Shown here: positions 1 through 64,000 of the stretch, in pieces
How positions within the stretch are numbered: position 1 is the first letter of the stretch
Layout of the letters: each line of letters starts with the position of its first letter
The notes under the pieces: generated by a model
The model's database searches: none
Seen by the model: only the letters and a program-made list of their open reading frames with translations
Told to the model about the DNA's origin: nothing
Assembly (NCBI GenBank): GCA_030657355.1
Contig: CP131056.1
Location: 1,570,501 to 1,634,500, forward strand
Length of the DNA: 64,000 nucleotides
Source: Radicibacter daui
GTDB taxonomy: Bacteria; Pseudomonadota; Alphaproteobacteria; Radicibacterales; Radicibacteraceae
Direction: 5' to 3'
Program-made: the position numbers and the translations under genes

Positions 1-719
1 GCGAGAGCGGCTCCGGCAAGAGCCTGACCGCCCGGGCCCTGATGCGGCTGTTGCCCTCGCAGGCCCGTATCGAGGCCGATACGTTGCGCTTCGATGGTAT
101 CGACATCCTCTCTGCCAGCGAGCAGCAGATGCGGGCAGTACGCGGCAAGCGGGCCGGCTTCATCCTGCAGGACCCGAAATATTCGCTGAACCCGGTCAAA
201 TCCATCGGGGCACTGGTCGCCGAGGTGTGGCGGTTGCACAAGGGCGGCAGCCGGCGCGAGGCGATGGAAGCGGCGATAAACCTGCTGGAGCAGGTGAAGA
301 TCCGCGACCCGCACCGGGTGGCGAAATCCTATCCGCACGAAATCTCCGGCGGCATGGGCCAGCGCGTCATGATCGCCATGATGCTGGCGCCCGACCCGGA
401 GATGCTGATTGCCGACGAGCCGACCAGTGCGCTCGATGCGACCGTGCAGGCCGAGATTTTGCGCCTGATCGAGGAGCTGGTGTCCGAGCGCGGCATGGGC
501 CTTCTGCTCATCAGCCATGACTTGCCGCTGGTCTCGCATTTCTGCGACCGGGTGATGGTCATGTATGCCGGCCGCGTGGTGGAGGAGCTTGCCGCCAGCG
601 AGCTGTCCTCGGCGCACCATCCCTATACGCGCGGGCTTCTGGATTGCATCCCCTCGCTCAGCCGGCCGCAGGAGCGGCTTTCCGTCCTCAACCGTGATCC
701 GGCATGGGCCAATCCATGA
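1..719 (+). CDS. Oligopeptide/dipeptide ABC transporter ATP-binding protein (OppD/DppD type), 5' truncated by window
   Basis: This is a nucleotide-binding subunit of a peptide-type ABC importer, energising uptake of short peptides at the inner membrane. The frame is open to the window edge and starts inside the Walker A loop (ESGSGKS, bases 3-23), so only the extreme N-terminus is missing. The ABC signature appears as ISGGMGQRV and Walker B as MLIADEPTSALD, followed by the H-loop ISHDLPLV. The tail has the HPYTRGLL segment typical of Opp/Dpp ATPases. The next ATPase gene overlaps its stop codon. Permeases and the binding protein would lie upstream. The substrate is inferred from the D-aminopeptidase neighbour, not visible in the ATPase. 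Confidence 0.93.
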   Translation, partial: ESGSGKSLTARALMRLLPSQARIEADTLRFDGIDILSASEQQMRAVRGKRAGFILQDPKYSLNPVKSIGALVAEVWRLHKGGSRREAMEAAINLLEQVKIRDPHRVAKSYPHEISGGMGQRVMIAMMLAPDPEMLIADEPTSALDATVQAEILRLIEELVSERGMGLLLISHDLPLVSHFCDRVMVMYAGRVVEELAASELSSAHHPYTRGLLDCIPSLSRPQERLSVLNRDPAWANP

Positions 720-1459
720 TCGATGTTGAAAATCTGCGTGTCCGCTTCGGCTCCCGCGAGGCGGTGAAGGGGGTTTCCTTCTCCGTCGGGCAGGGGGACT
801 GTTTCGGCGTCGTTGGCGAAAGCGGTTCCGGCAAGTCCACCATCCTGCGCGTGCTCGCCGGACTTTATGATGACTGGTCGGGCAAGGTTGCTTTCGGTGG
901 GGAAGCGGTCGGGCCGCGCCGCCAGCGCGCCTTCTTCCGCAAGGTGCAGATGGTGTTCCAGGATCCGTACGGCTCCCTGCATCCGCGCCAGACCATCGAC
1001 CGTATCCTCAGCGAATTGCCGCTGGTGCATGGTATGGACGATATCGACGGGCGCATCCTGCGTGCGCTCGATGCCGTGGCCCTGCCGCGTGCCGCGCGCT
1101 TCCGCTTTCCGCACCAGCTCTCCGGCGGCCAGCGCCAGCGTGTGGCGATTGCCCGTGCCCTGATCGCCGAGCCGGAAGTGCTGCTGCTGGATGAGCCGAC
1201 CAGCGCGCTCGATGTTTCGGTGCAGGCGGAGATTTTGAATCTGCTGGCGGATCTGCGGCGCGAGCGCGGCCTTACCTATCTGCTGGTCAGCCACAATCTG
1301 GCGGTCGTCGCCCATCTCTGCTCCCATGTGGGGGTGATGTATGGCGGCGAAATGGTGGAGCTGACGGATGCGGCGACGCTGCGCGAGGGGCGGGTTAGTC
1401 ACCCCCACACGCAGGAACTGCGGCGCCTCAGCGTCGAGCTTGAAGAGACGGGGAACTGA
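716..1459 (+). CDS. Oligopeptide/dipeptide ABC transporter ATP-binding protein (OppF/DppF type)
   Basis: Second ATPase of the peptide importer, expected to pair with the preceding subunit. It shows Walker A GESGSGKST, signature LSGGQRQRVAIARAL, Walker B VLLLDEPTSALD and H-loop VSHNLAVV, so it looks fully active. I place the start at 716 because the ATG overlaps the upstream TGA by four bases (ATGA coupling) and gives the usual MIDVENLRVRF opening. An in-frame ATG at 704 would add four residues and is the alternative. A DAP-type D-aminopeptidase follows after about 30 bases, so transporter and peptidase probably share a transcript. Confidence 0.92.
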   Translation: MIDVENLRVRFGSREAVKGVSFSVGQGDCFGVVGESGSGKSTILRVLAGLYDDWSGKVAFGGEAVGPRRQRAFFRKVQMVFQDPYGSLHPRQTIDRILSELPLVHGMDDIDGRILRALDAVALPRAARFRFPHQLSGGQRQRVAIARALIAEPEVLLLDEPTSALDVSVQAEILNLLADLRRERGLTYLLVSHNLAVVAHLCSHVGVMYGGEMVELTDAATLREGRVSHPHTQELRRLSVELEETGN

Positions 1460-1492
1460 GGTCCGGATCGCGGCCTTGTGGATGGGGTGAAA

Positions 1493-3001
1493 ATGGACAA
1501 GCAGAACTGGCCGCTGGCAGTGCAGGTGGCCGCGGATTTTGCCGCGGAGTGGAAGGCCGATGCCCCCGGCGGTGCGATTGTCGCCTTCGATGCTTCGGGC
1601 ATACGCTTTGCCCATGCCGGCGGGCTGGAGAGCCTTGCGACCCGCGCGCCCTTCACGCCGGCCAGCGTGGTGCGCTACGCCTCTGTTACCAAACATGTCT
1701 TCTGCGCCATGGTGCTGGCCCATCCGACGCTGATCGGTCTGGAAGACAGATTGGGTAAACACCTGCCGGAACTCTCGGAGCCGCTCGCCTCCGTCACCGT
1801 TGGCCGTGCGCTCAATATGACCGGCGGCCTGCCGGATGTACGCGAATGCCTGACGCTGCTGGGCCTCTCCGTCTATTCCCACACCGATGCCGAGGCGTTG
1901 CTGAAGTATCTCGCGCGGCTCACCCGCCTCAATTTCGAGGCCGGCACCGAGATTTCCTATTCCAATACCGGCTACCGGCTTGTCGAGGCGGCGCTGGAGA
2001 GCAAGGGCGTGCGCTTTGACGACTGGGTGCAGAAGGTCATCTCCGGCCCGCTGCGCATTGCGATGAAGGCACCGGATGTATGGGACGATGCCGTGCCCGG
2101 CCTTGTGCCGGGTTACTGGCACTCCGGCGAAAAGTGGCAGCTGGCGGCTGCGGGCCTGCATATTTCCGCTTCCGGCAGCCTGACGGGCAGCGCCGAGGCG
2201 CTGGCCAAGTGGCTGAAGGCCCTTGTTGCGGGCAATGGGCTGCTCAACGGCCGGTTCCCGGCGCTCTCGGCCCGGCGCACGCTCAAGGATGGCCGGCCGA
2301 CGGGATACGGGCTCGGCCTGCGCCGCTCGCTTCTTGGCGGGCGCGAGCTGCTGGGCCATGGCGGTTCTCACCCCGGCTACAAGACGCATTTCCTCATCGA
2401 GCCGGAAAGTGGAGCAGGCGTTGTCGTCGTCACCAACCGGGAAGATACCAACACTTACAAGATGGCGCTTGGCACCATGGCCGCGCTGCTGGACGAACCC
2501 CTGCCGGCTACGAGTGACATTCTGGGTGAGGGGACATGGGTCAGCGAGAGCGGCCCGTGGTGGATCACCGTCAAGGGCAGCGCCGTCAATTATATCGACA
2601 GCGAAGACATGCTTTACGCGGATGGCGAGGGCTGGGTTTCTTCCCGCTCCCCGACAGCACCGCTGCGGCTTCGCCGTGACGGTGATGCGCTGGTGGGCGA
2701 GGTAGGCCATGTGGTCCGTCGCTTCCTGCCGGCAGCAGGCGGCAAAGTCCCGGCCACGCTTTCCGGGCGCTGGGAATCGCCGGAAGGGGCCGTCTTCGAC
2801 ATCGTCGACGGGGCGCTCATCCAGGGCATCGGCCCCTGCCGGCAGGTCATGCCGCTTGAGGCGCTGGGCGGCGGGCGATATCTCTATACCCTCGTTGACG
2901 GACCCTGGCGCAAACGCGTCTGCCTGCATCAACTGGCGGCAGATCGTGTGGAGCTCGTGCTCAGCCGGGCCCGGATGATTGAGTACACGCGCGCCCGCTG
3001 A
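1493..3001 (+). CDS. D-aminopeptidase of the S12 (penicillin-recognising, beta-lactamase-fold) family
   Basis: Predicted serine aminopeptidase releasing N-terminal D-amino acids from peptides, as in Ochrobactrum DAP. With this start it has 502 residues, close to DAP. The catalytic motifs fall where the family has them: SVTK at about residues 64-67, YSN at 156-158 and HGG at about 289-291. The long C-terminal part (about residue 335 onward) fits the extra beta-barrel domains of DAP. I prefer ATG 1493, which has a GGGG ribosome-binding site just upstream; a GTG at 1478 is the alternative. It sits directly after the peptide ABC ATPases. A DD-peptidase or esterase role cannot be excluded from sequence alone. 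Confidence 0.85.
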   Translation: MDKQNWPLAVQVAADFAAEWKADAPGGAIVAFDASGIRFAHAGGLESLATRAPFTPASVVRYASVTKHVFCAMVLAHPTLIGLEDRLGKHLPELSEPLASVTVGRALNMTGGLPDVRECLTLLGLSVYSHTDAEALLKYLARLTRLNFEAGTEISYSNTGYRLVEAALESKGVRFDDWVQKVISGPLRIAMKAPDVWDDAVPGLVPGYWHSGEKWQLAAAGLHISASGSLTGSAEALAKWLKALVAGNGLLNGRFPALSARRTLKDGRPTGYGLGLRRSLLGGRELLGHGGSHPGYKTHFLIEPESGAGVVVVTNREDTNTYKMALGTMAALLDEPLPATSDILGEGTWVSESGPWWITVKGSAVNYIDSEDMLYADGEGWVSSRSPTAPLRLRRDGDALVGEVGHVVRRFLPAAGGKVPATLSGRWESPEGAVFDIVDGALIQGIGPCRQVMPLEALGGGRYLYTLVDGPWRKRVCLHQLAADRVELVLSRARMIEYTRAR

Positions 3002-3077
3002 CAAGCGGGCGCCGCCGCGCGCCCGGACCCGGCCATCCCGCCAGGAAAAGGGGGCCGGGTTTGGGGGAGTGCGCGGC

Positions 3078-3974
3078 ATGGAGATGAAGTGGCTGGAGGA
3101 TTTTGTGGCGCTCGCCGAGACGCTCAATTTCTCCAGGGCCGCCGAGCTGCGCCATGTCACCCAGTCTGCCTTCAGCCGCCGCATCAAGCAGCTTGAGGAG
3201 TGGGTGGGGGCAAGCCTTGTCGACCGCGCCTCCTACCCCTCGCGCCTCACCGATGCCGGCCAGCGTTTTGTGCCGGTAGCGCGGGAGACGCTGCGCCAGC
3301 TCTACCACACCCGCCGCGAGCTGCAGGTGGAAGAGGGCTCCGACGCGCGCACCGTGCGGGTTACCGCGCTGCACACGCTCTCCCTCACCTTTTTCCCGGA
3401 CTGGTTTGCCGCGCTCTCGCAGCGGCTGGGGCCGCTGGTGTCGATCATGAAGCCGGATTCCGGCAGCATGGAAGAGAACCTGACGTCGCTGGTGGAGGGG
3501 GAGTGCGACTTCCTGCTCACCTATGCCCATGACGATGTGCCGATGCTGCTCGACCCCGAGGCCTTCGAGCATCGCAGCGTGGGCAGCGAGAACATCGTTG
3601 CCGTTTCCGCGCCGGATGCGAACGGGGCGCCGGCGCACCGCATCGAGGCCTCGCGCAAACCCTTTGCCTATGTCGCCTACCAGCGCGGCTCGTTCTTCGG
3701 GCAGCTGCTGGATGGTGGCATCGCGACCCGCCTGCCACCCTTCGAGCGGGTGCATGTGGGCAGCATGTGCGTGGGCCTCAAGGCCATGGCGACGGCGGGC
3801 TGGGGCGTTGCCTTCGTGCCGGAGAGTCTGGCCGCCATTGAGCTGGAACAGGGGCGGCTTGTGCGGGCTGCGGGCCGGGAATGGGATATCCCCGTCGATA
3901 TCCGCCTTTATCGCTCGCGCAAGAACCGCCGGCAGGTGGTCACCCGCCTCTGGTCGGCGCTGGGCCGGAGCTGA
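3078..3974 (+). CDS. LysR family transcriptional regulator
   Basis: LysR-type regulator of 298 residues. The N-terminal winged helix-turn-helix is clear (MEMKWLEDFVALAETLNFSR, then HVTQSAFSRRIKQLEEW), followed by a periplasmic-binding-protein-like effector domain to the C-terminus. The open frame extends upstream into the aminopeptidase gene, but that extension is low-complexity Arg/Pro/Ala sequence. ATG 3078, with a GGGGGAG ribosome-binding site about 8 bases upstream, begins exactly at the HTH. It lies co-directionally after the D-aminopeptidase and converges on the D-amino-acid aminotransferase gene. By position it is the likely local regulator of D-peptide use; its effector is unknown. 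Confidence 0.9.
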   Translation: MEMKWLEDFVALAETLNFSRAAELRHVTQSAFSRRIKQLEEWVGASLVDRASYPSRLTDAGQRFVPVARETLRQLYHTRRELQVEEGSDARTVRVTALHTLSLTFFPDWFAALSQRLGPLVSIMKPDSGSMEENLTSLVEGECDFLLTYAHDDVPMLLDPEAFEHRSVGSENIVAVSAPDANGAPAHRIEASRKPFAYVAYQRGSFFGQLLDGGIATRLPPFERVHVGSMCVGLKAMATAGWGVAFVPESLAAIELEQGRLVRAAGREWDIPVDIRLYRSRKNRRQVVTRLWSALGRS

Positions 3975-3992
3975 GGCGGGTATTTACGGTGT

Positions 3993-4856
3993 TCAGATCG
4001 CGGTCTGGCGGGCGTTTTCGAGATAAAGCTCGCGCAGGCGACGGATGACCGGGCCCGGCTTGCCGTCGCCGACCGGGCGGCCGTCGATGCTCACCACCGA
4101 GACGACGAAATTGGAGGCGGAGGTGAGGCCGGCTTCCTGAGCGCCAAACGCCTCTTCAAGCGTGAAGGGCCGCTCCTCGACCGTCAGCCCTTTTTCGCGG
4201 GCGAGGGCCAGCGCGGCAAGGCGGGTACAGCCCGGCAGGGTCTTGCTGCTGCTGCCCCGGGTGATGAGGCGGCCATCGGTCGTTACGATATAGGCGGTGG
4301 AAGAAGCACCTTCCGTCACCACGCCCTCCTCGACCATCCAAGCCTCGCTGGCTCCCCTGGCTTTCGCCTCACGCTTGGCCATCACCTGCGGCAGCAGGCA
4401 GACACTCTTGATATCGCGTCGGGCCCAGCGCAGGTCCGGTACAGTGGCGACAGCAACACCCTTTTCAGCCGAGGCCACATGCTCAAGCCGTTTTTCCTGG
4501 GTGAAGAGCAGCAGCGTGGGTTTCAGATCGTCCGAATAGAGAAAATCGCGGTCCGCCGCGCCGCGCGTCACCTGCAGATAGACGAGGCCTTCGGTGAGAT
4601 TGTTTTCGCGCACGAGGCGGCGCTCGATCTCCACGATCTCATCCGTCGTAACCGGCAGGTGGATGCCGATTTCGCCGACGCTGCGCTTCAGGCGGGTGAG
4701 GTGAAGCGCGGCATCGATCAGCTTGCCTTCCAGCACTGCGGTTACTTCATAAATGCCGTCACCGAAGAGAAAGCCGCGGTCGAAGATCGACAGGCTGGCT
4801 TCTTCGGCCGGCAGGAAGGCGCCGTTGAGGTAGACGATGCGGGGCTGGCTGGACAT
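3993..4856 (-). CDS. dat: D-amino-acid aminotransferase (PLP fold type IV)
   Basis: Fold-type IV PLP enzyme of 287 residues, predicted to transfer the amino group of D-amino acids (classically D-alanine) to 2-oxoglutarate. The N-terminus YLNGAF and FDRGFLFGDGIYEV are hallmarks of the D-alanine aminotransferase/BCAT family, and RRDIKSVCLLPQVMAK places the Schiff-base lysine at about residue 150. The segment GVVTEGASSTAYIV binds the cofactor phosphate. The short length and the DIKS motif favour D-alanine aminotransferase over branched-chain aminotransferase. It lies 22 bases downstream of the DmpA-family peptidase on the same strand, so the two are probably co-transcribed. Confidence 0.87.
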   Translation of the reverse strand: MSSQPRIVYLNGAFLPAEEASLSIFDRGFLFGDGIYEVTAVLEGKLIDAALHLTRLKRSVGEIGIHLPVTTDEIVEIERRLVRENNLTEGLVYLQVTRGAADRDFLYSDDLKPTLLLFTQEKRLEHVASAEKGVAVATVPDLRWARRDIKSVCLLPQVMAKREAKARGASEAWMVEEGVVTEGASSTAYIVTTDGRLITRGSSSKTLPGCTRLAALALAREKGLTVEERPFTLEEAFGAQEAGLTSASNFVVSVVSIDGRPVGDGKPGPVIRRLRELYLENARQTAI

Positions 4857-4878
4857 CGGGGGACCTTGTTAATTCGGG

Positions 4879-5931
4879 TTATTCTGGTTTTGAAAACAGC
4901 TGCCGGACGGCATCGGGATCGAGCGGCGGCACGCGGGCGGTTTTGCCGCTTGCCGCGTTGAATCCTTCCATGGCTGTTGCCATGGTGAGGGAGTTGAGGA
5001 TGGCTTCTTCTGCCGCCTCGATCACCGCCTCGAACAGCGGGGAGACGGCATCGTTACCAAGCTCGGGATAGGTCGCCGCCATCTTGCGCCGCTCCGGCGT
5101 GCGGCGAACGGCGGAGGCGGTTGAAAAAGCGAGCGCATAATCGCCCGAGCCGTTGCTGAGTGCGGCGCCGGTACGGGCCAGCCCGCCAAAGGCACGTTTG
5201 GCAAGGCGCTCCAGAGTGCGACCGCCGAGCGGGGCGTCGGTTGCCACGATCATCACGATGGAACCGTCGCGGTCATGCTGTGGCGGTACCCGGTAGGGGC
5301 GGCCGCCGATCAGCAAATCGCCGCCATAGTTGGATTGCACCAGCACGCCCAGCCGGTATGTCGCCCCGCCGGCTTTCACCTCGCGGGAGGCCGTGCCGAT
5401 GCCGCCCTTGTGGCCGAAGGCAACGGTGCCGGTGCCGGCACCCACCGCGCCTTCCTCAACCGCGCCGGATGAGGCGGCGCCGATGGCCGCCAGCATTTCG
5501 TCAACGCTCGGCCGGGCGGCCCGAATGTCATTAAGGCGGCCATCATTGGTCTCGCCGACCACGGCATTCAGCGAAATGACCTTCTCATTGCCGCTTTGGG
5601 CCAGCGTGTAGCGGTTGATCGCCTCGATGGCGCGGCCGACGGCGAGGGTGTTGGTCAGCAGGATCGGCGTTTCGATCTCGCCCAGTTCGGCGATCTGCGT
5701 TGCCCCGGCAAACTTGCCATAGCCGTTGAAGACGGCGAGCGCGGCCGGCACCTTGTCCTGATAGAGATTGCCGCCATGGGCCAGGATGGCCGTGGCCCCG
5801 GTGCGGGTACGATCCCCCTCCACCAGCGTCACATGGCCGACGGCGACACCTTCCACATCGGTGATCGCATTCAGCGGCCCGGTGGGATAAGTGCCTGACG
5901 GAATTCCAAGTTCGCGAACGCGCCGGCGCAT
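4879..5931 (-). CDS. DmpA-family (S58) self-processing aminopeptidase (L-aminopeptidase/D-esterase)
   Basis: Homologue of DmpA, an N-terminal-nucleophile enzyme that cleaves itself into alpha and beta chains and then hydrolyses N-terminal residues of small peptides, D-amides and D-esters. The family N-terminus GPLNAITDVEGVAVGHVT is present, and the autocleavage site is readable as NGSGDYALAFS, with Gly261-Ser262 as the predicted scissile bond and Ser262 the nucleophile. At 350 residues it is slightly shorter than DmpA. It heads a two-gene minus-strand operon with the D-aminotransferase. Its start codon lies inside a ~100-bp element found twice more nearby (see leader copies). Confidence 0.88.
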   Translation of the reverse strand: MRRRVRELGIPSGTYPTGPLNAITDVEGVAVGHVTLVEGDRTRTGATAILAHGGNLYQDKVPAALAVFNGYGKFAGATQIAELGEIETPILLTNTLAVGRAIEAINRYTLAQSGNEKVISLNAVVGETNDGRLNDIRAARPSVDEMLAAIGAASSGAVEEGAVGAGTGTVAFGHKGGIGTASREVKAGGATYRLGVLVQSNYGGDLLIGGRPYRVPPQHDRDGSIVMIVATDAPLGGRTLERLAKRAFGGLARTGAALSNGSGDYALAFSTASAVRRTPERRKMAATYPELGNDAVSPLFEAVIEAAEEAILNSLTMATAMEGFNAASGKTARVPPLDPDAVRQLFSKPE

Positions 5932-6036
5932 GAACGGCCCCTGACTGGCAGCGGAAAGACTGTGCGGCGGACGTTATGCCCATCGACCGGCAAAGGGCAT
6001 CTCAAAGTTGGAATAAGGCTAGACCGGGCGCGCAAG
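5926..6036. repeat. Leader repeat copy A (between dmpA-like gene and first membrane paralogue)
   Basis: First of three copies of a roughly 100-bp element. The shared core reads GCGGCGGACGTTATGCCCAT, then a variable CGG-AAA segment and CATCTCAAAGTTGGAATAAG. Here it lies between divergent genes, so it probably carries promoters for both the peptidase operon (minus) and the membrane protein (plus). It overlaps the first bases of the peptidase gene, whose ATG is the complement of 5929-5931. Function is not established; conservation across three copies suggests a promoter or 5' UTR element. Confidence 0.75.
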
Positions 6037-6152
6037 TCTGGCAGGTTTCGCCACATCTTTTGGCTGTTTCTCCTCCCGTTCGGCGGCTGTTTTTGGCAAA
6101 ACATCCTGCGGCGGTGGCATTGCTACGGACTGCCGTAGGCATTGGGGGCATT

Positions 6153-7001
6153 TTGGTTGGAGCGATCCTGAGGGCCGGGTTCGGCGTATGGCGCAGAAGC
6201 AGGGCCGAGATCATTCAGTTTGGCTTCTTGCCTCAGGGGGTCGCTACGGGATTGCTTCTTTATGTCAGCTGGCTCGGCTCCCGCCTTAATGCCGATGACT
6301 GGGGTATTGGCGCGATGCTTGGCGTTTTCGGCGTGCTGCTGGTCGCATGGGGACTGCACTCGCTCGTAATCAGCCGTTGGGCGCGTTTTTGTCTGTTGGG
6401 GGAGTGGGGGGCCGACTGGTGGTGGTCGATCGTGCCGGATGCTGCGGCCCGCCGGACGCTGGTGGCCCAGCTTCGCGTCTTGGTGTTGATCCTTCTGGTG
6501 ATGGTGCCATTGGGTTTTGCCGCTGGTTGTGCAACCGCAGTGCTGTCGCAGGCGATTGGAAATTCGCCAGTAATCAATCTCCTGCCGCTATTATTATTCC
6601 CCGTCGCCCTTTGCATCGGAATAAGAAACGCTGCCTATCCAGTGGCCCGGGCAATCAATCTTAACGAGAGTATCTCTTCGGTCTGGCAGGCCTTAAAAGG
6701 CCGGCGATCCTGGTCGCTGCTTGGCTCTGTGGTCCTTGCCGGACTGATCTATCTCTTGGTGACGGTTCTTGCCGGGATGGCGACCGGCTTCCTTCTCGGG
6801 TTTGGCGCTGCCCTGGCAGGCGGCGGCCAGCCGATGATCTCCATCACGATACTGGTGGCGCGAGGTGTTGCCGGGTTTCTGGTTAGTTTGTTGTTTACGC
6901 CCGTTTTTGTGGTGATGATTGCCTACGCGTTGCGGGAGGCTCTGATTACGCGGGAGAAGGCGCGGGCCGCATCGGAAGCAGAACGGGCGACGGAAGAGTA
7001 G
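6153..7001 (+). CDS. Membrane protein of unknown function, tandem paralogue 1
   Basis: Predicted integral membrane protein of 282 residues, not assigned to a named family. About five or six hydrophobic segments are visible (for example LLLYVSWLG, LVLILLVMVPLGFAAG, VVLAGLIYLLVTVLAG and VSLLFTPVFVVMIAYAL). It shares with the next two genes an amphipathic opening (ILRAGFGVWRRSRAEIIQFG), the block SRWARFCLL..WWS..PDAAARR and the segment YPVARAI. I place the start at TTG 6153 after a GGGGG ribosome-binding site, because it matches the length of its paralogues' N-termini. The frame is open back to an ATG at 5976, but that part overlaps the leader repeat and is not protein-like. Confidence 0.7.
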   Translation: MVGAILRAGFGVWRRSRAEIIQFGFLPQGVATGLLLYVSWLGSRLNADDWGIGAMLGVFGVLLVAWGLHSLVISRWARFCLLGEWGADWWWSIVPDAAARRTLVAQLRVLVLILLVMVPLGFAAGCATAVLSQAIGNSPVINLLPLLLFPVALCIGIRNAAYPVARAINLNESISSVWQALKGRRSWSLLGSVVLAGLIYLLVTVLAGMATGFLLGFGAALAGGGQPMISITILVARGVAGFLVSLLFTPVFVVMIAYALREALITREKARAASEAERATEE

Positions 7002-7100
7002 CCCTGACTGGCAGTGGGGAGACGATGCGGCGGACATTATGCCCGTCAACCGGTAAAGAGCATCTCAAAGTTGAAACAAGGCCCGCTAGGGTGTGCAAGG
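7002..7100. repeat. Leader repeat copy B
   Basis: Second copy of the leader, beginning at the base after the stop codon of paralogue 1. It carries the same ordered blocks (CCCTGACTGGCAG, GCGGCGGACATTATGCCCGT, GAGCATCTCAAAGTTGAAAC) with scattered substitutions. It lacks the GCGCATGA-CGGCC segment at the left edge of copies A and C. About 110 bases separate its end from the proposed TTG start of paralogue 2. Confidence 0.72.
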
Positions 7101-7208
7101 TCTATTCAGGCCATTGTTTGGGTGCTCATCGTTTGGCGGTTTATTGTTTCTGATAAATCCCGTAAAGGTGGCGACGCTGGCCATGTCTCTAGAAAATTGA
7201 GGACTACC

Positions 7209-8096
7209 TTGATCGGGGCACTTTTAAAGGCGGGTTTTTCGATTTTAAGAACCAACGTTCGGGAGGTCCTGCGGTTTGGGGCGCTGCCTCAAATCTTGTC
7301 CACCGTCATCGCGCTGGGCGCGAATGTCGCTTTTTTTCTGCAAAGGGTGCCGGGATGGCCGGAATGGCTGCTTGCTGTGGCCGTGTTTGCCTGGATAACC
7401 GGCTTTGTCGTGCAAAGTCTGATAGTGGGGCGGTGGGCAGCTTTCTGTCTGGCAGAACCGCCGATGGTTTCCTGGTGGTCACTTAGACCGGACGCGACCA
7501 CGCGCCGGGCTGTTGGCGGCAATATAATTTTGTCGCTCGTTCTTTTTGGTGCGGCAATTCCGGTCGGTTTTATCATCGGCGGACTTTGTTTTGCTCTTAA
7601 ATACGTCACCGGGTCTGTTTTGCCGCTTCAGGGAGCGCCGGTGCTGGTTGTGCTTGCCGTCTCCTATCTTGGAATCAGGCTTCTGCCTTATGTGCTAGCC
7701 CGCTCAGCTGGCCTCAATCTGAAGCTTCGTGATGTTTGGCGACTGATGGGCGGGCGCAATGTTTGGGCTCTGTTGATCGCCCTGTTGCTTGCGTCCCTGG
7801 CCTTTCTGGTCGTGGTCTTGCCGATCCAGTTTGGTGCGACGGCGCTTATCGCAATGCTTGCCGGTGCCGCGCATCCAGACGCTATCAGCTTGTCGCTGGT
7901 ATTTCTTTATTTGACGCCAATGGCGCTGGTCACGATTGCCACCATATTTGCTGTTCCTGTGTTTTTGGTCATCACGGCCAATGCGCTGAAGGCGGCGATG
8001 AACCCCCGTATGTCAGATGGAGCCGGGAAAACGGAACGAGTAGAGCCTTCGATAGAGATGCCTCCGTCTTTTTCTGCTTCCGGAATAGCTGATTGA
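7209..8096 (+). CDS. Membrane protein of unknown function, tandem paralogue 2
   Basis: Second tandem paralogue, 295 residues, predicted multi-spanning membrane protein. Conserved landmarks align with the other two copies: LLKAGFSILRTNVREVLRFG at the N-terminus, GRWAAFCL..WWSLRPDATTRR in the middle, then LLPYVLARSAGLNLKLRDVW. The proposed start is TTG 7209, with TGAGGA about 6 bases upstream; TTG 7197 is the alternative. The longer upstream frame from 7014 reads through the leader repeat and lacks similarity to the paralogues. It is the most diverged copy, with a longer hydrophilic C-terminal tail. Function unknown. Confidence 0.68.
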   Translation: MIGALLKAGFSILRTNVREVLRFGALPQILSTVIALGANVAFFLQRVPGWPEWLLAVAVFAWITGFVVQSLIVGRWAAFCLAEPPMVSWWSLRPDATTRRAVGGNIILSLVLFGAAIPVGFIIGGLCFALKYVTGSVLPLQGAPVLVVLAVSYLGIRLLPYVLARSAGLNLKLRDVWRLMGGRNVWALLIALLLASLAFLVVVLPIQFGATALIAMLAGAAHPDAISLSLVFLYLTPMALVTIATIFAVPVFLVITANALKAAMNPRMSDGAGKTERVEPSIEMPPSFSASGIAD

Positions 8097-8145
8097 ACTG
8101 ACGGCCATATCGTCAGAGGGAGAGGGAATGTTCGCTTTGGCTGCA

Positions 8146-8256
8146 GCGCATGAGCGGCCCCGGACTGGGAGCGGAAAACTGTCCGGCGGACGTTATGCCC
8201 ATCGGTCGGTAAAAGGGTATTTTAAAGTTGGAATAAAGCCAGGCCGGACGCGCACG
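8146..8256. repeat. Leader repeat copy C, with vestige of a dmpA start
   Basis: Third copy of the leader, matching copy A more closely than B. It includes the left-edge segment GCGCATGAGCGGCCCCGGAC, which in copy A contains the reversed start codon of the DmpA-family gene. Read on the minus strand, copy C opens ATGCGC and stays similar to the peptidase start for about 22 bases, then diverges and hits a stop after 12 codons. This suggests the duplicated unit included the dmpA start region. Confidence 0.72.
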
Positions 8257-8311
8257 AAGGATGGAAAGGTCTCCCAAAGGTAGCGATGTTGGGGTGAGAC
8301 GTAAGAGGGAG

Positions 8312-9175
8312 ATGTCGGTGTTCGGGACCATCATGAGGGCCGGTTTTGGCGTGTTGCGTTTCAACCGTGCTGAAATTTTCCGCTTCGGCTTGCTGCCGCA
8401 ACTCGTTGTCGCCGCTCTTACCGTCTATGTCGGCTGGCTGACATCACGGGAAATGGCGGAAGGTATGGGCGCCGCACAGGCGTTGGGGGTTGCCTGTGTC
8501 GCCGTGCTGGCCTGGGTGTTCCAGTCTCTGGTTTTCAGCCGTTGGGCACGTTTCTGCCTGCTCGGCTCGGAGCCGGTTACAGGATGGTCGCTGGTGCCGG
8601 ACGCTGCTGCCCGTCGCACGATGAGCGCGCAGCTCGTGCTGTTTCTGCTTCTCGTGGGGGTGACGATCCCGTTTGGCCTCGTTCTCGGAGGGTTGATATT
8701 TGTCCTGCGAGGTGCGGGTGGCCCGCCCGCCTTTCTGCAATTCATGCCGTTGCTTGTCGGCCTTGTTGCGCTCGTTGCCGGCCTCAGGCTGACGCCCTAT
8801 CCGCTCGCCCGGGCCGCCGGCCTCAAGAAAACCATCGGTTCCGTCTGGCGGGTGATGGGCGGCTCCCGGGTCTGGCCGCTTCTCGGCGCCCTGATCGTCG
8901 CCGGGTTGGTGCAGCTTCTTCTGAAGGCTGTGATTGGTGGCCTGATCGGGCTGGCGGTCGGCCTTGGAGCAAACCTGTCGGGGGACACCGTGAGCCCGAT
9001 GCTGGTCGGCACCGTTCTGGCAGCGCAGGGTGTCGCCGATCTGGTGACGGGCCTGTTCTTCTATCCGGTCTTCATCGCCATGATCGCTTGTGCCTTCAAG
9101 GCCGCGCTGGCGGCGCGGGATGCGCCGGTTGCTGAACCTGAGCCACCGTCGCAAGAGGCTGAACCGCTGCCCTGA
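8312..9175 (+). CDS. Membrane protein of unknown function, tandem paralogue 3
   Basis: Third tandem paralogue, 287 residues. It begins MSVFGTIMRAGFGVLRFNRA and repeats the family landmarks FSRWARFCLL, GWSLVPDAAARR and YPLARAAGLKKTIGSVWRVM, with hydrophobic segments between. It is closer to paralogue 1 than to paralogue 2. ATG 8312 follows a GAGGGAG motif that is rather close; an in-frame ATG at 8261 is the alternative. The C-terminus ends in a short acidic, proline-containing tail. A strong bidirectional terminator follows. No enzymatic motif is visible; a membrane or envelope role is all I can infer. Confidence 0.75.
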   Translation: MSVFGTIMRAGFGVLRFNRAEIFRFGLLPQLVVAALTVYVGWLTSREMAEGMGAAQALGVACVAVLAWVFQSLVFSRWARFCLLGSEPVTGWSLVPDAAARRTMSAQLVLFLLLVGVTIPFGLVLGGLIFVLRGAGGPPAFLQFMPLLVGLVALVAGLRLTPYPLARAAGLKKTIGSVWRVMGGSRVWPLLGALIVAGLVQLLLKAVIGGLIGLAVGLGANLSGDTVSPMLVGTVLAAQGVADLVTGLFFYPVFIAMIACAFKAALAARDAPVAEPEPPSQEAEPLP

Positions 9176-9191
9176 GTTCAAGCGTACGGGT

Positions 9192-9226
9192 AAAAAAGGC
9201 GCTTCGAAACCGAAGCGCCCTTTTTT
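9192..9226. terminator. Bidirectional intrinsic terminator between membrane paralogue 3 and metG
   Basis: Perfect 9-bp stem GGCGCTTCG / CGAAGCGCC with an AAAC loop (9198-9219), flanked by six A on the left and six T on the right. It can terminate both convergent transcripts. Confidence 0.92.
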
Positions 9227-9251
9227 ATTCTCGGCTGGCTAAAGCCTGCTC

Positions 9252-10952
9252 TCAAGCCTTGCCGCCGTACTTTTCCGTCAGCTCTGCCACGCGGGCATCG
9301 TCGATCTTGGCGACGAGCACGTCCGGCAGGGTGAACGCATGGCCGGCCGGGATTGCGCGGATGAGGTCGCCAGTGCTCTCCGTCGGCCAGGGCTGGTTTT
9401 CGGGCAGGCCGAGGGCCGCCAGCATTTTGCCCGCCAGCGTCGGGATGACCGGGGCGGAGAGGATGGCGAAGAGGCGGATCAGCGAGAAGGCGCAGCGCGT
9501 GATGGCGGCGGCGCGCTCCGGATCGGTCTTGAGCGCTGTCCACGGCGCTTCGTCGGCCAGATACTGGTTGCCCAGCACCCAGATGGCGCGCAGCTCGGCC
9601 AGCGCCTTGCGGTACTGGATGGCCTCAAGGTTCTCCGTCAGTGCCTTGATGCGTTCGTCGAGGGCCTTTGCCAGCGCTTCTTCCGCCGGGCCGTAGTCGC
9701 CGCCTGCCGGCACCGCATCACCGAACTTGGACTGGGTGAATTTCAGCGTGCGGTTCACGAAGTTGCCGAGCACGTCGGCCAGATCCTTGTTCACCTGGCC
9801 GGCAAAGCCTTCCAGCGTGAAGGAGCTGTCATCCGTCTCCGGTGCATTGGCGATCAGCACATAGCGCCAGTAGTCCGCCGGGAATTCGGCAAGGGCCTGG
9901 TCGGTAAAGATGCCGCGGCGCTGGCTGGTGGAGAACTTGCCGCCATACCAGGTCAGCCAGTTAAAGCCCTTGATGTAGTCAACGAGCTTCCATGCCTCGC
10001 CCGAGCCCATGATGGTGGCGGGGAAGGACACGGTGTGGAAGGGGATGTTGTCCTTGGCCATGAACTCCGTGTAACGCACGTCGTCCGCCTCGAACCACCA
10101 GCGCTTCCAGTCGCGCTTTTCTTCCGGCGCGGCATCGGCCCATTCCTTGGTGGCGGCGATGTACTCGATAGGCGCATCGAACCACACGTAATAAACCTTG
10201 CCCTCATAACCCGGCCGGCCCACCGGCACGCCCCAGGCGAGGTCGCGGGTGATGCAGCGGTCGCGCAGGCCTTCCTTAAGCCACTTCTGGGCGATGGAGG
10301 TGACGAGAACCGGCCAGTCCTTTTCCTTGCTGTCGATCCAGCTCTGGATCTTCGCCTCGACTTCGGGATTGTCGAGCTTCAGGAACAGGTGGCGGGTGTC
10401 GCGCACTTCCAGATTGGTGGAGCCAGAAACCGCCGAGCGCGGATTGATGAGGTCCGTCGGGTCCAGGAGCTTGGTGCAGTTCTCGCACTGGTCGCCGCGT
10501 GCACGCTCATAGCCGCAATGCGGGCAGGTGCCCTCGACATAACGGTCCGGCAGATAGCGACCGTCATCGATCGAATAGATCTGCTGGATGGTGCGCTCTT
10601 CAATCAGGCCATTGGCGTTGAGCATGGCGGCGAAATGCTGCGTCAGCTCATAGTTCTGCTGGCTTGAGGAGCGACCGAAATGGTCGAAGCTGAGGCCGAA
10701 GCGCTTGTAGATATCCTTCTGGATCTCATGCTGCTCGGCGCAATAGGTCGCCACATCCTGGCCCGCGGCAATCGCCGCCAGCTCGGCCGGCGTGCCGTGT
10801 TCGTCGGTTGCGCAGATGAACATCACCTCGTTGCCCCGTGCCCGCATGAAGCGCGCATAGACATCCGCCGGCAGCATGGACCCGACAAGGTTGCCGAGAT
10901 GCTTGATGCCATTGATGTAGGGGAGCGCGCTGGTGATGAGGGTGCGGGCCAT
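9252..10952 (-). CDS. metG: Methionyl-tRNA synthetase
   Basis: Class I aminoacyl-tRNA synthetase charging tRNA-Met, 566 residues. The N-terminus [20 protein letters not shown] contains the HIGH-equivalent HLGN. A zinc-binding knuckle reads [17 protein letters not shown] at about residues 142-158, and the KMSKS loop appears as KFSTSQRRG. The C-terminal anticodon-binding helical domain is present. There is no appended C-terminal tRNA-binding (EMAP-like) domain, consistent with the shorter form of the enzyme. It is transcribed convergently to the membrane paralogues and ends at a shared terminator. Confidence 0.96.
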
Positions 10953-11147
10953 GGGCTACCTTGTTCTGGCTCTGGGGGGCGATAGTCCGGCAGATGGGGC
11001 GGCCCGTCCTGCGGGACAAGCCATGCAGGCGCCGGGCGGCCATGCCCATCCCGCAGGTCCACCGCGGAAAAAGTGTGGCCATGGCGTGCCATCAAGCCCG
11101 CGCCGCGTCAAGCACAGCCTCGTTTTGAGGGGGCGTGCTTGCGCGCG

Positions 11148-12458
11148 TCAGCCGCTGCCCGCCAGGGCCGCCTGGGTCGCGGAGATGAATTCCTGCGGCA
11201 GGGGCTGCTGTGGCACCGGGACAGGGATATCGCCCATCAGCGCGCTGCCGCAGAGGAAGCGGAAACCGTTTTGTGCGGCGATGCCGGCAATACGCTTGGT
11301 GTTGACGTCGCGCAGATAGGAGGCGAGGCCGGCGCGTTTCAGCGCGGTGCCCATGCGCCATAGCTCGCTGCCGAGCTGGTCGATGGTCAGGCTGCAGTTG
11401 TGCAACGAGACACCCACCAGCTTGATGCCGCTGTTGGCATAGACGGCAGGGTTGAAGGCCTGGATGGCCTGGCTGGCGTAAATCTCGGCGCAGAAGGGGC
11501 GGAAGGCTGCGGCGAGCTGGGCGAGGTTTTGTGCCGGCGCCCCGGCGGGTACGCCGGCAATCTCGATGAAGAGATGCCGGCGCAGGTGCCGCGGTATCTC
11601 GCCCAGAAGCGAGGTGTAGCGGGCGCGCAGTCCGTAAGAGATCACGGCTTCATAATGTGCCTGGACCGTCACGAAGATGACGTTGTTGTGGGCCAGAGCG
11701 TCGCTGAGCGCCGTCATGGACTGGATGAGGCTGGAGCGGTCGAGCCAGCCCACTTCTTCCCAGTTGTCGGGGGCGTCCAGCGCTTCGAGATCCTCGACCT
11801 GCGCGCCGCCCGGCAGGCGGCTGATGCCGATGCACAGGTTGGAGACGATACGCTGGGCAGGGGCATCCCAGATCGGCCGGAAAACATGCTCTATCTCGCC
11901 GGTTGCCTTGCTGGTAATCGAGGCGGGCATGTGGTCTGCGGCCTCCCGCTTGCGCGAGATTGCCGGGCGCGGTGTGGCCTCCGGAGGTGTGGATTTGGCC
12001 GGCGTTGATGCCGGTGCCGCCGGCGGAACCTCACCCCCGGCCTCCTTCAGCAACTCGCTGAGCGAGCTTCCATCGGCGCAGAGTTCGGCCAGGGCAACCA
12101 CCGGCAGATCGATCCGCAAGCCCTGCGCTTCCAGCTCGCCCACGCAGTAGCGCGCAATCTCTTCACGGATGTGCTTGCAGGTTGTGTGAGGGTCGCCATG
12201 GCTGGGTTCCACGAAAATCAGTAGCCAGCTGTCCTCGTCCGGCAACTCGATGGAGAGGTCGGGCTGGATCACGTGCTGCTCGATGATACGCCGGCAGGCC
12301 CTGAGGATGCGTTCATGCAAGGCATCGAAGCGGTCGCCAAGACGCTTGTGCACCTCATCAAGGCCGATGATCTGCAGCGCGCCTGTGGGAAGGTCCCGCT
12401 GCTTCTCCAGAAGCTGCTTCAGCAGCTCACCCAGTTCCTTGCGTCCCTCCGGGCTCAT
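11148..12458 (-). CDS. Uncharacterised protein, possible degenerate EAL-like C-terminal domain
   Basis: Protein of 436 residues that I cannot assign firmly. The N-terminal part (to about residue 130) is helical, then mixed alpha/beta (SWLLIFVEPSHGDPHTTCKH). A Pro/Ala/Thr-rich linker lies at about 140-175. The C-terminal ~220 residues have a rhythm recalling EAL-type TIM barrels: RHLFIEIAGVP, then GIKLVGVSLH, then YLRDVNTKRIAGIAAQNGFR and FLCGSALMGDIP, where active enzymes have DDFGTG and QGY..G.P signatures. The catalytic EAL and metal-binding acidic residues are not recognisable, so if the fold is right it is probably a non-catalytic sensor. No membrane segment is seen. Confidence 0.5.
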   Translation of the reverse strand: MSPEGRKELGELLKQLLEKQRDLPTGALQIIGLDEVHKRLGDRFDALHERILRACRRIIEQHVIQPDLSIELPDEDSWLLIFVEPSHGDPHTTCKHIREEIARYCVGELEAQGLRIDLPVVALAELCADGSSLSELLKEAGGEVPPAAPASTPAKSTPPEATPRPAISRKREAADHMPASITSKATGEIEHVFRPIWDAPAQRIVSNLCIGISRLPGGAQVEDLEALDAPDNWEEVGWLDRSSLIQSMTALSDALAHNNVIFVTVQAHYEAVISYGLRARYTSLLGEIPRHLRRHLFIEIAGVPAGAPAQNLAQLAAAFRPFCAEIYASQAIQAFNPAVYANSGIKLVGVSLHNCSLTIDQLGSELWRMGTALKRAGLASYLRDVNTKRIAGIAAQNGFRFLCGSALMGDIPVPVPQQPLPQEFISATQAALAGSG

Positions 12459-12613
12459 TTTTGTCTGCCCCGTGATTTATATTCCGGCTGGTGGCCAGCT
12501 TATCAAATCCGCACGCCCGGCTCATCTCATCCGTGCGCATAGGCCGCCTTAACTCTCTTTGCCTTCATGCGTATGCAGAAGGGTGTTGGCGCGGGCGTGA
12601 GAAACCCATATAG

Positions 12614-12646
12614 TTGCCAAAAGCAATTAATTTAATGCCAAAGGCA
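12614..12646 (+). promoter_or_regulatory. Probable MarR-type operators upstream of the MarR-GNAT gene
   Basis: Two short palindromes, TTGCcaaaaGCAA (12614-12626) and TGCCaaaGGCA (12636-12646), lie just before ATG 12652 and are separated by an AT-rich spacer. They resemble the MarR consensus TTGCCnnGGCAA. Position over the promoter and ribosome-binding region suggests autorepression by the downstream protein. Confidence 0.55.
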
Positions 12647-12651
12647 GTCTT

Positions 12652-13590
12652 ATGCCCAACACCTCCCCCGACTCTGTAATCGATCAGGCCGACGCGCTGC
12701 GGCGCTTCAACCGCCTCTATACCCGCGAGATTGCCTTGCTGGCGGAAGACCATCTGGAAAGCGGTCTCGCCCTTGCCGAAGTGCGGCTGCTCTATGAGCT
12801 GGAGCACGGGCCGGCGCTGAGCGCGGGAGAGCTTGCCGGTTTTCTCGGCCTTGATGCCGGTTATATGAGCCGGCTTGTTACGCGCCTGCGAACCGCCGGG
12901 CTGGTGGAGCGCCAGCGCGATACCGGGGACGGGCGGCGGTGGTTTCTGAGCCTGACGGCGGCCGGCCACGCGATGCTTGCCCCGCTGGAAGAAAAGGCCC
13001 GCCGGCAGATTGCCGGCCTCTTAGGGCGTCTTGGCGAAAGCCGCACCCGGCAACTGTTGCAAGGCGCCGGCGAGATGGAGCGGGCGCTGGCCGGTACGGC
13101 GCGCCCGGTCGTGCTGCGGCAGCACCAGCCGGGGGATCTTGGCTGGATCCTGGAGCGCCACGGGGCGCTTTATGCCGGCGAATGGGGCTTCAACCAGCAG
13201 TTCGAGGCACTGGTGGCCGACGTGCTGGCGGATTTTGCCCGCCGGCATGACCCCTCACGCGAGCGTTGCTGGGTCGCGGTGCGCGATGGCGAACGGCTTG
13301 GCAGCGTCATGCTGGTCGATGCCGGGCAGACAGATATCCCTACCGCCAAACTGCGGTTGCTGCTGGTGGAGCCCTCGGCCCGGGGTCTCGGCCTCGGACG
13401 GCAGCTGGTGGCGGAGGCCATCGCCTTTGCGCGCAGCGCCGGCTACCGGCGCATGACGCTCTGGACCAATGATGTGCTGACGGCTGCGCGTGCGATTTAT
13501 CAAAAGGAGGGCTTCGGTCTCGTCAAAAGCGAGCCGCACCGGCTTTTCGGGGCGCCGATGGTGGGCGAGACCTGGGAGCGTGACCTCTGA
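12652..13590 (+). CDS. MarR-type HTH / GNAT N-acetyltransferase fusion protein
   Basis: Two-domain protein of 312 residues. Residues 1-145 form a MarR-like winged helix: ALSAGELAGFLGLDAGYMSR is the recognition region, then LVERQRDTGDGRRW the wing. Residues 150-312 are a GNAT acyltransferase domain with the acetyl-CoA motif ARGLGLGRQLV and the C-terminal AIYQKEGFGLV. Such fusions couple DNA binding to acetyl-transfer; substrate and target genes are not known. Operator-like palindromes lie immediately upstream of its own start, suggesting autoregulation. It precedes the heptose genes but is separated from them by about 90 bases, so a regulatory link to them is only possible. Confidence 0.88.
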   Translation: MPNTSPDSVIDQADALRRFNRLYTREIALLAEDHLESGLALAEVRLLYELEHGPALSAGELAGFLGLDAGYMSRLVTRLRTAGLVERQRDTGDGRRWFLSLTAAGHAMLAPLEEKARRQIAGLLGRLGESRTRQLLQGAGEMERALAGTARPVVLRQHQPGDLGWILERHGALYAGEWGFNQQFEALVADVLADFARRHDPSRERCWVAVRDGERLGSVMLVDAGQTDIPTAKLRLLLVEPSARGLGLGRQLVAEAIAFARSAGYRRMTLWTNDVLTAARAIYQKEGFGLVKSEPHRLFGAPMVGETWERDL

Positions 13591-13680
13591 GCTTTGCGGT
13601 CTTCGGGATATTGGCTCTTCCGGCGCGTCGATTGTTCTTTATTCTCCGCCCGCAAGCGACAAACGCCGGAAAGCCGAGGG

Positions 13681-14355
13681 ATGATGATGAAGCCTGCCAG
13701 TCCGTTCAAAGAGGTGCCGCTCGGCAGCGATATTCTCATCGATCCGCCCGTCAGCCAGCGGCTTGAGGCGCCCCGGCCGGCACTCTTCCTCGACCGGGAC
13801 GGCGTGGTCATCGAGCAGGTGCACTATATCTCCAGCCTTGACGATGTCCGGCTCGGCCCCGGCACGGCTGAGACGATCAGCCGGGCCAATGCGGCGGGAA
13901 TTCCCGTCGTCATCGTCACCAACCAGGCCGGCCTCGCCAAGGAGCATTTCACGCTCGATCAGTATGAGGCCGTGCATCGCGAAGTGCTGCGCCAGCTGGC
14001 CGCTGCCGGCGCCCATGTCGACCTCACGCTGGCCGCCCCGCACCATGAAGCCGGCGAGGGGCGCTGGTATCACAAGGATCACCCTTGCCGCAAACCCAAC
14101 CCGGGCATGCTGCTGGTGGCGGCCGAGCGGCTCAATATCGACCTTGCCGGCTCGGTTATTGTGGGAGATCGCGCCAGCGACCTTGAGGCCGGCAAGCGGG
14201 CTGGCGTTGCGGCAGGCTTCGGTGTTGCTGCCGGCTATGGCAAGTCGGAGCGGCAGAAAATGGCGGCGCTCGCCACGGCAGACTTCAGGGTGGAATTTCT
14301 TGCCCACCTCGGCGAGGCGGAGGAGATATTTCGCGCCCTTTCCACCGCAGCTTGA
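13681..14355 (+). CDS. gmhB: D-glycero-D-manno-heptose 1,7-bisphosphate phosphatase (HAD superfamily, GmhB-like)
   Basis: HAD phosphatase of 224 residues predicted to remove the C7 phosphate of heptose 1,7-bisphosphate. HAD motif I is LFLDRDGVV, motif II VIVTNQ and motif IV VIVGDRASDLEAGK, with CRKPNPGM as in GmhB/HisB-N. The zinc loop is altered: where GmhB has C-x-H...C-x-C, this protein reads APHHEAGEG...DHPCRKP, keeping one Cys and substituting Ala and His elsewhere. I start at ATG 13681; the GAGGG ribosome-binding site fits the in-frame ATG at 13687 equally well. The frame is open further upstream but without protein-like sequence. It opens the heptose locus. Confidence 0.82.
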   Translation: MMMKPASPFKEVPLGSDILIDPPVSQRLEAPRPALFLDRDGVVIEQVHYISSLDDVRLGPGTAETISRANAAGIPVVIVTNQAGLAKEHFTLDQYEAVHREVLRQLAAAGAHVDLTLAAPHHEAGEGRWYHKDHPCRKPNPGMLLVAAERLNIDLAGSVIVGDRASDLEAGKRAGVAAGFGVAAGYGKSERQKMAALATADFRVEFLAHLGEAEEIFRALSTAA

Positions 14356-14443
14356 GAAGGCGCGCCGGTAACCACTGATTAACCGCTTGGGAAGTTGCCT
14401 CCGCCTGCGTTAGATTCTTTTGAAAATAAACGCGGGAGCCGAA

Positions 14444-15007
14444 ATGTCTGATCGTCTCCGGGTCCGGAATTTCATTGAACGGACCCTGGAAAGTTTCGCC
14501 CGGCTCGGTGAGCTTGAAGAAATTATTGCCGAAGCCGGCGGCGTCATGCGCCGCTCTATTGAAGGCGGCGGCAAGATCATGTTCTGCGGCAACGGCGGCT
14601 CTGCGGCAGACAGCCAGCACATGGCAGCCGAGCTGATGGGACGTTACCTGATCGAGCGTAATCCCATGCCGGCCATCGCGCTGACGACGGACACCTCGGC
14701 GCTCACCGCCATCGGCAACGACTATGGCTATGACAAGGTTTTCAGCCGTCAGGTGCGGGCCCACGGCCGCCCGGGCGACGTGCTGGTGGGCATCACCACC
14801 AGCGGGAACAGCGAAAACGTGATCCAGGCCGCCCGTCAGGCCCGCGAGCAGGGCGTTTTCGTCATCGCTATGACGGGCGAGGGGGGCGGCAGGCTGGCAG
14901 CGGAGGCGGACATGCTGATCGCCGTGCCGTCAGGCCATACGCCCATTATCCAGCAGATGCACATTACCGTGGGGCACATGCTCTGCGATCTGGTTGAAAG
15001 CGGCTGA
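14444..15007 (+). CDS. gmhA: Phosphoheptose isomerase (sedoheptulose 7-phosphate isomerase)
   Basis: SIS-domain isomerase of 187 residues converting sedoheptulose 7-phosphate to D-glycero-D-manno-heptose 7-phosphate, the first step of ADP- and GDP-heptose synthesis. Diagnostic stretches are MFCGNGGSAADSQHMAAEL, TTDTSALTAIGNDYG, VGITTSGNSENV and HTPIIQQMHITVGHMLCDL. I start at ATG 14444, with GGGAG about 8 bases upstream; the open frame extends eight codons further without a better start. It follows gmhB by about 90 bases and leads into the rest of the locus. Confidence 0.94.
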   Translation: MSDRLRVRNFIERTLESFARLGELEEIIAEAGGVMRRSIEGGGKIMFCGNGGSAADSQHMAAELMGRYLIERNPMPAIALTTDTSALTAIGNDYGYDKVFSRQVRAHGRPGDVLVGITTSGNSENVIQAARQAREQGVFVIAMTGEGGGRLAAEADMLIAVPSGHTPIIQQMHITVGHMLCDLVESG

Positions 15008-15127
15008 AAGTACTTGATGGCACAGGGGTTGCTTGTGTGGCCTTGAGGCCCTTCAAGGGCAAAAGAATAACAGGGCCCAGCCGGCAGTCCGGGCGACATC
15101 GCGGCGGCGGACGAGGAGTATTCGATC

Positions 15128-16657
15128 TTGGCAAGCAACGTTGACGTACTGTTCATCAACCCCGGCGATCGCAAGCAGATTTACCAAAATCTCGCCGACG
15201 AGTTTAGTGCTGTGGAGCCGCCGGTTTTTGCCGGGCTGTTCGCCACCTATGCGCGCCGCCACGGATACGAGGCCGCCATCTACGACGTGCCCGCGCTGAT
15301 GGTGAGCGCGGAAGAAGCGGCAAAGGCGGCCATCGAGCACAAGCCCCGCCTCGTGGTGCTGGTAGTCTACGGTTTCCAGCCTTCCGCCTCGACGCAGAAC
15401 ATGGGCTCCGCCGGCAAGATCGCCCGCCTTATCCGCGAGGCCGCGCCGGACCTGCCGATCATGATGACGGGCACCCATCCTGCCGCGCTGCCGGAGCAGA
15501 CGATGCGGGAAGAGGCGGTGGACTTTGTCTGCGACCTTGAAGGGCCGGTTACCATCGTCAAGACGCTGGAGGCCATGGCCGCCGGCGGGGGCGAGGCCTT
15601 TGCCGCCGTTCCCAGCCTCTGGTGGCGCCGCGGCGGCGACATCGTGCGCCCGGCAACCGGGGAGCAGCTGATCAAGGACCTTGATGAGGCCATGCCCGGC
15701 ATCGCCTGGGATCTGCTGCCGATGGAGAAGTACCGTGCCCATAACTGGCACTGCTTCGACCATATCGAGCATCGCCAGCCTTATGCCGCCATCCACACCA
15801 GCCTCGGCTGTCCCTACAAGTGTAGCTTCTGCTGCATCAACGCGCCCTTCGGCAAGAACGCCTATCGCATGTGGTCGCCGAAGACGATCGTCGAGGAGAT
15901 CGACTTCCTCGTCGAGAAACACGGCGTCAAGAACATCAAGTTCGTCGACGAGATGTTCGTACTGAACCGCAGCCATGTGCTGGAAATCTGCGACCTGCTG
16001 ATCGAGCGCGGGCACGATCTCAACATCTGGGCCTATGCCCGTGTCGATACCGTGCAGGACGATATGCTCGACAAGCTCAGGGCCGCCGGCTTCAACTGGC
16101 TGTGCCTCGGCATCGAGAGTGCCAGCGCCTATGTGCGTGACGGGGCCCGCAAGGCCTTCAAGGGCGATGACATCAAGAGTGTCGTGCGCCGCATCCAGGG
16201 CGCGGGCATCCGCGTGCTCGGCAACTATATCTTCGGCCTGCCGGACGATACCTGGGAGAGCATGCGCGAGACGCTGGAGCTGGCGCTCGACATCAATACC
16301 GAGTTCGCCAATTTCTACTCGGCCATGGCCTATCCGGGTTCGGACCTCTACCGCTACGCCGTCACCAACAACATCCAGCTGCCGGCCGAGTGGAAGGATT
16401 ATTCCCAGCACGGTTTCCAGTGCACGCCGCTTGCCAATCCCAAGCTGACGGCGGCTGAAATCCTCACTTACCGCGACTACGCTTGGCAGACCTATTTCTC
16501 CGCGCCGGGCTATCTCGCGCTGGCTGAAAAAACCTTCGGCCCGGCGGTTGTCGATCATATTGCGCGCATGCGCTCTGTGCCGCTGGCGCGCGCGCAGACG
16601 GCGGCCATCCCGGCTCACGCCAAGATTTCCACCTTCCCCATTAGCTCGGTGGCCTGA
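15128..16657 (+). CDS. B12-binding-domain radical SAM protein
   Basis: Radical SAM enzyme of 509 residues with an N-terminal Rossmann-like B12-binding domain (about residues 1-160; VDVLFINPGDR at the start, LPIMMTGTHPAALPE near its end) and a radical SAM core. The iron-sulfur motif is CPYKCSFC (Cys228, Cys232, Cys235). Downstream core features are DEMFVLN, ARVDTV, WLCLGIESAS and GNYIFGLPDDT. Related enzymes (BchE, HpnP, cobalamin-dependent methylases) methylate or rearrange unactivated carbons. The start is TTG with GAGGAG about 9 bases upstream. Placement inside the heptose locus suggests a C-methylation or carbon-skeleton change on a sugar, which is inference. Confidence 0.87.
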   Translation: MASNVDVLFINPGDRKQIYQNLADEFSAVEPPVFAGLFATYARRHGYEAAIYDVPALMVSAEEAAKAAIEHKPRLVVLVVYGFQPSASTQNMGSAGKIARLIREAAPDLPIMMTGTHPAALPEQTMREEAVDFVCDLEGPVTIVKTLEAMAAGGGEAFAAVPSLWWRRGGDIVRPATGEQLIKDLDEAMPGIAWDLLPMEKYRAHNWHCFDHIEHRQPYAAIHTSLGCPYKCSFCCINAPFGKNAYRMWSPKTIVEEIDFLVEKHGVKNIKFVDEMFVLNRSHVLEICDLLIERGHDLNIWAYARVDTVQDDMLDKLRAAGFNWLCLGIESASAYVRDGARKAFKGDDIKSVVRRIQGAGIRVLGNYIFGLPDDTWESMRETLELALDINTEFANFYSAMAYPGSDLYRYAVTNNIQLPAEWKDYSQHGFQCTPLANPKLTAAEILTYRDYAWQTYFSAPGYLALAEKTFGPAVVDHIARMRSVPLARAQTAAIPAHAKISTFPISSVA

Positions 16658-16659
16658 CC

Positions 16660-17610
16660 TTGAAAGACACATCCGATACAAGGCGCCTGTTCCGGCAATT
16701 GCTGCGCATCCGCTTGATAGAAGAACGTGTGGCCGCGATTTATCCGTCGGACAAAATCAAGAGCCCCATTCATTTGTCCATCGGGCAGGAAGCCATCTCG
16801 GTGGCCGTGTGTGATGTGCTGCAGCCGCAGGACATCATAGCCGTCTCCTACCGCGGCCATGCCGGTTATCTCGCCAAGGGCGGGGACCTGAAGGGCATGA
16901 TCGCGGAGATGTATGGCAAGCCGGCCGGCTGCGCTTTTGGCAAGGGTGGCTCCATGCATCTGGTCTCGGCCGAGGCCGGGGTGATGGGCGCTTCTGCCGT
17001 GGTTGGCACCCACATTCCGCTCGCTGCCGGGCAGGCGCTCGCCGCCAAGCTGCGCGGGGAAGACAAGGTCATCGTCTGCTTCTTCGGCGATGGCGCGACC
17101 GAAGAAGGCTGTTTTGCCGAGACGCTCAACTTTGCCGCCCTCCACAAGCTGCCGCTCTTCTTCGTGTGCGAGAACAATGGCTACGCCATCCATTCGCCGC
17201 TGAAGAAGCGTTGGGCCAATCTCGATATCTGCGCCCGGGTGCGTGCCTATGGCGTGCCGGCGGTGCGCACCGAAACCAGCGACGTGACCGTGATGCGCGC
17301 AGCAGCGGAAGCGGCGGTTGCCGCGATCCGCGATGGCGAGGGGCCGCAGTTCCTTGAGGCCGTTACCTATCGCTGGCTGGAGCATGTCGGCCCCAACGAG
17401 GATTACGCCGCCGGTTATCGCAGCCGCGACGAGATGGAGCCGTGGGAGAATGAAGACCCCGTTGCCCGTCTTGCCGCGGTGATGGATGCGGCCTGGGTGG
17501 AAAAGACCCGCGCCGAGATCGCCGCCGAGATCGACGAGGCCGTCGAGTTTGCCGAGCAGAGCCCGATCCACCAGCAGGAAGATCTCTACCGTCATGTCTA
17601 TGCTCAGTGA
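16660..17610 (+). CDS. TPP-dependent 2-oxo acid dehydrogenase-type E1 alpha subunit
   Basis: Alpha subunit, 316 residues, of the family containing pyruvate and acetoin dehydrogenase E1. The thiamine diphosphate motif is GDGATEEGCF...FVCENNGYAI, and SYRGHAGYLAKGG and GKGGSMHLVS are strongly conserved. It starts at TTG two bases after the radical SAM stop, so the genes are tightly coupled; no suitable ATG exists nearby. No lipoyl (E2) or dihydrolipoamide dehydrogenase (E3) gene follows, unlike a metabolic dehydrogenase operon. The setting suggests that a two-carbon (hydroxyethyl-TPP) unit is transferred to a keto-sugar instead, but this is not shown by sequence. Confidence 0.88.
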   Translation: MKDTSDTRRLFRQLLRIRLIEERVAAIYPSDKIKSPIHLSIGQEAISVAVCDVLQPQDIIAVSYRGHAGYLAKGGDLKGMIAEMYGKPAGCAFGKGGSMHLVSAEAGVMGASAVVGTHIPLAAGQALAAKLRGEDKVIVCFFGDGATEEGCFAETLNFAALHKLPLFFVCENNGYAIHSPLKKRWANLDICARVRAYGVPAVRTETSDVTVMRAAAEAAVAAIRDGEGPQFLEAVTYRWLEHVGPNEDYAAGYRSRDEMEPWENEDPVARLAAVMDAAWVEKTRAEIAAEIDEAVEFAEQSPIHQQEDLYRHVYAQ

Positions 17611-18670
17611 GAAACCCGCGATGGCCGGCCGCCTGCTCGCCTATGTCGATGCGCTCTCCGAAGGCGTGGCGCAGGAGATGGAGCGCGACCCGAGCGTTTT
17701 CCTCTTCGGCCTTGATGTCGATGATCACAAGGCCATCCAGGGCTCCACGCGCGGCCTCGTGCAGCGCTTCGGGCCGAACCGCGTGTTCGGCACCCCGCTG
17801 TCCGAAGATGCGATGACCGGCGTTGCCATCGGCGCCGCCATGGCCGGCATGCGGCCCATCCATGTGCATATCCGCATGGATTTCCTCATGCTGTGCATGA
17901 ACCAGCTCGTGAACATTGCCGCCAAGGCCCACTATATGTTCGGCGGCGCCGTCAGTGTGCCGATGGTGGTGCGCTGCATGATCGGCAAATCCTGGGGGCA
18001 AGGCGCCCAGCACTCGCAGGGGCTGCACTCTCTCTTCATGCATATCCCCGGCCTCAAGGTCGTGGCGCCGTCCAACGCCTATGACGCCAAGGGATTGATG
18101 GCGGCGGCTATCCGCGACAACAACCCCGTCGTCTTCGTCGAGCATCGCCTGCTTTATTTCACCGACGCCTATGTGCCGGAGGAAAGCTACACGGTCGAAC
18201 TCGGCAAGGCGCGAGTGACGGCACCGGGCACCGACATCACGCTGGTGGGCGTCTCCAACATGGTGATGGAGTGCCTGCGCGCCCGCGAACTGCTGGCGCA
18301 GGTCGGCATCTCGGCCGAGGTGGTCGATCTCGTTTCGCTGCAGCCGCTCGACAGCGACACGGTGCTGGCTTCCGCCAGCAAGACCGGCAAACTTTTGATG
18401 GTGGACAACGCCTGGACCATGTGCGGTGCGAGCGCGGAAGTGCTGGCCCGCGTGGCGGAGAGTGAAGAGGGCGCCGGGGTGCGCATGGCCCGCATGGGCT
18501 TTGCCCCCACCACCTGCCCGATGTCGCCCGAGCTTGAAAAGGTCTTTTACCCCAACGCCGCGACCATCGCCGCCAAGGCCCACAGCATGCTGAGGCCGGG
18601 CAGTGACTGGATGCCGGACGAAAAGGCCGCGCAGCTTTCCTACCAGATGACCTTCCGGGGGCCGTTCTGA
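17594..18670 (+). CDS. TPP-dependent 2-oxo acid dehydrogenase-type E1 beta subunit
   Basis: Beta subunit, 358 residues, expected to form an alpha2beta2 heterotetramer with the preceding protein. Conserved segments include FGTPLSEDAMTGVAIGAAMA, GGAVSVPMVVRC, QGLHSLFMHIPGLKVVAPS and FVEHRLLYF, then a transketolase C-terminal domain from about residue 210 (TLVGVSNMVMECLRA). ATG 17594 lies inside the last codons of the alpha gene and overlaps it by 17 bases; an ATG at 17621 is the alternative. Overlap implies coupled, stoichiometric translation. The partner and sugar context argue for a biosynthetic rather than central-metabolic role. Confidence 0.88.
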   Translation: MSMLSEKPAMAGRLLAYVDALSEGVAQEMERDPSVFLFGLDVDDHKAIQGSTRGLVQRFGPNRVFGTPLSEDAMTGVAIGAAMAGMRPIHVHIRMDFLMLCMNQLVNIAAKAHYMFGGAVSVPMVVRCMIGKSWGQGAQHSQGLHSLFMHIPGLKVVAPSNAYDAKGLMAAAIRDNNPVVFVEHRLLYFTDAYVPEESYTVELGKARVTAPGTDITLVGVSNMVMECLRARELLAQVGISAEVVDLVSLQPLDSDTVLASASKTGKLLMVDNAWTMCGASAEVLARVAESEEGAGVRMARMGFAPTTCPMSPELEKVFYPNAATIAAKAHSMLRPGSDWMPDEKAAQLSYQMTFRGPF

Positions 18671-18771
18671 CCCTCGGGAGCCTTCCCTTCCTTCCCTGAC
18701 GAGGCGCCCCGCCGGGCGCGCCTGTCCCCACCAGACCGGACCAGGACCAGACTGGCCAGGAAGCAACCCAG

Positions 18772-19947
18772 ATGTATTACGAGCTTGCCGCCTCCACCTG
18801 GGGCAAAGAAGAGACCGATGCCATCCAGCGCGTGATCGACCGCGACCGGCTGACCATGGGCGACGAGGTCAAGGCGTTCCAGAACGAGTTCGCGGCCTAT
18901 CACGGCAAGCGTTATGGCGTGATGGTCAATTCCGGCTCTTCCGCCAACCTCATCGCGGTGGCGAGCCTGTGCTTCAAGAAGGACCGGCCGCTCCAGCGCG
19001 GGGACGAGGTGATCGTGCCCGCCATCTCCTGGAGCACGACCTATCACCCGCTCCAGCAATATGGCCTCAAGCTGCGCATCGTCGATGTGGAGCTGGAGAC
19101 GCTCAATATCGATGTCTCGCAGCTGGAAGCCGCGATTACCCCGAAAACGCGCGCCATCATGGCGGTCAGCATTCTCGGCAATCCGGCAGCGCTCGATGTC
19201 ATGCGCGCCTTTGCCGACAAGCACGGGCTCTATTTCATCGAGGACAACTGCGAGAGCCTTGATGCCGAGCTGAATGGCAAGAAGGCCGGCACCTTTGGCG
19301 ACGTCACCACCTTCAGCTTCTTCTTCTCCCACCATATCGCCACCATGGAGGGCGGCATGGTGCTGACGGATGACGAGGAGCTTTATCACCTGCTGCTGGC
19401 CCTGCGCGCCCATGGCTGGACGCGTGACCTGCCGGCCGGCCCGTCGCCCATCTTCGAGCGGCGGGACGAGGATTTCTTCGAGGCCTATCGCTTTATCCTG
19501 CCGGGTTACAATGTGCGACCGCTGGAGATGAGCGGCGCCATCGGGCGCGAGCAGCTGAAGAAGCTGCCGGGCTTCACTGCCGAGCGGCGCAAGAACCTCG
19601 CCGTGTTCCAGAAGCTCTTTGGCGGGGACGAGCGCTTCATCATCCAGCGCGAGACCGGCCGCAGCTCCACCTTCTCCTTCACCATCATCCTCAACCCGGC
19701 GCTGAAGCTGGACCGCAAGGCGGCCTTTGCCGCGCTGACGAAGGCGGATATCGGCTACCGCATCATCACCGGCGGCTGCATCCTTCGGCACGATGTCATG
19801 AAGTTCTATGACTACGAGATGGTCGGCGAGGTGAAGAACGCCTTCACCGCCCATGACTGGGGCTTCTTTGTCGGCAATCAGCCCTTCGACATCTCGGACC
19901 GCATCGAGAAGCTCTATTCGGTGCTCGACGGCGCCTGCGCGCGCTGA
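18772..19947 (+). CDS. DegT/DnrJ/EryC1/StrS-fold enzyme of ColD/RfbH dehydratase type (His replaces PLP lysine)
   Basis: PLP-dependent sugar enzyme of 391 residues. The fold is clear from GVMVNSGSSANLIAVASL, FIEDNCESLDAELNGKKAGT, RAHGWTRDLP and NVRPLEMSGAIG. At the Schiff-base position, where aminotransferases have Ser-x-Lys, this protein reads FSFFFSHHIATMEGG. A His here is the hallmark of the 3-dehydratases ColD and RfbH/E1, which remove the C3 hydroxyl of a 4-keto nucleotide sugar rather than transaminate it. The RAHGWTR context resembles ColD, and no iron-sulfur cysteine cluster of the RfbH kind is obvious. No nucleotide-sugar 4,6-dehydratase is seen nearby, so the source of the 4-keto substrate is open. 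Confidence 0.87.
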   Translation: MYYELAASTWGKEETDAIQRVIDRDRLTMGDEVKAFQNEFAAYHGKRYGVMVNSGSSANLIAVASLCFKKDRPLQRGDEVIVPAISWSTTYHPLQQYGLKLRIVDVELETLNIDVSQLEAAITPKTRAIMAVSILGNPAALDVMRAFADKHGLYFIEDNCESLDAELNGKKAGTFGDVTTFSFFFSHHIATMEGGMVLTDDEELYHLLLALRAHGWTRDLPAGPSPIFERRDEDFFEAYRFILPGYNVRPLEMSGAIGREQLKKLPGFTAERRKNLAVFQKLFGGDERFIIQRETGRSSTFSFTIILNPALKLDRKAAFAALTKADIGYRIITGGCILRHDVMKFYDYEMVGEVKNAFTAHDWGFFVGNQPFDISDRIEKLYSVLDGACAR

Positions 19948-19970
19948 GCCTTCAGGAGAGTTCAGGACAA

Positions 19971-20912
19971 ATGGATAACTACAAGATTCTCGTGACGGGC
20001 GGCGCCGGTTATCTCGGCGGCATCATGGTGCCGGAGCTGCTGGCGCTGGGGCATGAGGTGACGGTGGTCGACAATTTCATGTTCGACCAGGCCTCCCTCG
20101 GCCATTGCTGCGCCAACCCGAAGTTTGACCTGCTGCGCGGCGATATCCGCGACAAGGCCCTGATGGCCAAACTGATGGCCAAGGCGGATGTGATCATCCC
20201 GCTGGCCGCCCTTGTCGGCGCACCGCTCTGCAACCGCGACCCTTACGCCGCCGAGCAGGTGAACCTTGAAGCGCCGCTGGGCATGATGAAGGCGCTGTCG
20301 AAAGACCAGCGCATCCTCATGCCGATCACCAACAGCGGTTATGGCGTCGGCGAAGCAGGTAAGTTCTGCACCGAAGAAACGCCGATGCGCCCCATCTCGC
20401 TCTACGGCAAACACAAGGTAGAGGTCGAGGCCGCTGTGCTGGCGCATGGCAATGCCATCAGCTTTCGCCTTGCCACCGTGTTCGGCATGGCACCGCGCAT
20501 GCGCCTTGACCTGCTGGTAAATGATTTCGTCTACCGCGCCGTCAATGATCGCGCTGTGGTGCTGTTTGAAGGCCACTTCAAGCGCAACTACATCCATGTG
20601 CGCGACGTGACGCGGGCCTTCATCCACGGTCTCGGCAAGTTTGAGGCGATGAAGGGCGAGGCCTATAATGTCGGCCTGTCCGATGCCAACCTCTCCAAGC
20701 TGGAGCTGTGTGGTCGCATCCAGAAGTTCCTGCCCAAATTCGTGCCGGTCGAGGCGCCGGTGGGCGAGGATCCGGACAAGCGCGACTACATCGTCTCCAA
20801 CGAGAAGATCGAGGCCACCGGTTTCAAGCCGGCCCATTCGCTCGATGCCGGCATCGCAGAGCTCATCAAGGGCTACCAGATGATCCGCAACAGCCGTTAC
20901 GGCAATGTCTGA
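19971..20912 (+). CDS. NAD(P)-dependent nucleotide-sugar epimerase/reductase (extended SDR)
   Basis: Extended short-chain dehydrogenase of 313 residues. The Rossmann motif is VTGGAGYLGG, the acidic NAD-binding residue follows in VVDNF, and the catalytic pair is SLYGKHK (YxxxK), with ITNSGYGVGE occupying the catalytic Ser/Thr region. That region lacks the Thr-Asp-Glu triad of 4,6-dehydratases, so epimerase or 4-keto-reductase activity is more likely. AGGAGAG lies about 10 bases upstream of the ATG. Its place after the ColD-like gene suggests that it acts on the deoxy-keto sugar product, which is inference. Confidence 0.82.
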   Translation: MDNYKILVTGGAGYLGGIMVPELLALGHEVTVVDNFMFDQASLGHCCANPKFDLLRGDIRDKALMAKLMAKADVIIPLAALVGAPLCNRDPYAAEQVNLEAPLGMMKALSKDQRILMPITNSGYGVGEAGKFCTEETPMRPISLYGKHKVEVEAAVLAHGNAISFRLATVFGMAPRMRLDLLVNDFVYRAVNDRAVVLFEGHFKRNYIHVRDVTRAFIHGLGKFEAMKGEAYNVGLSDANLSKLELCGRIQKFLPKFVPVEAPVGEDPDKRDYIVSNEKIEATGFKPAHSLDAGIAELIKGYQMIRNSRYGNV

Positions 20913-20942
20913 GCGGGCCCAGGCAGCAGGGCGAGGGGCGTC

Positions 20943-21698
20943 TTGAGCGCCGAGACGGCCATAACCCCGGCCGGGGTTGAGGTGCTGGTGCTTGCCGGCG
21001 GCCTTGGCACGCGCCTGCGCTCCGTGGTGCCGGAGGCGCCCAAGGTGCTGGCGCCCATCCAGGGGCGGCCGTTCCTTGACCATCTGCTGGCCTGGCTTGC
21101 CCGCTTCGGCTTTCGCCGCGCCGTGCTGTCGCTCGGCTACAAGGCAGCGATGGTGGAAGCGCATCTGGCCGGCCTTGCCGCGCCGCTTGATGTTGCCACG
21201 GTAACAGAGCCAGCACCGCTCGGCACCGGCGGGGCCATCGCCTTTTCCCGCTCCGCGCTTAGCAGCGATCCTGTGCTGGTGCTTAATGGCGACAGCTGGG
21301 TGGATGTCGATCTGCCGGCGTTTCTGGCGGCCCATGCGGCCTCCGGCGCCGATCTCTCGCTGGTCGCCGTGCCGGTCGAGAATTGCAGCCGGTTCGGTGA
21401 AGTGCAGGTGGATGAAGGCGGGCGGGTTACCGGCTTTCTGGAGAAGAACCCGGAGATGGCCCGGCCGGGCCTTATCAATGCCGGGGTCTATCTGCTGTCC
21501 GCCGCGCTGCTGGACCGTATGGCACGCGAAAAACCAACCTCTTTCGAGCGCGATGTGCTGACGCCGATGGCGGGACACGGGCTTTTTGCCCATGCCGTGC
21601 CGCCCACGCGCTTTGTCGATATCGGCACGCCGGAGAGTTTCTCCGACATCAACAGCAAGGACTGGTTCCTGGAAAAGGGCGGGGTTGCCAACTCATGA
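20943..21698 (+). CDS. hddC: Sugar-1-phosphate nucleotidyltransferase, probable D-glycero-alpha-D-manno-heptose 1-phosphate guanylyltransferase
   Basis: Nucleotidyltransferase of 251 residues with the signature VLAGGLGTRLRSVVPEAPKV followed by LAPIQGRPFLDHLL, and VLNGDSWVDVD for metal binding. The lack of a long C-terminal domain and the adjacent heptose kinase point to HddC, which makes GDP-heptose. The start is TTG 20943 with GCGAGGGG upstream; the ATG of the next gene overlaps its stop by four bases. GDP as the nucleotide is inferred from context, since specificity residues cannot be read reliably. Confidence 0.8.
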   Translation: MSAETAITPAGVEVLVLAGGLGTRLRSVVPEAPKVLAPIQGRPFLDHLLAWLARFGFRRAVLSLGYKAAMVEAHLAGLAAPLDVATVTEPAPLGTGGAIAFSRSALSSDPVLVLNGDSWVDVDLPAFLAAHAASGADLSLVAVPVENCSRFGEVQVDEGGRVTGFLEKNPEMARPGLINAGVYLLSAALLDRMAREKPTSFERDVLTPMAGHGLFAHAVPPTRFVDIGTPESFSDINSKDWFLEKGGVANS

Positions 21699-22690
21699 TC
21701 ATTACCAGAACGCCCTTCCGCGTCTCGCTCTTCGGCGGCGGCTCCGACTATCCGGCCTGGTTTACCCGCCATTCCGGCGCGGTGCTGGGTTTTGCCATCA
21801 ACAAGTACTGCTATATCAGCCTGCGCAAGCTGCCGCCCTTCTTCGAACACAAGCACCGCATCGTTTATTCGCGCGTGGAGAATGTGAAGGAAATCAGCGA
21901 GATCCAGCATCCCGCCGTGCGCGCCGTGCTGGGCGACCAGAAGGTGACACAGGGGCTTGAGATCCATCATGACGGTGACCTGCCGGCCCGCTCCGGCCTC
22001 GGCTCGTCTTCCTCTTTTACCGTCGGCCTCCTCAATGCGCTGAACGCGATGGAGGGCAAGCTCGCTTCGCCCAAATCGCTCGCCAACGAGGCGATCCGTA
22101 TCGAGCAGAAGGTGATCGGCGAGGCGGTGGGCTCGCAGGACCAGATCTGGGCGGCCTATGGCGGGCTCAACCGTATCCGCTTCTTCTCCGACGGTTCCTT
22201 CGATGTCGAGCCGCTGGTGCTGCCGCAGGAGCGCAAGACCCTGCTGGAAGATCACTGCATGCTCTTTTTCTCCGGCATCTCGCGTTACGCCGCGCAGGTG
22301 GCGGAGCGCAAGATTGCCAGCCTTGCCCAGCGCTCCAACAATGTGCGGGCGATGACCGCGATGGTGGACGAGGCGGCCAGCATGCTCGGCAACCCCACGG
22401 TGCCGATCGGCGATATCGGCATGCTGCTGCATGACAGCTGGATGCTGAAGCGCGAGCTGACCGATGGCGTCACCACGCCGGAGATCGACGAGATTTACAC
22501 GGCGGCGCGTGAGGAAGGCGCCATTGGCGGCAAGCTTCTGGGTGCCGGCGGCGGCGGTTTCGTGCTGGTGTTTGCCGAGCCGGACAAGCACGAAGCCATT
22601 CGTGCCCGCCTCAATCATCTCGTCGAGGTCGACATCAAGATCTGCTCTTCCGGCAGCCGTGTCGTCGTCTACGAACCCGATCTTTCCTGA
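21695..22690 (+). CDS. hddA: D-glycero-alpha-D-manno-heptose 7-phosphate kinase (GHMP kinase)
   Basis: GHMP-family kinase of 331 residues, predicted to phosphorylate C1 of heptose 7-phosphate, giving the 1,7-bisphosphate. It opens ITRTPFRVSLFGGGSDYPAW as HddA does, carries the ATP loop LPARSGLGSSSSFTVGLLNA and the C-terminal motif GGKLLGAGGGGFVLVF. Bifunctional HldE is the alternative route in other bacteria; a separate GHMP kinase marks the GDP-heptose branch. With gmhA, gmhB and the nucleotidyltransferase it completes the pathway. Coupled to hddC by an ATGA overlap. Confidence 0.88.
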   Translation: MIITRTPFRVSLFGGGSDYPAWFTRHSGAVLGFAINKYCYISLRKLPPFFEHKHRIVYSRVENVKEISEIQHPAVRAVLGDQKVTQGLEIHHDGDLPARSGLGSSSSFTVGLLNALNAMEGKLASPKSLANEAIRIEQKVIGEAVGSQDQIWAAYGGLNRIRFFSDGSFDVEPLVLPQERKTLLEDHCMLFFSGISRYAAQVAERKIASLAQRSNNVRAMTAMVDEAASMLGNPTVPIGDIGMLLHDSWMLKRELTDGVTTPEIDEIYTAAREEGAIGGKLLGAGGGGFVLVFAEPDKHEAIRARLNHLVEVDIKICSSGSRVVVYEPDLS

Positions 22691-22709
22691 TGCTGGTGGC
22701 TGACAAACA

Positions 22710-23729
22710 ATGCTGAACAAGGTTCTGGCCGCCGAGACCACGATCTTCATCCCGACGATGAACCGCTCGGTCTTCCTCGAGCGCTGCCTGCGTTATTACG
22801 CGCTGGCCGGTTTTGCCGGCGACATCGTGGTGATGGACAGCAGCACGGGAGAGGAGCAGGCAAAAAGCCAGGCCGTGTGTGCCGCGGTCGGTCCGCACCT
22901 GCGCCGGCTCGTCTACCAGCACAATCCGCCCGAAGTGCATGTTACCCAGCTTTTCGTTTTTGCCGGGGAGCTGGCACAGACGAAATACATCACCTTCTGC
23001 GCCGATGATGATTTCCACTCCACCATCGGGCTGGAGCTCTGCCAGCAGTACCTGGAAAAGAATGAGGGGGTCGGCGGGGCGCGGGGCCAGCGGGTGGATG
23101 CGACCATTGGCGTTGCCGGCACCCATGGCAGCATCGTCAACGCGCATGTGGTGCCCTATCCGCCGCTTACCGGCGCGACGGCCTATGAGCGCATGATCAA
23201 CTACGCCAACATCGCGCTTAGCGTGCATTACAGCCTCTTCCGCACCTCGGTGTGGCGCAAGGCGCATGCGCTGCTGGCGCCGCCGCATCTCAGCTACTTC
23301 TCGGACGAGTTTTTCCTCTGCTCGTTCCTGCTCGGCCTCGGCAAGATCGAGACACTCTCGACGCTGGGCGCCGTGCGGCAACTCGATACCTCCGGCGGCC
23401 TCTGGCGGCGCACCACCATGTTCCAGCTGATCTGCAAACCGATCTGGCCGGAAGTGGCGGCGCAGTGGCGCACCAACGCCGCCGCCATCATGCGGGAGAT
23501 GGACGGGCTTTCCGAAGCCGAGGCGACGAAGAAGGCGGAAGAGATCCTCTGGGGGCACACCGCCAAGCTGCTGGCCTTCCAGTTCCAGAATCGCGAGACG
23601 GGACTGCAGCCGCCGGTGCAGAAGCCCTATGACGAGGCGCTGATGAACCAGCTGCGCGGCCTCAAGGATTTTCAGGTGATTGAACAGGTGCTGGGCGGCA
23701 CCGCTGTGCTGCCGGTGGCAGCCGGCTGA
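22710..23729 (+). CDS. TIGR00180-type glycosyltransferase-like protein
   Basis: Protein of 339 residues resembling the TIGR00180 glycosyltransferase group. The beginning TTIFIPTMNRSVFLERCLRY and the acidic motif YITFCADDDF at about residues 90-99 are typical of a GT-A fold with a DxD-like metal site. The C-terminal half is mostly helical. No signal peptide or membrane segment is seen, so it probably acts at the cytoplasmic face of the inner membrane. It follows hddA by about 20 bases and may transfer the modified heptose or a related sugar; donor and acceptor are unknown. Confidence 0.7.
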   Translation: MLNKVLAAETTIFIPTMNRSVFLERCLRYYALAGFAGDIVVMDSSTGEEQAKSQAVCAAVGPHLRRLVYQHNPPEVHVTQLFVFAGELAQTKYITFCADDDFHSTIGLELCQQYLEKNEGVGGARGQRVDATIGVAGTHGSIVNAHVVPYPPLTGATAYERMINYANIALSVHYSLFRTSVWRKAHALLAPPHLSYFSDEFFLCSFLLGLGKIETLSTLGAVRQLDTSGGLWRRTTMFQLICKPIWPEVAAQWRTNAAAIMREMDGLSEAEATKKAEEILWGHTAKLLAFQFQNRETGLQPPVQKPYDEALMNQLRGLKDFQVIEQVLGGTAVLPVAAG

Positions 23730-23745
23730 AAGGGGAGGGACGGAT

Positions 23746-24576
23746 ATGAGCGAGCTGCATTTCCCCACCGACGCCGCGGCGATCCAGGGCCGCGTTATTC
23801 GCCACCCGTGGATGGCGGCGGCCATCGGCGCGCTTGCCGGGCTCGGCAGGCCGGTCCGCATGCTGGAGATCGGCAGCTGGGCCGGCTCCTCCTGCGCCAC
23901 CTGGGGGGAGGCGCTGCGCCGCAACGGCATGGCCGGCTCCACCATCGTCTGCGTCGATCCATGGGATGGTTACATCTCCAAAACCGATATCGACAGCGAC
24001 CGTCCGGTCTATCGCCGCATGGATGAATGGGCGCGCGAGGGCCGCGTGCTGCCGCTGTTCCTCTCCAACGCCAAAGCCATTGAACAGCGCGACAGCGTGC
24101 GCGTGGTGATGATGAAGGGCTTTTCGACCGAGATTTGCCCGCTGCTGGCGCCGGAGAGTTTTGACCTCGTCTATATCGACGGCTCGCACTATTACCGCGA
24201 CGCGCTGTTCGATGTTTCCATCGGCAAGACGCTGGTGCGCGATGGCGGCATCCTGTCAGGCGACGACCTTGAAATCCAGCTCAGGGACCTGCCCGATGCC
24301 GCGACCTATCCGGAGGATGTCGACGTGCTGACCATCCCCGGGCGCGGCAATGTGCATGTGGGCGTGACTCGCGCGGTGGGTGAGCAGCTGGGTGAGGTCG
24401 GCATGGAAAACGGCTTCTGGTACACGCGCCGGGAAGGGTCGGTTTTCCGTCCCTTCGCCCTCGACACGTCAAAGGCCTTCGTCTCGGCCCATTTCGGCCC
24501 GCAGGAGCGGGCCTTTATCGCCGAGGATATCGAGAGCGGCCGGGCGAAACTGCCGAAGAGCCTGATTTCGGGCTGA
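23746..24576 (+). CDS. Class I SAM-dependent methyltransferase (Methyltransf_24 type)
   Basis: Methyltransferase of 276 residues. The SAM-binding motif I is RMLEIGSWAGSS, motif II VCVDPWDGY, and the metal or catalytic segment FDLVYIDGSHYYRDALFDVS with GGILSGDDLE follows, as in the CmcI/Methyltransf_24 group that methylates sugar or phenolic hydroxyls. ATG 23746 is preceded by AGGGGAGGGA; the open frame extends back into the glycosyltransferase gene but this start is far better. It is the last plus-strand gene of the sugar locus, ending four bases from a convergent methyltransferase gene. Likely O-methylation of the glycan or its precursor. Confidence 0.8.
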   Translation: MSELHFPTDAAAIQGRVIRHPWMAAAIGALAGLGRPVRMLEIGSWAGSSCATWGEALRRNGMAGSTIVCVDPWDGYISKTDIDSDRPVYRRMDEWAREGRVLPLFLSNAKAIEQRDSVRVVMMKGFSTEICPLLAPESFDLVYIDGSHYYRDALFDVSIGKTLVRDGGILSGDDLEIQLRDLPDAATYPEDVDVLTIPGRGNVHVGVTRAVGEQLGEVGMENGFWYTRREGSVFRPFALDTSKAFVSAHFGPQERAFIAEDIESGRAKLPKSLISG

Positions 24577-24580
24577 CGCC

Positions 24581-25696
24581 TCACGCGCTCCACAGGCGCG
24601 GTGTGCCCTTTTCCAGCGTCGGGATGATGGCTGACTGGATGAGGCGCGGGTTGGTCAGCACCTGGCTTATGGCCGCGACAAGGTTCTTAGTCGCGTTGGT
24701 GCTGAAGCCGAAATTCTGCTCGAAGAATTGCGCCCCCGGCGCCAGCGAGCGCTGGATCAGCTTGCAGTAGGAGATGATCTGCTCGTCCTCCATCTCCGCC
24801 ATGGAGAGGGTGTTGATGGCAAGATCGAGGTTGGGCACCTGCAGCGACGGGGCGTCGTAGTTGCTGACATAGGTAAAGCCCGGCCCTTCCGGCACGGGAT
24901 AGTCGGCCGTGGTCACCAGCGCGTGCGAGATGCCCGGAAAGACGGTCGCCAGATAACTGAGGCAGAAGGCCAGCGATTCCGGCAGGTCGATCAGCACGAT
25001 GCGGCTGTTGGGGATGATGCGCTTCAGGAAATAGGCAAGGCCCCCGAACCCGCTGCCGATCTCCATGATCCGGACGGTGGTGGTCTTCGACTTTTCGATG
25101 AGCGCCGGCAGGATGCCGCATTCATGCAGCAGGCAGATGCGCTCCAGATACATCCAGGTATCCTTGCTCAGCACCATGTCGTCGACGATCCAGCCGATCT
25201 CGCCGAATTTGGCCGGGAAGGAAAAGCGGTAGGCCTCCGGCAACTGGTTGGCCGTGTTGCAGAACTTATGGACGCTTTCGTCCGGGTTGCCGACCAGCAT
25301 GCGCAGGAAGCGATCATAGTCCGCCGGCAGCTTTTCGCGGATCCACGGGCGGTGCACCGCAGGGGCCAGCGTTGCCAGCTGATAACCGGAAAAAGCCTGC
25401 GAATAGAGGCGCAGCTTCTTGAGGATGTCGTAGTCGCGCTGCATCAGCAGGGCAAAGCTGGTCATGAAGGACGTCGTCTGGGCGTCGATCTCATAGACCT
25501 GCTTCTTGGTCGGATCCCAGTTGCCGGAGGGCTGGGCGGTTGCATCCAGCCTGCCTTCGCTGGTCAGCGCCTGCCGGCGGGCAATCAGCCCTTCGATCCC
25601 GCCGAGAATGGCGTTGATATTATCGAATTCCTGTTGGGAAAGTGCGGAGGAGGCGTCGGAGAAAAGAAAACCGTTCAGTCTCGGTTGCCACGCCAC
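24581..25696 (-). CDS. Putative sugar O-methyltransferase (NanM-like, TIGR04371 type)
   Basis: Protein of 371 residues with a C-terminal SAM-binding domain (RIMEIGSGFGGLAYFLKRII, then RIVLIDLPESLAF, then LAINTLSMAEMEDE), preceded by a helical domain rich in aromatic residues. This arrangement matches putative sugar O-methyltransferases found in polysaccharide clusters. I start at GTG 25696, because GAGGAG lies 6 bases upstream; a TTG at 25759 would add 21 unlikely residues. It is convergent with the preceding methyltransferase and closes the sugar locus. Confidence 0.75.
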   Translation of the reverse strand: MAWQPRLNGFLFSDASSALSQQEFDNINAILGGIEGLIARRQALTSEGRLDATAQPSGNWDPTKKQVYEIDAQTTSFMTSFALLMQRDYDILKKLRLYSQAFSGYQLATLAPAVHRPWIREKLPADYDRFLRMLVGNPDESVHKFCNTANQLPEAYRFSFPAKFGEIGWIVDDMVLSKDTWMYLERICLLHECGILPALIEKSKTTTVRIMEIGSGFGGLAYFLKRIIPNSRIVLIDLPESLAFCLSYLATVFPGISHALVTTADYPVPEGPGFTYVSNYDAPSLQVPNLDLAINTLSMAEMEDEQIISYCKLIQRSLAPGAQFFEQNFGFSTNATKNLVAAISQVLTNPRLIQSAIIPTLEKGTPRLWSA

Positions 25697-25796
25697 GTTT
25701 CTCTCCTCGTCGGTCGGGTAATTGCCTTTATTTGTACGGCTTTGGCTGTGAACAGGCAAAATAAACCGCGCGTGATCGATGGCCCAGCCAAAGAAA

Positions 25797-25824
25797 AAGG
25801 GAAGGCGCGGGGCCTTCCCTTTTT
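25797..25824. terminator. Intrinsic terminator downstream of the sulfite reductase operon
   Basis: Ten-bp stem AAGGGAAGGC / GCCTTCCCTT (25797-25806 with 25812-25821) and a five-base loop. T-rich runs occur on both strands, so it can end the minus-strand operon that stops at 25852. Confidence 0.85.
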
Positions 25825-25851
25825 GATCTGGTCGTCTGTACGGACAGCTGG

Positions 25852-26379
25852 TTACTCCGCCGCCTGCTCCTGCCGCTCCCAGCGGCCGGTGCGCAGCGCG
25901 GTGATCCAGGGGCGGCCGTCGGCCGTCGGCTGGTACCAGACCGACAGTTCCTTGAGCGCTGCCGCCCAGGCCTCTTCGGCATCGGCACGCGGGATCAGGT
26001 AGCTGTCGAAGCCGCAGCGCTGCATGAACAGCAGCTGGTCGCGCAGCACTTCGCCGGTGGCGCGGATGCGGCCGGTAAAGCCCAGCCGCTCGCGCAGGAT
26101 GCGGGCGCTGGAAAAGGCACGGCCGTCATTGAACTTGGGGAAGTCGAGCGCGACGAGGCTGACGCGGGAGAGGTCCTCTGCCGTCAGCTGCTCCACATCC
26201 TCGCCGGCCTTGACCGCAAGGCCCAGTGGGCCTTCATGCGCGGCCCAGGCCTCACGCTCCGCCAGATAACGGGCGAAGGGCACAATCACGGCGGCAGCGG
26301 GGTTTGCCGGCGACGGGTCTTCTTCCGTCAGCGTCTGCCACGTATCCTCGACGATATGGCCGTTCTCAAGCAGCGGCAT
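25852..26379 (-). CDS. DUF934 family protein, sulfite-reductase associated
   Basis: Protein of 175 residues of the DUF934 family, recurrently found beside sulfite reductase genes in proteobacteria. Characteristic segments are VALDFPKFNDGRAFSSARIL, LRERLGFTGRIRATGEVLRD and LLFMQRCGFDSYLI. The biochemical role is not established; an accessory function in sulfite reduction is inferred from gene neighbourhood. I start at ATG 26379, with GAGGAG 7 bases upstream; it overlaps the end of the reductase gene, so translation is coupled. Confidence 0.85.
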   Translation of the reverse strand: MPLLENGHIVEDTWQTLTEEDPSPANPAAAVIVPFARYLAEREAWAAHEGPLGLAVKAGEDVEQLTAEDLSRVSLVALDFPKFNDGRAFSSARILRERLGFTGRIRATGEVLRDQLLFMQRCGFDSYLIPRADAEEAWAAALKELSVWYQPTADGRPWITALRTGRWERQEQAAE

Positions 26380-28036
26380 CGAGATTCTCCTCAGCAAAAG
26401 CTTCCTTGAACGGCCCGATACCGAGCCGCTCGACCGTGGCGATGAACTTCTCGCCCGGCTGACGCAGCTTCAGGTAGGTGTTCACGATCACGTCGATGGC
26501 ATCGATCACGCGGTCATAGCTGACAGCGGGGCCTACACGGTCGCCGAGTTTGGCGAACTCGTCCGCCCGGCCACCGATGGTGATCTGGTAAAATTCCTCG
26601 CCGCGCTTGTCGACGCCCAGAATGCCGATATGGCCGACATGGTGATGGGCGCAGGCATTGATGCAGCCGGAGATGTTGACATGCAGTCGGCCGATATCGT
26701 GTTGCTTTTCGAGGCTGGCGAAATGCTTCGACAGGCGCTGGGCCACCGGGATGGAGCGGGCCGTTGCCAGCGCGCAGTAATCCATGCCCGGGCAGGCGAT
26801 GACATCGCTGATAAGGCCGATATTGGCGGTCGCGAGGTCATGCGCCTTCAGCTTCTGCCACAGGGCGTAAAGGTCGCTCTGGCGCACGTTCGGCAGCACA
26901 AGGTTCTGCTCATGCGCCACGCGCAGTTCGCTGAGGCTGTATTCGTCGGCAAGGTCCGCCAGCGCGTCCATCTGGTCGGCAGAGGCGTCGCCGGGAATGC
27001 CGCCGATGGGCTTCAGCGAAATGTCGACGATGGCATAACCCGGCTGGCGGTGCGCGGTGATCGCCACCTTGGCCCAGGCGCGGAATTCGGCATCCTCGAA
27101 CAGCTTTGCCTCATAGCCGCTGTCCCTGGCCGGTAGCGTCTCATAGGCCGGCGGGGCGAAGTAGGCGCGGATGCGCTCCACCTCTTCCTGCGGCACGGTG
27201 AGGGCACCGTCCTTCAGGCTTTCCCATTCCTCGTCGGCCTGACGGCGATATTCCTCGATGCCGATATCGTCGACGAGGATCTTGATGCGGGCCTTGTACT
27301 TGTTATCGCGGCGGCCATAGCGGTTATAGACGCGCAGGATGGCTTCCAGATAGCTCAGCAGATGCTCGGCCGGCATGAACTCGGCAATCGTCTTGCCGAT
27401 ATAGGGGGTGCGGCCAAGGCCGCCGCCGACGATGATCTCGAAGCCGATCTTGCCTTCGGCGTTCTTGTGGGCACGCAGGCCGATATCGTGCACCTTGACG
27501 GCAGCCCGGTCGCTGGGCGAGCCGGTGACGGCGATCTTGAACTTGCGCGGCAGGAAGCTGAATTCCGGGTGCAGGGTCGACCACTGGCGCACCAGCTCGG
27601 ACCATACGCGCGGGTCTTCCACCTCTTCGGCGACAACGCCGCCATACTGGTCGGCCGTCACGTTGCGGATGCAGTTGCCGGACGACTGGATGCCATGCAT
27701 CTCGGCCTCGGCCAGCACTTCCAGAATCTCGGGGATCTCTTCCAGCGTCGGCCAGTTGTACTGGATGTTCTGCCGGGTGGTGAAATGGCCATAGCCCTTG
27801 TCATAGGTGCGGGCGACATGGGCGAGCGTGCGCATCTGGCGGCTGGAGAGCGTGCCGTAGGGGATGTTGATACGCAGCATGTAGGCGTGCAGCTGCAGAT
27901 AAACACCGTTCATCAGGCGCAGCGGCTTGAACTGGTCCTCGGTGATCTCGCCGGACTGGCGGCGGGCCACCTGGTTGCGGAACTGGCGGGCACGTTCCAG
28001 CACCAGCGTGCGGTCGAATTCGTCGTAACGGTACAT
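26366..28036 (-). CDS. cysI: Assimilatory sulfite (nitrite/sulfite) reductase hemoprotein
   Basis: Siroheme and [4Fe-4S] reductase of 556 residues, predicted to reduce sulfite to sulfide in cysteine synthesis. The N-terminal half carries KGYGHFTTRQNIQYNW and SSGNCIRNVTAD for siroheme binding. The cluster ligands are CPGMDYC and GCINACAHHH near residues 420-470, the classic CX5C...CX3C pattern. It sits between DUF2849 and DUF934 genes, which favours sulfite over nitrite as substrate. No flavoprotein CysJ is nearby, so the electron donor may be ferredoxin. Confidence 0.92.
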   Translation of the reverse strand: MYRYDEFDRTLVLERARQFRNQVARRQSGEITEDQFKPLRLMNGVYLQLHAYMLRINIPYGTLSSRQMRTLAHVARTYDKGYGHFTTRQNIQYNWPTLEEIPEILEVLAEAEMHGIQSSGNCIRNVTADQYGGVVAEEVEDPRVWSELVRQWSTLHPEFSFLPRKFKIAVTGSPSDRAAVKVHDIGLRAHKNAEGKIGFEIIVGGGLGRTPYIGKTIAEFMPAEHLLSYLEAILRVYNRYGRRDNKYKARIKILVDDIGIEEYRRQADEEWESLKDGALTVPQEEVERIRAYFAPPAYETLPARDSGYEAKLFEDAEFRAWAKVAITAHRQPGYAIVDISLKPIGGIPGDASADQMDALADLADEYSLSELRVAHEQNLVLPNVRQSDLYALWQKLKAHDLATANIGLISDVIACPGMDYCALATARSIPVAQRLSKHFASLEKQHDIGRLHVNISGCINACAHHHVGHIGILGVDKRGEEFYQITIGGRADEFAKLGDRVGPAVSYDRVIDAIDVIVNTYLKLRQPGEKFIATVERLGIGPFKEAFAEENLDAAA

Positions 28037-28119
28037 CGCTCGATCAAACCTGTCAGTTCAGGCCAGGGCCGGAAGAGGGCAGCTGGCGCTTGTTCCTGAT
28101 ATCGCCTGGAAGGCCTGCT

Positions 28120-28440
28120 TCAGGCCGCGTGGCCCTTGGGGCCCCATACCTGCTTGCCGAGATCCAGCCGGACACTGGGGCCCAGAGTGCGGATCTTCTC
28201 GCGATACTTGGTCGGCTCCAGCCGGCCTTCGGCATCGCGCACCACATCCATCAGGTAAGGATCTACGGCAGTCGCCTGATAGCTGCCGGTCTTGGCTTCG
28301 GCCAGCAGGGCCTCGCCGGCATCCTTGCCGGCCGGACACAGCCTGGCTTCATTGATGTCGGCCACCCAGCGGGCATCGCCGGCAAAATACACGACGATCC
28401 CGTCATTCAGGCGATTGGCGGTCACGATCTGCTCGGCCAT
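28120..28440 (-). CDS. DUF2849 family protein, first gene of the sulfite reductase operon
   Basis: Small protein of 106 residues of the DUF2849 family, usually located directly upstream of cysI in alphaproteobacteria. The start AEQIVTANRLNDGIVVYFA and the C-terminal KYREKIRTLGPSVRLDLGKQ are characteristic. No catalytic motif or membrane segment is apparent, and its function in sulfite reduction is unknown. I choose ATG 28440; an ATG at 28464 adds eight less conserved residues. About 80 bases separate it from cysI. Confidence 0.83.
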   Translation of the reverse strand: MAEQIVTANRLNDGIVVYFAGDARWVADINEARLCPAGKDAGEALLAEAKTGSYQATAVDPYLMDVVRDAEGRLEPTKYREKIRTLGPSVRLDLGKQVWGPKGHAA

Positions 28441-28666
28441 GCGCAGGCGGCTCCAACTATTCACAAGTCAAGATTGTTTAATCTGATTTTTATGTAGAAT
28501 GGCGGGTCCGGTGTCTTTTGGCAATGGAAAACTGCCGCACCGCAGCGTTCCCTGTAATGCAAATCACACGGGTATCGGTGTTGAAATGGGCTGGTTCGGA
28601 ACCCCGGCCTGTTTATCGGCGTTACTCCTGCAACCGATGCCACACATCAGTGAAGAGGAAATGTCC

Positions 28667-28810
28667 ATGTCCGCTACCGTGCGCGCCCTCATTCTGCTTG
28701 GCCTGCTGTCGTCCGCTGCCGTCTCGATCGCCGCGTGTTCGCACACCGTCGAAGGCGCGGGCGATGACATCCAGAAGATGGGCAACGAAGTGGAAGATGC
28801 CACCGACTAA
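28667..28810 (+). CDS. Entericidin-like small lipoprotein 1
   Basis: Lipoprotein precursor of 47 residues. A hydrophobic signal segment (RALILLGLLSSAAVSIA) ends in the lipobox IAAC with Cys24 as the lipidation site. The mature peptide (CSHTVEGAGDDIQKMGNEVE) has the G-G-D-I pattern of the entericidin A/B family. In Escherichia coli these are small envelope lipoproteins linked to stationary-phase lysis. ATG 28667 has AGAGGA 7 bases upstream; ATG 28661 is too close to it. A second protein of the same length lies about 240 bases downstream. Confidence 0.85.
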   Translation: MSATVRALILLGLLSSAAVSIAACSHTVEGAGDDIQKMGNEVEDATD

Positions 28811-28878
28811 CCCTTCCCGGATCTGACCGGTAACGCCGCCCGGCCCCATTGTCCAAGGGTCACCGCGGGCGGATATGA

Positions 28879-28917
28879 CAAGGGGCGGCCCGCCTTGAAT
28901 AAGCGGGCCGCCCCTTG
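28879..28917 (+). terminator. Strong stem-loop after entericidin-like gene 1
   Basis: Perfect 15-bp inverted repeat (28879-28893 with 28903-28917) and a nine-base loop. The T-tract that follows is poor (TTGTGCGTTT), so it may act as a weak terminator, an mRNA 3'-end stabiliser, or both. Confidence 0.6.
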
Positions 28918-29046
28918 TGCGTTTCCGGACAGTGCTTGCCGGGTCGACGGGCTTGCCTTGGTGCGCGGCTTCGCGCCATTCTCCGCGATGCGAAACGCCC
29001 GTCTCTGCCGGGCGCCGGGAATGAACCTGAAGGACGAGGTCCGATC

Positions 29047-29190
29047 ATGCGCCGACTTGCGCATCTTGCCCTGTGTGCCCTGCTGCTTGCCGCTACCGTG
29101 CCGCTGCTTTCCGCCTGCGGAAACACCATGCGGGGGGCCGGCAGGGATATCGAGCGCATGGGGCAGGCGGTCCAGAACGCCGCGCCATGA
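29047..29190 (+). CDS. Entericidin-like small lipoprotein 2
   Basis: Second entericidin-family precursor, also 47 residues. The signal segment AHLALCALLLAATVPL ends in lipobox LSAC with Cys24, exactly as in copy 1. The mature peptide CGNTMRGAGRDIERMGQAVQ shares the GxGxDIxxMG core but is basic rather than acidic. The opposite charge of the mature parts recalls paired toxin/antidote-type lipoproteins, though that comparison is inference. The frame extends upstream to 28915 but only this start gives a lipoprotein signal. A terminator follows directly. Confidence 0.85.
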   Translation: MRRLAHLALCALLLAATVPLLSACGNTMRGAGRDIERMGQAVQNAAP

Positions 29191-29191
29191 C

Positions 29192-29222
29192 AAAAGGCCA
29201 GCCGGAGCGCGGCTGGCCTTTT
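29192..29222. terminator. Bidirectional intrinsic terminator between entericidin-like gene 2 and sppA
   Basis: Twelve-bp stem AAAAGGCCAGCC / GGCTGGCCTTTT with a seven-base loop, symmetric A and T ends. It lies between convergent genes and can serve both. Confidence 0.88.
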
Positions 29223-29247
29223 CCCGTCCCCGGTTTCTTTCTTCCGG

Positions 29248-30975
29248 TCAGTTACCGTTAAGGCCCACGGGCTCCATGCGTACGCTGCGGCTTTCCGCGC
29301 TTTCCGTCGCAGCCAGATAAAGGCTGGTGGCGGTCTTGAGCACGGCGTGCAGGCCAGGATTGCTGACCATGGCCAGCAGTTCTTCCAGCATGCCGCTCGG
29401 CTTCGGAAAGACTTCGAGCTGTGCGTCGCCCTTGATATCGGCAAGCCGGCGGGCCTCGTCGATGGCGGTATCGAGCCCGCCCAGCACATCGACCAGCCCC
29501 TTTTCCTGTGCCTGTCTTCCGGTCCACACCCGGCCTTCGGCAATCGCTTCCACGGCTTCCGGCGTCAGGTGCCGGGCCTCGGCCACGCGGCTGATAAAGC
29601 CGTGATAGATGACATCCGTCACCTCGCCCAGGCGCTCCTGCTCGGCCGGGGTGAAGGAACCGCCGCCCCACATGCCGGCATTGGCACCGAAGCGGGTTTC
29701 CGCCCAGTTGACCCCCAGTTCCTGCCAGAAGGCGTCGGTCACGATCTTGCCGGAGAAGACGCCGATGGAGCCGGTGAGCGTTGCCGGTTCGGCAACGATG
29801 CGGTCGGCGGCGCTCGCTACCCAGTATCCGCCCGAAGCGGCGACATCGGCCATGGAGACGACGACCTTGACGCCGGCCTTCTGGGCTTTCTGGATCGCGC
29901 GGCGGATGGTCTCCGAAGCGCTGGCCGAACCGCCGCCGGTGTTGAGGCGCAGGACGATGGCCCTGGCGCCGGAAGAGACGGCATCGGCAATGCCCTGGGA
30001 GATATCGTCGGCAGCCATCAATTCGCTGTCGAAAGGGCCACCCGGACCGGCGCTGCCGCCCACGATGTTGCCTTCGCCCTGGATGAGGGCAACGGTGGGG
30101 TCATCCGAAGACCAGCCATTTCCGGCGGCGGCGTGGTAGTCGTCGACGGTGACAAGCTCGGCACCCTTGCCGGCACGCTCCAGCGCCGCATCCTCGATCT
30201 CGTCGACATAGGCGATACGGTCGATGAGGCCCGCAGTCCTGGCGGCTTCGCCGGTCAGCGGCCCCTGGTCGAGCAGGGACTGTACCTTGGCCTGCGGCAG
30301 GTTACGGTCGGCGGCGATCCCGGCGAGAATCTGGCTGCCCATATCGCCCACCAGCCACTCCGTCATCTCGCGATTGGCGGGCGTGATGTTGCTTTCGGTC
30401 GCAATTTCCGGCGCGGTCTTGTAGGCGCCGCGCTTTTCGCCTTCGGCGGAGAGCTTCCACTTCTCAAGCGCCGAGCGTGCAAAAGGCTGGCGTGCCGCGA
30501 TGCCCGTCAGGCCCACGCCGCCAAGCGGCTGCACGCCGACCAGATCGAAGGCGCTGGCGAGGAAAGTTGAAATCGTGCCATCGCCCAGATCGCCCAGCCC
30601 GGTGGAGGCCACCATGGCGAAGCGGCCGCTGGAGCGGAAGCTGTGCACGGCGTCGCGCAGTTCCTGCGCCTGCGGCAGGCTGAGGGCGTTGCCATCGATA
30701 TAGGCAACGAGCCCGTGTACATGCGGGTCCTTCTCCGCGCGTGTCAGCGTCAGGATCACATCGCGCAGCGAACTTTCTTCGCCCACCAGCGGGGCAAGGG
30801 CCGAGTTGGCCGAACTGTCGGGCAGACCGTTGCGCAGATCGAGCGTCAGGACGACGTTGTCCGGCAGTTCCGGTCTGGACGGCAGCAGCTTGCCGGCCAG
30901 GAAAATGCCGCCGGCAACAAGGATCACCGCCAGAAGGCCGATGATCGCGAACAATCGAACGATAAACTTCACCAT
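29248..30975 (-). CDS. sppA: Signal peptide peptidase SppA, 67K type
   Basis: Membrane-anchored S49 protease of 575 residues that degrades cleaved signal peptides in the periplasm. An N-terminal membrane segment is visible (IVRLFAIIGLLAVILVAGGIF). The 67K form has two tandem S49 domains: the catalytic lysine is in GEKRGAYKTAPE in the N-terminal repeat, and the nucleophile serine in VAASGGYWVASAAD in the C-terminal repeat. It is convergent with the entericidin genes. A second, shorter S49 peptidase is encoded at 45513-46367. Confidence 0.92.
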   Translation of the reverse strand: MVKFIVRLFAIIGLLAVILVAGGIFLAGKLLPSRPELPDNVVLTLDLRNGLPDSSANSALAPLVGEESSLRDVILTLTRAEKDPHVHGLVAYIDGNALSLPQAQELRDAVHSFRSSGRFAMVASTGLGDLGDGTISTFLASAFDLVGVQPLGGVGLTGIAARQPFARSALEKWKLSAEGEKRGAYKTAPEIATESNITPANREMTEWLVGDMGSQILAGIAADRNLPQAKVQSLLDQGPLTGEAARTAGLIDRIAYVDEIEDAALERAGKGAELVTVDDYHAAAGNGWSSDDPTVALIQGEGNIVGGSAGPGGPFDSELMAADDISQGIADAVSSGARAIVLRLNTGGGSASASETIRRAIQKAQKAGVKVVVSMADVAASGGYWVASAADRIVAEPATLTGSIGVFSGKIVTDAFWQELGVNWAETRFGANAGMWGGGSFTPAEQERLGEVTDVIYHGFISRVAEARHLTPEAVEAIAEGRVWTGRQAQEKGLVDVLGGLDTAIDEARRLADIKGDAQLEVFPKPSGMLEELLAMVSNPGLHAVLKTATSLYLAATESAESRSVRMEPVGLNGN

Positions 30976-31054
30976 AAGCGGGCCTTTGCTGCGGTGACGC
31001 GTTGAACAGCCGCCCGGTCATGCCTCCCTTGGAGGAATGCCTGGCGGCGGACTG

Positions 31055-32164
31055 TCAAGGCAGGGTGCTTTCAGGGAAAACGCCGCACTGGGCGCGGTGG
31101 CGCAGCAGATGATCTGCCAGCACGATGGCCATCATGGCCTCACCGACGGGAACGGCACGAATGCCCACGCAGGGATCATGCCGGCCCTTGGTCACGATAT
31201 CCGCATCTTCGCCGTGAATGGTCACAGTGCGGCGGGGCTGGAGAATGGAGCTGGTCGGCTTGACGGCAAAGCGCACGACCACCGGCTGGCCGCTGGAAAT
31301 GCCGCCCAGAATGCCGCCGGCGTGGTTGGAGAGGAACTGGACCTCGCCATTTTCGCCCATGCGCATTTCATCGGCATTTTCTTCGCCGCTATAGGCCGCG
31401 GCGGCAAAACCGTCGCCGATCTCCACGCCCTTCACGGCATTGATGGTCATCATCGCCGCGGCAAGGTCGCTGTCGAGCTTGCCGTAGATCGGCTCGCCAA
31501 GGCCGGGCGGCACACCTTCGGCCACCACCTCGACCACCGCGCCGAAGGAACTGCCGCTCTTGCGGGCAGCATCAAGTGCGTTCGCCCACTCTTCGGCAGC
31601 GACCGGGTCGGGGCAGAAGAAGGGGTTGTTGCCAACCTCGGACCAGTCCCAGCGGCTGCGGTCGAGCGTATGGGGCCCCATCTGGATCAAGGCGCCGCGC
31701 AGGGAGAATTTGTTGCCGAGGAAGTGGGAGAGCACCTGCCGGGCAACGCCGCCGGCGGCAACGCGCATCGCCGTCTCTCGGGCGGAGGAACGTCCGCCGC
31801 CGCGATAGTCGCGGATGCCGTATTTCTTCCAGTAGGTATAGTCCGCATGGCCGGGGCGGAACTTCTCGGCGATCTCGGAATAATCCTTCGAGCGCTGATC
31901 GGTGTTGGCAATCATGAGCCCGACGGGAGTGCCTGTCGTCTTGCCTTCAAACACGCCGGAGACGATGCGCACGGCATCGTCCTCGCGGCGCTGCGTGGTA
32001 AAGCGCGACTGGCCGGGCTTGCGCAGGTCAAGCCACGGCTGGAGATCCTCGGCCGACAGCGGGACCTGCGGCGGCACCCCATCCACCACGCAGCCGATTT
32101 CAGGCCCGTGGCTTTCACCGAAGGTGGTGAACCGGAAGAATTCGCCGAAGCTGTTACCCGCCAT
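31055..32164 (-). CDS. aroC: Chorismate synthase
   Basis: FMN-dependent enzyme of 369 residues that forms chorismate from EPSP, the last step of the shikimate pathway. Signatures are [18 protein letters not shown] at the N-terminus, [20 protein letters not shown] and [20 protein letters not shown] in the middle, and [19 protein letters not shown] near the end. The order of genes is fabI, then aroC, on the minus strand with an 18-base gap, so they may share a transcript although the products belong to different pathways. Confidence 0.96.
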
Positions 32165-32182
32165 CGTACCGGTCCGTTTCTC

Positions 32183-33037
32183 TTAAGCCTTGTTGGCCAT
32201 GCCGGAGAGCAGTTCGGCGGTGTCGCCGGCCGTGTCGACGGCAACCATGCCGACGGCATGGTAACCGGCATCGACATGGTGCGTCTCACCGGTAACGCCG
32301 CGCGACAGGTCGGAGAGCAGATAAAGGCCGGAGAGACCGACATCTTCGATAGAGACGTTGCGGCGCAGCGGGGCGTTGAACTCGTTCCACTTCAGGATGA
32401 AGCGGAAGTCGCCAATGCCGGAGGCGGCGAGCGTCTTGATCGGGCCGGCGGAGATGGAATTGACGCGGATGCCGTCCTTGCCCAGGTCCTCGGCGAGGTA
32501 ACGCACCGAGGCTTCCAGCGCGGCTTTGGCGACGCCCATCACGTTATAGTGGGGCATCACCTTCTCGGCGCCGAAATAGGTGAGGGTGAGCATGGAGCCG
32601 CCCGGGCCCATCAGCGCGGCGGCGCGCTGGGCAACAGCGGTGAAACTGAAGCAGGAGATGTCCATGGTGAGGGCGAAGTTGGCGCGGGTGGTGTCCACAT
32701 AACGCCCGTCGAGTTCGCGCTTGTCGGAAAAGCCGATGGCGTGAACCACGAAGTCGAGGCCGCCCCACTTGTCCTTGATCTCGGCAAAAGTCGCATCCAG
32801 CGCTTCGTCCGAGCCTACGTCGCATTCCAGCACGTGCTCGACGCCGATCTGCTCGGCCAACGGCACCACGCGCTTCTTCAGCGCGTCACCCTGGTAGGTG
32901 AAGGCGAGGCGGGCGCCCTGCGCAGCCACGGCACGGGCAATGCCCCAGGCCAGCGAACGGTCATTGGCGACACCCATGATCAGGCCGCGTTTGCCCTGCA
33001 TCAGGGAGCCGGTAGGCAGATCGCTCAGGTCGGTCAT
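32183..33037 (-). CDS. fabI: Enoyl-[acyl-carrier-protein] reductase (NADH), FabI
   Basis: Short-chain dehydrogenase-like reductase of 284 residues completing each cycle of fatty-acid elongation. The atypical cofactor motif GLIMGVANDRSLAWGIARAV is the FabI hallmark, and the catalytic pair is in YFGAEKVMPHYNVMGVAKAA (Tyr-x6-Lys). SAGPIKTLAASGI follows. It is divergent from the YihY-family gene, with a 12-bp palindrome in the shared intergenic region. Triclosan sensitivity cannot be judged here. Confidence 0.94.
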   Translation of the reverse strand: MTDLSDLPTGSLMQGKRGLIMGVANDRSLAWGIARAVAAQGARLAFTYQGDALKKRVVPLAEQIGVEHVLECDVGSDEALDATFAEIKDKWGGLDFVVHAIGFSDKRELDGRYVDTTRANFALTMDISCFSFTAVAQRAAALMGPGGSMLTLTYFGAEKVMPHYNVMGVAKAALEASVRYLAEDLGKDGIRVNSISAGPIKTLAASGIGDFRFILKWNEFNAPLRRNVSIEDVGLSGLYLLSDLSRGVTGETHHVDAGYHAVGMVAVDTAGDTAELLSGMANKA

Positions 33038-33164
33038 GGTTGCGGTTATCCTTCCGCTTGAAACATTATTGGCAATCCGGCTCAGCCGGTCCGGGCATCG
33101 CCGCGCTTTGGGTGCGGCGCAATGTGGCAGGCTGGCGGTTGGTGGCGCATCCTACACCAACCTA

Positions 33165-33176
33165 TTGACCGGTCAA
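33165..33176. promoter_or_regulatory. Perfect palindrome TTGACCGGTCAA between fabI and the YihY-family gene
   Basis: Twelve-base perfect palindrome, 128 bases upstream of fabI and 93 bases upstream of the divergent membrane-protein gene. Size and symmetry fit a TetR-type operator, and the site could control either promoter. No TetR gene lies in this window. Confidence 0.4.
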
Positions 33177-33268
33177 CGAAACCGGGCAAGCTGCTGGTGT
33201 TGTTGAAGTGCGGGGGCACTTCTGTAAAAGGCGGTTGTTGCCAGGGCGTGGTGCCCATCGGGGGTTCG

Positions 33269-34600
33269 ATGGTGGAAATGCGCAAGAGCCTGCGCCGGTT
33301 GCAGGCAAGACTGCTGGCGGGCCGGGGGGCCCGTTTCGTCCGGCTTGTCGTGCGCCGCATCCGGGAAGACCGGTTGCAGCAGGCCATTCCGGCACTGACC
33401 TACAATTCGCTGCTGGCGCTGGTGCCGCTGGTAACGGTGTGGGTGTCGGTCCTGTCGGCCATGTCGAATTTCAGCGGCCACATTTCCTCGGTCCAGGCCT
33501 CGATCATGAGCATGCTGGTGCCGGAGATCGGTGAAGCGGTGGGGCGCTACATCACCCAGTTCACCGCCCGGGCCGAGCGCATCGGCGCGGCAGGTACGAT
33601 CTTGCTGGTCATTACCAGCCTGATGCTGGTCTCCAACATCGAAACCACCTTCAACCGCATCTGGCGGGTGCGCCGGTCGCGCCCGACGGGACTGCGCGTG
33701 CTCTCCTACTGGGCACTGCTGAGCCTTGGGCCCATCCTGTTCACCGTCGCCGTTCTGGCATCGGACTGGTTTTTCCGCCTGCTGCGCGGCGCGGGCGTAG
33801 ACAGGATGGCCTTTGCCTGGGAACTCGGTGTGCGCTCGCTGCCCGTGCTGGCGGAGCTTCTGCTGCTCTCGTTGCTCTATGGTCTGCTGCCCAACCGCAA
33901 GGTGCGCTGGCTCGATGCCTGCACGGGCGCGGTGGTGGCAACGGTGATCCTGGAAGCCGCCAAGTTCTGTTTCGGTCTCTATCTCAGGGCCTATCCGGCC
34001 TATGGCAGCATTTACGGCGCGCTTTCCACGCTGATGATCTTCCTGCTCTGGGTCTATCTGCTCTGGAGTTCGGTGCTGGCAGGCGGCGTGATTGCGGCCT
34101 GCCTTCCCGAATGGCGGGCGGGTGCCGGCGAGAAGGGAGAAGAAAACCAGTGGCTGCAAGGCTCACAGCTCTCCCTCGCGCTAGGCATCTTTCGCGAGCT
34201 TTCGCTGGATCGGCGCGGGATTGACCGCGAAGGGCTGGTGCAGTTGCTGCGCCGGCCGAATGCCCTGATTGAACCGATGACGGAGCGGCTGCAGACGGCG
34301 GGGTATCTTGCCCGCAACGAGCATGAAAAGCTCTTTATCGCCTGCGATATCCATGGGCTGTCGCTGTGGCAGCTCAAGGTCGGGCTTGGCCTTGCCGCCG
34401 ATCAGGGATTGCCCGATCCGGCTCTGGCGCCGGATTGGCAAAAGCCCTTCATCGGCCTGATGCAGAAGCTGGCGGCAACCGAGGAGCAGCAGCTGGCGAT
34501 CAGCGTTGCCGATCTGGTGGAGGCGTTACCGCCCCGGCCCGCATCCGAGGGAAAGGTCGCTGACCGTCCGGGGGCAGAGGCGCTGAAGGCGGTCAGGTAA
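33269..34600 (+). CDS. YihY/BrkB family inner membrane protein (virulence factor BrkB-like, formerly 'RNase BN')
   Basis: Predicted integral membrane protein of 443 residues. The family core is clear: AIPALTYNSLLALVPLVTVW, ISNIETTFNRIW-like sequence at VSNIETTFNRIWRVRR, and YGSIYGALSTLMIFLLWVYL. About six membrane spans occupy residues 30-300, followed by a cytoplasmic C-terminal domain with a winged-helix flavour (about 310-420). The old RNase BN label for this family is not supported; its physiological role is uncertain. I start at ATG 33269, preceded by GGGGG; upstream codons are not protein-like. It ends eight bases from a convergent DnaJ-class gene. Confidence 0.85.
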   Translation: MVEMRKSLRRLQARLLAGRGARFVRLVVRRIREDRLQQAIPALTYNSLLALVPLVTVWVSVLSAMSNFSGHISSVQASIMSMLVPEIGEAVGRYITQFTARAERIGAAGTILLVITSLMLVSNIETTFNRIWRVRRSRPTGLRVLSYWALLSLGPILFTVAVLASDWFFRLLRGAGVDRMAFAWELGVRSLPVLAELLLLSLLYGLLPNRKVRWLDACTGAVVATVILEAAKFCFGLYLRAYPAYGSIYGALSTLMIFLLWVYLLWSSVLAGGVIAACLPEWRAGAGEKGEENQWLQGSQLSLALGIFRELSLDRRGIDREGLVQLLRRPNALIEPMTERLQTAGYLARNEHEKLFIACDIHGLSLWQLKVGLGLAADQGLPDPALAPDWQKPFIGLMQKLAATEEQQLAISVADLVEALPPRPASEGKVADRPGAEALKAVR

Positions 34601-34608
34601 CCGGCGCT

Positions 34609-35553
34609 TCAGCCCATCCCCGCTTTCTTGCGCACATCATACTCATGGTCCTTGGCCCACTTCTCCACGAACTGGGCCAGCTCATCATCCACAGTTTGCG
34701 GCAGCACCACCGTCAGGCTGACATACTGGTCGCCGCGCTGATGGCTGGTGGCGTCTTCCACGCCCTTGCCCTTGAGGCGCAGCTTGGTGCCGGTGTTCGA
34801 GCCGCGTGGAATGCGCAGCGACACCTTGCCGTCGATGGTCGGCACCTCGATGGAATTGCCGAGCACGGCTTCCTGCAGGGTCACCGGCACGGTGACGTGA
34901 ATGTCATTGCCGCGCCGCTCGAAGAAGGCGTGCGGCTCCACATGTACTTCAACGATGGCATCGCCAGCCCCGCCGCCGCCAAAGCCGGAGGTGCCCTGGC
35001 CCTTGAGGCGCAGTTTCTGGCCGTCCGTCGTACCGGGCTGGATGGAAACTTCGATGGTGCGCCCGGTGGTCAGCTCCAGCCGCCGCTTGGCGCCGCGCGC
35101 TGCTTCGATGAAGCTGACGGTGATGGAGTAGGCAACATCCGCGCCGCGTGAGGTCGGGCCCCGGCGTCCGCCGGCGCCGGCCCCGGCGCCTCGTGCGGCA
35201 CCACCAAAGGGACCGTCCTCGTCGCCGAACAGGTCCTTGAAGATGTCTTCGGCGGAAAAACCGCCAAAGCCTTCAGAGGCACCGGCGCTGGTGTTGTTGC
35301 GCCGGCGCGAGGAGGAACGGAAGCCGCGCTCCTGGCCGGAGGCGTCAATCTCGCCCCGGTCGAAGCGGGCGCGCTTGTCTGCGTCGGAAAGCAGGTCGTA
35401 TGCGGCGGTTACTTCCTTGAATCGCTGCTCGACCACGCTGTCACCGGGATTGAGGTCCGGGTGATATTGCTTGGCGAGCTTGCGGTACGCCTTCTTGATA
35501 TCGTCGGCGGAAGCGTCGCGGGAGACGCCGAGAAGCTGATAGGGGTCGCGCAT
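34609..35553 (-). CDS. DnaJ-class co-chaperone (CbpA-like, no zinc finger)
   Basis: Type II J-domain protein of 314 residues. Residues 1-70 are the J domain (DPYQLLGVSRDASADDIKKA with HPD in AKQYHPDLNPGD), then a Gly/Phe/Arg-rich linker to about residue 150, then the two substrate-binding beta domains (VSIQPGTTDGQKLRLKGQG and LRIPRGSNTGTKLRLKGKG). The four CxxCxGxG zinc repeats of DnaJ are absent, as in CbpA. It should stimulate DnaK ATPase. The start is set at MRDPYQLL (35553); the 39 codons before it in the same frame are not conserved J-protein sequence. Confidence 0.88.
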   Translation of the reverse strand: MRDPYQLLGVSRDASADDIKKAYRKLAKQYHPDLNPGDSVVEQRFKEVTAAYDLLSDADKRARFDRGEIDASGQERGFRSSSRRRNNTSAGASEGFGGFSAEDIFKDLFGDEDGPFGGAARGAGAGAGGRRGPTSRGADVAYSITVSFIEAARGAKRRLELTTGRTIEVSIQPGTTDGQKLRLKGQGTSGFGGGGAGDAIVEVHVEPHAFFERRGNDIHVTVPVTLQEAVLGNSIEVPTIDGKVSLRIPRGSNTGTKLRLKGKGVEDATSHQRGDQYVSLTVVLPQTVDDELAQFVEKWAKDHEYDVRKKAGMG

Positions 35554-35632
35554 GCGTCCTGGGATCGGTGGGCCGGTGACGGCAGTGTCTCGGGAGCGCT
35601 CCCCGGTGCGGGCAGCGCAGGTCTGATGCAGA

Positions 35633-35663
35633 AATATAAAGGGTGGCGCCAAAGACGCCACCC
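35633..35663 (-). terminator. Intrinsic terminator downstream of the glycine-zipper lipoprotein gene
   Basis: Eight-bp stem GGGTGGCG / CGCCACCC (35641-35648 with 35656-35663). On the minus strand it is followed by the T-rich run TTTATATTT. Confidence 0.75.
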
Positions 35664-35702
35664 TCATCATGTCCTGAAATCCGAAGAGCCGAAGCTTTTG
35701 GA

Positions 35703-36185
35703 TCAGTTGACGACCTGCCAGGTGCCATCTGGATTGCGGCAGGCCGTGCCCACAGCTTCCTGCGGCTGGTCGCCGATATAGACGGTGTTGCGGTATTCGC
35801 GGCAGTAGCGGCCATTGGCACTGGTGCCGTCACGCACCGGGGTCACAGTGCCGTGGTGGCCGCTATCCGGGTTGTTCCAGCTGATGGTTTCGCCAACCGG
35901 CGCGGTGTGGGCGGAGTCGGCTGCCTGTTCGGCATACATCTGGTCAGCCTTGTCGAGGCTGGCGCCGATGTTGGAGCCCAGCAGGGCGCCCAGCACCGCG
36001 CCGGCGCCGGTAGCCCAGAGCCTGCCGCTGCCGCCGCCGATCTGCGAACCGGCAAGGCCGCCCAGCACGGCGCCGCCGAGGCCGCCAACCGTCTGCTTCG
36101 TGCCGCCGGTCTGGCAGGCCGAAAGCGCGAGAGCGGAAATGGTCGCTATAGCGATGGAGCGGGCAATCGACTTGCTCGTGATCAT
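35703..36185 (-). CDS. Glycine-zipper outer-membrane lipoprotein (17-kDa surface antigen / RT0821-like)
   Basis: Lipoprotein precursor of 160 residues. A signal peptide ends in lipobox LSAC (Cys24). A glycine-zipper segment (VGGLGGAVLGGLAGSQIGGG, then AGAVLGALLGSNIG) occupies residues 33-75 and probably inserts in the outer membrane. The C-terminal domain contains CREYRNTVYIGDQPQEAVGT and two Cys that may form a disulfide. Related rickettsial 17-kDa antigens have the same layout. Role: envelope structure, not catalysis. Followed by its own terminator, so probably monocistronic. Confidence 0.85.
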   Translation of the reverse strand: MITSKSIARSIAIATISALALSACQTGGTKQTVGGLGGAVLGGLAGSQIGGGSGRLWATGAGAVLGALLGSNIGASLDKADQMYAEQAADSAHTAPVGETISWNNPDSGHHGTVTPVRDGTSANGRYCREYRNTVYIGDQPQEAVGTACRNPDGTWQVVN

Positions 36186-36437
36186 GGTTGCAGTTTCCGT
36201 TGTGTGATCCGGAAAGGAGTTTGGTTCTAAACGCCTGGATCGATAGGTAGGTTGCGAGTGTTCAAGACTTGAAGCGCATTACCAGTGATGTTCGTGCGCG
36301 AGCGGTGCCTGTCAAGGCCGCCTCGCTTGCCGATCGTGCGGTGTTGCAACTAAGGGCTTGCGCGGGCGGCAGAAAGACGCCTTGCTTCAGGTTCAACCTA
36401 ACCAGTTCATTAAGGCGGAAAGAAGGCCCGGCGGTAA

Positions 36438-37031
36438 ATGCAGGACGACCTGATAGTGGCAGATCCCTATGCTCTTTTCGGGAGCTGGCTGGACGAAGCC
36501 GGCAAGAGCGAACCCAACGATGCCAACGCGATGAGCCTTGCGACGGTAGACGGTGACGGCATGCCCTCCGTGCGTGTCGTGCTGCTCAAGGATTTCGACG
36601 AGCGCGGCTTCGTTTTTTATACCAATACCGAGAGCGACAAGGGCCGCCAGCTGCTTGGTCACCCCAAGGCGGCGCTGTGTTTCCACTGGAAGAGCCTGCG
36701 CCGCCAGGTGCGGGTCTGGGGCGATACCAGCCTGGTGAGCGCCGGCGAGGCGGATGAATATTATCATAGCCGTCCACGCGGTTCGCAGATCGGCGCCTGG
36801 GCCTCGCAGCAGTCGCGCCCGCTGGACAGCCGCGCGACGCTGGAGCGCCGCGTCGCGGACTTCACGGCGCAGTATGGCGTTGGCGAGATTCCCCGGCCCG
36901 ACCACTGGACGGGTTTCCGGATCGCTCCGCGCCGCATCGAATTCTGGCGTGACCGCGAATTCCGCCTGCATGACCGCATGGTCTACACCCGCGCCAACGC
37001 GGGCTGGACGACCGAGCGGCTCTATCCCTGA
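36438..37031 (+). CDS. pdxH: Pyridoxamine 5'-phosphate oxidase
   Basis: FMN enzyme of 197 residues making pyridoxal 5'-phosphate from PNP or PMP. Conserved stretches are [51 protein letters not shown] and [19 protein letters not shown]. The stop TGA shares a base with the ATG of the MlaE-like gene (TGATG), so the vitamin gene and the lipid-transport operon are translationally coupled, an unusual partnership. Intergenic sequence upstream (about 250 bases) separates it from the divergent lipoprotein gene and shows no clear element. Confidence 0.95.
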
Positions 37032-38221
37032 TGGCGGGTCGCGCCGCATCCCATACCGACGCCACGCTCGGCATCGAGCAGAGCGGGCGCTGGTCGGTGC
37101 TGATGCTGGGGGGCGACTGGATCGCCGCCACGGCAACGGCCGCGGATGCGGCGCTTGTCCGGGCCCTGTCCGGCAAGCTGGAAAAGGGCTTTCCGCCGGA
37201 CTTTGCCGTTGGCGATACGGCGAGCGAGATAGCCATCGATATCAGCGGCGTCGGCCAGCTCGACATTACCGGTGCCTGGCTTATTCATCGCACCCGGACA
37301 GAGCTGGAGGAATGTAGCCTCGGCACCCGGCTCTCCGGCGCCAGCGCCGAGCACCGGCAGCTGATCGACCGCGTGGCGGAAGCCGAACATCCGCCGCCCG
37401 AGCCGGCGCCCAGAGAAAACTGGGGCGTTACCGTTCTGGCGCGTATCGGCCGTGGCATGATCGGGGTCGGGCAGGAACTGCGCGACCTGACGGGCTTTTT
37501 TGGTCTGCTGCTAACGGTCGCGCTGCGCACCCTCATCAATCCCGCGCGCCTGCGCCGGACGGCCACCGTGCATCACATGGAGCAGGTGGGGCTCAATGCC
37601 GTGCCCATCGTCATGCTGATGTCTTTCCTGGTGGGCGTCGTGCTGGCCTTCCAGGGTGCGCAGCAATTGCAGGCCTTCGGCGCTGAAATCTACACCGTCA
37701 ATCTCGTCGCGCTGTCGGTTATGCGTGAGATCGGCGTGCTGATGACGGCTATTCTGGTTGCCGGCCGGTCCGGCAGTGCTTTCACGGCTGAAATCGGCTC
37801 GATGAAGCTGCGCGAGGAAGTAGACGCCATGCTGACCCTCGGGCTGGACCCGATGGAAACGCTGGTGCTGCCGCGGGTCGTCGCGCTGGTTCTTATGTTG
37901 CCGGTACTCACCTTTCTGGCCGATATCGCCGGCCTGCTGGGGGGTATTTTGATGGCGTGGGGCGCGCTCGACGTCTCACCGGGCCTTTTTCTCGTACGCC
38001 TGCAAACGACGACGGACATCCGGCACTTCTGGCTCGGCATGGCAAAGGCACCGGTTTTTGCCGTGGTGATTGCCATGGTAGGCTGCCGGCTGGGGCTCAA
38101 CGTCAGTGGCAGCGCCGAATCCCTCGGCCGCCTCACCACGCGCTCGGTGGTGGTCTCCATCTTCCTCGTCATTATCCTCGACGCACTGTTCTCGGTGCTG
38201 TTTTCCTCGATGGGGATCTGA
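37031..38221 (+). CDS. mlaE: MlaE-family lipid ABC transporter permease with N-terminal STAS domain
   Basis: Permease of 396 residues for an Mla/MCE-type phospholipid transporter at the inner membrane. Residues 1-125 form a STAS-like domain (IAIDISGVGQLDITGAWLIH), which in E. coli is the separate protein MlaB. The permease part follows from about 135, with VGLNAVPIVMLMSFLVGVVL, AVSVMREIGVLMTAILVAGR-like sequence at ALSVMREIGVLMTAI, and GSMKLREEVDAMLTLGLDP. The fusion explains why no mlaB gene occurs in the operon. Overlaps pdxH by one base; the ATPase gene follows two bases after its stop. Confidence 0.9.
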   Translation: MAGRAASHTDATLGIEQSGRWSVLMLGGDWIAATATAADAALVRALSGKLEKGFPPDFAVGDTASEIAIDISGVGQLDITGAWLIHRTRTELEECSLGTRLSGASAEHRQLIDRVAEAEHPPPEPAPRENWGVTVLARIGRGMIGVGQELRDLTGFFGLLLTVALRTLINPARLRRTATVHHMEQVGLNAVPIVMLMSFLVGVVLAFQGAQQLQAFGAEIYTVNLVALSVMREIGVLMTAILVAGRSGSAFTAEIGSMKLREEVDAMLTLGLDPMETLVLPRVVALVLMLPVLTFLADIAGLLGGILMAWGALDVSPGLFLVRLQTTTDIRHFWLGMAKAPVFAVVIAMVGCRLGLNVSGSAESLGRLTTRSVVVSIFLVIILDALFSVLFSSMGI

Positions 38222-38223
38222 CG

Positions 38224-39096
38224 ATGAACGGGACGCTGCGGGCTGTGACGGACGAGCACGGGGACGGGGCGGCCATCATCTCCGTGCGTGGCATCGTGAA
38301 CCGCTTCGGGCGGCAGACGGTGCATGACGGTGTCGATCTTGATCTTTATCGCGGCGAGGTTCTCGGTGTCGTTGGTGGCTCGGGCACGGGCAAATCCGTG
38401 CTGCTGCGCACCATCGTCGGGCTCAACCGACCGCAGGCCGGCGAGATTTCTCTTTTCGGCCAGCCTGTTTCCGCCATGTCCGACGAGGAGCGCCGCCGGG
38501 TCGGGCAGCGCTGGGGCGTGCTGTTTCAGGACGGAGCCCTGTTCTCCGCGCTGACCGTGGCGCAAAACATCCAGGTGCCGATGCGCGAACATCTGCGCAT
38601 GCCGCAGCGGCTGATGGACGAGCTGGCGGCGCTGAAGATCGCGATGGTCGGTCTGCCGCCGGAGGCGGGTGCCAAGTTTCCGTCAGAGCTTTCGGGCGGC
38701 ATGCGCAAGCGCGCCGGCCTCGCCCGCGCGCTGGCACTTGATCCGGAAGTGGTCTTCCTTGACGAGCCGACAGCCGGGCTCGATCCCATCGGCGCGGCAG
38801 CTTTCGATGCGCTGATTGCGGAACTGCGTGACCGCATCGGCCTTTCTGTCTTCATGGTGACCCATGATCTCGACAGCCTCACCACGGTGTGTAACCGCAT
38901 CGCCGTGCTGGCCGAAAAGCGGGTGCTTGTGACCGGCGACATGGATACCATGCTCGCCAACGATCATCCGTGGGTGCGGGAATATTTTCACGGGCCGCGC
39001 GCCCGGGCGGCGCTTGCTTCATCAGGGGAGCAAACGCAACCGGCGCAGGCCGGCACGGCATATCCTGAAAAAGCTGACCCCGAAAAAGCTGACTAG
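38224..39096 (+). CDS. mlaF: MlaF-family lipid ABC transporter ATP-binding protein
   Basis: ATPase of 290 residues driving the Mla-type transporter. Walker A is GGSGTGKSV, the signature LSGGMRKRAGLARALALDPE, Walker B VVFLDEPTAGLDPI and the H-loop VTHDLDSL. GGMRKRAG is typical of MlaF rather than of importers. The start is ATG 38224, three bases after the permease stop. A C-terminal extension of about 30 residues contains a short repeated peptide (PEKADPEKAD), probably disordered. Confidence 0.92.
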   Translation: MNGTLRAVTDEHGDGAAIISVRGIVNRFGRQTVHDGVDLDLYRGEVLGVVGGSGTGKSVLLRTIVGLNRPQAGEISLFGQPVSAMSDEERRRVGQRWGVLFQDGALFSALTVAQNIQVPMREHLRMPQRLMDELAALKIAMVGLPPEAGAKFPSELSGGMRKRAGLARALALDPEVVFLDEPTAGLDPIGAAAFDALIAELRDRIGLSVFMVTHDLDSLTTVCNRIAVLAEKRVLVTGDMDTMLANDHPWVREYFHGPRARAALASSGEQTQPAQAGTAYPEKADPEKAD

Positions 39097-39108
39097 GACG
39101 GGCAACAG

Positions 39109-40095
39109 ATGGAAACCAACGCACGCCATGTCTTGATCGGCAGCTTCACCCTCGTGGTGGTGCTCCTCGGTATCGTCTTTGCCGTCTGGCTCTCCAAGGC
39201 GCAGTTCGAAGATGATTTCACCTATTATCGCCTGTCCTTTCCGGCGCCGATCTCCGGCCTTGGCAAGGCAAGCCGGGTGCGCTTCAACGGTATCGATGTT
39301 GGCGAGGTCACCGATATCCGCATCGATGGCGAGCGGCCGGACCGTGTTCGGGTCATCATTCGCATCGATAGCGGCACGCCGGTGCGCACGGATTCCATCG
39401 GCCGGGTAGAGCTGACCGGCCTTGCCGGCACGTCCATCGTGCAGATCTCGGGCGGCTCGGCGGATGCGCCGCTGCTCCGGCCCGAGCCGGGCCAGAACAT
39501 GGCCAAGATCCCGGCGCGCCAATCGACGGTGCAGCAGCTTTTCGACAACGCGCCCGATCTCATGAATGCCATCGGCGCGCTGGTGAATGACGCGCGCGGC
39601 GCTTTCAGCCCGGCCAACCAGCAGGCCATTTCCGGGCTGCTCTCCAACCTCAATACGGTGAGCGGGGTGCTGGCCGAGCGCAAGCAGGCCATCGGCGAGA
39701 GCGTGGACAATGTGCGCGAGGTGACCGGCGAACTGAGCCAGCTGTCACAGCGCCTGACCCAGCTCGCGGCCCGGCTTGAAGGTACCACCGACAAGCTCAA
39801 CGGCACGATCGACAGCGCCAACGGCCTGCTTTCCGGCGATGTGAAGGATATCGTCTCCATCGCACGCGACGCTGCCGCCAACATCGACCGGGTCGCCGGG
39901 CAGCTCGACATCATGCTGGATGAGAGCGGGCCGAGCGTGACCAACTTCGCCAATGGCGGGCTCGACCAGATTTCCCGCTTCATGGTCGAGGCGCGGCAGC
40001 TGGCTGCCTCTCTCAACGACCTCGTCCAGAAAATCCAGAGCGATCCCCCTCGCTTCCTGCTCGGAACCCAGGCCAAGGAGTACAAGCTGCCATGA
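39109..40095 (+). CDS. mlaD: MlaD-family MCE-domain substrate-binding protein
   Basis: Periplasmic lipid-binding component of 328 residues, anchored by one N-terminal helix (HVLIGSFTLVVVLLGIVFAV). The MCE domain spans about residues 38-115 (YYRLSFPAPISGLGKASRVR, then FNGIDVGEVTDIRID and GLAGTSIVQISGG). After it comes a long helical region with LSQLSQRLTQLAARLEGT that may build the hydrophobic channel or coiled coil of longer MCE proteins. It is longer than E. coli MlaD, nearer to PqiB/YebT-like or rhizobial forms. Its stop overlaps the next start by four bases. Confidence 0.9.
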   Translation: METNARHVLIGSFTLVVVLLGIVFAVWLSKAQFEDDFTYYRLSFPAPISGLGKASRVRFNGIDVGEVTDIRIDGERPDRVRVIIRIDSGTPVRTDSIGRVELTGLAGTSIVQISGGSADAPLLRPEPGQNMAKIPARQSTVQQLFDNAPDLMNAIGALVNDARGAFSPANQQAISGLLSNLNTVSGVLAERKQAIGESVDNVREVTGELSQLSQRLTQLAARLEGTTDKLNGTIDSANGLLSGDVKDIVSIARDAAANIDRVAGQLDIMLDESGPSVTNFANGGLDQISRFMVEARQLAASLNDLVQKIQSDPPRFLLGTQAKEYKLP

Positions 40096-40769
40096 GCATG
40101 AGCCGCCGCGCCTTTGCCCGTTTTGGCATGCTTGCCGCCAGCGCCGCCCTGCTTGCCGGTTGCGGCGCCCTTGGGGCTGTGGACGATGCCGGCAGTGCCC
40201 CGCAGCTTTATGACCTTGTGCCGCCCTCCCGCCAGCTCTCCGCGATGCCGCTCGCCATGCCGCTGCAACTGGTGATCGCCGAGCCGGATGCCTCCGGCGG
40301 GGTGGAAGGCAATCGCATCACGCTGAAACCGTCGCCGGTCGAGGTGCAGTATTATGCCGGAGCGCGCTGGGTGGACCGTACGCCGCGCCTTGTGCAGACG
40401 CTGCTGATGGAAGATGTCGAGGCGATGGGGCTGGTTGCCTCCGTCGAGCGCCAGTCCGTCGGCGTGCGCGGCGACTATATGCTGAAGTCTGACATCCGCA
40501 GCTTCGAGGCGGTTTATAACGGCACGCCCGGCGACCAGAATCCGCCGACGGTAACGGTTGCCATCAACTTCAAGCTGGTACGCCAGCGCGATGGCCGCAT
40601 CGTCGGCTCCCGGACCTTTGAGGCCACCGGTCCGGCCGCCGCCAACCGCATCGACAGCATCGTCGGCGCCTTCGATGCCCAGCTGGGTGCGGTGCTGGGC
40701 CAGGAAGCGCGCTGGCTGCGCGATCTGCTGGATGGCGAGATGGCCAGCGGGGCGATGAAGAAGCCTTGA
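40092..40769 (+). CDS. ABC-type transport auxiliary lipoprotein (PqiC-like)
   Basis: Lipoprotein of 225 residues of the ABC_trans_aux/PqiC family. The signal (ARFGMLAASAALLAGCG) has a lipobox with Cys near residue 25. The mature part contains LYDLVPPSR, VEVQYYAGARWVDRTPRLVQ and TLLMEDVEAMGLV, typical of outer-membrane-tethered partners of MCE transporters. It replaces MlaC/MlaA in this type of operon and probably receives or stabilises the MCE tunnel. A terminator follows. Confidence 0.86.
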   Translation: MSMSRRAFARFGMLAASAALLAGCGALGAVDDAGSAPQLYDLVPPSRQLSAMPLAMPLQLVIAEPDASGGVEGNRITLKPSPVEVQYYAGARWVDRTPRLVQTLLMEDVEAMGLVASVERQSVGVRGDYMLKSDIRSFEAVYNGTPGDQNPPTVTVAINFKLVRQRDGRIVGSRTFEATGPAAANRIDSIVGAFDAQLGAVLGQEARWLRDLLDGEMASGAMKKP

Positions 40770-40812
40770 GGCTCTCGAAGGCCGGCAGTGCGTGAGCGCG
40801 CTTAAAAGCGAA

Positions 40813-40835
40813 AGGGCCCTGAGGGGCCCTTTTTT
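40813..40835 (+). terminator. Intrinsic terminator of the pdxH-mla operon
   Basis: Seven-bp stem AGGGCCC / GGGCCCT (40813-40819 with 40824-40830), four-base loop, followed by T5 and TGT. Confidence 0.9.
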
Positions 40836-40861
40836 GTATTCAGCAGTAACGGCAGCCGAAT

Positions 40862-41071
40862 TCAGACGCTGATATCGAGGTTCGTGCCGCGCGGGCCGGC
40901 CTGGGGCAGGCCGTCGAGCATCTTGTTCACCAGGGTCTCGGTGAGATCCATCGTCTTGCGCAGCAGGGAAACGGCCGGATCGGTCGGCACATCACTGCTG
41001 CCGGCAGACGCCGAACCAGTGCCCTGCATCATGGCGGACGGGGTTAGCGATGTTGCGGAACCTACGTTCAT
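40862..41071 (-). CDS. YjfB-like small protein (putative motility-associated family)
   Basis: Protein of 69 residues. The C-terminal two thirds (AVSLLRKTMDLTETLVNKML, then DGLPQ and a GTNLDIS tail) match the layout of the short YjfB family, small helical proteins described as putative motility proteins. The N-terminal third is Ser/Ala/Gly rich and probably disordered. The start has a GAGGTTCAGGT region upstream on the minus strand. No flagellar gene is nearby, so the family label does not give a function here. Confidence 0.6.
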   Translation of the reverse strand: MNVGSATSLTPSAMMQGTGSASAGSSDVPTDPAVSLLRKTMDLTETLVNKMLDGLPQAGPRGTNLDISV

Positions 41072-41209
41072 ACCTGAACCTCATGCCATCAGCTGGCGGT
41101 CAAAGCGCATACGTGCACTAGAGAAACATAGCACGGTTGGCCGCCCGCGTCACCCCGCCGCATGATTTTACGGGGTGGCGAAGGGCAGCGGGTTGATTCT
41201 GCTACTCTT

Positions 41210-42568
41210 TCAATCCGCGTAGATGCTCTTGATGAAGCGGGTGATCACCTTGATGCGGGGCACGCGGTAAAAGCGGTCACGCCAGCGCTCCACGCACATC
41301 ACGAAGGGGCGGTCCAGTTCCTCGCCGCGCGCGGCGATCTCGGCCATCACCTGGTCGCGGCGCTTCTGGCCCCATTCCTCGATGGCGTCGTTGAAATTGG
41401 CCATGAATTCTTCGGCCATGGTATCGGAGAGTTTCAGCACCTCGCGCAGCTTCACGAGGGTAAAGCTCTCCACCGCATCCTCGCCGATGGCATTGATGCG
41501 GTTTTCGTTGGTGGGGTCGGCCACCAGCCCGGCGAATTCCATACCCTTGGCGAAGACGCCGAGCCAGGCCTTCTCGCCGAAGCGGCGGCGGATCTTCACG
41601 ATGATATCGATCAGTCCGCGGTCAGGCCCCTGCACCTGGCTGTCATTTTCGATGCGGTCGCGGATGGAGCCGCCAGCGGCGGCTTGTCCGTTTTCCTTCT
41701 GGCTGCGCTCGCGCTCGGAGATTGCCTCGGCGAAGATCGGCAGGGCCTCGGCATAGCGGCAGGCTTCCAGCCAGCAGTTGGTGCCCTTGCCTGCGCTGAT
41801 CGAACCCCGGAAGCCGATGGCGGAAGCCTGCTCCATCAGGGCGCGCAATTCGTCGAGCCGCTTGGGTGTCAGCTTGCGCAGTGCTTCGATCTGGCTTGGC
41901 CGGTGCAATTCGCCGATGCCGCGGTCGAGCGTTTGCAGAATGGGAATGTCGCCGGCCTTCATGGTCACGATGGCGGGCAGCTGTTCGGGAGAAGAGAGCT
42001 GAACCCCGACCGCCAGCATGTTGCGCACGGCTTCGTTCAGCGAGCGATGGGGGCTGAACAGGGCATCGTCCCGGCAGGCGGTGGCATGGGAGTAAAAAGT
42101 AATCCGCTCCGGCCAGGTGAGCAGGACAGTGGCAAGCTCATCCAGCAGCAGGCGCTTGAGGCCGCCTTCGGCGATGCCGAAGCGGGCGCCGATCTCTTCA
42201 TTGAAGTTGCGGCTCACATGGCCCTGCGTCACCAGCATGCGCCGGCGGCGGAAATGCTCCAGCGCACGGAACAGCAGCAGCAGTTTTTCCCAGCTGGCGC
42301 CCTTGTCGGCAATGATGGGGGCGTCGCCCAGCAGATGCAGGCCACGATCATCATCCGCTGCCGCATATTCACTCGCCTCGCGAAGCTGCATCAGCATGCG
42401 GTGGCGGATATCCTGCAATTGCAGATGATAGGCTTCGACGGTGGCTTTTTGCTGCGCGGTAACGCGCGCCGCTGCCGCCTTGGCGGCCGCGCTGTTTTCT
42501 TCGCCGAAGGCACTGGCCACACGTTTTACCGCCGATGCCAGCGGCTTGATAACATCGGTCAAAGGCAT
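41210..42568 (-). CDS. Uncharacterised 452-residue protein
   Basis: I do not recognise this protein. It is largely alpha-helical, soluble and rich in charged residues, with no signal peptide or membrane span. An N-terminal helical region (ASAVKRVASAFGEENSAAAK, then EAYHLQLQDIRHRMLMQLRE) is followed by alternating helical segments such as LRKLTPKRLDELRALMEQAS and ends VPRIKVITRFIKSIYAD. The start is ATG 42568, with GGGGG upstream; the frame is open 53 codons further but passes through a promoter-like AT-rich region. Two palindromic elements lie upstream, so it may be tightly regulated. Confidence 0.7.
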   Translation of the reverse strand: MPLTDVIKPLASAVKRVASAFGEENSAAAKAAAARVTAQQKATVEAYHLQLQDIRHRMLMQLREASEYAAADDDRGLHLLGDAPIIADKGASWEKLLLLFRALEHFRRRRMLVTQGHVSRNFNEEIGARFGIAEGGLKRLLLDELATVLLTWPERITFYSHATACRDDALFSPHRSLNEAVRNMLAVGVQLSSPEQLPAIVTMKAGDIPILQTLDRGIGELHRPSQIEALRKLTPKRLDELRALMEQASAIGFRGSISAGKGTNCWLEACRYAEALPIFAEAISERERSQKENGQAAAGGSIRDRIENDSQVQGPDRGLIDIIVKIRRRFGEKAWLGVFAKGMEFAGLVADPTNENRINAIGEDAVESFTLVKLREVLKLSDTMAEEFMANFNDAIEEWGQKRRDQVMAEIAARGEELDRPFVMCVERWRDRFYRVPRIKVITRFIKSIYAD

Positions 42569-42622
42569 CCGGGCCCCCGGAGGGCAGGTGATTACGTAAA
42601 AGACAGTTCGCATCCGAAATGG

Positions 42623-42636
42623 TAACGAATTCGTTA
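42623..42636. promoter_or_regulatory. Perfect 14-bp palindrome TAACGAATTCGTTA
   Basis: Located 55 bases upstream of the 452-residue gene, within the AT-rich presumed promoter. Its symmetry fits a dimeric repressor operator; no regulator can be named. Confidence 0.4.
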
Positions 42637-42662
42637 ATTTTTCTGGAAAGTGATTGGAAAAT

Positions 42663-42716
42663 AAGCCGATTGCCTGAATTCGGAGCGAAATACCGCTAGC
42701 TGTATGCAATCGGCTT
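42663..42716. repeat. Inverted repeat AAGCCGATTGC / GCAATCGGCTT
   Basis: Perfect 11-bp arms (42663-42673 and 42706-42716) separated by 32 bases. The spacing is long for a terminator and suits either a looped operator pair or a cruciform. Confidence 0.45.
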
Positions 42717-42847
42717 GGCGCACCCACAATCCCTGTGTTTCGGCGTTTCCGGGCAGGAGACGGGGGGCGGGTGCCTACCCCTTGATGCGACTGTCTGCTG
42801 CATGCCGATTCGCTAGATGCCCTGCGTCATCAGACGGCCAGAAAAGC

Positions 42848-42883
42848 AAAAAGCCGGCCCGCATTGCTGCGGCCGGCTTTTTT
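42848..42883. terminator. Intrinsic terminator downstream of tRNA-Pro
   Basis: Stem AAAAAGCCGGCC / GGCCGGCTTTTTT with a loop of about eleven bases. It lies four bases beyond the tRNA 3' end on the minus strand, with T-rich ends on both strands. Confidence 0.85.
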
Positions 42884-42886
42884 GAA

Positions 42887-42963
42887 TGGTCGGGGCGAGA
42901 GGATTCGAACCTCCGGCCTCTGCTTCCCGAAAGCAGCGCTCTACCAGGCTGAGCTACGCCCCG
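42887..42963 (-). tRNA. tRNA-Pro (anticodon CGG)
   Basis: A 77-base tRNA with CCA encoded. The acceptor stem is CGGGGCG / CGCCCCG, the D arm region AGCTCAGCCTGGTAGAGC, the anticodon stem CTGCT / AGCAG around loop TTCGGGA (anticodon CGG, complement of 42927-42929), and the T arm GGTTCGAATCC. It decodes CCG, a major proline codon in a GC-rich genome. No attachment-site duplication or integrase is seen beside it. Confidence 0.96.
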
Positions 42964-43156
42964 ACTTTTTGCCCTCGACTTTTGCTAACCGGCCTGGTGT
43001 CCGGAGCCATCGGGCGGGCGCTTTGTAGCCACCGCCGCCGGTGCTTGCAAGGGGTTTTTTACCGCTTTGTGAGTGTGCTGCTTCAAGCGCCCTCATTATG
43101 ACCAGCCGCAGGGCCTTGCGGCTTCGTTCCGGCTCCGGCCGGGCCTCGGATCCGGT

Positions 43157-44206
43157 TCAGTAGTCGCGTTCGATGCAGAAGGCGATGACGTCGGCGAGCG
43201 CCTGCTTGAGTACGCTCTCCGGGGCATGTTCCAGCGCAGCGATCGCACGCTCGCCCCATTCGCGCGCACGGTCCATGGCACCGTCGAGCGCGTCGTGCTG
43301 GCGCAGGAGGGCGATGGCGTGGTCAAGGTCGCCTTCTTCCTGTTCCTGCCGCTCCAGCGTGCGGTTCCAGAACGCCCGTTCCTCCTCATTGCCCTTCGCG
43401 ATGGCGATGAGGATCGGCATGGTGATCTTGCCGGCCCGGAAATCGTCGCCCACCGTCTTGCCCAGCTGGGCCTGCACGGCGGAATAATCCAGCACGTCAT
43501 CGACGATCTGGAAGGCCATGCCGAGCGCCATGCCATAGTCGCGCATGGCGGCGCAGGCCTGCTTGTCGCAGCCGGCAATCACTGCGCCCACTTCGCAGGC
43601 GGCGGCAAACAGCTCGGCGGTCTTGCCTTCGATCACGCGCAGGTAATCGGCTTCGACCGTGGCGGTATCGTTGGAGGTGATGAGCTGAAGTACCTCGCCT
43701 TCGGCGATCACGGCCGAGGCGCGGGAGAGAATGCGCAGCACTTCAAGCGAGTGGGTTTCCACCATCAGCTCGAAGGAGCGCGAAAAGAGGAAATCGCCGA
43801 CCAGCACACTGGCCTGGTTGCCCCAGACCGAGTTGGCGCTCTCGCGCCCGCGGCGAAGATCGCTTTCATCCACCACATCGTCATGCAGCAGCGTGGCGGT
43901 GTGGATGAACTCGACGGCGGTGGCGATCAGCAGATGGGCGTCGCCCTGGTAACCGAAGAGCCGGGCGGCGGCCAGCGTCAGCAGCGGCCGCAGGCGCTTG
44001 CCGCCGGAGGCGATCAGATAACCGGCAAGCTGCGGGATCAGCGGTACCGGGCTTTCCATCCGCGAGATGATGAGCGCGTTTACCTGCCGCAGATCCTCGG
44101 TCAGCAGGGCGTGCAGCCGCTCCAGCGCATTGTCCGACGCGGCAGCCGCAACCACCTGTTCCTGCTTCAATCCCGTGGCAACAGCCATTTCAGTCCGTTC
44201 TGTCAT
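43157..44206 (-). CDS. Polyprenyl diphosphate synthase (trans-type, octa/decaprenyl class)
   Basis: Trans-isoprenyl diphosphate synthase of 349 residues, probably making the ubiquinone side chain. The first aspartate-rich motif is LLHDDVVDESDLRRG, the second FQIVDDVLDY, and GGKRLRPLL binds IPP. The two residues before the first DD are Leu and His with small residues upstream (TATLLHDD), consistent with long-chain products, but chain length cannot be set from this alone. The start is ATG 44206; ATG 44188 is also possible. The frame remains open to 44308 without likely coding sequence. Confidence 0.9.
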   Translation of the reverse strand: MTERTEMAVATGLKQEQVVAAAASDNALERLHALLTEDLRQVNALIISRMESPVPLIPQLAGYLIASGGKRLRPLLTLAAARLFGYQGDAHLLIATAVEFIHTATLLHDDVVDESDLRRGRESANSVWGNQASVLVGDFLFSRSFELMVETHSLEVLRILSRASAVIAEGEVLQLITSNDTATVEADYLRVIEGKTAELFAAACEVGAVIAGCDKQACAAMRDYGMALGMAFQIVDDVLDYSAVQAQLGKTVGDDFRAGKITMPILIAIAKGNEEERAFWNRTLERQEQEEGDLDHAIALLRQHDALDGAMDRAREWGERAIAALEHAPESVLKQALADVIAFCIERDY

Positions 44207-44445
44207 CAAGGAACAAGAGCCTGGCACTGGACCTTCTGGCCCGGCCGGAAACCCTTGCTCGTCCCGTAAGTTGACCGCGCGCGCGGCGCCTGCGATGCAT
44301 AACTGCATTAATGGCCAGCCAAAGTCTAGAACTGAGGCATGGTCTGCCCTGCGACGGTCGGCGCCAGTGTAACCGGGCCCACAGCCCCGTGTTCATGCCC
44401 TGCGCAGGTTCCGGGGAGATTGAATGAAACGGGAGAGAAGGTTTC

Positions 44446-44676
44446 ATGCGCGAGTTGCTGCGCACCAATGACGCGGTTGCCATCAGCTGGGTGGACGCCC
44501 TGCTGTCAGGCGAAGGTATCTCCTGTCTTGTGCTCGATCAGCACACCTCCGTTCTCGAAGGCTCCATCGGGATTATTCCGCGCCGCATCATGGTGGATGC
44601 AGATGACTGGCGGCAGGCACGCCGCCTGATCGCCGAAGCCGGGGAGGGGGCATTGCTGCCGCCCGAAGCGCCGTGA
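44446..44676 (+). CDS. DUF2007 family protein
   Basis: Small protein of 76 residues of the DUF2007 family, often labelled putative signal-transducing protein. The characteristic run is LLRTNDAVAISWVDALLSGE, then SVLEGSIGIIPRRIMVDADD and WRQARRLIAEAG, a ferredoxin-like layout. It overlaps the tRNA methyltransferase-like gene by four bases (ATGA). A functional link with RNA modification is suggested only by this coupling, which recurs in related bacteria. Confidence 0.85.
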   Translation: MRELLRTNDAVAISWVDALLSGEGISCLVLDQHTSVLEGSIGIIPRRIMVDADDWRQARRLIAEAGEGALLPPEAP

Positions 44677-45443
44677 CCATTCCTCCGCCCGGCTTGCCGG
44701 AGGGACTGGAGACGACCGTGGACCCGCTGCTTGGCGGGCGGCTGCAGCTTGAGCAGCCGCGCCGGGGCTACCGCGTCGCTATTGACCCTGTCCTGCTGGC
44801 AGCGGCCTGTCCGGCCGGGGCGGGGGACCTGGTGCTTGATGCCGGCTGCGGCACGGGTGCTGCGGCACTTTGCGTTGCCGCACGCGTGCCGGGCGTGCAC
44901 CTTCTCGGCCTTGAGCTTCAGCCGCTCCATGCCGCGCTCGCCCGCGCCAATGCTGCGCGCAATGGTGTTGACGGCAGCTTTTCCGTGCTGGAGGGCGATC
45001 TGGCCCGACCGCCGAAAACGGCACTGGTCGAGGCCGACCATGTCATCTCCAACCCGCCTTTTGCGATAGCCGGGGCCCATACTTCGGCGGCGGAGCCGGC
45101 ACGCGCCATCGCCCATGGCGAAAGCTCTCTGGAGCTGGACGGGTGGATTGCTGCCTGCCTGCGGCGCACCCGCTCGGGCGGCTCGTTGACCCTGATCCAT
45201 ACCGCCGGCCGGCTCGATGCCATTCTTGCGGCCCTTTCCGCCAAGGCGGGCGCGGTTGAGATCCTTCCGCTCTGGCCACGGGCGGGAGCGGAGGCCAAAA
45301 GGGTGATCGTGCGTGCGCGCAAGGGCGGGCGGTCTGCGGCCCGGCTTCTGCCCGGCCTTGTGCTGCACCGGGAGGATGGCAGCTTCACCGAGGCAGCCGA
45401 TGCGGTGCTGCGCCATGGCGCGGCGCTGGATTTTGGCAGCTGA
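44673..45443 (+). CDS. TrmN6/YfiC-like tRNA1(Val) (adenine-N6)-methyltransferase
   Basis: Methyltransferase of 256 residues. The N-terminus has DPLLGGRLQLEQPRRGYRVA followed by IDPVLLAA, a signature of the TrmN6/YfiC group. SAM motif I is VLDAGCGTGAAALCVA, and the catalytic NPPF (VISNPPFAIAG) indicates N6-adenine or similar amino methylation. The predicted target is A37 of tRNA-Val; the exact tRNA is inferred from the family. Coupled to the upstream DUF2007 gene by a four-base overlap. Confidence 0.86.
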   Translation: MTIPPPGLPEGLETTVDPLLGGRLQLEQPRRGYRVAIDPVLLAAACPAGAGDLVLDAGCGTGAAALCVAARVPGVHLLGLELQPLHAALARANAARNGVDGSFSVLEGDLARPPKTALVEADHVISNPPFAIAGAHTSAAEPARAIAHGESSLELDGWIAACLRRTRSGGSLTLIHTAGRLDAILAALSAKAGAVEILPLWPRAGAEAKRVIVRARKGGRSAARLLPGLVLHREDGSFTEAADAVLRHGAALDFGS

Positions 45444-45512
45444 ACGCCTGCCCTTGCTGCGATGTGTCACGGCTCTTGTGGGGCGGCAGCCGCTCGCTTA
45501 CATCGGATGGTC

Positions 45513-46367
45513 ATGAAAATCCTCAGCCGCCTTGGCCAACTCATTCCCTCCCGCCTCAAGCGCAAGCGTGCGCCGCGGGTTGCGGTTCTCCGCCTCTACG
45601 GCACCATTGCGCCCGGCCGCCGGGGATTGCGCGGTGGCGGGGATATCAACATGGCCGGGCTGGAGCCCCTGCTGGAGGAGGCCTTTTCCGTTGGCGGGCT
45701 TTCGGCGGTGGCGCTTGCCATCAACTGCCCCGGCGGGTCGCCGGCCCAGTCCTCATTGATCGCAGGACGCATCCGCGAGCTGGCAGCGGAACACGAAGTG
45801 CCGGTGCTGGCCTTCTGTGAGGACGTGGCGGCCTCGGGCGGCTACTGGCTGGCAGCCGCGGCCGACGAGATCTTTGTCGATCCGGCGTCTCTCGTCGGCT
45901 CCATCGGTGTCGTTTCCGGCGGTTTCGGCTTCAACCGGGCGCTGGAAAAGCTGGGCATCGACCGGCGGCTTTATACCCGCGGCGAGCGCAAGGCCATCCT
46001 GGACCCGTTCCGCCCGGAAAAGCCGGAAGACGTGGCTGAACTCGACCGCATGATGGGGGCACTGCACAGCCTCTTCATCGATCATGTCAAGGTGCGCCGG
46101 GCGGGGCGCATTGACGCGGAAGACCAGAAACTCTTTTCAGGTGCCGTCTGGGTGGGGCAGGAGGCGGTAACGCTCGGCCTTGCCGACGGTATCGGCGAGA
46201 TGCGCTCGGTCCTGCGCCAGCGCTTCGGCAAGAAGGTGAAGCTGCGCGAGATGGCGCGCCCGCGCTCGCTACTCTCCCGCTTCGGCCTTGCGGCCGGGTC
46301 TGCTCTGGCGGACGGCGTGGTGGATGCTGCCGAACGCAAGGCGCTGTGGGCGCGTTTCGGATTATAG
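45513..46367 (+). CDS. S49 family peptidase (short SppA/SohB-like)
   Basis: Serine peptidase of 284 residues with a single S49 domain. The nucleophile is in DVAASGGYWLAAAADEIFVD, followed by GSIGVVSGGFGF, and the lysine general base is probably in LYTRGERKAILDPF. No N-terminal membrane anchor is obvious, unlike SppA, so it may be cytoplasmic or peripherally attached. The start is ATG 45513; codons upstream in frame look non-coding. It is a second S49 enzyme beside the 67K SppA of this window. Confidence 0.87.
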   Translation: MKILSRLGQLIPSRLKRKRAPRVAVLRLYGTIAPGRRGLRGGGDINMAGLEPLLEEAFSVGGLSAVALAINCPGGSPAQSSLIAGRIRELAAEHEVPVLAFCEDVAASGGYWLAAAADEIFVDPASLVGSIGVVSGGFGFNRALEKLGIDRRLYTRGERKAILDPFRPEKPEDVAELDRMMGALHSLFIDHVKVRRAGRIDAEDQKLFSGAVWVGQEAVTLGLADGIGEMRSVLRQRFGKKVKLREMARPRSLLSRFGLAAGSALADGVVDAAERKALWARFGL

Positions 46368-46424
46368 GAAATTTGGTGCCGCCCCCTGAAGCGGGGCAGG
46401 CATCATTGAACGGGACAGTACCTG

Positions 46425-46649
46425 ATGGGTTTTCTGAGCAAGTTCCTGCTGGTGGCGATTGCCATCTTCGTCATTTACCGCCTGCTGCGGAACGCGGTAG
46501 TCGGCAACCGGCCGCGCGGTCAAGCCCGGGAACAGGAGCGTCCGGCCCGTGGTTCGGCGCAGAAGGCGCAGGTAACCGACCTTGTCGCTTGCCCGAAATG
46601 CGGTGCCTATCACGATCCCGCGCGCCCGCATGAGTGCTCGCGCGCCTGA
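46425..46649 (+). CDS. Small membrane-anchored zinc-ribbon protein
   Basis: Protein of 74 residues. An N-terminal helix (FLSKFLLVAIAIFVIYRLL) should anchor it in the inner membrane. A basic Arg/Gln-rich linker follows, and the C-terminus VACPKCGAYHDPARPHEC provides CxxC and HxxxxxHxC ligands for a zinc ribbon. Short proteins of this layout (PP0621-like) are widespread in proteobacteria with no defined role. It lies after the S49 peptidase on the same strand. Confidence 0.75.
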   Translation: MGFLSKFLLVAIAIFVIYRLLRNAVVGNRPRGQAREQERPARGSAQKAQVTDLVACPKCGAYHDPARPHECSRA

Positions 46650-46788
46650 TCTGTCTGCTTTTTCGCGCTTTTTCATGCGGCAGGGCAGCATTCCGGCTGT
46701 TATCTGACCTTCACATGCCCCTTGCTCTTGCTCTAGGGTGCGTGGCTCAAACTTTGCCTCTTTCCTATTTGAACCGGTGAAAGCGCCC

Positions 46789-47700
46789 ATGGCCTCGCCC
46801 AGCACGACGAGCGCGGACAAGATCAACCCGCTTGCCTTCCAGAACCTGATCCTGAAGCTCCAGAACTTCTGGGCCAAGCAGGGCTGCGTCATCCTGCAGC
46901 CCTACGACATGGAAGTGGGCGCCGGTACCTTCCATCCCGCCACCACGCTGCGCGCGCTCGGTCCCGAGCGCTGGGCTGCCGCCTATGTGCAGCCGTCGCG
47001 CCGCCCGTCCGACGGGCGTTATGGCGAGAACCCCAACCGCCTGCAGCATTATTACCAGTTCCAGGTCATCATGAAGCCCTCGCCGGAAAATGCGCAGGAG
47101 CTTTATCTGCAGAGCCTCTACGAGCTCGGCGTCGACCCGGCCCTGCATGACATCCGCTTTGTCGAGGATGACTGGGAAAGCCCGACGCTGGGTGCCTGGG
47201 GCCTTGGCTGGGAAGTGTGGTGCGACGGCATGGAAGTCAGCCAGTTCACCTATTTCCAGCAGGTGGGCGGCATTGAGTGCGACCCGGTTTCCATGGAGCT
47301 CACCTACGGGCTTGAGCGTCTGGCCATGTATATCCAGGGCATCGAGAACGTCTATGAGCTGGACTTCAACGGCATGCCCGGTGAAGCCAATATCAATTAC
47401 GGCCAGGTCTATCTGCAGAACGAGCAGGAATTCTCGGCCTTCAACTTCGAATATGCGGATGTGGAAACCATCTTCCGCCATTTCGAGGATGCCGAGCGCC
47501 AGTGCCGGGCGCTGGTAGAGAAGGGCCTTGCCCTGCCGGCCTACGACTACTGTCTCAAGTCCTCGCATCTCTTCAACCTTCTGAATGCGCGTGGCGTCAT
47601 CTCCGTCGTCGAGCGGGCCGCCTATATCGGCCGTGTGCGCACGCTGGCGAAGATGTGCTGCGAGACCTGGCTGAAGAGCCGCACCACCAAAGCTGCCTGA
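46789..47700 (+). CDS. glyQ: Glycyl-tRNA synthetase alpha subunit
   Basis: Catalytic alpha subunit, 303 residues, of the bacterial alpha2beta2 glycyl-tRNA synthetase (class II). Conserved segments are [57 protein letters not shown] and [20 protein letters not shown]. The start at ATG 46789 gives the normal length; a GTG at 46738 in the same frame is unlikely. The beta subunit gene follows after 31 bases. Confidence 0.97.
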
Positions 47701-47731
47701 CCGGCCACCAAGACAAGCGAGCCTCAACAAA

Positions 47732-49813
47732 ATGGCCGAACTGCTTTTCGAACTCTTCTCCGAGGAAATCCCCGCCCGTATGCAGGCGCGCGCCGCAGAG
47801 GATCTGGCGCGCCTTGTCACCGAGGGCCTGAAGGCCGTGGACATGGCGCCCGCCAGCACCCGCGCGCTGGTAACGCCGCGCCGCCTGACGCTGGTGATGG
47901 ACGGTCTGCCCGAGCGCTCGCCGGATGTGGCGGAAGAGCGCCGCGGCCCCCGTGCCGGCGCCCCGCAGCAGGCCACCGATGGTTTCCTCAAGGCCAATAA
48001 CCTGGACAGCCTTGAGGCGTGCGAACTGCGCGATACCGGCAAGGGCGAGTTCTATTTCCTTACCATCAACAAACCGGGCCGCCCGCTGCGCGAAGTCCTG
48101 TCGGACATCCTGCTGAAAGCGGTGGCCGAGCTGCCCTGGCCCAAATCCATGCGTTGGGCGGATCGCCCCTTCCGCTACGTGCGCCCGCTGCACAGCATCA
48201 TTGCGCTGGTCGATGGCAAGGTGCTGGAAGGCGCGCTCGACATGAGCGGCAAGCTGCTGGCTTTTGGCAACGAGACGCGCGGCCACCGTTTCCTCGCGCC
48301 CGATGCCTTTACCGTGACCGGTTTTGCCGATTATGAGGCCAAGCTGCGCGCCGCCCGTGTGGTGCTGGACCGTGAGGAGCGCAAGCGCCTGATCCTTGAG
48401 GGTGCAACCGCTCTTGCTGCGGAAAAGGGCCTTGAACTGGTGCCGGATGACGGCCTGCTGGAAGAACTGGCCGGCCTTGTGGAATGGCCGCGCCCGCTCA
48501 TCGGCCGCATCGACGATGTGTTCATGGAAGTGCCGAAGGAAGTGCTGGTCACCTCCATGCGCTCCCATCAGAAGTACCTTGCCGTGCAGGAAAAGGGCGG
48601 CAAGCTCGCCCCCTGGTTCATCGCGGTTGCCAATGTCGAGACCGCTGATGGTGGTGCGGCGATGCGGCAGGGTTATGAGCGCGTGCTGCGTGCCCGCCTC
48701 TCCGACGCCCGCTTCTTCTGGGACCAAGACCGCAAGCACCGGCTGGAAGAAAACCTGCCGCAGCTGGAAAAGATCGTTTTCCACGCCAAACTCGGCACGC
48801 TGTCCCAGCGCGTCACCCGCATGCAGGCGCTTTCTGCCGAGATTGCGCGCCGTCTGGGCGGCGATGTAGCGGCGGCGCGCAGCGCGGCTGAACTGGCCAA
48901 GGCCGACCTCGTCTCCGGCATGGTCGGCGAGTTCCCCGAGCTGCAGGGCGTGATGGGCCGCTATTATGCGCTCCATCAGGGTGAAAGCGCCGTGGTGGCC
49001 GATGCCATCGCCACCCACTATTCCCCGGCCGGCCCGTCGGACGATTGCCCGTCCGCGCCGGTGGCCGTTGCTCTGGCGCTGGCCGACAAGCTGGATACGC
49101 TCGCCGGCTTCTTTGCCATTGGCGAGACGCCGACCGGTTCCAAGGACCCCTATGCCCTGCGCCGTGCCGCTCTTGGCGTGATCCGCATTGTGCTGGAAAA
49201 CGGGCTCACGCTCAGCCTTTCAGAACTGTTTGCCGAAGCCCATGCGCTTTACGGGCGCAGCGATTTTGCCCCGGCAGCAGATGTGGTGGCGCAGCTCGGC
49301 GCTTTCTTCGCCGACCGTCTCAAGGTCTATCTGCGCGACCGTGGCGTGCGGCATGACATGATTGCCGCCGTGCTGGCGCTGGGCGGCGGGGACGATCTGA
49401 CCCGGGTCGTGGCCCGGGCAAAGGCACTGCAGGATCTGCTCGGCAGCGACGATGGCGCCAACCTGCTGGCAGCCTATCGCCGGGCCGCCAACATCGTGCG
49501 TATTGAGGAAAAGAAGGACGGCCCGCATGACGGCGCTGTCGATCCCGCCCGCTTTGCGCAGGGTGAGGAAAGCGCGCTGCATGAGGCGCTCGACGCTGCC
49601 GCCCGCGGGGCGGAGCCGGCAATTGCCGGCGGCGCCTTCGAGGATGCGATGCGGGCTCTTGCCACGCTGCGCCAGCCGGTCGATGCCTTCTTCGACAAGG
49701 TGACGGTCAACGCCGACGATCCGGCCTTGCGGGTCAATCGCTTGCGCCTCTTGTCGAAAATCCGCGCAACCCTCAACATGGTGGCGGATTTCTCCCAGAT
49801 CGAAGGCGGCTGA
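47732..49813 (+). CDS. glyS: Glycyl-tRNA synthetase beta subunit
   Basis: Beta subunit, 693 residues, providing tRNA binding for the heterotetrameric enzyme. It begins AELLFELFSEEIPARMQARA, as the family does. RFLAPDAFTVTGF, SHQKYLAVQEKGG and ADKLDTLAGFFAIGETPTGS with KDPYALRRAALG are diagnostic; the last belongs to the HD-like domain. The C-terminal DALR-like anticodon domain ends LLSKIRATLNMVADFSQIEG. It forms an operon with glyQ; ppdK starts 11 bases downstream. Confidence 0.97.
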   Translation: MAELLFELFSEEIPARMQARAAEDLARLVTEGLKAVDMAPASTRALVTPRRLTLVMDGLPERSPDVAEERRGPRAGAPQQATDGFLKANNLDSLEACELRDTGKGEFYFLTINKPGRPLREVLSDILLKAVAELPWPKSMRWADRPFRYVRPLHSIIALVDGKVLEGALDMSGKLLAFGNETRGHRFLAPDAFTVTGFADYEAKLRAARVVLDREERKRLILEGATALAAEKGLELVPDDGLLEELAGLVEWPRPLIGRIDDVFMEVPKEVLVTSMRSHQKYLAVQEKGGKLAPWFIAVANVETADGGAAMRQGYERVLRARLSDARFFWDQDRKHRLEENLPQLEKIVFHAKLGTLSQRVTRMQALSAEIARRLGGDVAAARSAAELAKADLVSGMVGEFPELQGVMGRYYALHQGESAVVADAIATHYSPAGPSDDCPSAPVAVALALADKLDTLAGFFAIGETPTGSKDPYALRRAALGVIRIVLENGLTLSLSELFAEAHALYGRSDFAPAADVVAQLGAFFADRLKVYLRDRGVRHDMIAAVLALGGGDDLTRVVARAKALQDLLGSDDGANLLAAYRRAANIVRIEEKKDGPHDGAVDPARFAQGEESALHEALDAAARGAEPAIAGGAFEDAMRALATLRQPVDAFFDKVTVNADDPALRVNRLRLLSKIRATLNMVADFSQIEGG

Positions 49814-49824
49814 CGTATTTAATC

Positions 49825-52506
49825 ATGCCCAGATGGGTCCACAGCTTCGCAAGAGGTGCGGTCGCCCGGGGCGTCTTTGAAGGCACGCCTGTGTCGCGCG
49901 AGGCGCTGGGTATGCAGGCGGCCCTGCTGGCTGATGCCGCTGCCCTTGATCTGCCGGTCCCCCCCGGATTTACCATCGAGGCCGGCGCCAGCGTTGCCCT
50001 GCTCAAGGGTGGCGATTGGCCCTCCGATCTGAAGGCACAGGTCGAGGCCGCGCTGATGGAGCTGGAAGTGCGTTCCGGCTCCCGCCTTGGCGGCAGTGAA
50101 TACCCGCTGGTGGTGGCGGTAAGGCTCGGCGCACGTGAGCGTTTGCCCGGCCTGCCACGGGCCATTCTGGGCGTCGGCCTCAATGACCAGACGGTCGAGA
50201 CGCTGGCACGCCGCAGCGGCAATGTCGGCTTTGCCTACGAGGCCTACACCCGTTTCATCGCCTCCTTCGCCGTGACGGTGGAAGCGCTGGATCCGGCGCT
50301 TTTCGAGGAAGCGCTGGCAACGGCGCGGGGCGAGTCCGGTGGCCGGCTGGACGATATCGGCTGGCGCAGCCTTGCGGGGCGCTTCAAGCGCATCTTCGTG
50401 GCGGAGGCCGGCGCACCTTTCCCGCAGGATGTGCGTGAGCAGTTTGACCGCAGTGTCGATGCCGCCCTGCGCGCCTGGGGCGGGCGGCGCCTGATGCTTC
50501 ACCGGCAGATCAACAATATCCCCGAAGGCTGGGGGGCGGCGGTTACCGTGCAGTCCATGGTCTTTGGCGCCCTGGGCTCCCCCGCCGGCCTTGCCCTTGC
50601 CAGTTCGCGCGATCCGCGCAGCGGCGCCCCGGGTATCGTCGGTCGCTGGCTGCCAGGCGCGATGGGCGATGAGCTGGATCAGGACGGGTTTGCCGAGGCC
50701 CCGATTGCCCGTACCGAGGAGGAACGGCGCCGCACGCCCGAGCAGCCGCTCAGCGAGGCGCACCCCGATGTCTTCAACCAGCTGAGCGAGATTGCCGCCA
50801 GGCTGGAGCGGCACTGGCACGACATGGTGGAATTCGACACCGTGGTCGAGCGCGGCAAGGTCTATCTTGTTGGCGTGCGGCCGGGCCGGCGCAGCGTGCG
50901 CGCGGGCCTGCGCATTGCCGTTGATCTGTGCCGTGACGGGGTAATCGACAAGGCCGAGGCGGTAACGCGGGTGGACCCGGCGTCGCTCGACCAGCTTCTG
51001 CATGCTTCCATCGATCCGGCAACGCCGCGTCAGGTGCTGACGCGCGGCATCGGCGCCTCGCCCGGAGCGGCAACCGGGCGGGTCGTGTTTTCGGGCCTTG
51101 AGGCGCAGCGGGTTGCCCGCAAGGGGAACCCCTGCATTCTGGTACGGATGGAAACCGGCCCGGACGATGTGCATGGCCAGCATGCCGCCTCCGGCGTGCT
51201 GACGGCCCGTGGCGGCATGACCAGCCACGCCGCTGTGGTGGCGCGCGGCATGGGCAAGCCCTGCGTGTGCGGTGCCGGCGAGCTGCGTATTGATGAAGAG
51301 GCAGAGACCATCAGCATTGGCGGCCATGTCATCAAGGCCGGCGAGAAGATCTCCATCGATGGGTCGACCGGAGAGGTGATCATCGGTGCAGTGGCGCTGG
51401 TACAGCCGGGGCTTTCAGCAGATTTCCTCCAGCTCATGGAGTGGGCGGACAGTTTCCGCCGGCTGCGGGTGCGCGCCAATGCGGATACCGCGCGCGATGC
51501 CTGGGCGGCGCAGAAGTTCGGGGCCGAGGGCATCGGCCTTTGCCGTACCGAGCACATGTTCTTCGAGGGGGACCGTATCGTCGCCATGCGGCGGATGATC
51601 CTTGCCGAAGACGAGGCGGCCCGCCGTGAAATCCTGAGCCAGCTGCTGCCGATGCAGCGGGCGGACTTTGCCAAGCTCTTCCACATCATGCGCGGCAAGC
51701 CTGTCACCATCCGCCTGCTTGACCCGCCGCTGCACGAGTTCCTGCCCAAGTCCGACCGCGAAATGGAGGAGATTGCCCATATCTCCGGCACTGATCTCGC
51801 CCGTGTGCGCCGCCGTACCCGCGAGCTGGCAGAGGCAAACCCGATGCTGGGCCACCGGGGTTGCCGTCTCGGCATCTCCTATCCCGAAATCTACGAGATG
51901 CAGGCGCGCGCCATCTTCGAGGCGGCCGAGCAGGTGTTCGCCGATACCGGCGAGACGGTCATTCCCGAAGTGATGATCCCGCTCGTCGGCACGGCCCGCG
52001 AATTCGAGATTTTAAAGCAGGTGGTGGTCAAGGCGGCGGCCGAGGTGCAGTCCGCGCGCGGCGCCTGCAATCTGGAATATCTCGTCGGCACCATGATCGA
52101 GCTGCCACGGGCCTGCTTGCGAGCCCATGAGATCGCGCTGGCCGCCGATTTCTTCAGCTTCGGCACCAACGACCTGACGCAGACGACCTATGGCATGAGC
52201 CGCGACGACGCGGCCTCCTTCCTCGGTGCCTATCAACGGGCCCAGGTGTTCGAAACCGACCCCTTCGTCACCATTGACCGGCAGGGCGTCGGCCGCCTTA
52301 TCCGCATGGCGGTGGAAGAGGGGCGGGAAGCGAGCTACGAGAAGGGCAAGCTGCTGCATCTGGGCGTGTGCGGCGAACACGGCGCCGACCCGGCTTCCGT
52401 ACTGTTCTTCGAGGAAATCGGCCTCGATTATGTCTCCTGCTCGCCCTTCCGCGTGCCGGTGGCGCAGCTGGCGGCGGCGCAGGCGGCCTTGCGCACGAAC
52501 CGCTAG
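49825..52506 (+). CDS. ppdK: Pyruvate, phosphate dikinase
   Basis: Enzyme of 893 residues interconverting pyruvate, ATP and phosphate with PEP, AMP and pyrophosphate. The N-terminal ATP-grasp domain extends to about residue 380. The swivelling phosphohistidine domain reads GGMTSHAAVVARGMGKPCVC, with the catalytic His. The PEP/pyruvate barrel follows, with FFSFGTNDLTQTTYGMSRDD and CGEHGADPASV containing the catalytic Cys. The N-terminus is more diverged than usual. The close linkage with glyQS, seen in many alphaproteobacteria, is positional rather than functional. It ends four bases from convergent ubiX. Confidence 0.94.
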   Translation: MPRWVHSFARGAVARGVFEGTPVSREALGMQAALLADAAALDLPVPPGFTIEAGASVALLKGGDWPSDLKAQVEAALMELEVRSGSRLGGSEYPLVVAVRLGARERLPGLPRAILGVGLNDQTVETLARRSGNVGFAYEAYTRFIASFAVTVEALDPALFEEALATARGESGGRLDDIGWRSLAGRFKRIFVAEAGAPFPQDVREQFDRSVDAALRAWGGRRLMLHRQINNIPEGWGAAVTVQSMVFGALGSPAGLALASSRDPRSGAPGIVGRWLPGAMGDELDQDGFAEAPIARTEEERRRTPEQPLSEAHPDVFNQLSEIAARLERHWHDMVEFDTVVERGKVYLVGVRPGRRSVRAGLRIAVDLCRDGVIDKAEAVTRVDPASLDQLLHASIDPATPRQVLTRGIGASPGAATGRVVFSGLEAQRVARKGNPCILVRMETGPDDVHGQHAASGVLTARGGMTSHAAVVARGMGKPCVCGAGELRIDEEAETISIGGHVIKAGEKISIDGSTGEVIIGAVALVQPGLSADFLQLMEWADSFRRLRVRANADTARDAWAAQKFGAEGIGLCRTEHMFFEGDRIVAMRRMILAEDEAARREILSQLLPMQRADFAKLFHIMRGKPVTIRLLDPPLHEFLPKSDREMEEIAHISGTDLARVRRRTRELAEANPMLGHRGCRLGISYPEIYEMQARAIFEAAEQVFADTGETVIPEVMIPLVGTAREFEILKQVVVKAAAEVQSARGACNLEYLVGTMIELPRACLRAHEIALAADFFSFGTNDLTQTTYGMSRDDAASFLGAYQRAQVFETDPFVTIDRQGVGRLIRMAVEEGREASYEKGKLLHLGVCGEHGADPASVLFFEEIGLDYVSCSPFRVPVAQLAAAQAALRTNR

Positions 52507-52510
52507 AAAA

Positions 52511-53122
52511 TCAGCTCTCGCCCCAGCGCCGCAGCCGCCCCGTATCCAGCCCGAAGAGGTCGAGCACCCGGCCGACGGAATGGTCGATGATGTCATCCAC
52601 CGTCTGCGGCTCGTGATAGAAGGCGGGCAGCGGCGGCGCGATGATGGCGCCCATTTCGGCAAGCTGCGTCATGGTGCGCAGATGGCCCAGATGAAAGGGC
52701 GTCTCCCGCACCATCAGCACGAGGCGCCGGCGCTCCTTCAGCACCACATCGGCGGCGCGTGAGGTGAGCGAGGTGGTCACGCCGGTAGCGATCTCGCTCA
52801 TGGTCCGCACGGAGCAGGGGGCGACGATCATGCCGAGGGTGCGGAACGAGCCGGAAGAGATGGGCGCGGCGATATCCTGCTGCGGGTGCACGACGGAGGC
52901 GAGGGCGCGCACATCGGCCACCTTCATGTCCGTCTCGTGCGCCAGCGTGATTTCCGCCGACTTGCTCATCACCAGATGGGTTTCGACCCCAAGGCCGCGC
53001 AGCACTTCCAGCAGGCGAATGCCATAGATGATGCCGGAGGCGCCGGTAATCGCCACGATGATGCGCTGGGTGTCGCCGGGCGTGGGGCCTGAGCTCGGGC
53101 CAGAGACAGGAGAAGCGGACAT
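52511..53122 (-). CDS. ubiX: Flavin prenyltransferase UbiX
   Basis: Protein of 203 residues making prenylated FMN, the cofactor of UbiD-type decarboxylases in ubiquinone synthesis. The FMN-binding start AITGASGIIYGIRLLEVL and the segments SSGSFRTLGMIVAPCSVRTM and RRLVLMVRETPFHLGHLRTM are characteristic. A short Ser/Pro/Gly-rich N-terminal extension precedes the core; an internal start is possible. A Pad1-type paralogue acting on aromatic acids would look the same. Convergent with ppdK without a terminator between them. Confidence 0.93.
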   Translation of the reverse strand: MSASPVSGPSSGPTPGDTQRIIVAITGASGIIYGIRLLEVLRGLGVETHLVMSKSAEITLAHETDMKVADVRALASVVHPQQDIAAPISSGSFRTLGMIVAPCSVRTMSEIATGVTTSLTSRAADVVLKERRRLVLMVRETPFHLGHLRTMTQLAEMGAIIAPPLPAFYHEPQTVDDIIDHSVGRVLDLFGLDTGRLRRWGES

Positions 53123-53330
53123 TCTGGTCAGCCTTGCGGGCGGGTGGGGACAGTCAGCGGGTGTGAAAGATGGTTCGTCATTTTCCCGTTACCGTTGCGT
53201 GACAATGGCGGGCGGCCTGTGCCATCCTTCCGGTACCGGGCAGCAAGATCCGGCGCGGCCTTTCTAAATGGCCGTGATCCCGAGGATGGGCAATCTAAAT
53301 CCAGCCATCACTAGTGGGAGAGCGCAAAAC

Positions 53331-53504
53331 ATGTCGAATGAAGCGCGTATTGATAGCCTGATGCAGCGTCATGCCGGCCTTGAAGCCCAGCTGCATGCTG
53401 AAGAGACAAGGCCTGCTCCCGACGCATCCGCCCTTCACAAGCTGAAGTGCGAAAAACTCAAGATCAAGGACGAGATCGCCCGCCTGAGCGGCAGCATCCA
53501 CTGA
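53331..53504 (+). CDS. DUF465 (YdcH) family small protein
   Basis: Protein of 57 residues, helical, with the DUF465 pattern ARIDSLMQRHAGLEAQLHAE followed by LHKLKCEKLKIKDEIARL, probably forming a coiled-coil hairpin. Function unknown. ATG 53331 is preceded by GGGAG at 10 bases; the frame extends upstream without protein-like sequence. Such genes are common and conserved in proteobacteria. Confidence 0.86.
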   Translation: MSNEARIDSLMQRHAGLEAQLHAEETRPAPDASALHKLKCEKLKIKDEIARLSGSIH

Positions 53505-53611
53505 CGCTAAGGAAAGCCTGCTGGCCGCCCGGGTGGAGGGCGAAGGCAAGGCGCGATGGCGACTGACAGGGAGTGAGCGGCGTTCAGGAGAACCTGCCCC
53601 CTGATCCTCCC

Positions 53612-53656
53612 AAAAAAAGAACCGGCGTGAAGCCTTTTATTGGCGCACGCCGGTTC
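53612..53656 (-). terminator. Intrinsic terminator downstream of the TrcR-like gene
   Basis: Eleven-bp stem GAACCGGCGTG / CACGCCGGTTC (53619-53629 with 53646-53656), followed on the minus strand by seven T. It can also stop plus-strand transcripts weakly. Confidence 0.88.
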
Positions 53657-53702
53657 ATTTGTTTTGGGCTTATGGGCCGGTCAGGCCGGCCCGTCCCGTA
53701 AC

Positions 53703-54323
53703 TCAGAAAATCTTGGACGGATCGAAGTTGAAGTTGCTGGACCCGCTGTCATGCGGGGCGGCTTCTTCATGCTCGACTTCGTCGTCGTGGGTGATCGGCT
53801 TCATCTTGGAGCCGCTCTTGGCAAGCTCGGCCGCCATCTCGGCCTCGGAGCACAGGCCGAGCAGGATGGGGTTGCGCGGCTTGATGTTCGGCGAGTTCCA
53901 GTGGGTGCGGTCGCGCACCGAAGCGATCGTCGGCTTGGTGGTGCCGACAAGGCGGGAGACCTGCGTGTCGGTCAGTTCCGGATGGTTCTTGACCAGCCAG
54001 GCCACCGCGTCGGGCTTGTCGCCGCGCTTGTTGACCGGCACGTAGCGCGGGCCCTTGGTGCGGGCTGCCGGCTCCGGCAGGTCGCGCTTGGCCATGACAA
54101 GGCGCAGGGCGGGGTTCGCCTCGCAGCGCTTGATCTCTTCTGCCGTCAGCTGGCTGGTGGCGATGGGGTCAAGGCCGGTCATGCCGGGGGCGACTTCGCC
54201 ATCGGCAATGGCCTGGACTTCGAGCGGATGCAGGCCGCAAAAGGCAGCGATCTGATCGAAGGTCAGCGCCGTGTTCTCAACCAGCCAGACTGCCGTGGCC
54301 TTGGGCATGAGGGGCTGTGCCAT
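53703..54323 (-). CDS. DUF1013 / TrcR-type cell-cycle transcriptional regulator
   Basis: Protein of 206 residues of the DUF1013 family, specific to alphaproteobacteria and annotated as cell cycle transcriptional regulator TrcR. The N-terminus MPKATAVWLVENTALTFDQI and the second helix-turn-helix-like block KPDAVAWLVKNHPELTDTQV, then SRLVGTTKPTIASVRDRTHW, are highly typical. An internal duplication of WLV-containing HTH units is visible. The start is ATG 54323, with GAGGAA upstream; the frame continues 31 codons further without conservation. Targets are unknown here. A terminator follows. Confidence 0.88.
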   Translation of the reverse strand: MAQPLMPKATAVWLVENTALTFDQIAAFCGLHPLEVQAIADGEVAPGMTGLDPIATSQLTAEEIKRCEANPALRLVMAKRDLPEPAARTKGPRYVPVNKRGDKPDAVAWLVKNHPELTDTQVSRLVGTTKPTIASVRDRTHWNSPNIKPRNPILLGLCSEAEMAAELAKSGSKMKPITHDDEVEHEEAAPHDSGSSNFNFDPSKIF

Positions 54324-54495
54324 TAAAAATTCCTCCGCGGAAAACGAAACCTGCTGTTCATGTTCCGGCCTTGCTGCAAGCCGCTGATGCTGGATAAACC
54401 CGTAGCGCCCGCGCACCCCCGGATCAAGGAGGCGCCCTGTCTGCCGAAACCAGTAATAGCCGGAAGAAAGGGTAGCGGGCCGTTGAAGGTGGGCT

Positions 54496-55512
54496 TTACG
54501 CGTCCAGCGTCAGGACGATCTTGCCGACATGGCCACTGCTTTCCATCAGCTTATGGGCTTCGGCAGCGGCTGCCAACGGGAAAGTTCGGTCGATCACGGC
54601 TTTGATGCGCCCGGCGGCGATCTCGGGCCAGATATGCTCTTCAAGCGCCGCGGCGATGGCGGCCTTGAAGGCCGTGGGGCGCGCCCGGAGCGTAGAGCCG
54701 GAGATGGAAAGCCGTCGCCGCATCACCTGCGCGAAATTGACCGCCGCCTTGCTGCCGCCGAGGAAGGCCAGGAGCGAAAGCCGGCCATCGTCGGCCAGTG
54801 CATCGAGATCTCGCGGGATATAGTCTCCTGCCACCATGTCGAGGATGACATCGACGCCGCGCCCGTCCGTGGCCGCTTTTACCGCGCCGACAAAATCCTC
54901 CTCGCGGTAATTGATGGCGAGATCAGCCCCCAGTGCGAGACAGGCGGCGCATTTTTCGGCACTGCCCGCTGTCACGAAAACCTTTGAGCCAAGGGCCTTT
55001 GCCATCTGGATGGCGGCAACGCCAATGCCGCTGCTGCCGCCATGGACCAGCAACGACTCGCCGGGCTTGAGGGCCGAGCGGTCGAACACATTGGTCCAGA
55101 CGGTAAAGAAGGTCTCGGGCAGGGAGGCGGCCTCGGTAAAGCTCATCCCCTCCGGGACCGGCAGGCACTGGCCGGCGGGCACTGCGGCATAGGCAGCATA
55201 CCCGCCGCCGGCCATCAGCGCGCAGACCTTGTCGCCGATCTTCCAGCGTGCGGCGCCTTCTCCCAGCGCCACGACCGTGCCGGCCACTTCCAGCCCCGGA
55301 ATGTCGCTGGCGCCGGGCGGCGGGGCGTACTGGCCCTTGCGCTGAAGCACGTCCGGCCGGTTGACGCCTGCCGCCGCTACCTTGATCAGCACCTCTCCCG
55401 GGGCCGGCTGCGGCACGTCGCGCCGGGCCGAGGTGATGACATCCGGGCTGCCCGCGCCATCAAAGAGGATGCAGTCCATTTCGGCGGGCAAGGGGGCGTC
55501 GGCGAGGGTCAT
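54496..55512 (-). CDS. NAD(P)H-quinone oxidoreductase, MDR superfamily (PIG3/TP53I3-like)
   Basis: Zinc-free medium-chain reductase of 338 residues. The N-terminal GroES-like domain contains VLIKVAAAGVNRPDVLQRKG, a hallmark of the quinone reductase PIG3 group. The Rossmann domain has LVHGGSSGIGVAAIQMAKAL and VFVTAGSAEKCAAC, with NADPH preference suggested by the residues after the second strand. It probably reduces quinones or enals as a detoxifying enzyme. It stands alone between unrelated genes. Confidence 0.87.
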   Translation of the reverse strand: MTLADAPLPAEMDCILFDGAGSPDVITSARRDVPQPAPGEVLIKVAAAGVNRPDVLQRKGQYAPPPGASDIPGLEVAGTVVALGEGAARWKIGDKVCALMAGGGYAAYAAVPAGQCLPVPEGMSFTEAASLPETFFTVWTNVFDRSALKPGESLLVHGGSSGIGVAAIQMAKALGSKVFVTAGSAEKCAACLALGADLAINYREEDFVGAVKAATDGRGVDVILDMVAGDYIPRDLDALADDGRLSLLAFLGGSKAAVNFAQVMRRRLSISGSTLRARPTAFKAAIAAALEEHIWPEIAAGRIKAVIDRTFPLAAAAEAHKLMESSGHVGKIVLTLDA

Positions 55513-55608
55513 GTCGCGGGATATCTCCGAAGGATCGGGAAAGGGTGGGCCGGTCGGGCCACCTTCCTGAAAATGGGGCCTGCCGCCATTGCGGCAAGAC
55601 CCCGGAGC

Positions 55609-56550
55609 TCAAAGCCGGCCGAGCCGGTCGATGATGGTTGTCATGTAACCTTCGGCGTCGATGTCACGCAGAACGAGGGCATTGGCCGGCTTGCCGGTTA
55701 CGCTCCACCAGTCGATGATGGTCATGCCGAGCGTATCGGGGCTGCCAGTCTCCACGGTCACATTGACGCGCCGCCCGTTCGGGAAAAACTCCGGATGCAT
55801 CAGCCAGACAAGGGTTGTCGGGTCATGCAGCGGGCCGCCGTCCCAGCCATATTTCTGCTCGTCGAAGCGCTTGTTGAAGCTGAGCAGATGATAGAAGACC
55901 TCGGCCAGTTTCGTGCCCTTCGCGCGCAGCCGCTCCAGCCGTGCGGCGGTGGTGCGGGCCTGATGGGTGCAATCGAGCGGGATGAGGGTGAGGTTGGCAC
56001 CGCTGGTGAAGACGCGGGCTGCCGCCTCAGGGTCGACATAGATGTTGAATTCGGCCGCCGGGGTGACGTTGCCGCCTTCCGACAGCGCGCCGCCCATGAT
56101 GACGATTTCCGCCAGATGCTCCGCAAGGCGAGGCTCACGCGCCATGGCGAGGGCGATGTTGGTGAGCGGCGCCAGCGCGCAGATCGTGACCGTCCCCTTG
56201 GGCCGGCTCATCACCATCTCCACGATGGCTTCCGGTGCAAAGCCGGCCGCGGGCTTTGCCACCGGGTCCGGCAGGTCATACCCGTCAAACCCGGTATGGC
56301 CATGGACATATTCCGCCGTGATCAGCGGGCGCACCAGCGGGGCCGATGCACCGGCATAGACGGGAATATCCGTGCGCCCGGCAAGTTCCAGCGCCTTGAG
56401 GGCATTCTTCGTCGTGAGGTCGAGCGGCACATTGCCGGCAACCGTGGTCACGGCCAGCAGCTCGAACAGTTCCGGTGCCGCAAGGGCGGTGAGGAAGGTG
56501 ACGGCGTCGTCGGGCGACGGATCGGTATCGATGATGAGGGCACGGGTCAT
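55609..56550 (-). CDS. Nucleoside hydrolase (inosine-uridine preferring type)
   Basis: Enzyme of 313 residues that cleaves the N-glycosidic bond of ribonucleosides. The calcium-binding N-terminus reads IIDTDPSPDDAVTFL: the Asp residues of DTDPGxDDA are kept but Gly is replaced by Ser-Pro. VYAGASAPL, TNIALAM and IVIMGGALSEGGNVTPAAEFN with YVDPEAAA, and a distal HDPTTLVWL Asp, complete the active site. The start is ATG 56550; codons upstream in the same frame overlap the next gene on the other strand. Substrate base is not predictable. Confidence 0.87.
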   Translation of the reverse strand: MTRALIIDTDPSPDDAVTFLTALAAPELFELLAVTTVAGNVPLDLTTKNALKALELAGRTDIPVYAGASAPLVRPLITAEYVHGHTGFDGYDLPDPVAKPAAGFAPEAIVEMVMSRPKGTVTICALAPLTNIALAMAREPRLAEHLAEIVIMGGALSEGGNVTPAAEFNIYVDPEAAARVFTSGANLTLIPLDCTHQARTTAARLERLRAKGTKLAEVFYHLLSFNKRFDEQKYGWDGGPLHDPTTLVWLMHPEFFPNGRRVNVTVETGSPDTLGMTIIDWWSVTGKPANALVLRDIDAEGYMTTIIDRLGRL

Positions 56551-56670
56551 GGAGGTCTTTTGCCGGAAAAGCCATGGGCAGGCGGGAGAAGGCCCTTGCA
56601 TACGAAAAGCCGGTGGAGGCACACAAGCAAAAGCCCGGAACGCCGACGGGCCCATAACAGGAGGATGCTC

Positions 56671-56859
56671 ATGGACGCCGAAGATCTGGAGCCGCGCCGC
56701 AAGGTAAAACAACCGCTGGTGCTGGATCGTTTATCCGTCGAGGAGCTCAGGGAATATCGCGCCGAGCTTGAAGCCGAGATCGCTCGTGTCGACGACGCGA
56801 TCAAGGACCGCCGCGGCCATATCGCCGCCGCCGAAGCGCTGTTCCGCAAGCCGGACTGA
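56671..56859 (+). CDS. DUF1192 family small protein
   Basis: Protein of 62 residues with the DUF1192 signature LDRLSVEELREYRAELEAEI and ARVDDAIKDRRGHIAAAEAL, a single charged helix followed by FRKPD. It is alphaproteobacterial and uncharacterised; a coiled-coil adaptor role is plausible. The start is ATG 56671, six bases after AGGAGG; ATG 56665 touches the ribosome-binding site. Divergent from the nucleoside hydrolase. Confidence 0.87.
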   Translation: MDAEDLEPRRKVKQPLVLDRLSVEELREYRAELEAEIARVDDAIKDRRGHIAAAEALFRKPD

Positions 56860-56959
56860 GGCACGCTGCCGCGGCAGACCCCGGTCGGGCTTGCCGTGAC
56901 CGGCAACGGGCCGCCATGATGGTGTCCGGGGAGCTTCAAAAAGGGGAGAATGAGGGGAG

Positions 56960-57538
56960 ATGGACCGCGTGTTCGGGATTGTCAGGCGGCACCTTGCCGC
57001 CAGCCTCGCTGCCGGCGCACTGATGCTGCCGGTAGCCGGCCATGCCGCCGTGCTGGCCGATGCCGGGTCACTGCAGCCCGGCCTCGGCGCGATGTATTAT
57101 TTCTATCCGATGCGCAGTCTCGATGGCGTCGAGGATTTTGTCGCCGACAGCAAGGGCCGCGCCGGCGATCCTGTGCCCAACCTTGAATACAAGGCGGTTG
57201 GCGGGCGCGTCATGACCTCGCGGCTCGTCGATCAGGTACTGGCCGATCTCAAGGGCTATCTGAACTTTCCGGCAGCCGGCAGCTATCGCTTTCAGGTCGA
57301 GTCGAATGACGGCGTGATCATCCAGCTGGATGGCAAGGAAGTCTTCAAGGCCGACGGCGTACATGCCGATCTCCTGTCCGACCCGTTCGAGCTTCAGGTG
57401 GACGAGGCCGGCTGGCACGAGCTGCACATCTATTATTTCGAGCACAAGGGCACCTCGACGCTCAGGATGCTGCGTCAGGCACCGGGCGACGGAGCCCTTG
57501 CCATCGTGCCGCCGGCGGATTTCGCTCACAGCCCGTAA
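56960..57538 (+). CDS. Secreted PA14-domain protein
   Basis: Exported protein of 192 residues. The N-terminus has a signal peptide (RRHLAASLAAGALMLPVAGH, cleavage after HAA likely). Most of the mature chain is one PA14-type beta-sandwich: YLNFPAAGSYRFQVESNDGV, then IIQLDGKEVF and GWHELHIYYFEHKGTSTLRM. PA14 domains usually bind carbohydrates and are mostly part of larger adhesins or glycosidases; here it stands alone. A periplasmic or surface sugar-binding role is inferred. No partner gene is evident; fumC follows. Confidence 0.8.
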   Translation: MDRVFGIVRRHLAASLAAGALMLPVAGHAAVLADAGSLQPGLGAMYYFYPMRSLDGVEDFVADSKGRAGDPVPNLEYKAVGGRVMTSRLVDQVLADLKGYLNFPAAGSYRFQVESNDGVIIQLDGKEVFKADGVHADLLSDPFELQVDEAGWHELHIYYFEHKGTSTLRMLRQAPGDGALAIVPPADFAHSP

Positions 57539-57715
57539 GGGTGCGAGACTGTCGCATCTTGGTCTTGGCGGGCCATGCGTGCTAGAACGCCGGCACCATT
57601 CCGCCGTCCGGCGGCCGGGCCTTCCCGCCCCGCCTGCCGGCTTTTCCGACGACCGTCCGGACCCAACGGGCCCCGCCCCCGGGATTGCCCAAGGCCGGCA
57701 AGGAGTTCGCAAGTT

Positions 57716-59119
57716 ATGGCCGATACGCCTGCCATGCGCATTGAAACCGACACCATGGGTGCCATCGAGGTGCCGACCGACCGCCTGTGGGGCGCGCAGA
57801 CCCAGCGCTCCCTGCAGAACTTCAAGATCGGCGGCGAGCGCATGCCCGCTCCGCTGGTGCGCGCGCTCGGCATCATCAAGAAGGCCGCGGCTCTGGCCAA
57901 TATCAAGCTCGGCGCCATCGACGGCAAGCTGGGCAATGCGATTGCCGAAGCCGCCGAAGAGGTGATCGATGGTTCGCTGATCGAGCATTTCCCGCTGGTT
58001 GTCTGGCAGACCGGTTCCGGCACCCAGTCGAACATGAATGCCAACGAGGTTATCGGCAACCGCGCCTCCGAGCTTCTGGGCGGCGAGCGCGGCACCAAGA
58101 AGCCGGTGCACCCGAACGATCACGTCAATATGGGCCAGTCGTCGAACGATACCTTCCCGACGGCCATGCACATCGCGGCGGTGGAGCAGATCCATCACGA
58201 GCTGATTCCGGCGCTGGAGCATCTCCAGGCGGCGCTGGAAGCCAAGTCCGCCGAGTTCAGCGACATCGTCAAGATCGGGCGCACCCATCTGCAGGATGCA
58301 ACACCGCTGACGCTGGGCCAGGAATTCTCCGGTTACGCCACCCAGGTGAAGTACGGCATCACCCGCATCCGCGCGACGCTGCCGCACCTCTACCAGCTGG
58401 CCCAGGGCGGCACTGCCGTTGGTACCGGCCTCAACGCCAAGGTTGGTTTTGCCGAGGAATTCGCCGCGCAGGTGGAAGGCATTACCGGCCTGCCCTTCGT
58501 GACCGCCGAGAACAAGTTCGAGGCGCTGGCCGCCCATGATGCGATGGTCGAGGCCTCCGGTGCGCTCAACACCATCGCCGCTTCCTTCATGAAGATCGCC
58601 AACGACATCCGCCTGCTGGGCTCGGGCCCGCGCTGCGGCATCGGTGAGCTGTCGCTGCCGGAGAACGAGCCGGGTAGCTCGATCATGCCGGGCAAGGTCA
58701 ACCCGACCCAGTCCGAAGCCATGACGATGGTGTGCGCGCAGGTGATGGGCAACCATGTTGCCGTGACCGTTGCCGGCGCCACCGGCCATTTTGAACTCAA
58801 CGTGTTCAAGCCGGTCATCATCTTCAACCTGCTGCAGTCGATCCGCCTCTTGGCTGATTCCGCCCGCAGCTTCACCGATAACTGCGTGGTCGGCATCGAA
58901 GCCAACCGCGAGCGCATCAACAAGCTGCTCAATGAGTCGCTGATGCTGGTGACCGCGCTCAACCCGCATATCGGCTACGACAATGCGGCCAAGATCGCCA
59001 AGACCGCCCACAAGGAGCATTCGACGCTGAAGGAGACCGGCATCAAGCTCGGCCTGCTCACCGCCGAACAGTTCGACAGCTGGGTGCGTCCGGAGAACAT
59101 GGTCGGCCCGCGCAAGTAA
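57716..59119 (+). CDS. fumC: Fumarate hydratase, class II
   Basis: Iron-independent fumarase of 467 residues, TCA cycle. Family features: [20 protein letters not shown] at the start, [36 protein letters not shown] and the superfamily signature [15 protein letters not shown] containing the catalytic Ser loop. Length is normal. The start is ATG 57716, with AAGGAG about 12 bases upstream; the open frame begins earlier at a less likely ATG. A terminator follows. Confidence 0.96.
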
Positions 59120-59142
59120 GCGCCGACCCTCCCGGTTCGGGC

Positions 59143-59184
59143 AAAAAAAGACCCCGCCGGAGCGATCCGGCGGGGTTTTATTTT
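59143..59184. terminator. Bidirectional intrinsic terminator after fumC
   Basis: Ten-bp stem ACCCCGCCGG / CCGGCGGGGT (59151-59160 with 59167-59176), loop of six, with seven A on the left and TTTATTTT on the right. It lies between convergent genes. Confidence 0.9.
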
Positions 59185-59216
59185 CCGCCCGCCTGACGGG
59201 GCGGAGGGAGGAGAGG

Positions 59217-60548
59217 TTATTGCAATGCCGGCTCGCGCAGTACGCGCAGCAGGGAGCGGTAGGCGAGGGTAAAGCGGTCGCTGTCCTGCTCGCCGCCGTC
59301 GGCGGCATTCCAGCTCACCACCACGCAATGTACGCGGGCATCGCGGGTCACGAGGCGGGTGGCATAGGTCAGGGCACCCAGTTCGCTGCCGCCGGAAAAG
59401 CCCACGGCGCTTTCGCCATTTTCCTCATCCGGGGTATCACCGGCCGCCGCATTGCCGGCTGCGGTAAAGAAGCTGAGGCCGGCGGTTTCTTCCAGCAGGC
59501 GGCAAAGCCGCTCCGGCCCCACCTGCCACTCACTCTCGAAACGCTGGTCGCCGCCCGTAAGGGCAAAGGGCTCCGGCCGCGGCAAGGCGGCGAGCCTCTC
59601 CAGCACCTCCAGCCGGGTGGCGGCGTCTCCCTCGGCCCAGCGGCCGGCAAGCTCCTCGGTTGCCGCGTCGCGTAGCTTGAAGACTTCGAGCGTGGTGGGA
59701 ACCGGCCCCTCGACGCCAAGCTTGGCGGCCACGGCATCGCGACCGACGAAATGCATCAGCATGTCGGTCGCCGTGTTGTCATTGCCGGTGATCATCAACT
59801 GGGCAAGACTGGCAAGGGTCAGCGGCGTATCGGCCGGCCAGTCCTGCAGGATACCGCCCGGCAAGGAGCGATCTGCTTCACCGAGGCGCAGAACGGTGTC
59901 CCAGGTAACATCCCCGGCCCGGACCTTGTCCTGTACAGCGGCCAGCACTCCCAGCTTGAAGGCGGAGCCGACGGCGGGCGGGCGGCCCTTGGTGCGCACC
60001 TCGTGGGTCTGCCGGCCATCCCGCTCCATGCGCAGGGAAAGCTGGCCGGGCAGGGAGAGCAGGTCGGCCAGCACCTCGGCGAAATTGGCGAGCCGTTCGG
60101 GCGGGTCGAACAGGGCGACACTGATGGCGCCCTGTGCATCCAGCTTCAGGCGGACGGAAAGCTGGGCTTTCGCCAGATGCAGGCTGTAGCGCTCTTCATC
60201 TCGCGGAGTGATCTCGCCCAGCGGGCCATGCTCGCGCAGCAGCGCCTCCACCTGCGGGGCAATCTGCTCCAGCGTCTCGATGCTGCTGTAAAGTTCGCCG
60301 GTGCGCGGAGTGTCGAACAGCGCCGCCAGCAGCCGGCAGACCTTCTGGCGGTGGCTTTGCGGCGGAGCGGCCGCCAGCTCGGCAGTGGGCGGGGCAAGGG
60401 AAAAGATGGCCGGCATCAGCGGGGCAGGGCGGCCGCGTGCTCCGGTGCCAGGGGGCGTGCCGGACGGGCGCTCGGGGCGCATCATGAGCGGCAGGCGCTG
60501 GCGGCGAACGGCCGGCGCGGATGGTTTGGTGATCTCTTCAAGCGGCAT
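59217..60548 (-). CDS. Serine hydrolase of class A beta-lactamase fold
   Basis: Protein of 443 residues in the class A beta-lactamase-like superfamily. SxxK appears as GSAFKLGVL at about residues 215-223, and the SDN-equivalent as TGNDNTATD. Where lactamases have KTG the likely counterpart is FSGGSELGAL, so the third motif is altered. A preceding domain (about residues 65-190) is mixed alpha/beta and resembles the accessory domain of related serine hydrolases. The N-terminus is Pro/Arg rich and shows no signal peptide, so a cytoplasmic enzyme is possible. Antibiotic resistance should not be assumed. Confidence 0.75.
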   Translation of the reverse strand: MPLEEITKPSAPAVRRQRLPLMMRPERPSGTPPGTGARGRPAPLMPAIFSLAPPTAELAAAPPQSHRQKVCRLLAALFDTPRTGELYSSIETLEQIAPQVEALLREHGPLGEITPRDEERYSLHLAKAQLSVRLKLDAQGAISVALFDPPERLANFAEVLADLLSLPGQLSLRMERDGRQTHEVRTKGRPPAVGSAFKLGVLAAVQDKVRAGDVTWDTVLRLGEADRSLPGGILQDWPADTPLTLASLAQLMITGNDNTATDMLMHFVGRDAVAAKLGVEGPVPTTLEVFKLRDAATEELAGRWAEGDAATRLEVLERLAALPRPEPFALTGGDQRFESEWQVGPERLCRLLEETAGLSFFTAAGNAAAGDTPDEENGESAVGFSGGSELGALTYATRLVTRDARVHCVVVSWNAADGGEQDSDRFTLAYRSLLRVLREPALQ

Positions 60549-60698
60549 AACCTCATCCCCCTCCTCGAAAGCGTCAGGGAAATATGGTCAGGGGGCTGCC
60601 GGGCCATTTGGGGGCCTCAAAACGGTCGCGCTGTGGCGCTGTGACTACAGTGTTACCGGCTCTGCCCCCATTTCGCCCAAGGGCTTAAGAGGCTTTCA

Positions 60699-61394
60699 TT
60701 ATTGGGCCGCGACCTTTGCGGGCCGATAGAGTACGCCGTTTTGCATGACGAGTTCATGAAGCTGGCGGTCCAGCCGGGTCTTGTGCATGAGGTCGATCAG
60801 ATTGGCCTCTGTCAGCCGCTCATCCGTCTTGGTTGACTCGTTGCTGTGCGGAATTTCTGCATCCGCCGGCACGATGTCGAACTCCTTGAGCTTGTCGACG
60901 AAGTAATTCATCTGCTCGACGGCGCCGATCAGATTGTAACGCGAGAGCGCAAAATTGAAGCGCTCCTGCGTCATCAGCGTGCTGTCCGGCGGGGTGTCCA
61001 GCAGGCAGATGCGTTCGACCTGCGAGTTGCGCGTGTAGAACGGAAAAATCTGGTACTGGTAGATGTCATTGATGTTCAGCGCTCGTGTTTCTGCATCCTG
61101 GTGCATGCGCTGATTGTTGAATTTGGAATAGAAATAGACCGAATTGAACCGGGAGACCGGATCACGCATCAACGTGAAGAGAAAGTGGCGACCAGAGAGA
61201 AACTCCTGCGCCATCGCTTCCGGGGGGCTCAGGAAGTGGCCAGAAATACAGTCGATCTCATTGCCGTGCAGGTCGAGCCAGATCTGGCTCCAGTTGACCG
61301 GGTGGCAGATGCGGTAGCGGTCGCCAAAACGGGCCCGCAGCAGGTCGGTGACAGAACTGCCACCGCATTTGGCCAGATGGTTGAAGATGATCAT
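60699..61394 (-). CDS. Sulfotransferase family 2-type protein
   Basis: Protein of 231 residues related to PAPS-dependent sulfotransferases. The 5'-phosphosulfate-binding loop is HLAKCGGSSVTDLLRARFG, and the 3'-phosphate site LMRDPVSRFNSVYFYSK. Both are well kept, so activity is likely. Related bacterial enzymes sulfate surface polysaccharides or lipids. It is isolated from the heptose locus and lies near the start of the NfeD/SPFH gene pair; acceptor unknown. Confidence 0.82.
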   Translation of the reverse strand: MIIFNHLAKCGGSSVTDLLRARFGDRYRICHPVNWSQIWLDLHGNEIDCISGHFLSPPEAMAQEFLSGRHFLFTLMRDPVSRFNSVYFYSKFNNQRMHQDAETRALNINDIYQYQIFPFYTRNSQVERICLLDTPPDSTLMTQERFNFALSRYNLIGAVEQMNYFVDKLKEFDIVPADAEIPHSNESTKTDERLTEANLIDLMHKTRLDRQLHELVMQNGVLYRPAKVAAQ

Positions 61395-61432
61395 CGCGCC
61401 GGCCCGCTTTCATCCCGCTGATATTTCGGCGT

Positions 61433-61464
61433 CAAAAAGATTACCGCCGGCATCCCCCGGCGGC
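61433..61464 (-). terminator. Intrinsic terminator downstream of the NfeD/SPFH operon
   Basis: Seven-bp stem CCGCCGG / CCGGCGG (61444-61463) with a six-base loop, followed on the minus strand by TAATCTTTTT. Confidence 0.75.
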
Positions 61465-61484
61465 AAATCATTCCCCGGCAGAGC

Positions 61485-61781
61485 TCAGTATTCATTGATG
61501 TCATCGGCCTTGCTGCCCTTGCGTCCGCTGGGGAAATAGCGGCGCAGGAGGAAGGCGAAGGCCACGGAGAGGACGGCGCCGATGGCAAGGGCGCCATAAA
61601 GGCCAAGCGTTTTGCCCTGCAGGGCAAACAGCACCTCGTCAATCACCCCTGTCGTCACCGTGCCCAGGGCAAGCGCCAGGAAAATGAGTGCCCCTGCGCT
61701 GACCAGTTCGATGCCGACGAAGACGAGGGCGATGACGGCATAGACCACCCAGAGCGGGATATCGATGCTGCCGATGATCAT
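61485..61781 (-). CDS. NfeD-like membrane protein (short form)
   Basis: Protein of 98 residues with two to three membrane spans (LWVVYAVIALVFVGIELVSA, ALIFLALALGTVTTGVI and YGALAIGAVLSVAFAFLL). It matches the membrane part of NfeD proteins; the usual C-terminal OB-fold domain is missing or reduced to a short charged tail (RRYFPSGRKGSKADDINEY). It follows the SPFH gene by 12 bases, and NfeD/SPFH pairs are known to act together in membrane quality control. Truncation relative to the full family is worth noting. Confidence 0.8.
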   Translation of the reverse strand: MIIGSIDIPLWVVYAVIALVFVGIELVSAGALIFLALALGTVTTGVIDEVLFALQGKTLGLYGALAIGAVLSVAFAFLLRRYFPSGRKGSKADDINEY

Positions 61782-61793
61782 GACCGGGTACCC

Positions 61794-62702
61794 TTACTTG
61801 TCGCGGGAGAAGCTGATGAGTTCGGAGACCACATTGAAGGCGGAAGTCCCTTCATAAGGAATGACCACAAGCTTGGCGTTGGAAGAGGCAGCGACCTGGG
61901 AGAGGCCGTTCACCTGCTGCTTGGCGATCTCGAAGGCGGCGGCCTCCTTGCCATTGGCGGCAATTGCCTCACCCACAAGGCGGGTGGCTTCGGCTTCTGC
62001 CGCGGCCTGGATACGGCGGGCCTCGGCTTTTTTCTGCGCGACATAGAGCTCGGCATCTGCCGCAAGCTCGGCGGCGCGCTTTTCACCTTCGGCCTTGGCG
62101 ATGACGGCGCGGCGTTCGCGCTCGGCGTTCATCTGCTTGTGCATCGCCTCACGGGTGGTGGGGTCGAAATCGACATCCACGATCTCACAGCGGGTAATGG
62201 CGATGCCCCATTCCTCCGCGGTGGCGGCCAGATCCTCGATCAGCTTGTGATTGATCTCGCTGCGTCTCGACTGGATGCTGTCGAAATCATAACCGCCGAT
62301 GATCGAGCGCACGGTGCCGGTCACGGTGGTCATTACCGCAGCATCGATATCGCGGATGCGGTACACGGTGAATTCGGGCTGGAGCACGCGGTAGAAGGTG
62401 CTGATATGCACCATCAGCGGCGCGTTTTCCGAGGTGATGACGGAAAGCTCCTCGACCGGCAGCGGCCGTTCCAGCACATCCACCTTGTGGCGCACATGGT
62501 CAATCAGCGGAATGATCAGGTGCAGACCTGCCGGCAAGGTGGCGCGGTACTTGCCCATGCGCTCCACCACCCAGTTCTGGCTCTGCGGGACGATCTTCAC
62601 CGCCTTGGTAAGGCCGATGAAAACCACGATCGCCAGCACGATCAGGGCGATGTTCGGTCCGCCCACATCGCTGAAAAAGGCTTCATGAAGGTCTATCGGC
62701 AT
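61794..62702 (-). CDS. SPFH/stomatin-family membrane protein (QmcA-like)
   Basis: Protein of 302 residues with an N-terminal membrane helix (IALIVLAIVVFIGLTKAVKI) and an SPFH domain: VPQSQNWVVERMGKYRATLP, then PVEELSVITSENAPLMVHIS and VRSIIGGYDFDSIQSRRSEI. A long Ala/Glu/Lys-rich coiled coil (about residues 185-270) supports ring oligomers. It probably organises membrane microdomains and regulates proteases such as FtsH. First gene of an operon with the NfeD-like protein; divergent from argS. Confidence 0.9.
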   Translation of the reverse strand: MPIDLHEAFFSDVGGPNIALIVLAIVVFIGLTKAVKIVPQSQNWVVERMGKYRATLPAGLHLIIPLIDHVRHKVDVLERPLPVEELSVITSENAPLMVHISTFYRVLQPEFTVYRIRDIDAAVMTTVTGTVRSIIGGYDFDSIQSRRSEINHKLIEDLAATAEEWGIAITRCEIVDVDFDPTTREAMHKQMNAERERRAVIAKAEGEKRAAELAADAELYVAQKKAEARRIQAAAEAEATRLVGEAIAANGKEAAAFEIAKQQVNGLSQVAASSNAKLVVIPYEGTSAFNVVSELISFSRDK

Positions 62703-62878
62703 CGAGGGGCCCTTACCGTGGGTTGCAGTGTGTTTCAGCCGTTATGATCGCTGCGCGCGAGAGCGGCAAGCTCGATGCGGCCGGCACAAGGCTGGCGGCC
62801 CTTTGCAAGGGCGGGCCGCTGATGCTAAAGCCCAAGCTCATTTTTGCTTTTTCTTGCCCCAAAACCACCAGGCCGCCG

Positions 62879-64000
62879 ATGCCCTCGCTCCTTAACGATC
62901 TTTCCGACATTGTCTCCGCAGCTTTTACCGAGCTTGGCCTGCCGGCCGAACTGGGCCGCGTGGGCGTGTCACAGCGAGCCGAGCTCGGGCAGTTCCAGTG
63001 CAACGGCGCCATGCCGGCGGCCAAGCAGGCGGGCAAGAACCCGCGCGAGATTGCGGAACAGGTGGTGGCGAAGCTCGCCGGCCATCCGATGCTGGCGAAG
63101 GTCTCCATCGCCGGGCCCGGCTTCATCAATCTTGACCTCAGCGACAAGGCGCTGGCCGAGCGTATTGCGGCCGTTGCTGCCGATGAGCGTCTTGGCGTGC
63201 CGGCCAAGGACAAGGAGATGGTGGTCGTCGACTATGGCGGCCCCAACGTCGCCAAGGCCATGCATGTCGGCCATCTGCGTGCGGCGCTGATTGGCGAGAG
63301 CCTGAAGCGCCTGATGCGTTTTAGCGGCGACGAGGTTGTCGGCGACGTGCATCTGGGCGACTGGGGCCTGCCGATGGGCCAGCTGATTGCCGAGCTGGAG
63401 CTGCAGCATCCCGATTGGCCCTATTTTGCCGAAGGCAATGGCCCGTTCCCGGCCGAAAGCCCGGTCTCCATCGAAGATCTCGAGGTGCTCTATCCGCAAG
63501 CCTCCGGCCGCTCCAAGGAAGATCCGGAGTTTCTGGAGAAAGCCCGCCGTGCCACTGCCGCGCTTCAGGCCGGCCGGCCCGGTTACCGTGCCCTGTGGCA
63601 GCATTTCTTCGACGTGTCTGTCGCCCGCCTGAAGCAGGATTATGGCGCGCTGGGCGTGACCTTTGACTGGTGGCAGGGAGAAGCGGCGGTCAATGACCTG
63701 ATCGCCCCGATGGTCGATGAGCTGAAGGCCAAGGGTCTTGCCGAGGAGAGCGATGGCGCGCTTGTCGTGCCGGTTGCCGAAGAGGGCGACAAGAAGGAAA
63801 TGCCGCCGCTCATCCTCTACAAGTCGGATGGTGCAGTGATGTATGGCACGACCGACCTTGCCACCATCGTCGACCGTCAGGCCAAGGTTAAGCCCAACGC
63901 CATCATCTATGTGGTGGATCAGCGCCAGGGCCTGCATTTCGAGCAGGTATTCCGCGCCGCCCGGAAAGCCGATCTCAGCCCCGGTACGCTTTATGAGCAT
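62879..64000 (+). CDS. argS: Arginyl-tRNA synthetase, 3' truncated by window
   Basis: Class I aminoacyl-tRNA synthetase charging tRNA-Arg; 374 residues are visible and the frame runs off the window. The N-terminal additional domain (MPSLLNDLSDIVSAAFTELG) begins at ATG 62879; an in-frame ATG at 62822 would add an unlikely Cys/Pro-rich stretch. The catalytic HIGH motif is AMHVGHLRAALIGESL at about residue 129, preceded by VVVDYGGPNVAK. The DWGLPMGQLIAEL and MYGTTDLATIVDRQ segments are also typical. The KMSKS loop and anticodon domain lie beyond 64000. Confidence 0.95.
   Translation, partial: MPSLLNDLSDIVSAAFTELGLPAELGRVGVSQRAELGQFQCNGAMPAAKQAGKNPREIAEQVVAKLAGHPMLAKVSIAGPGFINLDLSDKALAERIAAVAADERLGVPAKDKEMVVVDYGGPNVAKAMHVGHLRAALIGESLKRLMRFSGDEVVGDVHLGDWGLPMGQLIAELELQHPDWPYFAEGNGPFPAESPVSIEDLEVLYPQASGRSKEDPEFLEKARRATAALQAGRPGYRALWQHFFDVSVARLKQDYGALGVTFDWWQGEAAVNDLIAPMVDELKAKGLAEESDGALVVPVAEEGDKKEMPPLILYKSDGAVMYGTTDLATIVDRQAKVKPNAIIYVVDQRQGLHFEQVFRAARKADLSPGTLYEH

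Follow-up and report, generated by a model that had tools for sequence, protein, structure and literature searches.

Why does a non-coding block of about 100 nt stand before each of three diverged membrane genes in Radicibacter daui? The block lies in a stretch of 64,000 nt (contig CP131056.1, positions 1,570,501 to 1,634,500; hereafter the window, to which all coordinates refer). The original prediction took it for the leader part of a leader-plus-gene duplication, conserved on account of a shared regulatory function. The genes and the three copies are as follows, with the basis of each assignment in brackets.

1478..3001, plus strand: D-aminopeptidase-like serine hydrolase (match below cut-off), a conserved member of the cluster (family model and the clusters of relatives)
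2979..3974, plus strand: LysR-type cluster regulator (HypT being the nearest NCBIfam model, with a match below cut-off)
3993..4856, minus strand: dat, D-amino-acid transaminase (NF005209, above cut-off)
4879..5931, minus strand: dmpA, peptidase family S58 (PF03576, E 3e-103)
5926..6036, minus strand: copy A, predicted dmpA promoter-operator and 5' UTR, lying upstream of membrane gene A as well (repeat finder, orthologous promoters)
6153..7001, plus strand: membrane paralogue A, likely TTG start (ORF list, paralogue alignment)
7002..7099, plus strand: copy B, upstream of gene B (repeat finder, alignment)
7209..8096, plus strand: membrane paralogue B, likely TTG start (ORF list, paralogue alignment)
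8146..8256, plus strand: copy C, upstream of gene C, with a former dmpA start/Shine-Dalgarno edge (repeat finder, alignment)
8318..9175, plus strand: membrane paralogue C, likely GTG start, ATG 8312 possible (ORF list, paralogue alignment)
9252..10952, minus strand: metG, last of the gene series listed in the window

The starts of the membrane genes were assigned from the paralogue alignment; with TTG 6153, TTG 7209 and GTG 8318 as starts, the elements stop short of genes A, B and C by 116, 109 and 61 nt, respectively. dat follows dmpA at a distance of 22 nt. Homologues of the LysR-type protein align from about residue 27-34 on, and this is where its true start lies. Similarity of the membrane paralogues (6153-9175) to PF10110 (GPDPase_memb) is weak and sub-threshold, the matches of A and B (E 4e-5 for B) both falling below the cut-off. 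The third-position G+C content of genes A (0.68) and B (0.58) is lower than that of gene C (0.74). A strong intrinsic terminator with a 9-bp stem and a T run (9198-9219) lies between the convergent membrane gene C and metG.

The repeat finder and a search of the 5.06 Mb genome agreed with the original prediction on three collinear copies, one before each membrane paralogue. The genome search returned them at E 1e-54 (self), 4e-28 and 5e-20, the next match being at E 0.9, and a sequence profile built from the three found no fourth copy in the 5.06 Mb genome. Local alignment scores were 102 (A/B), 136 (A/C) and 52 (B/C), with shuffle maxima of 30-33, and identity over columns 12-111 was 78/99, 84/100 and 68/100 for the same pairs. 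Copy C differs from A by two single-base indels. Copy B abuts the stop codon of gene A directly and carries no dmpA edge. A dispersed intergenic repeat or small mobile element would also be a compact unit of about 100 nt in uniform orientation, and the imperfect GCGC ends of copies A and C would suit it, but the genome holds just three copies, and one of them, copy A, is the ancestral dmpA promoter according to the cross-genus footprint described below. We consider such an element very improbable, and rejected a dispersed repeat or MITE on genome-wide multiplicity.

Copy A spans the divergent start of dmpA, as had been noticed originally, the start codon lying inside the element. The following features were located on the minus strand of the three copies.

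5929..5931, minus strand: dmpA start codon, inside copy A (ORF list; homologues align from residue 2)
5938..5942, minus strand: Shine-Dalgarno-like AGGGG of dmpA (sequence)
5973..5978, minus strand: possible -10 hexamer CATAAC of dmpA (TA invariant, gap-free in orthologues)
5996..6015, minus strand: conserved motif TATTCCAACTTTGAGATGCC upstream of dmpA (orthologue matrix, genome pattern search)
6032..6035, minus strand: distal TTGC, end of the repeat (invariant in orthologues)
7059..7078, minus strand: degenerate motif in copy B, TGTTTCAACTTTGAGATGCT (orthologue matrix, pattern search)
8216..8235, minus strand: degenerate motif in copy C, TATTCCAACTTTAAAATACC (orthologue matrix, pattern search)

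The dmpA start is about 4 residues shorter here than in homologues. TATTCCAACTTTGAGATGCC is the only match without mismatch in the genome, and the distal TTGC lies 20 nt upstream of TATTCC, counted from start to start. Plasmid-borne dmpA orthologues of Neorhizobium, Ensifer and Sinorhizobium are 71-77% identical, with dat, LysR and serine hydrolase genes arranged likewise. In these clusters the sequence before dmpA bears the signature TTGC-N16-TATTCC.TTTTT....TG.C-N19-TA, which is free of gaps over 66 nt. Nine orthologous promoters were compared, and they share 23 invariant columns. Copy A (minus strand) matches 19/23 of these positions, copy B 15/23 and copy C 15/23 ungapped, random 66-mers of the window matching 5 on average. 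When about 128,000 window positions were scored with a weight matrix made from the orthologues only, copy A came first, C second and B third. The motif occurs about 55-125 nt upstream of dmpA at no more than 5 mismatches in 10 of 11 clusters of the same type and at 6 in the eleventh (L019); it is absent from nine more distant dmpA loci without close dat, LysR or hydrolase relatives. Further motif sites in the genome showed no excess over the reversed-pattern control, a sigma-70 scan detected no promoter in the element, and the stretches with the clusters of this type yielded no membrane paralogue. On the strength of the cross-genus match at 19/23 positions we assign copy A as the predicted promoter-operator of the dmpA-dat operon together with its 5' UTR; its two ends are the start codon (GCGCATG) and the distal TTGC (GCGCAAG). 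For this copy the idea that the element is regulatory DNA was thus well founded.

A structured RNA leader or riboswitch would be another regulatory role for the block. RNAalifold gave a consensus of 26 pairs, three of them changed on both sides, but the covariation term was unfavourable (+0.56), on neither strand did any copy outdo its shuffles in folding (z -0.01 to 1.44), and Rfam returned no match. We rejected a cis-regulatory RNA for want of a stable covarying structure and an Rfam match, and regard it as highly improbable. It is just as hard to believe that the block codes, or formerly coded, for an upstream peptide or an N-terminal extension. Open frames do connect the element with genes A and B, and a single codon phase holds 7 of the 12 core differences between A and B; such a phase bias, however, arises by chance in 20% of trials, the frames into A and B differ, and copy C has frame-shifting indels and stops. 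With no coding signal, a coding block was rejected.

On the Ensifer, Sinorhizobium and Neorhizobium plasmids the four-gene cluster (1478-5931 in the window) has differing upstream neighbours, as if it were a movable catabolic cassette. On the plasmid of Neorhizobium sp. EC2-8 (L033, 4001-8505) dmpA, dat, lysR and the hydrolase gene each align in at least two pieces, which suggests that frameshifts or sequencing errors affect the whole cluster. Neither the genome set, in which this genome alone represents the order, nor two scans of GTDB contigs, nor the plasmids gave a relative of the membrane array, and 385 genomes of the class contained one distant, weak homologue of the membrane paralogues. 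metG, used as an anchor for orthologous loci, yielded distant metG copies alone. DNA matches to a Shinella replicon, to an alphaproteobacterial genome and to a viral contig lay in unrelated sequence or were at chance level.

How old are the leaders relative to the genes behind them? The membrane proteins A, B and C show pairwise identities of 29, 46 and 41%, and the four-fold degenerate sites of their genes are 39, 36 and 34% identical, compared with 30-32% for shuffled sites; these sites are saturated or nearly so. Divergence among the leader copies is several-fold lower than at such neutral sites. Leader identities of 79-84% (A/B, A/C) next to saturated gene sites mean that either most leader positions are constrained, or the leaders are younger than the genes. 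The claim that the duplicated unit was leader plus gene, including the edge of dmpA, can be kept for the edge, which is present in C; the leader-plus-gene unit fits poorly with the mismatch in divergence (leaders about 80-85%, proteins 29-46%, four-fold sites near shuffled). Short of very strong constraint on the leader, it and the gene look unequal in age, and the leader copies, their age being judged from one genome, are probably younger than the gene duplications.

Strong constraint would be at work if leader and gene had been duplicated together long ago, and selection had since kept all three leaders under one regulator of dmpA and the three membrane genes. We consider this unlikely, but it would accommodate several observations: leader identity of this order where the genes are saturated, the lack of any indel between A and B across 98 nt, and the fact that the repeat stops at functional boundaries (start codon, distal TTGC), an outcome also expected under constraint. 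There are also remnants of leader homology downstream of the main element, 14/16 nt between A and B (6054-6069 / 7127-7142, P=0.013) and a second one between B and C (7158-7180 / 8272-8292, P=0.007). These short traces suggest some older common origin of the leaders, and it is possible that an old unit duplication was followed by re-copying of the upstream block.

The pattern of changes in B and C speaks against selection on all three leaders. The operator positions, which in a shared regulon should be better kept than the rest in B and C, were not: the motif is 85% identical and the rest 83-86%, in both A/B and A/C, and copy B has changed at 4/19 conserved and 10/47 other positions. Copy C has one extra base between the motif and the -10-like TA, a spacing in which no orthologue varies, and its TTGC lacks the first T. 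Copy-unique substitutions in columns 14-94 number 1 in A, 11 in B and 9 in C, and although the counts are small, A has significantly fewer than B (p=0.006) or C (p=0.02). Having the fewest unique changes, A appears central, as the donor or as the sole constrained copy. What counts against recent copying is that the differences in copy B take up 7 of the last 17 positions (the operator spacer) vs 12 of the first 81, with GCAAG kept at the right distance.

Divided by part, copy C agrees with A at 15/16 positions of the dmpA start and ribosome site, 42/47 (89%) of the 5' UTR and 53/65 (82%) of the operator. The best-kept part is thus the one with no evident role before a membrane gene, which argues for recent copying and against an old duplication under selection. 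This part is the relic of the dmpA start recognised in the original prediction, and GCGCATGA.CGGCCCC, contiguous with the element, represents true homology with that start. The weak similarity of about 22 bases claimed beyond GCGCATGA toward the dmpA interior is not significant, 13% of shuffles scoring as well with GCGCATGA excluded. Nor could we uphold the argument that non-coding conservation between the paralogues implies a shared regulatory function: positions invariant in orthologous dmpA promoters are no better kept in B and C, and in C it is the part unable to serve dmpA that is kept best. Shared regulation of the three membrane genes is possible. After an old unit duplication, short-tract conversion from A, or selection on all three copies, could explain the downstream traces, the functional ends and the spacer pattern of B.

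We consider it somewhat probable that the leaders of B and C arose by recent promoter copying or conversion from A. From copy A, the predicted dmpA-dat promoter-operator, this segment of about 100 bases would have been copied by short ectopic duplication or short-tract conversion. B and C would be later copies, either inserted before two older, already diverged tandem paralogues or produced there by conversion. After copying, B and C would have drifted and A would have stayed fixed, because dmpA still needs it. Both the direction, from A to B and C, and the copying mechanism are what we infer from these comparisons. A more far-reaching version, which is doubtful and which we put forward tentatively, is that the full dmpA promoter-operator was copied without its gene and the tandem membrane genes joined the regulator of the D-peptide cluster; this would be regulon growth by local operator copying, with one copy still bearing the start codon of the donor.

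An activator whose gene belongs to the cluster probably drives the dmpA-dat promoter. The candidate is the LysR-type protein of the cluster, an identity that we infer; the support for this earlier suggestion is circumstantial. The motif and the LysR gene co-occur across clusters, a co-occurrence confounded by relatedness, and the invariant columns of the orthologous promoters contain no T and A spaced by 11, as in a T-N11-A box. Our literature search found nothing direct on the copying mechanism or on the regulation of the cluster.

The locus shows regulatory DNA that has apparently moved separately from the genes behind it. It also illustrates that non-coding similarity between diverged paralogues is by itself no proof of shared function, and that a cross-genus footprint separates the operator from passenger sequence. 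If copies B and C prove functional, they would provide a direct example of regulon growth by local promoter copying. As far as can be judged from sequence, this is a modest, concrete case of promoter copying within one locus, and the impression that the copies give is of drifting relics more than of an established shared switch.

It is instructive to compare the locus with known systems. The clusters of DmpA/S58 peptidase and D-amino-acid transaminase genes in Ensifer, Sinorhizobium and Neorhizobium consist of the same four genes, but in R. daui the cluster lies beside a membrane-gene array and metG, whereas its plasmid relatives have other neighbours upstream of dmpA. In catabolic promoters controlled by LysR-type proteins, the site is recognised by a T-N11-A box with dyad symmetry. 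The similarity to these is that the conserved site has two parts, TTGC and then TATTCC..TTT..TG.C, that its end is close to a weak -10, and that a LysR-type gene belongs to the conserved cluster; the predicted site described here differs from them by having no invariant T-N11-A box and by standing before dmpA, not beside the LysR gene. The copying of promoters or regulatory regions also recalls horizontal regulatory transfer, a term that occurs in PMC5890482. In both, a piece of regulatory DNA travels by itself, without the coding sequence that it comes to precede; in R. daui, by contrast, the copying would have taken place within one locus, between neighbouring tandem genes.

Follow-up and report, generated by a model that had tools for sequence, protein, structure and literature searches.

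Dehydration by Escherichia coli ColD proceeds by a mechanism that uses PMP and a His residue, and the partner of the enzyme is Gmd. In the YerE/yersiniose system a 4-keto sugar is deoxygenated at C3 and then branched at C4 in a ThDP-dependent step for a surface glycan; YerE is of the acetolactate-synthase type and belongs to a CDP-hexose pathway. For GDP-heptoses, passages of PMC10680097 describe Cj1427 of Campylobacter jejuni, which oxidises C4 of GDP-D-glycero-manno-heptose and whose tightly bound NADH is re-oxidised by alpha-ketoglutarate. The same passages describe HS5.12, the C3-dehydratase of C. jejuni HS:5, which uses PLP and glutamate on a GDP-4-keto heptose; in its own cluster it acts after a 4,6-dehydratase and gives a 3,6-dideoxyheptose, and it was shown in vitro to accept the Cj1427 product. 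In that designed combination, Cj1427 and the HS:5 enzyme with alpha-ketoglutarate, PLP and glutamate gave GDP-D-glycero-4-keto-3-deoxy-heptose (m/z 616.08). Addition of a C2 unit to keto sugars by E1-like pairs of the alpha-KADH2 type is known or proposed for the aldgamycin, kosinostatin, paulomycin, avilamycin and kibdelomycin pathways (parts of PMC12247030, PMC4802897 and PMC10338323), and split-gene transketolases, of which 13 were found, all from Streptomycetes, are proposed as keto-sugar carboligases in the portion of the review that deals with them.

The window, a stretch of 64,000 nucleotides from Radicibacter daui, holds a cassette in which relatives of several of these enzymes are predicted to stand side by side. 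The genes considered are as follows (bit scores are those of the named models).

13675..14355, + strand, GmhB-like phosphatase of the HAD type for heptose 1,7-bisphosphate (inferred start); 135 bits for the Histidinol-ppas domain, exceeding its cut-off, and 102 bits for the GmhB model, under its cut-off
14420..15007, + strand, GmhA-like sedoheptulose 7-phosphate isomerase; TIGR00441 gmhA 205.3 bits, cut-off 209.45; SIS domain
15128..16657, + strand, radical SAM enzyme of B12-binding type, recurrent in the cassette; Radical_SAM 67.5 bits, B12-binding 53 bits
16660..17610, + strand, PDH-E1-alpha-like subunit, part of an orphan ThDP enzyme that is predicted to be a C2 carboligase; E1_dh 215 bits
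17594..18670, + strand, PDH-E1-beta-like subunit of the same ThDP enzyme (start inferred; 17597-18667 searched); Transket_pyr 125 bits, Transketolase_C 100 bits
18772..19947, + strand, predicted ColD-type PMP-dependent GDP-4-keto-heptose C3-dehydratase, His187 replacing the PLP Lys; phmmer, fold model and alignment
19971..20912, + strand, Cj1427-type GDP-heptose 4-dehydrogenase (SDR; predicted function); sequence and fold matches in the PDB
20943..21698, + strand, HddC-like nucleotidyltransferase (GDP-heptose synthesis); NCBIfam HddC 131 bits, cut-off 300
21695..22690, + strand, HddA-like GHMP kinase (heptose 7-phosphate kinase); NCBIfam HddA 123 bits, cut-off 600
22710..23729, + strand, glycosyltransferase, candidate for transfer of the finished sugar; TIGR04440 114.5 bits, cut-off 70
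23680..24576, + strand, class I methyltransferase, possible tailoring; Methyltransf_24 70 bits
24581..25759, - strand, putative sugar O-methyltransferase, possible tailoring; TIGR04371 81 bits, cut-off 44

The dehydratase ORF is uninterrupted from the ATG at 18772 to the stop at 19945-19947 and encodes 391 aa, within which FSFFFSHHIATMEGG was confirmed; Pfam assigned it to the full-length DegT fold (DegT_DnrJ_EryC1, 263 bits). The closest solved relative in a phmmer search of PDB sequences was E. coli ColD (2gms, 400 bits, E=7.6e-119). The first His of FSFFFSHHIATMEGG is H187, and in the HMMER alignment it shared a column with the ColD position occupied by His in 2gms, by Asn in 3b8x and by Lys in 2r0t; PDB titles give 3b8x as ColD H188N and 3gr9 as ColD H188K S187N. 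The N and K mutant chains thus place H187 on ColD H188 and identify it as the replaced PLP-binding Lys. His occupied this position in 77/77 aligned ColD-type rows (29 of the heptose-type clade described below, window included, and 48 of the Gmd clade, E. coli ColD included; relatives including the best 80 of 577) and is therefore neither an error nor a chance substitution; Ser186, His188, His214, Arg218 and Arg330 were likewise invariant in these rows, drawn from the same relatives. The other two DegT-family members of the genome (search at E<=0.001) carry Lys at the 187 position. The predicted model (pLDDT 92.7) was superposed on ColD with Z 57.8 and an rmsd of 1.4 A over 385 residues, at 49% identity over the whole chain, and fold, length, His for Lys and cofactor-site residues are common to both proteins. 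Next came E1 dehydrase (Z 51.9), followed by Lys-type aminotransferases from Z 48.3 downward.

By sequence and predicted fold, the ORF almost certainly encodes a ColD-type dehydratase. RfbH/E1 is only a distant relative, and an RfbH/E1-type identity (CDP-4-keto-6-deoxyglucose 3-dehydrase) was ruled out by the NCBIfam cut-off (NF011936, 266.8 bits vs 423). That the protein might be a slow or altered aminotransferase or perform other PLP chemistry, dehydration having been lost, and so be a remnant or a maker of a 4-amino heptose, is favoured only by the general point that DegT proteins are mostly aminotransferases; it is hardly credible given the invariance of His187 and the five other site residues in 77/77 rows (best 80 of 577 relatives included), an ORF that is intact in many genomes, and nearest structures that are dehydratases, with aminotransferases clearly lower. 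A dead aminotransferase was ruled out on the same invariant catalytic positions (77 rows, relatives including the best 80 of 577). A preliminary description of this DNA had claimed a His in place of the PLP Lys in a working ColD-like 3-dehydratase of the His type rather than a dead aminotransferase, and both points were borne out. It had also named ColD and RfbH/E1 together as models and proposed a structural comparison with both; the comparison placed ColD first and kept it as a model, and RfbH/E1 was dropped as close kin. The dehydratase is thus a member of a known enzyme kind, and it is the route around it that is a new variant.

The substrate was approached through the neighbouring SDR, whose start lies 23 bases downstream of the dehydratase. 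Against PDB sequences its best matches were 6vo6/6vo8 (E=4e-114, 384 bits), with the runner-up at 84 bits, and by its title 6vo8 is Cj1427 with NADH and GDP-D-glycero-D-mannoheptose. Window SDR and Cj1427 are identical at 171/309 residues (55%) and have in common AALVGAPLC and the active-site stretch TNSGYG; the SDR model matched Cj1427 with Z 44.5 and 1.3 A over 306 residues, the next entry reaching Z 35.4. Judged by these comparisons it is a Cj1427-type SDR, closer to Cj1427 than to any other SDR of known structure. Where it reads TNSGYG, the S/T-D-E motif, which we take to be that of dehydratases, is absent; as a Cj1427-type SDR makes the 4-keto group without 4,6-dehydration, the triad is rightly missing. 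The adjoining SDR therefore largely answers the substrate question, and GDP-4-keto-heptose is very likely what the dehydratase acts on. In C. jejuni, Cj1427 feeds C3/C5-epimerases and C4-reductases, whereas the window SDR would feed a C3-dehydratase. ColD has Gmd as its partner; that of the window enzyme would be a GDP-heptose C4-dehydrogenase. HS5.12, set beside the window enzyme by its description in parts of PMC10680097, dehydrates a GDP-4-keto heptose at C3 using PLP and glutamate, as is predicted for the window enzyme, and differs in partner, a 4,6-dehydratase in its own cluster as against the Cj1427-type SDR. By analogy with the in vitro combination in those parts of PMC10680097, pairing the two activities is chemically feasible, and the cassette looks like its natural counterpart.

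The preliminary description was right that the local SDR lacks a dehydratase triad, and its conclusion that the substrate is open did not hold, the SDR being the predicted ketone-former. Its suggestion of a heptose is considered likely; in place of the 4-keto-6-deoxy sugar that it had proposed, the predicted substrate is GDP-D-glycero-4-keto-D-lyxo-heptose. It had seen no 4,6-dehydratase nearby; a heptose 4,6-dehydratase was not found in a search of the whole genome with the enzyme of relative locus L126, in which the best match (33%, 118 bits) was at the Gmd locus of the genome. That locus (C1:170794, 529 bits) encodes a true Gmd and lies 1.4 Mb from the cassette, so that the cell probably contains GDP-4-keto-6-deoxymannose, the substrate of ColD; this counts against the heptose reading. 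Together with the 49% identity to E. coli ColD and the agreement at all checked catalytic positions, the strong distant Gmd speaks for an ordinary ColD that makes a 3,6-dideoxyhexose from this substrate while the heptose genes serve another sugar. This explanation was weighed against gene neighbourhoods and phylogeny.

In a class sample of 385 genomes (matches at E<=1e-60), dehydratase matches were found in 30 and SDR matches in 28. All 20 genomes with a dehydratase at least 59% identical also had an SDR at least 64% identical, the two genes lying on one contig within ~2.5 kb in 18 and on different contigs in G270 and G177; in a sample of 20 relatives only the window genome gave a match. Neighbourhoods were then counted in 100 loci, made up of 20 of the 30 class loci (8-18 kb each) and the best 80 of 577 relatives, a sample rather than a full census, in which two pairs are copies. 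ColD identity was at least 58% in 29 rows (27 distinct loci; high identity) and lower in 71 loci. Among these 100 loci, best 80 of 577 relatives included, the SDR lay within 6 kb in 24/27 distinct high-identity loci vs 4/71 of lower identity (Fisher p=1e-15, loci treated as independent though related), and Gmd within 6 kb in 1/27 (1/29 rows) vs 53/71. In the same sample an HddA-like gene was found within 10 kb in 21/29 rows (21/27 distinct loci) vs 3/71, and a radical SAM gene in 13/29 rows vs 1/71. Three of the distinct high-identity loci lack the SDR within 6 kb: L045/L130 has it elsewhere in the genome, L053/L066 has a fragment at a contig edge, and L125 ends at a contig edge.

A maximum-likelihood tree was built from 97 dehydratase sequences (relatives including the best 80 of 577). 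Left out were L121 and L125, which lie on short contigs, and the copies L130 (of L045) and L066 (of L053). With this sampling, a heptose-type clade of 29 rows (support 100/98; neighbour SDR in 26, both in 1, neither in 2) was sister to a clade of 53 rows (support 98/86; Gmd in 47, neither in 6). L124, on a long branch and with neither neighbour, joined the heptose-type clade with weaker support. Neighbour labels required 14 changes on the tree vs 38.2 on shuffles. Members of the heptose-type clade were Alphaproteobacteria, including Pelagibacteraceae, and MAGs assigned to Myxococcales, Nitrospirota and Spirochaetota, MAG contigs being open to misbinning. Four positions were fixed differently (relatives including the best 80 of 577): Tyr239 in 29/29 rows of the heptose clade vs Phe/Trp in 48/48 of the Gmd clade, Thr333 vs Val (48/48), Ser133 vs Asn (48/48), and Ile/Val/Leu/Met at position 331 vs Pro (48/48). 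E. coli ColD has Phe240, Val334 and Asn134 where the window enzyme has Tyr239, Thr333 and Ser133. These differences are read as pointing to an altered sugar pocket.

A ColD for a 3,6-dideoxyhexose is quite improbable in view of this well-supported clade beside a Cj1427-like SDR, the single Gmd within 6 kb among 29 high-identity rows (best 80 of 577 relatives included) and the clade-specific residues; nor was a colitose-synthase-type reductase recognised among the annotated cassette genes of the window. With Gmd absent from the cassette and the heptose-type SDR adjoining, the name GDP-4-keto-6-deoxymannose 3-dehydratase is unsuitable, and ColD-type is retained for the proposed GDP-4-keto-heptose dehydratase.

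Further genes of the cassette fit a supply of GDP-heptose, namely those of GmhA-, GmhB-, HddC- and HddA-like proteins, as judged from sequence matches. The best PDB matches of the HddC-like protein are titled 'putative 6-deoxy-D-mannoheptose pathway protein' (E=1e-34), and the HddA-like kinase matched 4n3o, a putative D-glycero-D-manno-heptose 7-phosphate kinase (E=7e-33). As none of the HddA, HddC and GmhB models reaches its NCBIfam cut-off and GmhA narrowly misses its own, GDP-D-glycero-manno-heptose is given here as the presumed product.

The predicted ThDP enzyme is encoded directly upstream as an E1_dh/Transket_pyr pair, two subunits without an E2 of their own; a stretch of E1-alpha is presumably the ThDP motif. 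The preliminary description had not connected this pair, whose presence suggests branching as an additional step. Three strong E1 genes and two E2 genes were found in the genome, each E2 within ~3 kb of one non-cassette E1, which leaves the pair of the cassette as an orphan. Membership of a PDH complex is disfavoured, no E2 being nearby. The pair is kept beside ColD in relatives: both subunits lay within 8 kb in 21/29 high-identity rows (19/27 distinct loci) vs 2/71 of lower identity, best 80 of 577 relatives included. Across cassettes of Alphaproteobacteria and myxobacteria E1-beta is 66-77% identical, and among the 18-kb loci E1-alpha is just 53-61% identical to that of the window, a point against the route proposed below. 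In L067 and L068, both of high identity, E1 is missing and the two halves of a split transketolase are present instead, and in L069 the N-terminal half was seen and no other half. That one C2-transferring ThDP enzyme stands in place of another speaks for a C2 unit being added to the 3-deoxy-4-keto sugar. In L126, a relative of the heptose 4,6-dehydratase (best PDB match 7us5, GDP-D-glycero-D-manno-heptose 4,6-dehydratase, 356 bits) accompanies E1 alpha/beta, HddA, HddC and a ColD-like gene (41% identity), as if the ketone-former had been exchanged.

Compared with YerE, the common logic would be to deoxygenate a 4-keto sugar at C3 and then, with a ThDP enzyme, to branch it at C4 for use in a surface glycan; the single-chain, decarboxylase-type ThDP enzyme of a YerE-like system does not describe the window pair, which is of the E1 type and set in a GDP-heptose pathway. 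The alpha-KADH2 carboligases (paulomycin Plm8/9, avilamycin, aldgamycin, kibdelomycin) are likewise E1 alpha/beta-like pairs in sugar pathways with predicted C2 addition; the cases described in the available parts of PMC12247030 and PMC4802897 are from antibiotic clusters, whereas the window pair lies in a Gram-negative GDP-heptose cassette.

It is also conceivable that the product is a plain 3-deoxyheptose, reduced later at C4, and that the E1 pair serves otherwise, for example to provide an acyl group for the sugar or in central metabolism. An Fcl/GDP-fucose-synthase-like reductase lies between the SDR and HddC in several relatives, and the C4-reductases of C. jejuni are presumably akin to Fcl. 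That C. jejuni heptose pathways use C4-reductases is stated in a passage of PMC10680097. In L049, which has the SDR, HddA and HddC, no ThDP enzyme was seen in 18 kb, so that branching may not be universal. This explanation is nevertheless unlikely: against it stand both E1 subunits within 8 kb in 19/27 distinct loci (best 80 of 577 relatives included), no E2 near the pair in the window genome, and the exchange of E1 for a split transketolase in L067 and L068, a member of another ThDP family that transfers C2 units and has been proposed to branch keto sugars. C2 branching after dehydration, as suggested by gene content, is preferred as likely.

The route as a whole, a ColD-type dehydratase acting on GDP-D-glycero-4-keto-heptose followed by E1 branching for a surface glycan, is proposed with good confidence. 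GmhA-, GmhB-, HddA- and HddC-like proteins would build GDP-D-glycero-manno-heptose, and the Cj1427-type SDR would oxidise C4, with alpha-ketoglutarate as the probable oxidant of the NADH bound to the SDR. On the dehydratase, PMP and the 4-keto group would form a Schiff base (ketimine); His187, unable to hold the cofactor as Lys does, would be the base that takes the proton at the cofactor carbon, the C3 hydroxyl would be lost, and hydrolysis would give GDP-3-deoxy-4-keto-heptose and ammonia. Glutamate would then turn PLP to PMP and yield alpha-ketoglutarate, the oxidant of the SDR, so that the co-substrate loop may be closed, the alpha-ketoglutarate made by the dehydratase being consumed by the SDR. 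From here on the steps are proposed from gene content. The ketone at C4 probably receives a C2 unit from the orphan E1 alpha/beta enzyme, with pyruvate as the likely donor, and the resulting C9 sugar, a 3-deoxyheptose branched at C4, would go into a surface glycan. The radical SAM enzyme, whose best PDB match is AprD4 (6fd2, E=5e-18; entry named putative apramycin biosynthetic oxidoreductase 4), and the methyltransferases would tailor this sugar. No ketoreductase for the branch was obvious in the window, a point against this route. No flippase or polymerase was recognised among the cassette genes scanned there, one glycosyltransferase and two methyltransferases being present. In L042 the cassette adjoins Wzx-type, Wzy_C, glycosyltransferase and FkbM methyltransferase genes, so that a surface polysaccharide is a likely destination.

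As a further speculation, the radical SAM enzyme could join the branch to the side chain of the heptose and so form a carbocycle-fused sugar of the bradyrhizose kind. On our own atom mapping, with the structure of bradyrhizose as we take it to be, its C4 can carry a branch that closes on the heptose side chain. A passage on the ring forms of bradyrhizose in PMC9912281 was used for the mapping.

Among open-licence PMC papers, judged mainly by titles and abstract openings, none was found that describes the cassette, and in Pfam and NCBIfam scans neither heptose-type nor colitose-type ColD is named. Tyr239, Thr333 and Ser133 together with the SDR neighbour would provide a marker that separates heptose-type from colitose-type ColD proteins. 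The cassette would be a natural setting for a C4-dehydrogenase and a C3-dehydratase acting on GDP-heptose, which in the parts of PMC10680097 used here are combined only in vitro. More broadly, the balance tips somewhat towards C4-branched GDP-3-deoxyheptoses (C9 nucleotide sugars) being a widespread class in surface glycans of Gram-negative bacteria, an estimate that leaves ring closure by the radical SAM enzyme aside. These sugars would be built from exchangeable modules: a ketone-former (Cj1427-type, or the heptose 4,6-dehydratase in L126), a ColD-type C3-dehydratase with a co-evolved pocket, and a C2-adding ThDP enzyme (E1 pair or split transketolase). The predicted C4-branched 3-deoxyheptoses should be findable in, for example, Niveispirillum lacus and Magnetospirillum moscoviense, and E1-type and split-transketolase ketone carboligases, mainly linked to antibiotics in the sections of the review drawn on here, would be extended to the surface glycans of Gram-negative bacteria.

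The recurrent cassette member in the window with the following position was compared with known families and with related loci.

15,128–16,657, B12-binding-type radical SAM enzyme

Its gene was kept in 13 of the 29 rows whose ColD-type dehydratase is at least 58% identical to that of the window (rows drawn from a set of 100 loci that includes the best 80 of 577 relatives). The top NCBIfam scores were obtained with HpnJ (167 bits) and BchE (145 bits), both far under the cut-offs, and AprD4 was the best PDB match. Directly upstream of the cassette, at 12,652–13,590, inspection of the translation by eye points to a putative fusion protein with a MarR-like regulator part and a GNAT-like acetyltransferase part.

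Several relatives carry a GDP-fucose-synthase-like SDR flanked by the C4-dehydrogenase and HddC, for example:

L044, 4933–5898
L046, 11,110–12,057

This SDR is a candidate reductase for the C4 ketone or for the branch; none was recognised in the window cassette. Next to ColD–SDR–radical SAM genes, two loci have split transketolase pairs where E1 alpha/beta would otherwise stand:

L067, 7977–9778
L068, 5920–7715

In a review on such carboligases, 13 of 13 proposed keto-sugar split transketolases were from Streptomycetes.

ColD-type genes were also found in the following clusters:

L070, 3502–14,500, Sulfurimonas: Gmd, colitose-type ColD and GmhA-like, SDR-like and E1 alpha/beta-like genes (these last three types at 33–38% identity)
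L126, 2872–8049, alphaproteobacterial: heptose 4,6-dehydratase relative (356 bits to 7us5), E1 alpha/beta, ColD-like gene and HddA

In Thorarchaeota and Myxococcota MAG loci (L127, L132), a distant ColD-like gene adjoins an SDR approximately 40% identical to that of the window, with TGSMYG or TGSNYG replacing TNSGYG, which is possibly another ketone-former pairing. The Sulfurimonas product is perhaps a branched 3,6-dideoxyhexose, and the L126 cluster may encode a route to a 3,6-dideoxy branched heptose.
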